From: a virus
DNA length: 20,568 nt
Direction: 5' to 3' (one strand)
IMG/VR virus record: IMGVR_UViG_3300023116_003268
Coordinates: 1-20,568 of that record
Shown here: positions 1 to 20,568 of the stretch, piece after piece
How the letters are laid out: every line of letters starts with the position of its first letter
Numbering within the stretch: the stretch's first letter is position 1
The notes under the pieces: generated by a model
What the model saw: only the letters and a program-made list of their open reading frames with translations
Database searches by the model: none
What the model was told of the DNA's origin: nothing
Translations under genes and position numbers: made by a program

Positions 1-155
1 AAGAAGTTGGACCTGCAGAACCACAAAATGGTTCTTACAGGAAAGGCGACATTGTTTGGAATGATAATCCACAACCAACTGGATGGATAGGTTGGGTGTG
101 TATTAGAGATGGAAGTCCAGGAACTTGGAAGCCATTCGGAAATATTTCTAGATAA
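1..155 (+). CDS. C-terminal end of a phage fibre-like protein (5' partial)
   Basis: An open frame enters from the left edge (first full codon at position 3) and ends at TAA 153-155. The last 50 residues contain GSYRKGDIVWN, then GWIGWVCI and PGTWKPFG. This Gly/Trp-rich ending is familiar from the C-termini of phage tail fibres and other virion surface proteins, where it forms a small beta module that may bind a surface ligand or help trimerisation. That role is known only for similar proteins and is inferred here. The next gene starts directly after the stop codon, so the two are probably on one transcript. The N-terminal part is outside the window, so length and attachment domain cannot be judged. 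Confidence 0.7.
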   Translation, partial: EVGPAEPQNGSYRKGDIVWNDNPQPTGWIGWVCIRDGSPGTWKPFGNISR

Positions 156-437
156 ATGAAAAATTTGTTATTACAAGTTAAATTGTGGAAATACTTTGCC
201 TGGAGTTTTCCATTAATATTTCTAGCGGCGCAGTATCTTTTGCATGTGTTCGGCTTTGATGATATTATGGGACAATTAATTGTAATCGGCGGGGAAATTT
301 TCTTTACAGTAAGTGTAATATGGTGGTGGTGGGCAGTGCATAATATTGCAAATATGATACAGTCTCTAAATAACGCAAATAAAAACTTAGAAAAGGTTGC
401 AGATCAAATAGGTTTGCTAAGAAAAGATCTTAAATGA
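156..437 (+). CDS. Small two-helix membrane protein, unknown function
   Basis: A 93-residue protein. A basic N-terminus (KNLLLQVKLWK) is followed by two hydrophobic segments at about residues 12-32 and 41-62. The second contains four consecutive tryptophans (VIWWWW). The C-terminal 30 residues (IANMIQSLNNANKNLEKVAD and onward) look like an amphipathic helix or short coiled coil. The ATG directly follows the stop codon of the preceding fibre gene and has no clear Shine-Dalgarno sequence, so translation probably depends on coupling. I do not recognise a named family. The topology, two helices plus a charged tail, could fit a holin, an antiholin or a membrane-remodelling protein, but nothing in the sequence decides between these. 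Confidence 0.75.
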   Translation: MKNLLLQVKLWKYFAWSFPLIFLAAQYLLHVFGFDDIMGQLIVIGGEIFFTVSVIWWWWAVHNIANMIQSLNNANKNLEKVADQIGLLRKDLK

Positions 438-444
438 GAATAGC

Positions 445-1026
445 ATGTTTGTTATTGGAAATGGTGAAAGTAGATTAAAAGTAAATCTAGGTAAACTGCC
501 CAGACCTCATGTCGGATGTAATGCTATAATCAGAGATCATTCTGTAGAATATCTAGTTTGTGTTGATAGAAAGATGGTAAAAGAAGCCATTGATAGAAAC
601 GCAAATGACTATAGTTTAGTATACACTCGCAACGATTGGTATGATTCTTTCAGGGCAAAACATATACGTAAGGTTCCTAAGTTGCCTTACTTAGGCGAAG
701 AGAGATGGGATGAGCCATTTCAATGGGGTAGTGGTCCATATGCTGTTCTTATTGCAGCAATGTATGCAAAGGAAAAGTATGTTAATTTAATTGGGTTTGA
801 TTTGTATAGCAAAGACAAACATATCAATAATGTTTATAAAGACACTGTTAACTACGACAGTGCAAATAAAAGAGCTGTAGATCCTCGATATTGGGTACAT
901 CAAATAGGGATGGTGTTTCGATGCTTTCCTAAAATTAAATTTACAATTTATCAGACGCCTGACTGGGTATTACCAAAAGAATGGAAATATCCTAATGTTT
1001 CACTTGACAATCTAAATAATTTGTAA
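445..1026 (+). CDS. Conserved phage protein with GNGES motif, possible glycosyltransferase-like fold
   Basis: A 193-residue protein starting MFVIGNGESR. The N-terminal beta strand followed by a GNGxS loop, then 'GCNAIIRD' and 'EYLVCVDRKMV', resembles the start of GT42 sialyltransferases and of DUF115-type proteins, which begin with a similar GNGPS loop followed by a 'CN' element. A second glycine-aspartate element occurs at 'LIGFDLYS' near residue 115. These are pattern similarities only; no catalytic residue can be assigned with confidence. The gene lies 7 bases after the membrane-protein gene, with GAGAA as a weak ribosome site. Its last codons contain the -35 box of the promoter for the next operon. 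Two genes downstream there is a clear GT-A glycosyltransferase, so a joint role in sugar decoration is conceivable but unproven. Confidence 0.6.
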   Translation: MFVIGNGESRLKVNLGKLPRPHVGCNAIIRDHSVEYLVCVDRKMVKEAIDRNANDYSLVYTRNDWYDSFRAKHIRKVPKLPYLGEERWDEPFQWGSGPYAVLIAAMYAKEKYVNLIGFDLYSKDKHINNVYKDTVNYDSANKRAVDPRYWVHQIGMVFRCFPKIKFTIYQTPDWVLPKEWKYPNVSLDNLNNL

Positions 1027-1032
1027 TATAAT
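1004..1032 (+). promoter_or_regulatory. Consensus sigma70 promoter for the queD-like operon
   Basis: TTGACA at 1004-1009 and TATAAT at 1027-1032 are separated by exactly 17 bases; both hexamers match the bacterial consensus perfectly. The -35 box is inside the last codons of the preceding gene. The predicted transcription start is near 1039, giving a leader of about 63 bases before the ATG at 1102. A host-polymerase promoter of this strength fits early expression. A 7-bp AT-only inverted repeat (TTGTAAT/ATTACAA, 1021-1027 and 1034-1040) overlaps the -10 box and could be an operator or chance in AT-rich DNA. Confidence 0.8.
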
Positions 1033-1038
1033 AATTAC

Positions 1039-1101
1039 AATATAGGACTTGGCGTCAACCCTAATAATTCTGCCGCCACATATTTTAAATAGGAGAAATA
1101 T
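1039..1101 (+). promoter_or_regulatory. Structured 5' leader upstream of queD-like gene (candidate regulatory RNA)
   Basis: The predicted leader contains TGGCG (1050-1054) and CGCCA (1074-1078), which can form a 5-bp stem with a 19-base loop. The loop holds CCTA (1060-1063), complementary to TAGG (1090-1093), which is the start of the AGGAG ribosome site (1091-1095). Alternatively CCTA can pair with TAGG at 1043-1046. Loop-to-SD pairing of this kind is the layout of small preQ1 riboswitches, and the gene downstream is of the QueD family. The known preQ1-I and preQ1-II consensus sequences are not matched, so this is only a candidate. Confidence 0.25.
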
Positions 1102-1581
1102 ATGGCTTACTACTCAACAAAAACATATGGACACAACATCGGACTTTCAGCAGTATTCCGGCAACCCAACGCAGATCATTCTCACTGCCATTTATTACAT
1201 GGATATAGTTTAGCATTTAAATTTACATTTGGATGTAGAGATCTTGATAATAAAAACTGGGCTGTAGACTTTGGAGGACTAAAACCTTTGAAGGCTTGGC
1301 TCGAAGATAGTTTTGATCATAAAACTTGCATTGATATTGCTGACCCGCACAAAGCTGAGTTTTATCAGTTACAGGATTTAGACCTTTGCGAAGTGAGAGA
1401 GTTTGACGGTGTAGGTACAGAAAAGTTTGCAGAACATGCATGGCGCTTTGCAGATCAGTTGGTTAAAGAAATGACAGACGGTCGTTGTTGGTGCGAATCA
1501 GTTGAATGTGCAGAGCATGGTGCTAACAGTGCAATCTATACACCCTTTCAAGTACAGAAGATGTCGTTTGTAGATGGCTAA
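1102..1581 (+). CDS. queD: 6-pyruvoyl-tetrahydropterin synthase / QueD-like protein, divergent zinc site
   Basis: A 159-residue member of the PTPS/QueD fold family, which makes 6-carboxytetrahydropterin on the way to queuosine and other 7-deazaguanines. Recognisable parts are C29-x3-H33-G34, 'AVDFGGLKPLK' (54-64), the catalytic-type 'DHK' (72-74) and a late Glu in 'SVECAEHG'. Compared with Escherichia coli QueD, two of the three zinc histidines appear changed: AAHR becomes AVFR (H to F19) and HGH becomes HGY35. A His-rich stretch, D25-H-S-H-C-H30, lies just before and could supply other ligands. This pattern suggests a phage subfamily whose exact substrate is uncertain. Start: AGGAG at 1091-1095, 6 bases before the ATG. 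It overlaps the glycosyltransferase gene by 8 bases. No QueC, QueE or FolE gene is in the window. Confidence 0.8.
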   Translation: MAYYSTKTYGHNIGLSAVFRQPNADHSHCHLLHGYSLAFKFTFGCRDLDNKNWAVDFGGLKPLKAWLEDSFDHKTCIDIADPHKAEFYQLQDLDLCEVREFDGVGTEKFAEHAWRFADQLVKEMTDGRCWCESVECAEHGANSAIYTPFQVQKMSFVDG

Positions 1582-2389
1582 GATTGACAAAACAAAATAC
1601 ACAAAAGATCAATGGAAAGTTATTAAGCATCAAAGAAAGATAGAAAAAAATCTAAAATCTTTATATTCTGCTACAAAAGACACAGAAGAAAAACGTTATA
1701 TACTTTGCTTAAAACACGGTACAAAGTACAGTGCTGATTACGTTAACAAGCTATACAACAGTGTAAAAAGACACTGTACGCTTCCATTTGAAATGGTGTG
1801 TTTAACCGAAGACTCTAGCGGAATAGACAAAAATATAAGAATTTTACCTTTACCTGAAAATTTGACAGGGTGGTGGTGTAAACCTTATATGTACAGCAAA
1901 GATTTACCTCTAAATGGCACAGTGCTATATTTGGACTTGGATGTTGTTATTGCAGGTAATATAGATAAACTGTTCGAATATCAGCCTCACAAATGGTGTA
2001 CAATTAGAGATTTTACAAGAGCTATGCGTCCTAAATGGAACAAGTACAATTCTAGTGTGATCCGATTTAAAGTTGGCGAACTAGATGATGTATGGCAAAA
2101 GTATATTGTAGATCCAAACAAAATAATAAAGAGATATTTTGGAGATCAAGATTACTTGTTCGATGCTGTAAAACACAATCAACCTTTATTGTTTCCTGAC
2201 AGCTGGATATTAAGCTGGAAGTGGGAAGTAAGATCATCCAAAACACTATTACCAGGACACAAAGGTACAAGGAAATTACAAATAATAGAAGATGTAGTGC
2301 CACCTCCTGATTGTTGCATTACTGTTTTCCACGGAGATCCCAATCCTCACAACTGTGAAGATCCATGGGTGGTTGACAACTGGAAGTAA
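1574..2389 (+). CDS. GT-A-fold glycosyltransferase (GT8-like)
   Basis: A 271-residue protein. A basic, helical N-terminus (1-40) precedes a nucleotide-sugar transferase domain. Seen motifs: 'YILCLKHGTKYSADYV' (42-57) as first strand and helix, 'VLYLDLDVVI' with the DxD metal site at D121-D123, 'NSSVIRF' (159-165) in the place of the GT8 'NTGV' element, 'GDQDYL' (190-195), and 'FHGDPNPH' (252-259) as the conserved late His-Gly-x-Pro loop. Such enzymes transfer a sugar from a UDP- or similar donor using Mn2+; the acceptor cannot be told from sequence. In phages they modify DNA bases, virion proteins or host surface glycans. The gene overlaps the queD-like gene (ATGGCTAA), indicating translational coupling. 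Confidence 0.85.
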   Translation: MAKIDKTKYTKDQWKVIKHQRKIEKNLKSLYSATKDTEEKRYILCLKHGTKYSADYVNKLYNSVKRHCTLPFEMVCLTEDSSGIDKNIRILPLPENLTGWWCKPYMYSKDLPLNGTVLYLDLDVVIAGNIDKLFEYQPHKWCTIRDFTRAMRPKWNKYNSSVIRFKVGELDDVWQKYIVDPNKIIKRYFGDQDYLFDAVKHNQPLLFPDSWILSWKWEVRSSKTLLPGHKGTRKLQIIEDVVPPPDCCITVFHGDPNPHNCEDPWVVDNWK

Positions 2390-2401
2390 AGAGTGTATAT
2401 T
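2373..2401 (+). promoter_or_regulatory. Sigma70-like promoter predicted to give a leaderless uvsE message
   Basis: TTGACA (2373-2378) and TATATT (2396-2401) are spaced 17 bases apart, at the very end of the glycosyltransferase gene. Counting the last -10 base as -7 puts +1 at 2408, the A of the ATG of the UV endonuclease gene. No Shine-Dalgarno sequence sits at a normal distance from that ATG, which fits a leaderless transcript. Confidence 0.6.
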
Positions 2402-2407
2402 AAAACA

Positions 2408-3496
2408 ATGAAAAATATCCAACGCATAGGCTTTGCATGCAAATACATGCATCCAGACCAAACGCAGAAGAAAAAACTGCTGGAGGAAATCCAGCGGCCA
2501 CTAAATACCCGTAGCACAACAGTACAGTGGCTCAATAGACAAACACGTGATGTTGCCGAACAACGACTGTGGGACATCATGGTGCATAACATACAGTCGT
2601 ATTACAACCTTATAAAATACGTAGGAGGATTACCTAATGCTTTACGAATGGTTAGATTGGGGAGTGATGTACTTCCTGTATTCACTGAGCCTACTTGGTG
2701 TTATTATTGGCAACGTCCTGATGTGGTCCGATATTGTGAGGAGCATTTCGCAAGGGTCGGCGCCCTCGCTAGGTCGCTTGATGTCAGGCTCAGTATGCAT
2801 CCTGGTCAGTTTACTGTGCTGGCAAGTGATAATGATGATATAGTAGAGAGATCAATTGAGGAATTTGAGTATCACATCAACGTTGCGAGGTGGATGGGCT
2901 ATGGCGTTAATTGGCAAGACTTCAAGTGTAACGTCCACATCTCAGGACGCAGAGGTCCAGCCGGTATCATCAACGCACTTCAACGATTGTCTCCAGAAGC
3001 AAGAAACTGCATTACTATTGAAAACGACGAAAACAAGTGGGGACTCGACGCAAGTCTCGAACTTGCCGAACATGTCGCACTCGTACTTGACATACACCAT
3101 CACTGGTGCCGTGAAGGAGAATACATTCGTCCCACCGACGATAGATTTGCTCGCGTGATTGATAGTTGGCGTGGTGTGCGCCCTGTGATTCATTACAGTG
3201 TTAGTCGAGAGGATCTAATTGGCAATTATCCTACTAATATGCGCCCTAACATGGACTCTCTGTTAGAAGCAGGCTACAAAAAAGCAAAACTGCGAGCGCA
3301 CAGTGATTATATGTGGAATAATGCTGTTAACGATTGGGCATTAGAGTTTTTACCTTATGCAGACATTATGGTAGAATCTAAATGTAAAAACTTGGCTAGT
3401 ATTGCACTACATAAATACAGTATGGAGAAGAACAATGAACTATTTGAACAAGATGTACGGCAGAAACAAGCCGGACCAGACCCAATCATTATCTAA
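2408..3496 (+). CDS. uvsE: UV damage endonuclease (UVDE/UvsE family)
   Basis: A 362-residue TIM-barrel-type UV damage endonuclease, which nicks DNA 5' to pyrimidine dimers and other lesions in a metal-dependent, light-independent repair pathway. Signature elements are present in family order: 'RIGFAC' (6-11), 'RLSMHPGQF' (127-135), 'ENDEN' (205-209), 'LDIHHHW' (227-233), 'IHYS' (261-264), 'HSDYMW' (298-303) and 'IMVESKCKN' (320-328). These supply the expected His, Glu and Asp metal ligands, so the enzyme looks intact. I chose ATG 2408 because family members begin near RIG; a GTG at 2393 would add five residues. The middle of the gene is richer in G+C (for example 2761-2820, about 55%) than neighbouring genes. 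The last 62 bases overlap the next gene in another frame, giving a non-family tail after residue 337. Confidence 0.93.
   Translation: MKNIQRIGFACKYMHPDQTQKKKLLEEIQRPLNTRSTTVQWLNRQTRDVAEQRLWDIMVHNIQSYYNLIKYVGGLPNALRMVRLGSDVLPVFTEPTWCYYWQRPDVVRYCEEHFARVGALARSLDVRLSMHPGQFTVLASDNDDIVERSIEEFEYHINVARWMGYGVNWQDFKCNVHISGRRGPAGIINALQRLSPEARNCITIENDENKWGLDASLELAEHVALVLDIHHHWCREGEYIRPTDDRFARVIDSWRGVRPVIHYSVSREDLIGNYPTNMRPNMDSLLEAGYKKAKLRAHSDYMWNNAVNDWALEFLPYADIMVESKCKNLASIALHKYSMEKNNELFEQDVRQKQAGPDPIII
3410..3417 (+). promoter_or_regulatory. Possible late promoter (CATAAATA) inside uvsE
   Basis: CATAAATA matches the core of T4-type late promoters (TATAAATA) and differs by one base from the GATAAATA found four times downstream. 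Its last A is 18 bases before ATG 3435, close to the 19-20 base spacing of those sites. The predicted RNA would start near 3424, directly at the GGAG ribosome site. It lies in uvsE coding sequence, so chance is possible. Confidence 0.45.
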
Positions 3497-3692
3497 TAAA
3501 AATCCTAATAGAGTTTTAGGTGGATTGCGTGGGCAAGGCGTCGATACTATGACCGTATTAGGTGAAGATGGTGCAGAACATGTTATTCCCAGTCAAAAAT
3601 ATGTACAAGGTTTAGAAGAAAAAATCAGATCTTCTGAAGCGCGGCTAACAGTATTAGAAAAACAACTTAAAAGGATTCTAAGAAATGATTAA
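3435..3692 (+). CDS. Small coiled-coil phage protein
   Basis: An 85-residue protein. The N-terminal third is polar and basic (NYLNKMYGRNKPDQ). The middle holds 'DTMTVLGEDGAEHVIPSQKYV', and the C-terminal 35 residues (LEEKIRSSEARLTVLEKQLK) form a clear heptad-type coiled coil. I know similar small proteins only as hypothetical proteins of marine T4-like phages. The start at ATG 3435 is supported by GGAG at 3424-3427; an in-frame TTG at 3402 lies further inside uvsE and has no ribosome site. The gene overlaps uvsE by 62 bases and the next gene by 8 (ATGATTAA). A candidate late promoter 18 bases upstream suggests a late, possibly assembly-related role. Confidence 0.75.
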   Translation: MNYLNKMYGRNKPDQTQSLSNKNPNRVLGGLRGQGVDTMTVLGEDGAEHVIPSQKYVQGLEEKIRSSEARLTVLEKQLKRILRND

Positions 3693-3846
3693 GAAATGGG
3701 TAGATACTCGTATTAAAGAGCGCACATCATGGGACGGCATAGTTCTTATAGGAGCAGGTCTTGCCATGCTACTAGCACCAACTAATATTATTGGTTTAGG
3801 CTGTATTGCTTACGGTGCCTGGACTATTTGGAAAAAAGAAGATTAG
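3685..3846 (+). CDS. 53-residue single-helix membrane protein
   Basis: Sequence begins MIKKWVDTRIKERTSWDG and continues with one hydrophobic segment (about residues 19-47, rich in Gly, Ala, Leu and Ile), ending in WKKED. A charged N-terminal helix, a single or hairpin-like membrane segment and a short charged tail are clear. It resembles short conserved membrane proteins of marine T4-like phages that have no assigned function. The ATG overlaps the stop of the coiled-coil gene (ATGATTAA), so it is probably translated by coupling. Its TAG (3844-3846) overlaps the stop codon of the convergent minus-strand gene, leaving no room for a separate terminator between them. Confidence 0.75.
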   Translation: MIKKWVDTRIKERTSWDGIVLIGAGLAMLLAPTNIIGLGCIAYGAWTIWKKED

Positions 3847-4130
3847 AGTTTACCAATAGGGATGTCAGAACTAGCAGAAAAATTCCATTTCTGCTTTTGT
3901 TCTACACCCTTTTTTTGTGCAAATTTCTTACTATCACAGTTCTTACACACGTGAAAGTAGGAATTAGATAATCTTTTTGGATCCATATTACCTCTTTGTC
4001 TTTCAAATTGTTGATCACAGTTGTCGCATCTTAGCATAACCATGGTTATATACCTTGTGTAGTTATGTACCTTACCTAATTTGCTAGTTCTCGTGTGTTC
4101 TTTTTTAACAGTGTATTCTTTTAAAAACAT
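3843..4130 (-). CDS. Small zinc-ribbon protein on the opposite strand
   Basis: A 95-residue protein, the only convincing minus-strand gene here. It has C35-x2-C38 and C62-x2-C65, separated by 23 residues, in a context (LRCDNCDQQFERQRG and HVCKNCDSKKFAQKKG) typical of a zinc ribbon or knuckle. The surrounding residues are strongly basic, which fits nucleic-acid binding. The N-terminal 30 residues (EYTVKKEHTRTSKLGK) are also basic. I recognise it only as a conserved hypothetical type in T4-like phages, sometimes likened to zinc-binding parts of HNH proteins; no HNH catalytic motif is present. It converges with the 53-residue gene and is divergent from the Fe-S carrier gene. A TATAAT on the minus strand lies just upstream. 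No strong ribosome site is visible. Confidence 0.75.
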   Translation of the reverse strand: MFLKEYTVKKEHTRTSKLGKVHNYTRYITMVMLRCDNCDQQFERQRGNMDPKRLSNSYFHVCKNCDSKKFAQKKGVEQKQKWNFSASSDIPIGKL

Positions 4131-4148
4131 AATTATATTTACATTAAG

Positions 4149-4154
4149 ATTATA
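4149..4154 (-). promoter_or_regulatory. Possible -10 box for the minus-strand zinc-ribbon gene
   Basis: The reverse strand reads TATAAT at 4154-4149, 18 bases before the start codon at 4130. No recognisable -35 box lies at 16-18 bases spacing, so this is a weak call. It sits between the two divergent starts and beside the late promoter of the Fe-S carrier gene. Confidence 0.3.
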
Positions 4155-4162
4155 AAACGATA

Positions 4163-4171
4163 CGATAAATA
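4163..4171 (+). promoter_or_regulatory. T4-type late promoter CGATAAATA
   Basis: CGATAAATA with a final A 19 bases before ATG 4190. The core ATAAATA is that of T4 late promoters, read by host polymerase with the phage sliding clamp and gp55-type sigma. The predicted start near 4178 leaves only AAGGAG and a short spacer before the ATG. It opens the long virion block. Confidence 0.75.
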
Positions 4172-4189
4172 CTCATATAAGGAGCAAAA

Positions 4190-4543
4190 ATGAGCTTGAT
4201 TACAGTTACTCCCCAGGCAAATAGCCAAATTGGAAAACTTTGTGAAGAAAACAAGTGCTATGCAATAACACTTAATATCAAAGGCGGAGGATGTGCTGGA
4301 TTCGAATACGAATGGGGTGTTTCACAACAAGAAGAAATAGATAAACATGATTTTATCGTTACTTGTGATGAAGGCAACTTTGTTGTAGGAGCTCATAGTT
4401 TGATGTTCTTAGCAGGATCTGAAATAGATTATGTTAAATCTATTATAGGATCACAATTTGAAATAAAAAATCCTAATGCTCAAAGTAGCTGCGGGTGCGG
4501 AGTTAGTGTAAACTTTGACATGGATAGAATTCCAAATTTATAA
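4190..4543 (+). CDS. A-type iron-sulfur carrier (IscA/ErpA/HesB-like)
   Basis: A 117-residue protein, the usual length for A-type carriers, which bind and pass on Fe-S clusters or iron. The three signature cysteines are present: C35 in 'GGGCAGFEY' (32-40) and C101 and C103 in 'SSCGCGVS'. Other family marks are the start 'ITVTPQA' and 'LAGSEIDYV' before a GSQFEIKNPNA strand. It should therefore be competent to bind a cluster. The gene has a strong AAGGAG (4179-4184) and its own late promoter, and lies 15 bases before the giant fibre gene. Its expression with virion genes suggests a late role: assembling a metal centre in a virion protein, or serving host metabolism late in infection. The sequence does not decide. 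Confidence 0.92.
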   Translation: MSLITVTPQANSQIGKLCEENKCYAITLNIKGGGCAGFEYEWGVSQQEEIDKHDFIVTCDEGNFVVGAHSLMFLAGSEIDYVKSIIGSQFEIKNPNAQSSCGCGVSVNFDMDRIPNL

Positions 4544-4558
4544 ACGGAGCAAAATTAA

Positions 4559-7500
4559 ATGGCAAAACAAGAAGTAGATATTGGTGTTGAGGGCAATGAC
4601 GGCACAGGCGATAGTATTCGCGAGTCGTTTCGCAAAGTAAATGAAAACTTTACAGAACTTTATGCTGTCTTTGGACAAGAAGGCAGTCTAAGTTTTCTTT
4701 CATTAGGTGACACTCCAGAAGCTTTTGCTGATAATAAAATTGTTACAACAAATGCTACTGGAGATGCAATAATATTTTCTAGTATTACATCAACAGATGG
4801 CACTATTGGTGTTGACTTAATATCAAATCCTGGAAACATTGACCTAACTGTTACAGCCATTGAAATTGTCCAAGACACTGTTGCTCCGACTTTAGGTGGA
4901 CATTTGAGTGGTGAAGGAATTTTTGCAATCGGTGGCGTTGCTATTAGTGAGGCAGCGGCTGCTGCTCTAAGTAATCAGCCTGGTAGAGCAGAAATTTATA
5001 CAATAGATGATCTTGTAATTACCAAAGGCTATGCAGACAGAAGATATATCACAAGTGGCTTACCTATTCGTGTTGCAGAAGAACCAGCAAGTGCTGAAGG
5101 ATTTACTAAAACAATAGATTTTTACAATGGAGACGGTCATTTAGTATTTTCTAGCGGACATGGATTTGACAGTGGTGTAAACGGAACTCCATATATTTTC
5201 AATGCTGAAGATACAGATCCGACAAACTTAACTACTGGCACTACATACTATATTAGATACGAATCAGATACAGAACTTTCAGTATTCTTAGACAGAGTCT
5301 ACGCAGAAGCTGAAAGTGATTCTTTTGCAGAGCCTTTCAAAGTTGTTGTTTCAGGTGCTATTGCTGCTGACGATACTCACACTATAACTGATGCTGCTTA
5401 TGATGACAGCCTTGAAGGTAACTTCTTAAGTGATGTAGCAATGCCTCGTAAGAGTGTTGTGCGTAGAACAGGCGACACAATGACCGGTACTTTGACACTA
5501 AGTGATCATCCAGGCGACTTAGCAGGGTCTGGAACTCCAAATGGTCAAAGTGATTTACAAGCTGCTACAAAATTTTATGTAGACAATACTGCGTATAGTT
5601 CTCCAGAAGTACTATTTGTTAGCACAGCAGGTGACGATACAATGCAAGGAGTGCCATTTGGCAAGGAAGGTACAGCAAATACATATGCGTTTAGATCTGT
5701 AAATGCAGCAGCTAGAAGAGCAGCAGAAATTATAGAAACTGCTCCAGAAGAACCAGGACCTTATTTTCAAACACTGAGTTATGGTGCAACACCTATCACA
5801 GCAGGGACAGCAGCACAAGTAACAGCAGGCGGAGTAGAAAGTGCTGTTAATACAGGCACAAGGAACATCCTTGGAAACAATAGAAAGTTCTTACAAAAAG
5901 AAGTTATAGGGTACATTGCATTTACATATCCTGATTTTGCTTACAATGTTGAGTTGTGTGAAAGGGATTTAGGATTAATAATAGATGCTGTAGGATTTGA
6001 CGCAACTAGAGGTGATACTGCAAACTTTTTATCAAGACAGGCAGCTAGAAGATATTACTCCAGCGTGAGTGGCAGAATTGCAATTACATCCCAATTAGAA
6101 AGAACAGATGATAGTTTTGCTAAACTGGGCGAGTTTATTCAGGCTGTATTAACAAACAGCCTTTTCAATCCAAAAACAGTAACAGCAATTACAAAGAAAT
6201 CCGGTGATAATCCTGCGGTTGTTACAACAAGTACAGCACACAACTTGTCAGACGGCAATCAAATTATTTTTAAAACAGTGTCAGGCATGACTCAAATTAT
6301 TGATGAAATAATTTATGTCAAAAAGATTACAGATACTACAGTAGAATTGTTTACAGATTCTACATTATCGACACCTTATGATAACAGTTCTTATACAACA
6401 TTTGTAAATGATGGATCAGCACAGATTGGTGTAAGATACCAATCAAAGTTTGACCAGGACACAAGCATTTCAGCTCTTTCTCCTACAGACAATGGTTATA
6501 TTGCAGTCACACAAAACATTAATTTAATTAGAAATATCATCAAGAATGGCATCAATGCAGGTGCAGACATTGCATATGGTAATAGATATCAATTAATAAC
6601 TGATAACAGCAGTGCAGGGGAACTTGACCAAACTAACCCTGACAACGTTGATGCACTGCCAGGTAAAGTTATCAGAGGTAAACGTAGTGGTGCAATAGGT
6701 AGAATTATCACCTACACACAAAATACAGGTGGTACTACTTTCTTCCTTCAACCACTAGAAGCAAAAGACTTTGAGGCGGGAGAAGAATTAGAACTAGGAA
6801 ATTATGTAAATGCAAAACAAGTAGTTATACGTGTAGAAGCAGGTATTTACGAAGAAGACTATCCTATTAAATTATCAAGAAACGTATCGCTCAAAGGTGA
6901 CGAATTTAGACGTGTTATTATTCGTCCTAAAAGAAGAGTTTCTCAGTCCACATGGGCTGATACCTATTTTTATAGAGACAAAGAATTTGACGGTAATACT
7001 CTACTAACCACTGGTACGCCATTTATTAACCAAGTTGGACAAACCCAAGGCTATTTTGGTAGACACTATTTATTAGACAATACGAAAGCCCTTAACGTAG
7101 GTAATGCTATTAACAATTTAGGAAAGTATAATAAAGCCGCAGAAGTACTCAAATTAAATAGAGAATTTATCCAAGCAGAAGTTGGCGAATATGCAGATGC
7201 AACCTATCCTACACTATTTTCTATTGTAAGCAGAGCAAAATGCGAAAGAGACGTAGGACTAATTGTTGATGCTTTGGTAAACGATTTACAACGTGGAGGC
7301 GAAGAAGCTACACTAGAAGCACAAGGGGAATACTATGCAGGCGCACTTACTCCAGGTACAGAAGCAGAAACTGCTGATTCGATTGCACAAATATCTTCTA
7401 TAGCAGCAGATTTACTTGCAGGCGTTGACCCAGCAGGAAGCGGATTTAACAGAGGATCAGTAGACGTAGATCTTACCCAAGGCATTGTGGAACCTGCGTG

Positions 7501-10500
7501 GTCAGCTGGTACAGATTATGCCCAAGGTGATTTTGTTAAAACTACTAGAGGTGTTACTAATTTCTATTATAGGGCATTAGTTTCACATACTGCTGAAGCA
7601 AGTGATCAAGATGTTGGTGGCAGCAATGACCAAGAATTAACAAACACCAATCGTTGGATAGCAGTTACAAGCAGCACCGAACAGGTTGGAGACTTAGTAG
7701 ACAAAGTCAACTTTGCATTTGACTCTAACTATAATCCACCTAAGCGTAATGATGATGACGGTGTTGATGTCTTTATGATGGACGATGCTACTATTGTTAG
7801 AAACGTCACTGTGCAAGGTCACGGTGGCTTTATGTGTGTGCTTGATCCAGTAGGACAAGTATTGACTAAGTCACCTTACATACAAACAGCTACTAGTTTT
7901 TCTAGATCACGTAATGCAAAAGCATTTACAGGAGGCATGTTTGTAGATGCATTCTGCGGAAATATTCCTATGCGAGTATTAGGAAACTCTGGAAACAGTT
8001 CTACTTTTGGAATTACTGGAAGTAACGTAACATTAGATGCGTTTACACTTGTAGTAGAGTCCTTAGATGTAGGAGGCGAACCACAAGGATTGAAACTGCG
8101 TTTACCACAGTTACCTGCACCTTTCTATTTTGATGGTATTAGATACCAAGTAAATGCAATATCAAACTATGACAGCGGAACAGGTAAAGCAGTATTGTAT
8201 CTAGATCCAAGTTCGGGCAATGACCTAGGTTGGAACAAGGCAGGCGCAGATAATGTTGGTGATCCAGGCCATGATGTTAATGATATTATACAAGACATTT
8301 TTTTACAAACTGCTGGTAACAGATCTATTTTAGGTAACGACTTTACACAAATTAACGATTTAGGATATGGACTTGTAACTACAAATGGTGCATTTTCAGA
8401 AATGGTTAGTATGTTTACATACTATACCCATGCTGCTTATTATGCAGCTAACGGTTCTGAAATACGTTCGCTTAATGGTTCCAATGGTTATGGTAACTTT
8501 GGTTTAGTTGCTGAAGGTGCTGACCCCAACGAAATACCAGACGAAGTTACAACACTTAAAAATATGGTGCAGCCTATTAAAGCATTTACCTATAGTGGTT
8601 TCACAAATGCTTCAGGTGACACAACAATAACTGTTTATGATTTCAAAGAAGCACCGATGTCAAACAGTTACATTTATATAGATCATGGCGGTGCAGTAGG
8701 ACCACTTAACTATAGAATCAGCAGAGTTGAAAACCTAGCAGATCCAAATGGCGGCGGTATTGGTGGTTTCGGTAAGGGCGGAGCTGTTATTGCAACAGGT
8801 GTAGAGTCTGTTAACAATGCAAGTATTACAGGTACAATACCTTCAGTAACAAGTACTTTCTTAAATGTTAAACAAAAGAGCACTTCAGGTAGTGGTGTTG
8901 GTGCAGAATTTACAATAGCAGTTACAGCAGGCACACCTAACACAGCATTGTTTACTGTTACTGACGTAGGCTATGGATACACTGCGGGAGATACAATTAC
9001 AATTGACGGTGCAGATATTGGTGGTGTATCTTCAACCAATGACCTTACTATACCAGTTACTTTAGCTTATGGTACAACACAAGGTACATATGTTGCTGCA
9101 CAAAAATCAGGCAGTATTTCAGCTATAACACAGGCAAATCCTGTAGTAGTAACTAGCACAGGACACACACTTACAAATGGTGAGAAAGTTTATTTCTCAG
9201 GCATAAGTGGTATGAATAATCTTAATACAGAATCATATTGGGTAGGCAACGTTACTGCAAACACATTTGAACTGTACACTAATGCAAGTTTAACTGTTCC
9301 ATTAAATGGATTGACTTTTGGTGCTTATACAAGTGGCGGTACATTCGAAACAAGCGGCGGCATAGGAAATCATGTATATAGATTAAGTTTACAAGAAGCC
9401 GGAAGTAATATCGATTATTATGGCGAACTACAAGATACTGTAACAAATAATACACTTATAGAATATAGACATGGCGAAAACTTTATATTTACAGGTGTTG
9501 CCGATTCTGAAGGGATTACTGAAAGACCAAGTACTGCTGTAAACTTTGATGAAAGTGACCTTGCTACATATAGAAGCACAGGCTTTACTCGATCAGATGA
9601 TCAAAATCAATCTTTGGGTTCTGACGAAATTAGAGCTACCTTTGATGCAACATTTGGATTTGAAGAATTAACTGTTAAATTTGCAAAACTTACAACTACT
9701 GACCCAGATAATGGAGCAAAAACATTAGGGTCATTAGTAGGCGATACTAAAATTGCGATTGAAGCAATTAATGACGCAGATATAGAAACTAGACTAGTTA
9801 CAGATGCGACAGATGCAACTAGTCAAACATTATTGCAGCCTGGAGATCCTGGTTACACAGGTGGTATGATATTTACTCATCAAGGTAAAACATTCCAAAT
9901 TATAGATTATCAACCAGTAGACTATGGTACGATTACTGGTGCAACACAAGCTGATCCAGTTGTAGTGTCAAGCACGGGTCATGGGTTAAGCAATGGTGAC
10001 GGTATAACTATTCGTAATGTAGGTGGTATGACTAATCTAAACGGTAACACCTTTTATGTAGGCAATGTAACTGCAAACACATTCGAACTTTATAGTGATA
10101 GCGCAATAACTAATACAATAGACGGCACAGGATATAATGCATATACCAGCGGAGGTCAATGGGTTGATGATGAAAGTGCTTGGTACATAGAAGTACAGGA
10201 TTATCAAGCCGATGGCGCAGATTGGGACATTACAGGATCTGCTGCAAACACTGGTATAAAAACAGCATTTACGAAAGAACAAAGTTTATTCGCAGGACTA
10301 CAAATTGGTACCACAGCTGAAATTACAATTAGTATTTCATTGTGTCGTGCTACAGGTCATGACTTTACACAAATTGGTACAGGCGGATTTAACACATCTA
10401 ACTATCCTAATGTGCTTTTAGGTAGACCTACAGAAGATAAAGCACCTGCATATAGTGATGAAGACAATGCAAGTAAAGCTCAGGTATGGGAGCGAAGAAA

Positions 10501-13303
10501 AGGTAGAGTGTTCTTTATCAGCTCAGACGAAAACGGATTCTTCCGTGTAGGTAAGTATTTTGTTGTCGACCAAGCAACAGGTAGTATTACATTCTCAGGC
10601 GAAGTAGGTATTTCAAGAGCAGCATCTCTAGGATTTAAAGACGGTGTTGTTATTAGCGAATTCTCAAATGACGAACTGTTTACTGATCTAAGTGACACAG
10701 CAGTACCTACAGAAAAAGCAATTGCAAACTATGTTAGTAGAAGATTAGGTCATAATGGATCTATACAATTAACTGGTAGTTCTAGATTTGATCCAGGATT
10801 TATGGCTCTAGATGGTTCCACAAAAATGGAAGCCAATATGAATATGAATAGTAATAAAATTACTAATCTTCTAGATCCAACTGATGATAACGATGCTGCT
10901 ACAAAAGATTATGTTGTACAAGCAACTACTAGTTACGATGAAATAGACGATCTAAGAAACGTGCTAATCCATGATAGGAACGGTACAGGGTTGGAACAAA
11001 AACAATTATTTGTTCCAACAGGATACAAGCGTTTAGTTGTCGATCCGTTAATAGGCACAATTGCAGACGGCGATACATTAAATGATGGCTCAAGCACTGC
11101 AACTGTAATTGCTACAGAAACTAGATTTGACTACGTTGAAAATAAAAACGTGCAAATTATAACCTACGATTTATTAACTGGGGCAGGTTTCAATACAACT
11201 CTAACTCCTGTTTACGTAGGACCAGGCGGTAGTCCGACTGCAACTGCTACTGTTTTAGAAAATCCAATAGACGAATTTGCAAATGCAAGTGAAAAAACTA
11301 CTAGTGATATTAATATAACAATTAGTAGAAGCTCTAGTGCGCCTTATACAGAGGTAGATCTACAGATAGAAGCACAGGCAATTCTAAACAGTGACGTTAA
11401 CGATGATGCAGAAATATCACAAGCTAAATTGTTAATGAATCGAGCAAAGCCTCTTTCAAGTAGTACAGGGTTGTATGGTACAGATGGAGATGCAGGAAGC
11501 ATAGGAGAAGGTGATCCTGATGGTACTGGTAGAACAGGACAAAGTTCCAGAGGTTTGGCAGCATTCGAATATGATAGTTTTGCTGAAGATGTACAACTTA
11601 CAGTTACTACAGCGAATATTACAGCAGATGCAGGAGATATACTTTACCAAGGTGATCCAAGCACAGGCACAAAACCAACTGGCTATGTTGTTAATTCTGT
11701 AATTAACCAACCCATAGTTATTATTAGAACAAGTGATGTTTGGGTTGATGACGAAACTACTCCTATTTACAAATCAACTGTTACAAATGGCGTAGCTGGA
11801 ACTGCTACAAATATTTCAAGTACAGTGTTTTCAGGAGGCTATCTAAGATCTGGCTACATCAATCTAAAAGACAGAGGTGTTGCATTTGAAAAGCTCCCTA
11901 ATTTGACTGGTGGAAACTTAGGCGATGACTATGGTGGTAGTGCTATAGGTAGAGCAACAGACGGCAACGGTGCTGCTGAAGAAGTTTCATTCGCAACAAT
12001 CATAGACCAAGGTAGAGGTTTAGCAGACAGTGATTTTGGAACAGAAAGAGCTTATTACAGCAATCCTCCTACAAATACTATTGTAAATGACCCAGGTGAT
12101 GTATTAATACAATATGGTACTCCAGGTGACGGTAACTACGCTTATACCAACATAGCGTATGATAACAGTAATAACTCTATTGCAAAACGAGACATCAATG
12201 GTAAAATACAGGCAACTGGTTATATTATTGGCGGTGTAAGTACACAGGAAATTTTGTCAGAAAGTTCTGGAACACTAAGTTTCAAAACTCCAGCACAAGG
12301 TACAATACTTACTGCAAGTGGAGCTACTAAGCCTACTTTAAACACAGGCGGTGCAATACGTGTAGGTGACATAGCAGCATATAGCGAAAGTAACTTACAT
12401 GCTGCTAGTGATTTTGGTACTTCAGGAGGCTCAACTGAAACATCTGCACTAGCTGCTCGTTGGATTTATAGTTCGTTTATAGAAGCACCAGATGAAAAAG
12501 ATGCAACAGGAACTGGTGTCGGTATTGGTGCAGGTATTGGTAAGACACTTGCTACTGCTGATACTATAACCTTTATAACAGGCGGTAACGTTGAAGCTAG
12601 GGTTACAACAACAGGTGTTGAAACAGATGATATAAGAAGTATAAGCACTAATACAAATCTAACACTCAGTGGTAATGGTACAGGTATAGTATATGTTAAT
12701 GATAATTTAGATGTTAACGGTACATTTAGTGCAACTTCACTAGAAGCAGACAACATTAGTTCTGAAAGTTCAAATACAGATCTTACATTGAGCGGTAAAG
12801 GAACTGGTGTTGTGTATGTAAGTGATACACTTAAAACCACATCCATAACCACAGGGGCTGCTGCAACAGCAGGTACAATCACAGGAAACTGGACTCTTAC
12901 AACAGGAAGTAAATTTGAGGCAACATATGCTGACTTGGCAGAATACTATGAAGCTGATGTAGAATATGAAGTAGGTACTGTTGTAATATTTGGTGGAGAA
13001 AAAGAAATTACAAGCAGCAAGGAACACCGTTCTACTAGAGTTGCAGGTGTTGTTTCAGAAAACCCAGCCTATGTCATGAACGCAGAATGTCCAGGTATAG
13101 CAACTGCTATTGCATTGCAAGGTCGTGTTCCGGTTAAAGTAATTGGAAAAGTACGCAAAGGTGATATGCTTGTAGCAAGTGCAATACCGGGCTACGCAAT
13201 GGTTGATGCAGAACCTAAAGTTGGTAGTGTCATTGGTAAGGCTGTTGGTGAAAAACTAGACGGTGACAAAGGCATAGTAGAAGTTGTGGTAGGTAGATTG
13301 TAA
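4559..13303 (+). CDS. Giant 2914-residue tail fibre / virion surface protein
   Basis: One uninterrupted frame fills 43% of the window. N-terminus: a docking-type motif 'NDGTGDSIRESFRKVNENF' (13-31) shared with two other fibre genes here. Later parts: 'GDTMTGTLTL' and 'ATKFYVDN'; two copies of a CERD-type repeat (447-487, 872-914); beta-helix-like 'DYPIKLSRNVSLKGDEFRRV' near 765-785; a GDFVKT/W-rich module near 979-1040 that resembles a small carbohydrate-binding module; 'MMDDATIVRNVTVQGHGGF' near 1073-1091, a conserved element of marine phage fibres; and three FCCH-like modules (541-624, 1518-1597, 1789-1870). The last 125 residues, from 'YADLAEYYEADVEYEVGTVV', resemble C-terminal Peptidase_G2-type chaperone or self-cleavage domains. 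ACGGAG precedes the ATG. It likely recognises the host; the exact tail position is unknown. Confidence 0.9.
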   Translation: MAKQEVDIGVEGNDGTGDSIRESFRKVNENFTELYAVFGQEGSLSFLSLGDTPEAFADNKIVTTNATGDAIIFSSITSTDGTIGVDLISNPGNIDLTVTAIEIVQDTVAPTLGGHLSGEGIFAIGGVAISEAAAAALSNQPGRAEIYTIDDLVITKGYADRRYITSGLPIRVAEEPASAEGFTKTIDFYNGDGHLVFSSGHGFDSGVNGTPYIFNAEDTDPTNLTTGTTYYIRYESDTELSVFLDRVYAEAESDSFAEPFKVVVSGAIAADDTHTITDAAYDDSLEGNFLSDVAMPRKSVVRRTGDTMTGTLTLSDHPGDLAGSGTPNGQSDLQAATKFYVDNTAYSSPEVLFVSTAGDDTMQGVPFGKEGTANTYAFRSVNAAARRAAEIIETAPEEPGPYFQTLSYGATPITAGTAAQVTAGGVESAVNTGTRNILGNNRKFLQKEVIGYIAFTYPDFAYNVELCERDLGLIIDAVGFDATRGDTANFLSRQAARRYYSSVSGRIAITSQLERTDDSFAKLGEFIQAVLTNSLFNPKTVTAITKKSGDNPAVVTTSTAHNLSDGNQIIFKTVSGMTQIIDEIIYVKKITDTTVELFTDSTLSTPYDNSSYTTFVNDGSAQIGVRYQSKFDQDTSISALSPTDNGYIAVTQNINLIRNIIKNGINAGADIAYGNRYQLITDNSSAGELDQTNPDNVDALPGKVIRGKRSGAIGRIITYTQNTGGTTFFLQPLEAKDFEAGEELELGNYVNAKQVVIRVEAGIYEEDYPIKLSRNVSLKGDEFRRVIIRPKRRVSQSTWADTYFYRDKEFDGNTLLTTGTPFINQVGQTQGYFGRHYLLDNTKALNVGNAINNLGKYNKAAEVLKLNREFIQAEVGEYADATYPTLFSIVSRAKCERDVGLIVDALVNDLQRGGEEATLEAQGEYYAGALTPGTEAETADSIAQISSIAADLLAGVDPAGSGFNRGSVDVDLTQGIVEPAWSAGTDYAQGDFVKTTRGVTNFYYRALVSHTAEASDQDVGGSNDQELTNTNRWIAVTSSTEQVGDLVDKVNFAFDSNYNPPKRNDDDGVDVFMMDDATIVRNVTVQGHGGFMCVLDPVGQVLTKSPYIQTATSFSRSRNAKAFTGGMFVDAFCGNIPMRVLGNSGNSSTFGITGSNVTLDAFTLVVESLDVGGEPQGLKLRLPQLPAPFYFDGIRYQVNAISNYDSGTGKAVLYLDPSSGNDLGWNKAGADNVGDPGHDVNDIIQDIFLQTAGNRSILGNDFTQINDLGYGLVTTNGAFSEMVSMFTYYTHAAYYAANGSEIRSLNGSNGYGNFGLVAEGADPNEIPDEVTTLKNMVQPIKAFTYSGFTNASGDTTITVYDFKEAPMSNSYIYIDHGGAVGPLNYRISRVENLADPNGGGIGGFGKGGAVIATGVESVNNASITGTIPSVTSTFLNVKQKSTSGSGVGAEFTIAVTAGTPNTALFTVTDVGYGYTAGDTITIDGADIGGVSSTNDLTIPVTLAYGTTQGTYVAAQKSGSISAITQANPVVVTSTGHTLTNGEKVYFSGISGMNNLNTESYWVGNVTANTFELYTNASLTVPLNGLTFGAYTSGGTFETSGGIGNHVYRLSLQEAGSNIDYYGELQDTVTNNTLIEYRHGENFIFTGVADSEGITERPSTAVNFDESDLATYRSTGFTRSDDQNQSLGSDEIRATFDATFGFEELTVKFAKLTTTDPDNGAKTLGSLVGDTKIAIEAINDADIETRLVTDATDATSQTLLQPGDPGYTGGMIFTHQGKTFQIIDYQPVDYGTITGATQADPVVVSSTGHGLSNGDGITIRNVGGMTNLNGNTFYVGNVTANTFELYSDSAITNTIDGTGYNAYTSGGQWVDDESAWYIEVQDYQADGADWDITGSAANTGIKTAFTKEQSLFAGLQIGTTAEITISISLCRATGHDFTQIGTGGFNTSNYPNVLLGRPTEDKAPAYSDEDNASKAQVWERRKGRVFFISSDENGFFRVGKYFVVDQATGSITFSGEVGISRAASLGFKDGVVISEFSNDELFTDLSDTAVPTEKAIANYVSRRLGHNGSIQLTGSSRFDPGFMALDGSTKMEANMNMNSNKITNLLDPTDDNDAATKDYVVQATTSYDEIDDLRNVLIHDRNGTGLEQKQLFVPTGYKRLVVDPLIGTIADGDTLNDGSSTATVIATETRFDYVENKNVQIITYDLLTGAGFNTTLTPVYVGPGGSPTATATVLENPIDEFANASEKTTSDINITISRSSSAPYTEVDLQIEAQAILNSDVNDDAEISQAKLLMNRAKPLSSSTGLYGTDGDAGSIGEGDPDGTGRTGQSSRGLAAFEYDSFAEDVQLTVTTANITADAGDILYQGDPSTGTKPTGYVVNSVINQPIVIIRTSDVWVDDETTPIYKSTVTNGVAGTATNISSTVFSGGYLRSGYINLKDRGVAFEKLPNLTGGNLGDDYGGSAIGRATDGNGAAEEVSFATIIDQGRGLADSDFGTERAYYSNPPTNTIVNDPGDVLIQYGTPGDGNYAYTNIAYDNSNNSIAKRDINGKIQATGYIIGGVSTQEILSESSGTLSFKTPAQGTILTASGATKPTLNTGGAIRVGDIAAYSESNLHAASDFGTSGGSTETSALAARWIYSSFIEAPDEKDATGTGVGIGAGIGKTLATADTITFITGGNVEARVTTTGVETDDIRSISTNTNLTLSGNGTGIVYVNDNLDVNGTFSATSLEADNISSESSNTDLTLSGKGTGVVYVSDTLKTTSITTGAAATAGTITGNWTLTTGSKFEATYADLAEYYEADVEYEVGTVVIFGGEKEITSSKEHRSTRVAGVVSENPAYVMNAECPGIATAIALQGRVPVKVIGKVRKGDMLVASAIPGYAMVDAEPKVGSVIGKAVGEKLDGDKGIVEVVVGRL
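5897..6020 (+). repeat. CERD-type internal repeat, copy 1 (giant fibre)
   Basis: Encodes a segment with EV-x2-Y-x4-TYP, then 'CERDLGLIIDAVGFDATRG'. The second copy at 7171-7300 has the same order of EV, Y, TYP, CERD, GLI, DA and RG. The copies are about 425 residues apart, on either side of the beta-helix-like region. This is protein-level repetition; the DNA has diverged. Confidence 0.7.
6178..6430 (+). repeat. FCCH-like beta module, copy 1 (giant fibre)
   Basis: Encodes roughly residues 541-624: 'AITKKSGDNPAVVTTSTAHN' followed by 'LSDGNQIIF', 'VSGMTQI' and 'TTVELFTDS'. This is the most divergent of three copies of a module of about 80 residues. It resembles the E1 FCCH domain often annotated in phage fibre proteins. 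Confidence 0.65.
7171..7300 (+). repeat. CERD-type internal repeat, copy 2 (giant fibre)
   Basis: Encodes 'QAEVGEY', 'TYPTLFSIVSRAKCERDVGL' and 'IVDALVNDLQRGG'. It matches copy 1 at 5897-6020 in motif order and spacing up to the RG pair, then diverges. Confidence 0.7.
9111..9350 (+). repeat. FCCH-like beta module, copy 2 (giant fibre)
   Basis: Encodes about residues 1518-1597: 'ISAITQANPVVVTSTGH', 'LTNGEKVYFSGISGMNNLN', 'VGNVTANTFELY', 'AYTSGGTF'. It is closely related to copy 3; the 12-residue 'VGNVTANTFELY' is identical in both. Confidence 0.8.
9924..10167 (+). repeat. FCCH-like beta module, copy 3 (giant fibre)
   Basis: Encodes about residues 1789-1870: 'ITGATQADPVVVSSTGHG', 'LSNGDGITIRNVGGMTNLN', 'VGNVTANTFELY', 'AYTSGGQW'. 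The similarity with copy 2 points to duplication or recombination within the gene or with another fibre gene. Confidence 0.8.
12652..12831 (+). repeat. Tandem LTLSGxGTG repeat before the C-terminal domain
   Basis: Two tandem units 120 bases (40 residues) apart, encoding 'TNLTLSGNGTGIVYVNDNL' and 'TDLTLSGKGTGVVYVSDTL'. They lead into the C-terminal domain that begins near 12926, and probably form a repetitive beta stalk. Confidence 0.75.
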
Positions 13304-13431
13304 TGGCGCAAAAACCTAAACCAATTGTACAAACAACGCGAGATGGGCTTAAAGTAACTGTCTATCCCTCAAAAGGTGGCACTGGTATCATTATAGAACC
13401 AAAAACCGATAAATATAAAAAACAGGATTAA
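13303..13431 (+). CDS. 42-residue microprotein between two fibre genes
   Basis: A short frame starting at an ATG that overlaps the stop of the giant fibre gene (TAATG, 13301-13305). It encodes MAQKPKPIVQTTRDG, then 'LKVTVYPSKGGTGIIIEP' and a lysine-rich end. It has no membrane segment or Cys. The TAATG overlap supports translation by termination-reinitiation, and the stop is 3 bases before the next fibre start. The strand-rich middle could be a small beta hairpin. I do not recognise a family. A late promoter for the next gene lies inside its last codons. It could be a real fibre-assembly peptide or only a linker that carries the promoter. Confidence 0.5.
   Translation: MAQKPKPIVQTTRDGLKVTVYPSKGGTGIIIEPKTDKYKKQD
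13407..13415 (+). promoter_or_regulatory. T4-type late promoter CGATAAATA
   Basis: The same nine bases as at 4163, 15309 and 18106. The last A is 20 bases before ATG 13435. It sits within the end of the microprotein frame. The predicted RNA would start near 13422, just before the weak CAGGA ribosome site. Confidence 0.7.
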
Positions 13432-13434
13432 AAG

Positions 13435-14583
13435 ATGGCCAATAGAATACCTTTAATAGTTGACACCACAGACAGCAATAAAATAAAAGAATTGCCCTCA
13501 GGAGATAATTTACAGTTAACAGGTAACGACATAATTGGTGTTGTTAACGTAACAGGTAGTGGCACATTAACTATAACCAATATTAATGCGACCAACATAA
13601 CCAAGGGTGGTACTTCGCTCGCAGCAGTAGCCACAACAGGTAGTTACACTGATTTAGATGATACTCCGGTTAACATAAGTCATTTTACAAACGATAGTAA
13701 TTATCTTGCACAGGGTAGTAATATTAGTTTACTTTTAAATAACGCAGGTTATTTAACTTCTGTAGCGTTTGCAGATGTTACAAGTAAACCAACCACACTT
13801 GCAGGATACGGCATAACTGATGCTGCTACAGCAACCCAAGGAGCTCGAGCAGACGGAGCAGTACTAAGAGGTGATGATATATCCACTCTTAATAATGATG
13901 CAGGTTATATTACACTAACACAAGTACAAAATGGAGACTTAACTGTAGATGTAAAAAACAGCGGAGATCTAGTTGGTAGTGTTTTTGGACAAGATTCTAC
14001 AGTTTTAGTTGATGCTATTTTAAGCTCGATAAACACCACAGGCACAATACGTGGTCATACTACTCCTCACGTAAACGGAGTTTATGATCTAGGTGCTACT
14101 GATAAGCAATTTAGAAATGCATATGTAAGCGGTACAATAAATGGTAACACAACTGGATACCATACTGGAGATGTGAACGGAAGTGTGTTTGCAGACGATT
14201 CAACATTATTAGTAGATGGAGTAGGTGGAACTATTACAGGAACAATATCTAGTATAAACTGGATGGCAGCAAGTGACAGTTACTTAACTATTTCAAATGG
14301 TGGCTCTACTGGTCCGGGTCCTATACAAATTGTTGCATCAGCAAATTTAAATCTTTCTGCAGGCGCTGGACAAGTAATCAATGCAAACAGAAATATTGTA
14401 GCTGCTGAAGGCGTTACAGGTGATGTAATTGGCAGTGTGTTTGCAGATGATTCAACACTATTAGTAGATGGTGTAAATGGTGAAATACCAGGGTATGTAA
14501 AAATTGCAGATTTGAAAACAGCATTACAAGACGGTGCAGGCGACTATGCAGCATTTAAAGCATGGGTACTGGCAAACTTATAA
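13435..14583 (+). CDS. Tail-fibre-like structural protein with repeated GSVFADDSTLLVDG units
   Basis: A 382-residue protein. The N-terminus 'ANRIPLIVDTTDSNKIKELP' followed by 'GDNLQLTG' is a type seen at the start of tail fibre proteins of marine T4-like phages. The middle has beta-rich fibre phrases: 'GSYTDLDDTPVNISHFTNDS' and 'KPTTLAGYGITDA'. Three related units follow near residues 177, 245 and 329; the last two share 'GSVFADDSTLLVDGV'. The C-terminus (residues 356-382) is helical, from 'KIADLKTALQ' to 'FKAWVLANL'. It probably forms a trimeric fibre or tail accessory on the virion. It has its own late promoter and a weak CAGGA ribosome site, and is followed 11 bases later by another fibre-type gene. 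Confidence 0.8.
   Translation: MANRIPLIVDTTDSNKIKELPSGDNLQLTGNDIIGVVNVTGSGTLTITNINATNITKGGTSLAAVATTGSYTDLDDTPVNISHFTNDSNYLAQGSNISLLLNNAGYLTSVAFADVTSKPTTLAGYGITDAATATQGARADGAVLRGDDISTLNNDAGYITLTQVQNGDLTVDVKNSGDLVGSVFGQDSTVLVDAILSSINTTGTIRGHTTPHVNGVYDLGATDKQFRNAYVSGTINGNTTGYHTGDVNGSVFADDSTLLVDGVGGTITGTISSINWMAASDSYLTISNGGSTGPGPIQIVASANLNLSAGAGQVINANRNIVAAEGVTGDVIGSVFADDSTLLVDGVNGEIPGYVKIADLKTALQDGAGDYAAFKAWVLANL
13962..14490 (+). repeat. Three GDVxGSVFADDSTLLVDG-type repeats
   Basis: Units begin near 13962, 14167 and 14419. Units 2 and 3 match at 46 of 54 bases over the core by eye, with most differences in third codon positions; unit 1 is more divergent (GSVFGQDSTVLVDA). This points to internal duplication kept under protein-level selection. 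Confidence 0.75.
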
Positions 14584-14594
14584 CGGAGACATAA

Positions 14595-15308
14595 ATGGCA
14601 ATTCAAAGCATAAACATAGGGACTATTGCAAACGACGGAACAGGTGATGATCTCCGTGTTGCATTTAATAAAGTTAATGCAAACTTTTCAGAATTAGATC
14701 AAAGAATATTACCAGGGGCAGACGGACAAAATATAGGTGCTGGTACAGGAATTTTTTATGTAAAAGATACTAATTACTTACAATTTAAAAGTTTAGTTGC
14801 AGGTGACAATATTAATTTGTCTAACACATACAATGAAATAACTATCACAGCCGACGCTATAAGCAATATTACTTTTAACTCCGATGTAGGATCTTTAGCA
14901 TTTACTGGTACTGACGCTATTAATTTATTAGGAGGTCAAAATATTGACACTTCTATTTCAGGACATACTGTGACATTTGCAGTGGATGGAAACAATCTAG
15001 TTGTTCAAGATACATCACCTACGTTAGGCGGCAATCTTAATGCTAATACTTATAATATAAGTGGTGCAGGTACTATTACTGCTAGTTCTTTTGTAGGAGA
15101 TTTAACAGGTTTAGTGTATGGTTTAGACATGCGATACTATACACAAAATGTACGTGAAGCACTCATTGACACAGATTATGGGTCTATTGACACAAATACA
15201 CTAACTACGTTCGAACTTTTACTATATTTCACACCAATAGACTATGGTACATTTACAAGTCCAGAAGGATTAACATCAGACTACGGAACCTTTACAGATC
15301 CTCTATAG
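14595..15308 (+). CDS. Fibre or baseplate-attached structural protein
   Basis: A 237-residue protein. The N-terminus 'NIGTIANDGTGDDLRVAFNK' and then 'VNANFSEL' is nearly the same as that of the 2914-residue fibre, so both probably dock to the same kind of site. After this come beta-rich segments and 'VVQDTSPTLGGNLNANTYNI', a phrase common in phage fibres. The C-terminus has two 'DYGTFT' units ('DYGTFTSP' and 'DYGTFTDP'). CGGAG at 14584-14588 precedes the ATG. The stop is followed directly by a late promoter, and the last codons form the 5' arm of an inverted repeat that covers the ribosome site of the next gene. Exact virion position unknown. Confidence 0.75.
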   Translation: MAIQSINIGTIANDGTGDDLRVAFNKVNANFSELDQRILPGADGQNIGAGTGIFYVKDTNYLQFKSLVAGDNINLSNTYNEITITADAISNITFNSDVGSLAFTGTDAINLLGGQNIDTSISGHTVTFAVDGNNLVVQDTSPTLGGNLNANTYNISGAGTITASSFVGDLTGLVYGLDMRYYTQNVREALIDTDYGSIDTNTLTTFELLLYFTPIDYGTFTSPEGLTSDYGTFTDPL

Positions 15309-15331
15309 CGATAAATACATTGCAGAGGATC
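15297..15331 (+). promoter_or_regulatory. Inverted repeat that can hide the ribosome site of the 921-residue gene
   Basis: GATCCTCT (15297-15304) and AGAGGATC (15324-15331) are perfect 8-bp inverted repeats around a 19-base loop. The 3' arm contains the Shine-Dalgarno AGAGGA (15324-15329) for ATG 15337. The loop contains the late promoter at 15309-15317. RNA started at that promoter (near 15324) lacks the 5' arm, so only read-through RNA can fold. Confidence 0.7.
15309..15317 (+). promoter_or_regulatory. T4-type late promoter CGATAAATA
   Basis: Identical nine bases to the other late sites; the last A is 20 bases before ATG 15337. It is located in the loop between the arms of the inverted repeat. 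Predicted start near 15324. Confidence 0.75.
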
Positions 15332-15336
15332 ATTAA

Positions 15337-18102
15337 ATGAGTTTATGGACTAAATCGTCAGGTATAAAATTAGCAACATTACAAGAAAGACAAACTACTA
15401 CAGTAAGTTTGCCGCTTTCAGATTTATCAGCTGTTACTACTTTTATAAGTGGCAGCTTACCAGACGGTATGAGGTTAAGTGGTAATCAACTTGTAGGCAC
15501 TCCGTATCAAGTTCCTAGAGATACAAACTATAAGTTTGTTATTAGAGCTACATTAGGTCCGATCCTAGAAGATAGAACATTTGTAATTGAGGTGCAAGGC
15601 CCAGATAAACCTGTTTGGATTACAGAGGAAGATTTATTACCTGTTGGTTTAGAAGGACAATACTTTATTTTAGATAGTGCGCCAGTTGATTTTCAATTAG
15701 AAGTAATAGATGCAGACACCAGTGCAGGACAAACTTTAGAATATTGGATAGGAAGTAGAGACGGAGAGTTACCGCCGGGTGTACAATTAACGCGAGATGG
15801 TAGACTTGTAGGAATAGTAGATCCTATATTATCGTTAGAAAAAGATATTAATACAGGTGAATATGACACAGGCCCTTATGATGCGCAAGGAAAAACTCCA
15901 TTTGACTTTGCTGTTCGTCCCAATAATGGCTACGATAGTTATTTTTATGATATAACACTTTATGGGTTATCTGTACCGACCAAAACGCCAAAAAAATTAA
16001 ATAGGTTTTATCAATTTACAGTAAGCGTTAGTGACGGTGATACAATAGAAAAACGTACATTTAGAATTTATGTTGTAGGTGACGACTTTTTTAGATCAGA
16101 CACAACTATAATGCAAGTAGGAACAGGCATATTTACTGCCGATGTTACCAATTTACGAACTCCTATTTGGATTACTCCTAGAGATTTTGGTTATAGACGA
16201 GCTAACAACTATATTACACTAGTTTTAGATATCATAGATCCTAACACACTAACAGGCCTTGTTGCTTATAACCTAGAGTCAAAAAATGATGACGGGTCCG
16301 ACAGCGAATTACCGCCAGGACTAGCACTAGATACAATAACAGGTGAAATAGCAGGCTACACGCCCTACCAACCAGCAGTAACAAAAGAATACAAGTTTAC
16401 AGTAAACGCAAGACGTTTTGAAATAGATCAAGAAAATATTCAGTTTTTACAATTTGTTTTTGAAGACACACCTGTTAATTCGTTAAACTTGAAACTTAAC
16501 AAACTAGGGGAACACGCCAATAGAGCAGTAGGACAAAATTTTAATATAGATGGGTTTGCTTACAAAGTACAAAGCATAAACACAACTAACTCAGAATTTG
16601 ATACTGTTGTATTAGACAAAGTTTTACATAAAACATTAACCAAAGGTACATCGATTGATCTTGGTACAGTAAGTATTACTTCTACAGAAATAGCTGAAAA
16701 AGCAAAAACATTTACAATTAAACTACTAGGTGAGGTAGATAGTGTAATAAGATGGCTAACTCCTGAGAATCTAGGTAGTATAAGTTCTAACTATGTTAGT
16801 ACATTAGCAGTACAAGCAGAAACTACAGTTCCGAATGCAAGACTAATTTACACGCTAGAAAGTGGAACACTTCCACCTGGAATATCTCTTTCTTATGATG
16901 GCGAGCTGATAGGTAAAATAAACAGTTTTGGAACAAGTGATAAACCTGGATTAACAGTATTCGATAACCAACAATTACTACTCGATGCTAATACTACTTC
17001 AATAGATAGAAACTTCAAATTTACAATTAAAGCCCAGGATCAATTTGGTTACAGTGCTATACAAAGACAATTTAATATAGTCGTTAGTGATCCTGATGAT
17101 AAACTCTACAGTAATATTTTTGCTAAACCGTTTTTAAAAGAAAGCAGTAGGGTAGAGTTTTCTAATATAGTAAACAATCCGGATGTATTTTTACCAGAAT
17201 ACATCTATAGACCAAACGATCCTAATTTTGGACTTCAAACAGAAATAAAAATGCTAATGTATGCTGGCATAGAAACCAAAGAAATAAGTCATTATGTTGC
17301 AGCAGCAGCAAAAAATCATAAACGGAAAAAGTTTATTATCGGCGATGTAAAAACTGCGGTTGCTAAAACACCAGGTACAAATGATATTGTTTATGAAGTT
17401 GTATATTTAGAAGTTATAGATCCTTACGAATCTAAAAATGGAGACGTAAAGAAAAAAATTAATGTTGTAAACAGCAAACAATTAATTAATCAAGTTAAAT
17501 ATACTGTTGAAGACGAACTATACGATTCTGATCCTGCTACACTAAAAATAACTACAAGAGCAGAAGGCGAAGTAGATTTAACTTTTTATAAAGCATTGCC
17601 TATATTGACTAGAAGCGGTATAGTAAACTATCAAGTAGGAAGCACGTTTGATGTAATACTACAAGACAATTCAGTAGTTTCTGCAACACTAATTCCAGGC
17701 AAGCCTAAGACTATGAAACTTAGACCTACACCCGCAAACGTCATTACAGTTGACTCGGATGCAATAACAATAGACGGAGGCAATGATGTAGTTAGATACA
17801 TATCTAACATTAGTCATATGCGTGATGCAATCAAGGAACTAGGCGAAACAGAAAAAAATTACTTACCTTTGTGGATGCGAACACCGCAAACTGGAAGTGT
17901 AAACGAACTAGGTTTTGTAAATGCTATTCCATTGGTATATTGCAAGCCAGGAAAAGCAAGTATAATCAAAAACACAATAGATTATTTAGATATCGATTTT
18001 GCTCAATTTAACATGGATATTGATAGATATATAATTGACAGTACGACTGGCAATTCTGAAGAACAATATATCGTTTTCGCTAATTATAAGTTCAACATTT
18101 GA
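15337..18102 (+). CDS. 921-residue virion protein with Ig-like (He_PIG) repeats
   Basis: The protein carries at least four putative Ig-type modules, each marked by a 'LPPGxxLxxxGxLxG' turn: 'SLPDGMRLSGNQLVG' near 40, 'ELPPGVQLTRDGRLVG' near 143, 'ELPPGLALDTITGEIAG' near 323 and 'TLPPGISLSYDGELIG' near 511. Several are preceded by a W-(I/L)-T element (PVWITEEDL, PIWITPRDFG, IRWLTPENLG). The C-terminal third is different, mixed alpha/beta, and ends in 'LPLWMRTPQTG', 'PLVYCKPGKA' and 'FNMDIDRYI', a pattern I associate with baseplate or tail proteins of marine T4-like phages. Ig-like repeats in virions often make weak contacts with host glycans or join other tail proteins. AGAGGA precedes the ATG. 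Only its virion role is inferred with fair confidence. Confidence 0.82.
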   Translation: MSLWTKSSGIKLATLQERQTTTVSLPLSDLSAVTTFISGSLPDGMRLSGNQLVGTPYQVPRDTNYKFVIRATLGPILEDRTFVIEVQGPDKPVWITEEDLLPVGLEGQYFILDSAPVDFQLEVIDADTSAGQTLEYWIGSRDGELPPGVQLTRDGRLVGIVDPILSLEKDINTGEYDTGPYDAQGKTPFDFAVRPNNGYDSYFYDITLYGLSVPTKTPKKLNRFYQFTVSVSDGDTIEKRTFRIYVVGDDFFRSDTTIMQVGTGIFTADVTNLRTPIWITPRDFGYRRANNYITLVLDIIDPNTLTGLVAYNLESKNDDGSDSELPPGLALDTITGEIAGYTPYQPAVTKEYKFTVNARRFEIDQENIQFLQFVFEDTPVNSLNLKLNKLGEHANRAVGQNFNIDGFAYKVQSINTTNSEFDTVVLDKVLHKTLTKGTSIDLGTVSITSTEIAEKAKTFTIKLLGEVDSVIRWLTPENLGSISSNYVSTLAVQAETTVPNARLIYTLESGTLPPGISLSYDGELIGKINSFGTSDKPGLTVFDNQQLLLDANTTSIDRNFKFTIKAQDQFGYSAIQRQFNIVVSDPDDKLYSNIFAKPFLKESSRVEFSNIVNNPDVFLPEYIYRPNDPNFGLQTEIKMLMYAGIETKEISHYVAAAAKNHKRKKFIIGDVKTAVAKTPGTNDIVYEVVYLEVIDPYESKNGDVKKKINVVNSKQLINQVKYTVEDELYDSDPATLKITTRAEGEVDLTFYKALPILTRSGIVNYQVGSTFDVILQDNSVVSATLIPGKPKTMKLRPTPANVITVDSDAITIDGGNDVVRYISNISHMRDAIKELGETEKNYLPLWMRTPQTGSVNELGFVNAIPLVYCKPGKASIIKNTIDYLDIDFAQFNMDIDRYIIDSTTGNSEEQYIVFANYKFNI

Positions 18103-18105
18103 TAT

Positions 18106-18114
18106 CGATAAATA
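18106..18114 (+). promoter_or_regulatory. T4-type late promoter CGATAAATA
   Basis: Fourth identical copy; the last A is 20 bases before ATG 18134. The predicted start near 18121 coincides with the AGGAG ribosome site. It lies 4 bases after the stop of the 921-residue gene. Confidence 0.75.
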
Positions 18115-18133
18115 ATATGCAGGAGAAATAATA

Positions 18134-18694
18134 ATGGCTAGTAATATAAATTCGACAGATATTGATGCAGAATACCCAATAGCAGGTCAGGACAATGACT
18201 CACAAGGGTTTCGTGATAACTTTAGTACAATAAAAAACAGTTTAGCAACAGCTAAATCAGAAATAACTGACTTGCAGGATAATGCTGCAAGAAAAGATAG
18301 TGCAAATAATTTTGCAGGCAATGAAATACGACAAGCTGACTTTATAGAAGTCACTGAAAAAATTTACTCCACAGGAAACATTACTGCTAGCCAAAACATA
18401 AGTTTCGAGAATGGAAACTATCAAACCCTGCAAATTGGTGGAGACATTACTTTAACACTTGCTGACTGGCCGGATGCAGGTAAAATGGGTAGAATTCGTT
18501 TACAGATTACATCAAATGAAGACGGTACACCTAGAACAATAACATGGTCTGCTAACCCTGGCGAAATCAAAACAGGTACTAGCTGGCCTGTATCATTTCA
18601 AGTGAGTTCGCAAACTAATCCTGTAATTGTAGATTTTTGGACTGTCAACGGTGGTTTGATTGTATTTGGACAATATCATGGACTTTTTGACTAA
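18134..18694 (+). CDS. Small fibre-like structural protein
   Basis: A 186-residue protein. Its N-terminal part 'DAEYPIAGQDNDSQGFRDNF' and then 'STIKNSLATAKSEITDLQDN' looks like a more distant form of the docking motif in the two NDGTGD fibre proteins (polar G/D turn, then R-x-x-F and a helix). A short coiled coil leads into a beta domain with 'YQTLQIGGDITLTLADWPD', 'RIRLQITS', 'PRTITW' and 'VDFWTVNGG'. Such proteins are known in marine myoviruses as structural proteins of unknown position. It has a strong AGGAG (18121-18125) and its own late promoter. The following gene starts on its stop codon (TAATG), so the two are coupled. Confidence 0.75.
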   Translation: MASNINSTDIDAEYPIAGQDNDSQGFRDNFSTIKNSLATAKSEITDLQDNAARKDSANNFAGNEIRQADFIEVTEKIYSTGNITASQNISFENGNYQTLQIGGDITLTLADWPDAGKMGRIRLQITSNEDGTPRTITWSANPGEIKTGTSWPVSFQVSSQTNPVIVDFWTVNGGLIVFGQYHGLFD

Positions 18695-18930
18695 TGTTTA
18701 ATCCTCTAGTAGATTCTTTCAACGAACTTAGTGATAATGAAATAGAACAAAAGATTGTAGAACTATCTAGAAAATTCTTTATGTCTCACAATCCGGATGT
18801 ACAGACACAAATTTCTAACATATTAGAAATGTACAAGGAAGAAATGCGATCAAGACAAGCAAAACAAAGAATAAAAAATCTTGAACAAAATGGCGAAAAT
18901 GGTCTTGACAATCTGATTAATATCAGTTAA
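18694..18930 (+). CDS. 78-residue helical protein, last gene of the late block
   Basis: The protein is almost wholly helical: 'NPLVDSFNELSDNEIEQKIV' at the N-terminus, then 'ISNILEMYKEEMRSRQAKQR' and a polar end 'NGENGLDNLINIS'. It has no Cys and no membrane segment. The start ATG overlaps the stop of the preceding structural gene by one base, which implies coupling and shared late expression. I know similar proteins only as conserved hypotheticals of T4-like marine phages. A role as a small tail or assembly factor is a guess from position. Its last codons contain the -35 box of the next promoter and a weak 5-bp hairpin (CTGAT/ATCAG, 18913-18926). Confidence 0.75.
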   Translation: MFNPLVDSFNELSDNEIEQKIVELSRKFFMSHNPDVQTQISNILEMYKEEMRSRQAKQRIKNLEQNGENGLDNLINIS

Positions 18931-18933
18931 TAT
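18905..18933 (+). promoter_or_regulatory. Sigma70-like promoter predicted to give a leaderless message
   Basis: TTGACA (18905-18910) and TAATAT (18928-18933) are 17 bases apart. The -10 box keeps the key first, second and last bases. Predicted +1 is 18940, the A of the next start codon, which has no Shine-Dalgarno sequence. It would start the second early-type block. Confidence 0.5.
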
Positions 18934-18939
18934 GCATAT

Positions 18940-19461
18940 ATGCTAATGAAAACAGACGACTTAGGTATCCCACGATTCTCTAATCGAGATTTAATCGATA
19001 TGATCTATTCAGGTCATGCGGATAAAGTACACGTGGTGTTGTGTGATGCAAACGACGATGTTGACAAGTTTAACACAGCAATGGAAGAACAAGGCCTTCC
19101 TAAACTGCAAAAGTATATCCCATTAGATGTAGATCAAAAGACTTTTGACGGTGTATGTCAGGGTGAATGGTTTATGCCTGATGAATATAAACGCCTTAAT
19201 GTAGAAGAATATGTAATAAACAAATGTGAATCAGACATAGAACAACAAAGAGCATTTGCAGAATTACATGAATTTCACAGACGTGGTATGACGGACTTGT
19301 TACGCTATATGGTTTATCTTGTAGACTTTATGCGTGAGAATAACATTGTGTGGGGTGTAGGACGTGGATCAAGTGTAGCAAGTTATGTGTTATACTTAAT
19401 AGGTGTTCATAGAATCAATTCAATCCAATATGACCTGGATTGGAGAGAGTTCTTAAGATAA
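18940..19461 (+). CDS. DNA polymerase III alpha-like fragment protein
   Basis: A 173-residue protein. Its C-terminal 65 residues match the start of the bacterial C-family polymerase palm region: 'FHRRGMTDLLRYMVYLVDFM' and 'NIVWGVGRGSSVASYVLYLI', then 'DLDWREFLR', compare GPGRGS-x-GSLVAY and DLLFERFLN in DnaE. The protein stops exactly there. The PDFDxDF-type catalytic aspartates, which follow in DnaE, are absent, as is an N-terminal PHP domain. It therefore cannot be a polymerase. The N-terminal 100 residues ('DLGIPRFSNRDLIDMIYSGH') are of unknown type. The next gene has its own start and a perfect ribosome site, so a simple frameshift is unlikely. No ribosome site is seen before ATG 18940, which fits the leaderless promoter. 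Confidence 0.75.
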   Translation: MLMKTDDLGIPRFSNRDLIDMIYSGHADKVHVVLCDANDDVDKFNTAMEEQGLPKLQKYIPLDVDQKTFDGVCQGEWFMPDEYKRLNVEEYVINKCESDIEQQRAFAELHEFHRRGMTDLLRYMVYLVDFMRENNIVWGVGRGSSVASYVLYLIGVHRINSIQYDLDWREFLR

Positions 19462-19471
19462 GTAGTAATAT

Positions 19472-19480
19472 AAAGGAGGT
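19472..19480 (+). promoter_or_regulatory. Extended Shine-Dalgarno AAAGGAGGT
   Basis: A nearly full complement to the 16S rRNA 3' end, 7 bases before ATG 19488. It decides that start over the upstream in-frame TTG at 19440 and the out-of-frame ATG at 19481. It is the strongest ribosome site in the window and implies high expression. Confidence 0.85.
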
Positions 19481-19487
19481 ATGTACA

Positions 19488-19805
19488 ATGCCAATGAAAC
19501 AAACAGGACGTAAAGTATATAGATCAATGAATGGTAAACAGATCGATATGGATTTACTGAGACAACGTAACGAGCTTACTCCTGCTGTAGGTAATGCTAA
19601 AGTTAATGCAAGAGGCGACGAGCTAGGAGCAGGTGGTAAAATTGTTCGTAAAAGAGAAGATGTAGTTAAAGATTATTACGAAACACAAAGCAAAGTTAAA
19701 CCAGAAATGGCTGTCAAAAAGGATCAAGCTCAAAGTACTCAGCCCACTGCTGCTGAAATTGCAGAATGGGAAGAAGACGATGACGGAAACTTTGTGAAGA
19801 AATAA
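19488..19805 (+). CDS. Conserved 105-residue phage protein, highly expressed
   Basis: Starts MPMKQTGRKVYRSMNGKQID, followed by 'MDLLRQRNELTPAVGN' and 'KVNARGDELGAGGKIVRKRE'. It ends in a Gln/Pro/Thr-rich linker and an acidic tail (AEWEEDDDGNFVKK). The 'NE-x-x-x-AVGN-x-x-VNARGD' phrase is conserved in a family of T4-like phages; I do not know an established function. The basic first half and acidic tail would fit a nucleic-acid or capsid-interacting protein, but this is inference. AAAGGAGGT at 19472-19480 gives a very strong ribosome site. The gene ends 9 bases before the GroES-like gene, so both are probably made together. Confidence 0.8.
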   Translation: MPMKQTGRKVYRSMNGKQIDMDLLRQRNELTPAVGNAKVNARGDELGAGGKIVRKREDVVKDYYETQSKVKPEMAVKKDQAQSTQPTAAEIAEWEEDDDGNFVKK

Positions 19806-19814
19806 GAGGAAAAA

Positions 19815-20222
19815 ATGGCTATACACCTTAATAAAATAAAAGGCAAACTGACTGCTATTGGTAATCGTGTGCTTGTCACAGACATGGATTTTGGCGAGCA
19901 AAAGACTGCTAGTGGATTAATTATCTCTAGTGACGATGGTAAAACTAGAGGCATCTATCCAAGATGGGGCAAAGTCTATGCAAAAGGACCAGATAATGAT
20001 GATCCATATAATGTAGGCGATTGGATTTTGGTAGAACATGGAAGATGGACTAGAAGTGTGCTACTAGAAGATAACGATGTAGATTTAGAAATTCGCATGG
20101 TAGAAGCTGAAAGTGTTTTAGCATGGAGTGACATTCCACCTAATACAGGATTACGAATCGGTGCAGAGTATTCAGATGGCGAACATGCAACAATCGATCC
20201 TAGTGCATTTGTCAACACCTAG
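19815..20222 (+). CDS. GroES/gp31-like co-chaperonin
   Basis: A 135-residue protein. It carries the GroES pattern: 'GNRVLV' (16-21), then a mobile-loop-like 'EQKTASGLIISS' (28-39) comparable to ETKSAGGIVL in GroES, 'RGIYPRWGKVYAKGP' (45-59) for the RG-x-V-x-A-x-G strand, and 'VGDWILVEHG' (67-76) for the GD-x-V strand. The hydrophobic LII of the loop would contact GroEL. It is longer than host GroES (about 97 residues), with an extra C-terminal part from residue 106 including 'IPPNTGLRIGAEYSDGEHAT'. In T4, gp31 replaces GroES so that GroEL can fold the major capsid protein gp23; the same task is likely here. GAGGA lies 4 bases before the ATG. Confidence 0.88.
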   Translation: MAIHLNKIKGKLTAIGNRVLVTDMDFGEQKTASGLIISSDDGKTRGIYPRWGKVYAKGPDNDDPYNVGDWILVEHGRWTRSVLLEDNDVDLEIRMVEAESVLAWSDIPPNTGLRIGAEYSDGEHATIDPSAFVNT

Positions 20223-20361
20223 TCTAAAAGCAAAACTTAAAAAACTAGATGCTGTTTATCATATAACAGAAGATGTTGAAATGCGTTATAAGATAATGAA
20301 CGCAGAAGATGAAATAAAACAAGAACTTAAAAGAAGAGGCATAAATGACAAATCCATTTAA
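20176..20361 (+). CDS. Small helical phage protein overlapping the GroES-like gene
   Basis: A conserved-looking helical core, 'PSLKAKLKKLDAVYHITEDV' followed by 'EMRYKIMNAEDEIKQELKRR', is encoded mostly after the GroES-like stop. The start is uncertain. ATG 20176 gives 61 residues but overlaps the GroES-like gene by 47 bases. GTG 20203 or TTG 20209 would reduce the overlap to 20 or 14 bases and begin just before the conserved core. None has a good ribosome site, so coupling to the upstream gene is likely. The function is not recognisable. The 3' end overlaps the MazG-like gene by 17 bases. Confidence 0.65.
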   Translation: MANMQQSILVHLSTPSLKAKLKKLDAVYHITEDVEMRYKIMNAEDEIKQELKRRGINDKSI

Positions 20362-20568
20362 AGATATTGACACTTTTCACATAGCGTGTGATCAAGAGCC
20401 ATCAGAAGCAAACTATGATATGTATCTCGGTCTTATTGCAGAGGAATACACTGAACTTGCAGATGCTATAGCAGCAGATGATCGTGTAGAACAACTTGAT
20501 GCACTGATCGATATTTTAGTTGTTACCATGGGTGCTATTCGTGCTGGCGGCTATGACGGAGAAGGTGC
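20345..20568 (+). CDS. mazG: MazG-like nucleotide pyrophosphohydrolase (3' partial)
   Basis: Seventy-four complete codons run off the right edge. The sequence 'YLGLIAEEYTELADAIAADD' followed by 'QLDALIDILVVTMGAI' has the EExxE and ExxD-like (DALID) metal-binding helices of the all-alpha NTP pyrophosphohydrolases (MazG and PRA-PH type), which hydrolyse nucleoside triphosphates or related molecules to monophosphates. Phage MazG-type proteins are usually linked to nucleotide recycling or control of host alarmone or dNTP pools; the substrate cannot be told here. AGAGG at 20335-20339 precedes the ATG by 5 bases. The missing C-terminal part prevents distinguishing MazG from HisE-like or dUTPase-like relatives. 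Confidence 0.8.
   Translation, partial: MTNPFKDIDTFHIACDQEPSEANYDMYLGLIAEEYTELADAIAADDRVEQLDALIDILVVTMGAIRAGGYDGEG

Follow-up and report, generated by a model that had tools for sequence, protein, structure and literature searches.

A predicted A-type iron-sulfur carrier gene between a putative late promoter and the giant tail fibre gene of uncultured marine phages

Introduction

Iron-sulfur (Fe-S) genes of phages have so far been read as metabolic boosters, and iron in tails has been proposed for marine phages. The closest described systems are the following.

Viral A-type Fe-S carriers are described in the accessible text of three reports (PMC5332604, PMC9038755, PMC10580990) as marine, partly T4-like, accompanied by radical-SAM and other Fe-S genes, and auxiliary metabolic in function; the first of these gives one T4-like genome that has 12 radical-SAM genes besides its A-type carrier (Nishimura 2017, PMC5332604). 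Tail proteins that bind iron or an Fe-S cluster themselves are, according to the available parts of the sources, lambda gpL with a 4Fe-4S cluster (PMC10721106) and the T4 gp37 fibre tip and P2 gpV spike with iron (PMC5175280). The host recognition cluster of pelagi- and cyanomyophages is presented in the accessible text of another report as a plastic region that holds tail fibres, glycosyltransferases and radical-SAM cassettes (PMC7029224).

The window analysed here, that is the whole stretch of 20,568 bases, is a virus record from an uncultured marine phage. It holds a predicted A-type carrier gene directly upstream of a giant tail fibre gene, and in the following we describe this arrangement, its conservation and the putative clients of the carrier.

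Anatomy of the carrier gene and its transcription unit

The locus consists of the following features of the window:

Positions 3843 to 4130, minus strand: divergent gene of a 95-amino-acid protein that has two CxxC pairs and looks like a zinc ribbon by eye (weak match to PHROG 8829), bordering the other side of the carrier slot.
Positions 4163 to 4171, plus strand: putative late promoter CGATAAATA, of the T4/cyanophage NATAAATA type, called from the motif and from a like motif at similar distance in relatives.
Positions 4179 to 4184, plus strand: ribosome-binding site AAGGAG, read directly.
Positions 4190 to 4543, plus strand: predicted A-type Fe-S carrier (IscA/ErpA/SufA superfamily) of 117 amino acids with C35, C101 and C103, called from profiles, an AlphaFold2 model, and structural and sequence matches.
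Positions 4544 to 4558, plus strand: gap of 15 nt with GGAG at 4546-4549 and without a promoter of its own, read directly.
Positions 4559 to 13303, plus strand: giant tail fibre of 2,914 amino acids, second gene of the putative late unit, called from PHROG tail fibre families, with an opening MAKQEVDIGVEGNDGTGDSIRESFRKVNENF common to relatives.

The open reading frame of the carrier starts at 4190 and closes with a stop codon at 4541-4543. In profile searches the protein scored 54.9 bits against PF01521 (cut-off 26.3) and 89.9 bits against TIGR00049 (cut-off 58.8), and it stayed under the NCBIfam equivalog cut-offs for ErpA (87.3 of 117 bits), SufA (74.9 of 136.2 bits) and IscA (62.1 of 150.6 bits). 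The AlphaFold2 model had a pLDDT of 86.1, its best structural matches being IscA (1x0g, E-value 2.8e-9) and SufA (2d2a, E-value 3.5e-8), and HI1723, IscA and SufA were the sequence matches. All three cluster cysteines are present at positions 35, 101 and 103, as had been stated in the first-pass annotation of this DNA. The protein can be classed from these data as a member of the A-type Fe-S family with the IscA/HesB fold, for which cluster transfer is predicted.

The motif NATAAATA is given as the late promoter of cyanomyoviruses in the accessible text of PMC2984593. By itself the core ATAAATA shows no enrichment in the window, with 6 occurrences versus 9.7 expected. The extended motif CGATAAATA occurs four times, always on the plus strand, versus 0.21 expected, and none of 1000 shuffles reached four, an enrichment figure that is somewhat flattering since the motif was extended only once the sites were known. 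These four sites start 27 to 28 nt 5' of the ATGs at 4190, 13435, 15337 and 18134, and the carrier shows the spacing of a T4-type late gene, with NATAAATA about 25 to 30 nt before the start. All five ATAAATA cores on the plus strand of the window lie 24 to 26 nt 5' of an ATG; the fifth, at 3411-3417, stands 24 nt ahead of a small conserved gene with its ATG at 3435.

A CGATAAATA-type site was not found in the window sequence before the fibre ATG at 4559, which suggests that carrier and fibre share one late transcript. Among the matches listed, the late core was found upstream of 58 of the 64 distinct fibre-linked carriers versus 38 of 548 other plus-strand genes, before none of the 26 fibre genes counted after a carrier, and before one of three carriers followed by a gene with a GNGESR motif. 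The late promoter and the distance of 15 bases to the fibre gene that the first-pass annotation had reported were both recovered (promoter site at 4163-4171, end of the carrier at 4543), and its proposal that the carrier is made with virion proteins gains support from the promoter pattern, which points to co-transcription with the fibre.

Conservation of the carrier and fibre pair

Scans of viral contigs yielded 93 carrier loci, which together with the window make 94 rows. The carrier-side loci (best 80 of at least 558) and the fibre-side loci (best 80 of at least 544, searched with the fibre head, alignment A2) were chosen by similarity to the query. The locus sets include near-duplicates, most records are fragments, and the scripted gene calls are mechanical.

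Among the matches listed, the giant fibre was the next plus-strand gene in 75 of the 94 carrier rows (74 by pattern and L092 by eye), the others being followed by a PAAR gene (11), a GNGESR-motif gene (3), or another gene or none (5). The gap between carrier and fibre was at most 26 nt in 74 of these 75 rows and 363 nt in L082. From the fibre side (best 80 of at least 544), a carrier homologue stood at most 60 nt upstream in 56 loci and beyond one gene in 10, this intervening gene being the antiparallel CxxC protein each time; none was found in 14, among them L228, L231 and L286 with less than 900 nt of upstream sequence. In the same 80 loci, a late core at most 70 nt before the fibre itself was present in 0 of 56 fibres adjoining a carrier, 10 of 10 with the intervening gene and 14 of 14 without a carrier, that is, in all 24 fibres that lack a directly adjoining carrier. 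Six carrier-less loci were read out, and four of them (L227, L271, L285 and L287) had an otherwise window-like neighbourhood, including the UvdE-like and divergent CxxC genes. Because these loci resemble the window otherwise and the promoter shifts to the fibre, the carrier is an optional cassette that sits between the late promoter and the fibre gene.

Conservation of the gene pair, which the first-pass annotation had put forward as a check, thus holds for the majority on both the carrier side (75/94) and the fibre side (56/80), whereas a position away from the fibre in relatives, which it had regarded as evidence against its proposal, is confined to a minority (19 of the 94 carrier rows and 14 of the 80 fibre loci, all among the matches listed). 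Carriers away from fibre genes are found in L394-L396. Records G033 and G035, where the fibre has no adjoining carrier, have carriers far off, two of them in G035, and G054 holds, besides its fibre-side carrier, an Nfu-IscU-IscA group assigned by eye.

The four cysteines of the divergent CxxC protein are kept in 59 of 59 clustered relatives; its gene adjoins the fibre with or without the carrier and has no late core. Upstream of the fibre unit the window also encodes a PTPS/QueD-type enzyme (1102-1581, PF01242) and a UvdE endonuclease (2393-3496, PF03851). Among isolates, tblastn in a phage collection gave 11 weak matches at 37.5% identity or less, with no close relative, and no isolate matched the window fibre over more than 10% coverage.

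Evolution of the carrier

All 136 distinct viral carrier rows, a set that excludes fragments and one further row, have C35, Y40, C101 and C103; this invariance, together with that of family and fold, argues for selection on the cluster site. The dN/dS ratio was 0.03 to 0.18 in ten pairs of carrier relatives (five including the window), with synonymous changes near saturation; the carrier evolves under purifying selection.

An iron chaperone, a sensor or a virion passenger, in which the three-cysteine site holds iron in another manner or the protein is packaged, would likewise show invariant cysteines and Y40 and would agree with the putative expression alongside virion genes. However, family reading frames do not exceed 190 amino acids among the 54 matches listed, with neither a fusion to a virion protein nor a regulator-like extension, and we regard this explanation as highly improbable.

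Identity between fibre-adjoining carriers goes down to 30%, and their identity to the window to 35%, which suggests that the slot is old. A strict single clade of fibre-linked carriers was rejected (p-AU 1e-45), as was a single clade of all 84 kept viral rows, with the set-aside rows excluded (1e-9); the grouping became acceptable (p 0.585) once three rows had been added that come from phage contigs catalogued as cellular. That the carrier arrived at the fibre several times independently was considered, and the claim was dropped because the carrier tree, built from 120 columns, is weak and compatible with grouping. Loci L095, L096, L097 and L099 are filed under bacterial MAGs and have phage genes around the carrier by eye; the next best match in the cellular collection, L098, has 40% identity.

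Tail proteins as putative metal clients

The first-pass annotation had suggested that the carrier helps to put metal into a fibre or baseplate protein. In the wider form of this explanation, the late-made carrier would equip a tail protein, for example fibre, hub or spike tip, with iron or an Fe-S cluster. The putative transcript common to carrier and fibre and the conserved pairing are in keeping with it, as are the carriers that lie 9 nt before a PAAR spike-tip gene in a second group (11 of the 94 rows, among the matches listed), the carrier of L097 that follows a gp5-type hub-like gene (by eye), and the precedents of lambda, T4 and P2.

None of the six cysteines of the window fibre is invariant among 49 relatives; the best kept are C467 (41/49), C895 (31/43) and C1929 (36/49), while H1934 is found in 49/49. 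Carrier-less fibres in the same place keep C467 in 12 of 13 cases and C895 more rarely, in 6 of 11; for fibres beside a carrier the figures are 44 of 52 and 32 of 39 (p=0.10 for C895). The fibre cysteines were rejected as ligands, none being invariant and the two best covered being without significant dependence on the carrier. HxH motifs are absent from the window fibre, which rules out HxH iron sites there, and a single one is present in 9 of 59 long fibres. The window fibre thus has neither the four conserved cysteines of a lambda gpL-type site nor the HxH motifs of a T4 gp37-type iron site. With regard to other late products, neighbour families of at least ten members with a late core in more than half hold at most one conserved cysteine each, the carrier apart. 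In the UvdE-like family three cysteine columns are conserved, and 5 of 53 members have a late core.

As to the PAAR-type group, PF05488 scored L013 above its cut-off (34.2 bits) and L007 below it (21.2 bits). None of seven PAAR-type carriers had a late promoter, and 24 of 30 PAAR loci had no carrier in the stretch covered; in L177, L178, L180, L181 and L182 a PhoH gene directly precedes PAAR and the carrier is absent. Within 20 fibre-type records, PAAR was detected in G006 and G014 at E<=0.1, and in G024 below the cut-off. PAAR was rejected as client, given the close relatives that lack a carrier between PhoH and PAAR and its rarity in fibre-type records.

In L005-L015 (e.g., L013, 7373-8032), PhoH, carrier and PAAR stand in a row, and the nearest PAAR relatives lack the carrier; PhoH calls beyond L007 were made by eye.

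Since both fibre and PAAR occur without the carrier and no fibre cysteine is invariant, these data speak against either as an obligate client, although a virion client elsewhere would be possible. Metal loading of the fibre as originally proposed is not borne out, and virion metallation in its wider form appears distinctly unlikely. A phage carrier dedicated to virion assembly is in our estimate quite improbable; with it, uncultured marine T4-like phages would complete the iron or Fe-S site of a still unrecognised tail protein (hub, spike tip or fibre) and so keep tail metallation under their own control.

Fe-S enzymes in the phage genomes

Ten carrier records, all longer than 120 kb, were scored for radical-SAM matches (E<=0.001), with counts of 18 (G001), 9 (G006), 13 (G014), 4 (G015), 7 (G035), 9 (G045), 4 (G046), 5 (G065), 2 (G066) and 2 (G067), those of G066 and G067 being below the family cut-off only. 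The six isolates without PF01521 had two (Mosig), one (HTVC008M) or none (P-SSM2, S-CAM1, S-SSM7 and S-CAM3), a difference with a Mann-Whitney p of 9e-4 in which lineage is not controlled. No radical-SAM match was found in two carrier records, G026 (103 kb) and G044 (84 kb), and the carrier-less records G059, G062, G042 and G043 have one or two. Of 27 records searched, 2 had IscU and 5 had Nfu.

In twelve stretches, a late core preceded one of 62 radical-SAM-like genes chosen by CxxxCxxC (four of 62 when the head of a run is counted) and 10 of 228 genes overall, which indicates that the putative radical-SAM clients and the carrier stand under different promoters.

Several gene clusters were also observed in these records. 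In G035 (L298, 4920-7012, minus strand) two IscA-type genes flank a 463-amino-acid IscU with an intein-like insert, followed by DnaJ- and ClpB-like genes. In G054 (L299) Nfu, IscU and IscA-type genes are clustered at 3845-5810, and a uroporphyrinogen decarboxylase-like gene (HemE) lies at 8670-9650; the names and the insert in both loci were assigned by eye. Dense radical-SAM runs (L397-L400) occur in G047 (1-28500) and G014 (166000-191000), with 13 in the 74-kb and 13 in the 358-kb record.

Putative function of the carrier

A late carrier could sustain host Fe-S enzymes, such as those of respiration and isoprenoid synthesis, without any phage client. The general role of ErpA-type carriers counts for such host-directed repair, as do the late promoter and the lack of a late phage client among the neighbour families; the excess of radical-SAM genes in carrier records and the phage IscU and Nfu suggest, however, that there are phage clients too, and repair directed to the host alone is unlikely.

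The best fit is a late Fe-S carrier that serves enzymes of both phage and host, which we hold to be moderately probable. Anatomy, conservation and promoter shift suggest that an optional A-type carrier cassette set between late promoter and giant fibre would yield a single late message. The source of the clusters would be the ISC/SUF scaffold of the host or, where present, phage IscU or Nfu, and the carrier would pass them on to apo-enzymes, namely phage radical-SAM proteins and host enzymes, at a time when Fe-S demand may be high while host synthesis is failing. The fibre would not be required as a client; it would provide a strong late transcript and may sit in a plastic host-recognition region where such genes gather. 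A role in metabolism, the fallback of the first-pass annotation, fits better than metal loading of the fibre, with the radical-SAM excess in carrier records in its favour.

Against service to enzymes stands the apparent promoter mismatch, with the late core before 1/62 radical-SAM-like genes versus 58/64 fibre-linked carriers. The records in which a carrier and radical-SAM matches do not go together (G026 and G044, and G059, G062, G042 and G043) count against it as well. Moreover, a mere parking place would leave unexplained why carriers at 30-35% identity have retained the slot.

In phages that have diverged widely, the locus puts an Fe-S gene in a fixed place and apparently under the control of virion genes, ownership of the promoter shifts with carrier presence, and the question arises of a late-stage phage need for Fe-S delivery. 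Were the client a virion protein, this would directly connect phage tails with the Fe-S assembly of the cell, and with the idea that they carry iron in the sea.

Comparison with known systems

The window carrier has family profiles, the three cysteines and the fold in common with bacterial IscA, SufA and ErpA; unlike these, it is phage-borne, has a putative late promoter and adjoins a fibre gene rather than lying in an isc or suf operon. The window fibre differs from lambda gpL, T4 gp37 and P2 gpV in having neither a four-cysteine site nor HxH. Like the host recognition cluster of PMC7029224, the window has fibres and glycosyltransferase-like genes (named by eye); the main text of that report, as far as accessible, gave no hit for iron, Fe-S, sufA or HesB. 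Late promoters or a position adjoining a fibre, as in the window, are not described for the carriers in the accessible text of PMC5332604, PMC9038755 and PMC10580990, and no report of a late, fibre-linked slot of an A-type carrier was recognised in the available text of the open-licence literature. Viral A-type carriers in the company of many radical-SAM genes were thus already known, and it is the late, fibre-linked slot of the window and its relatives that appears to be new.
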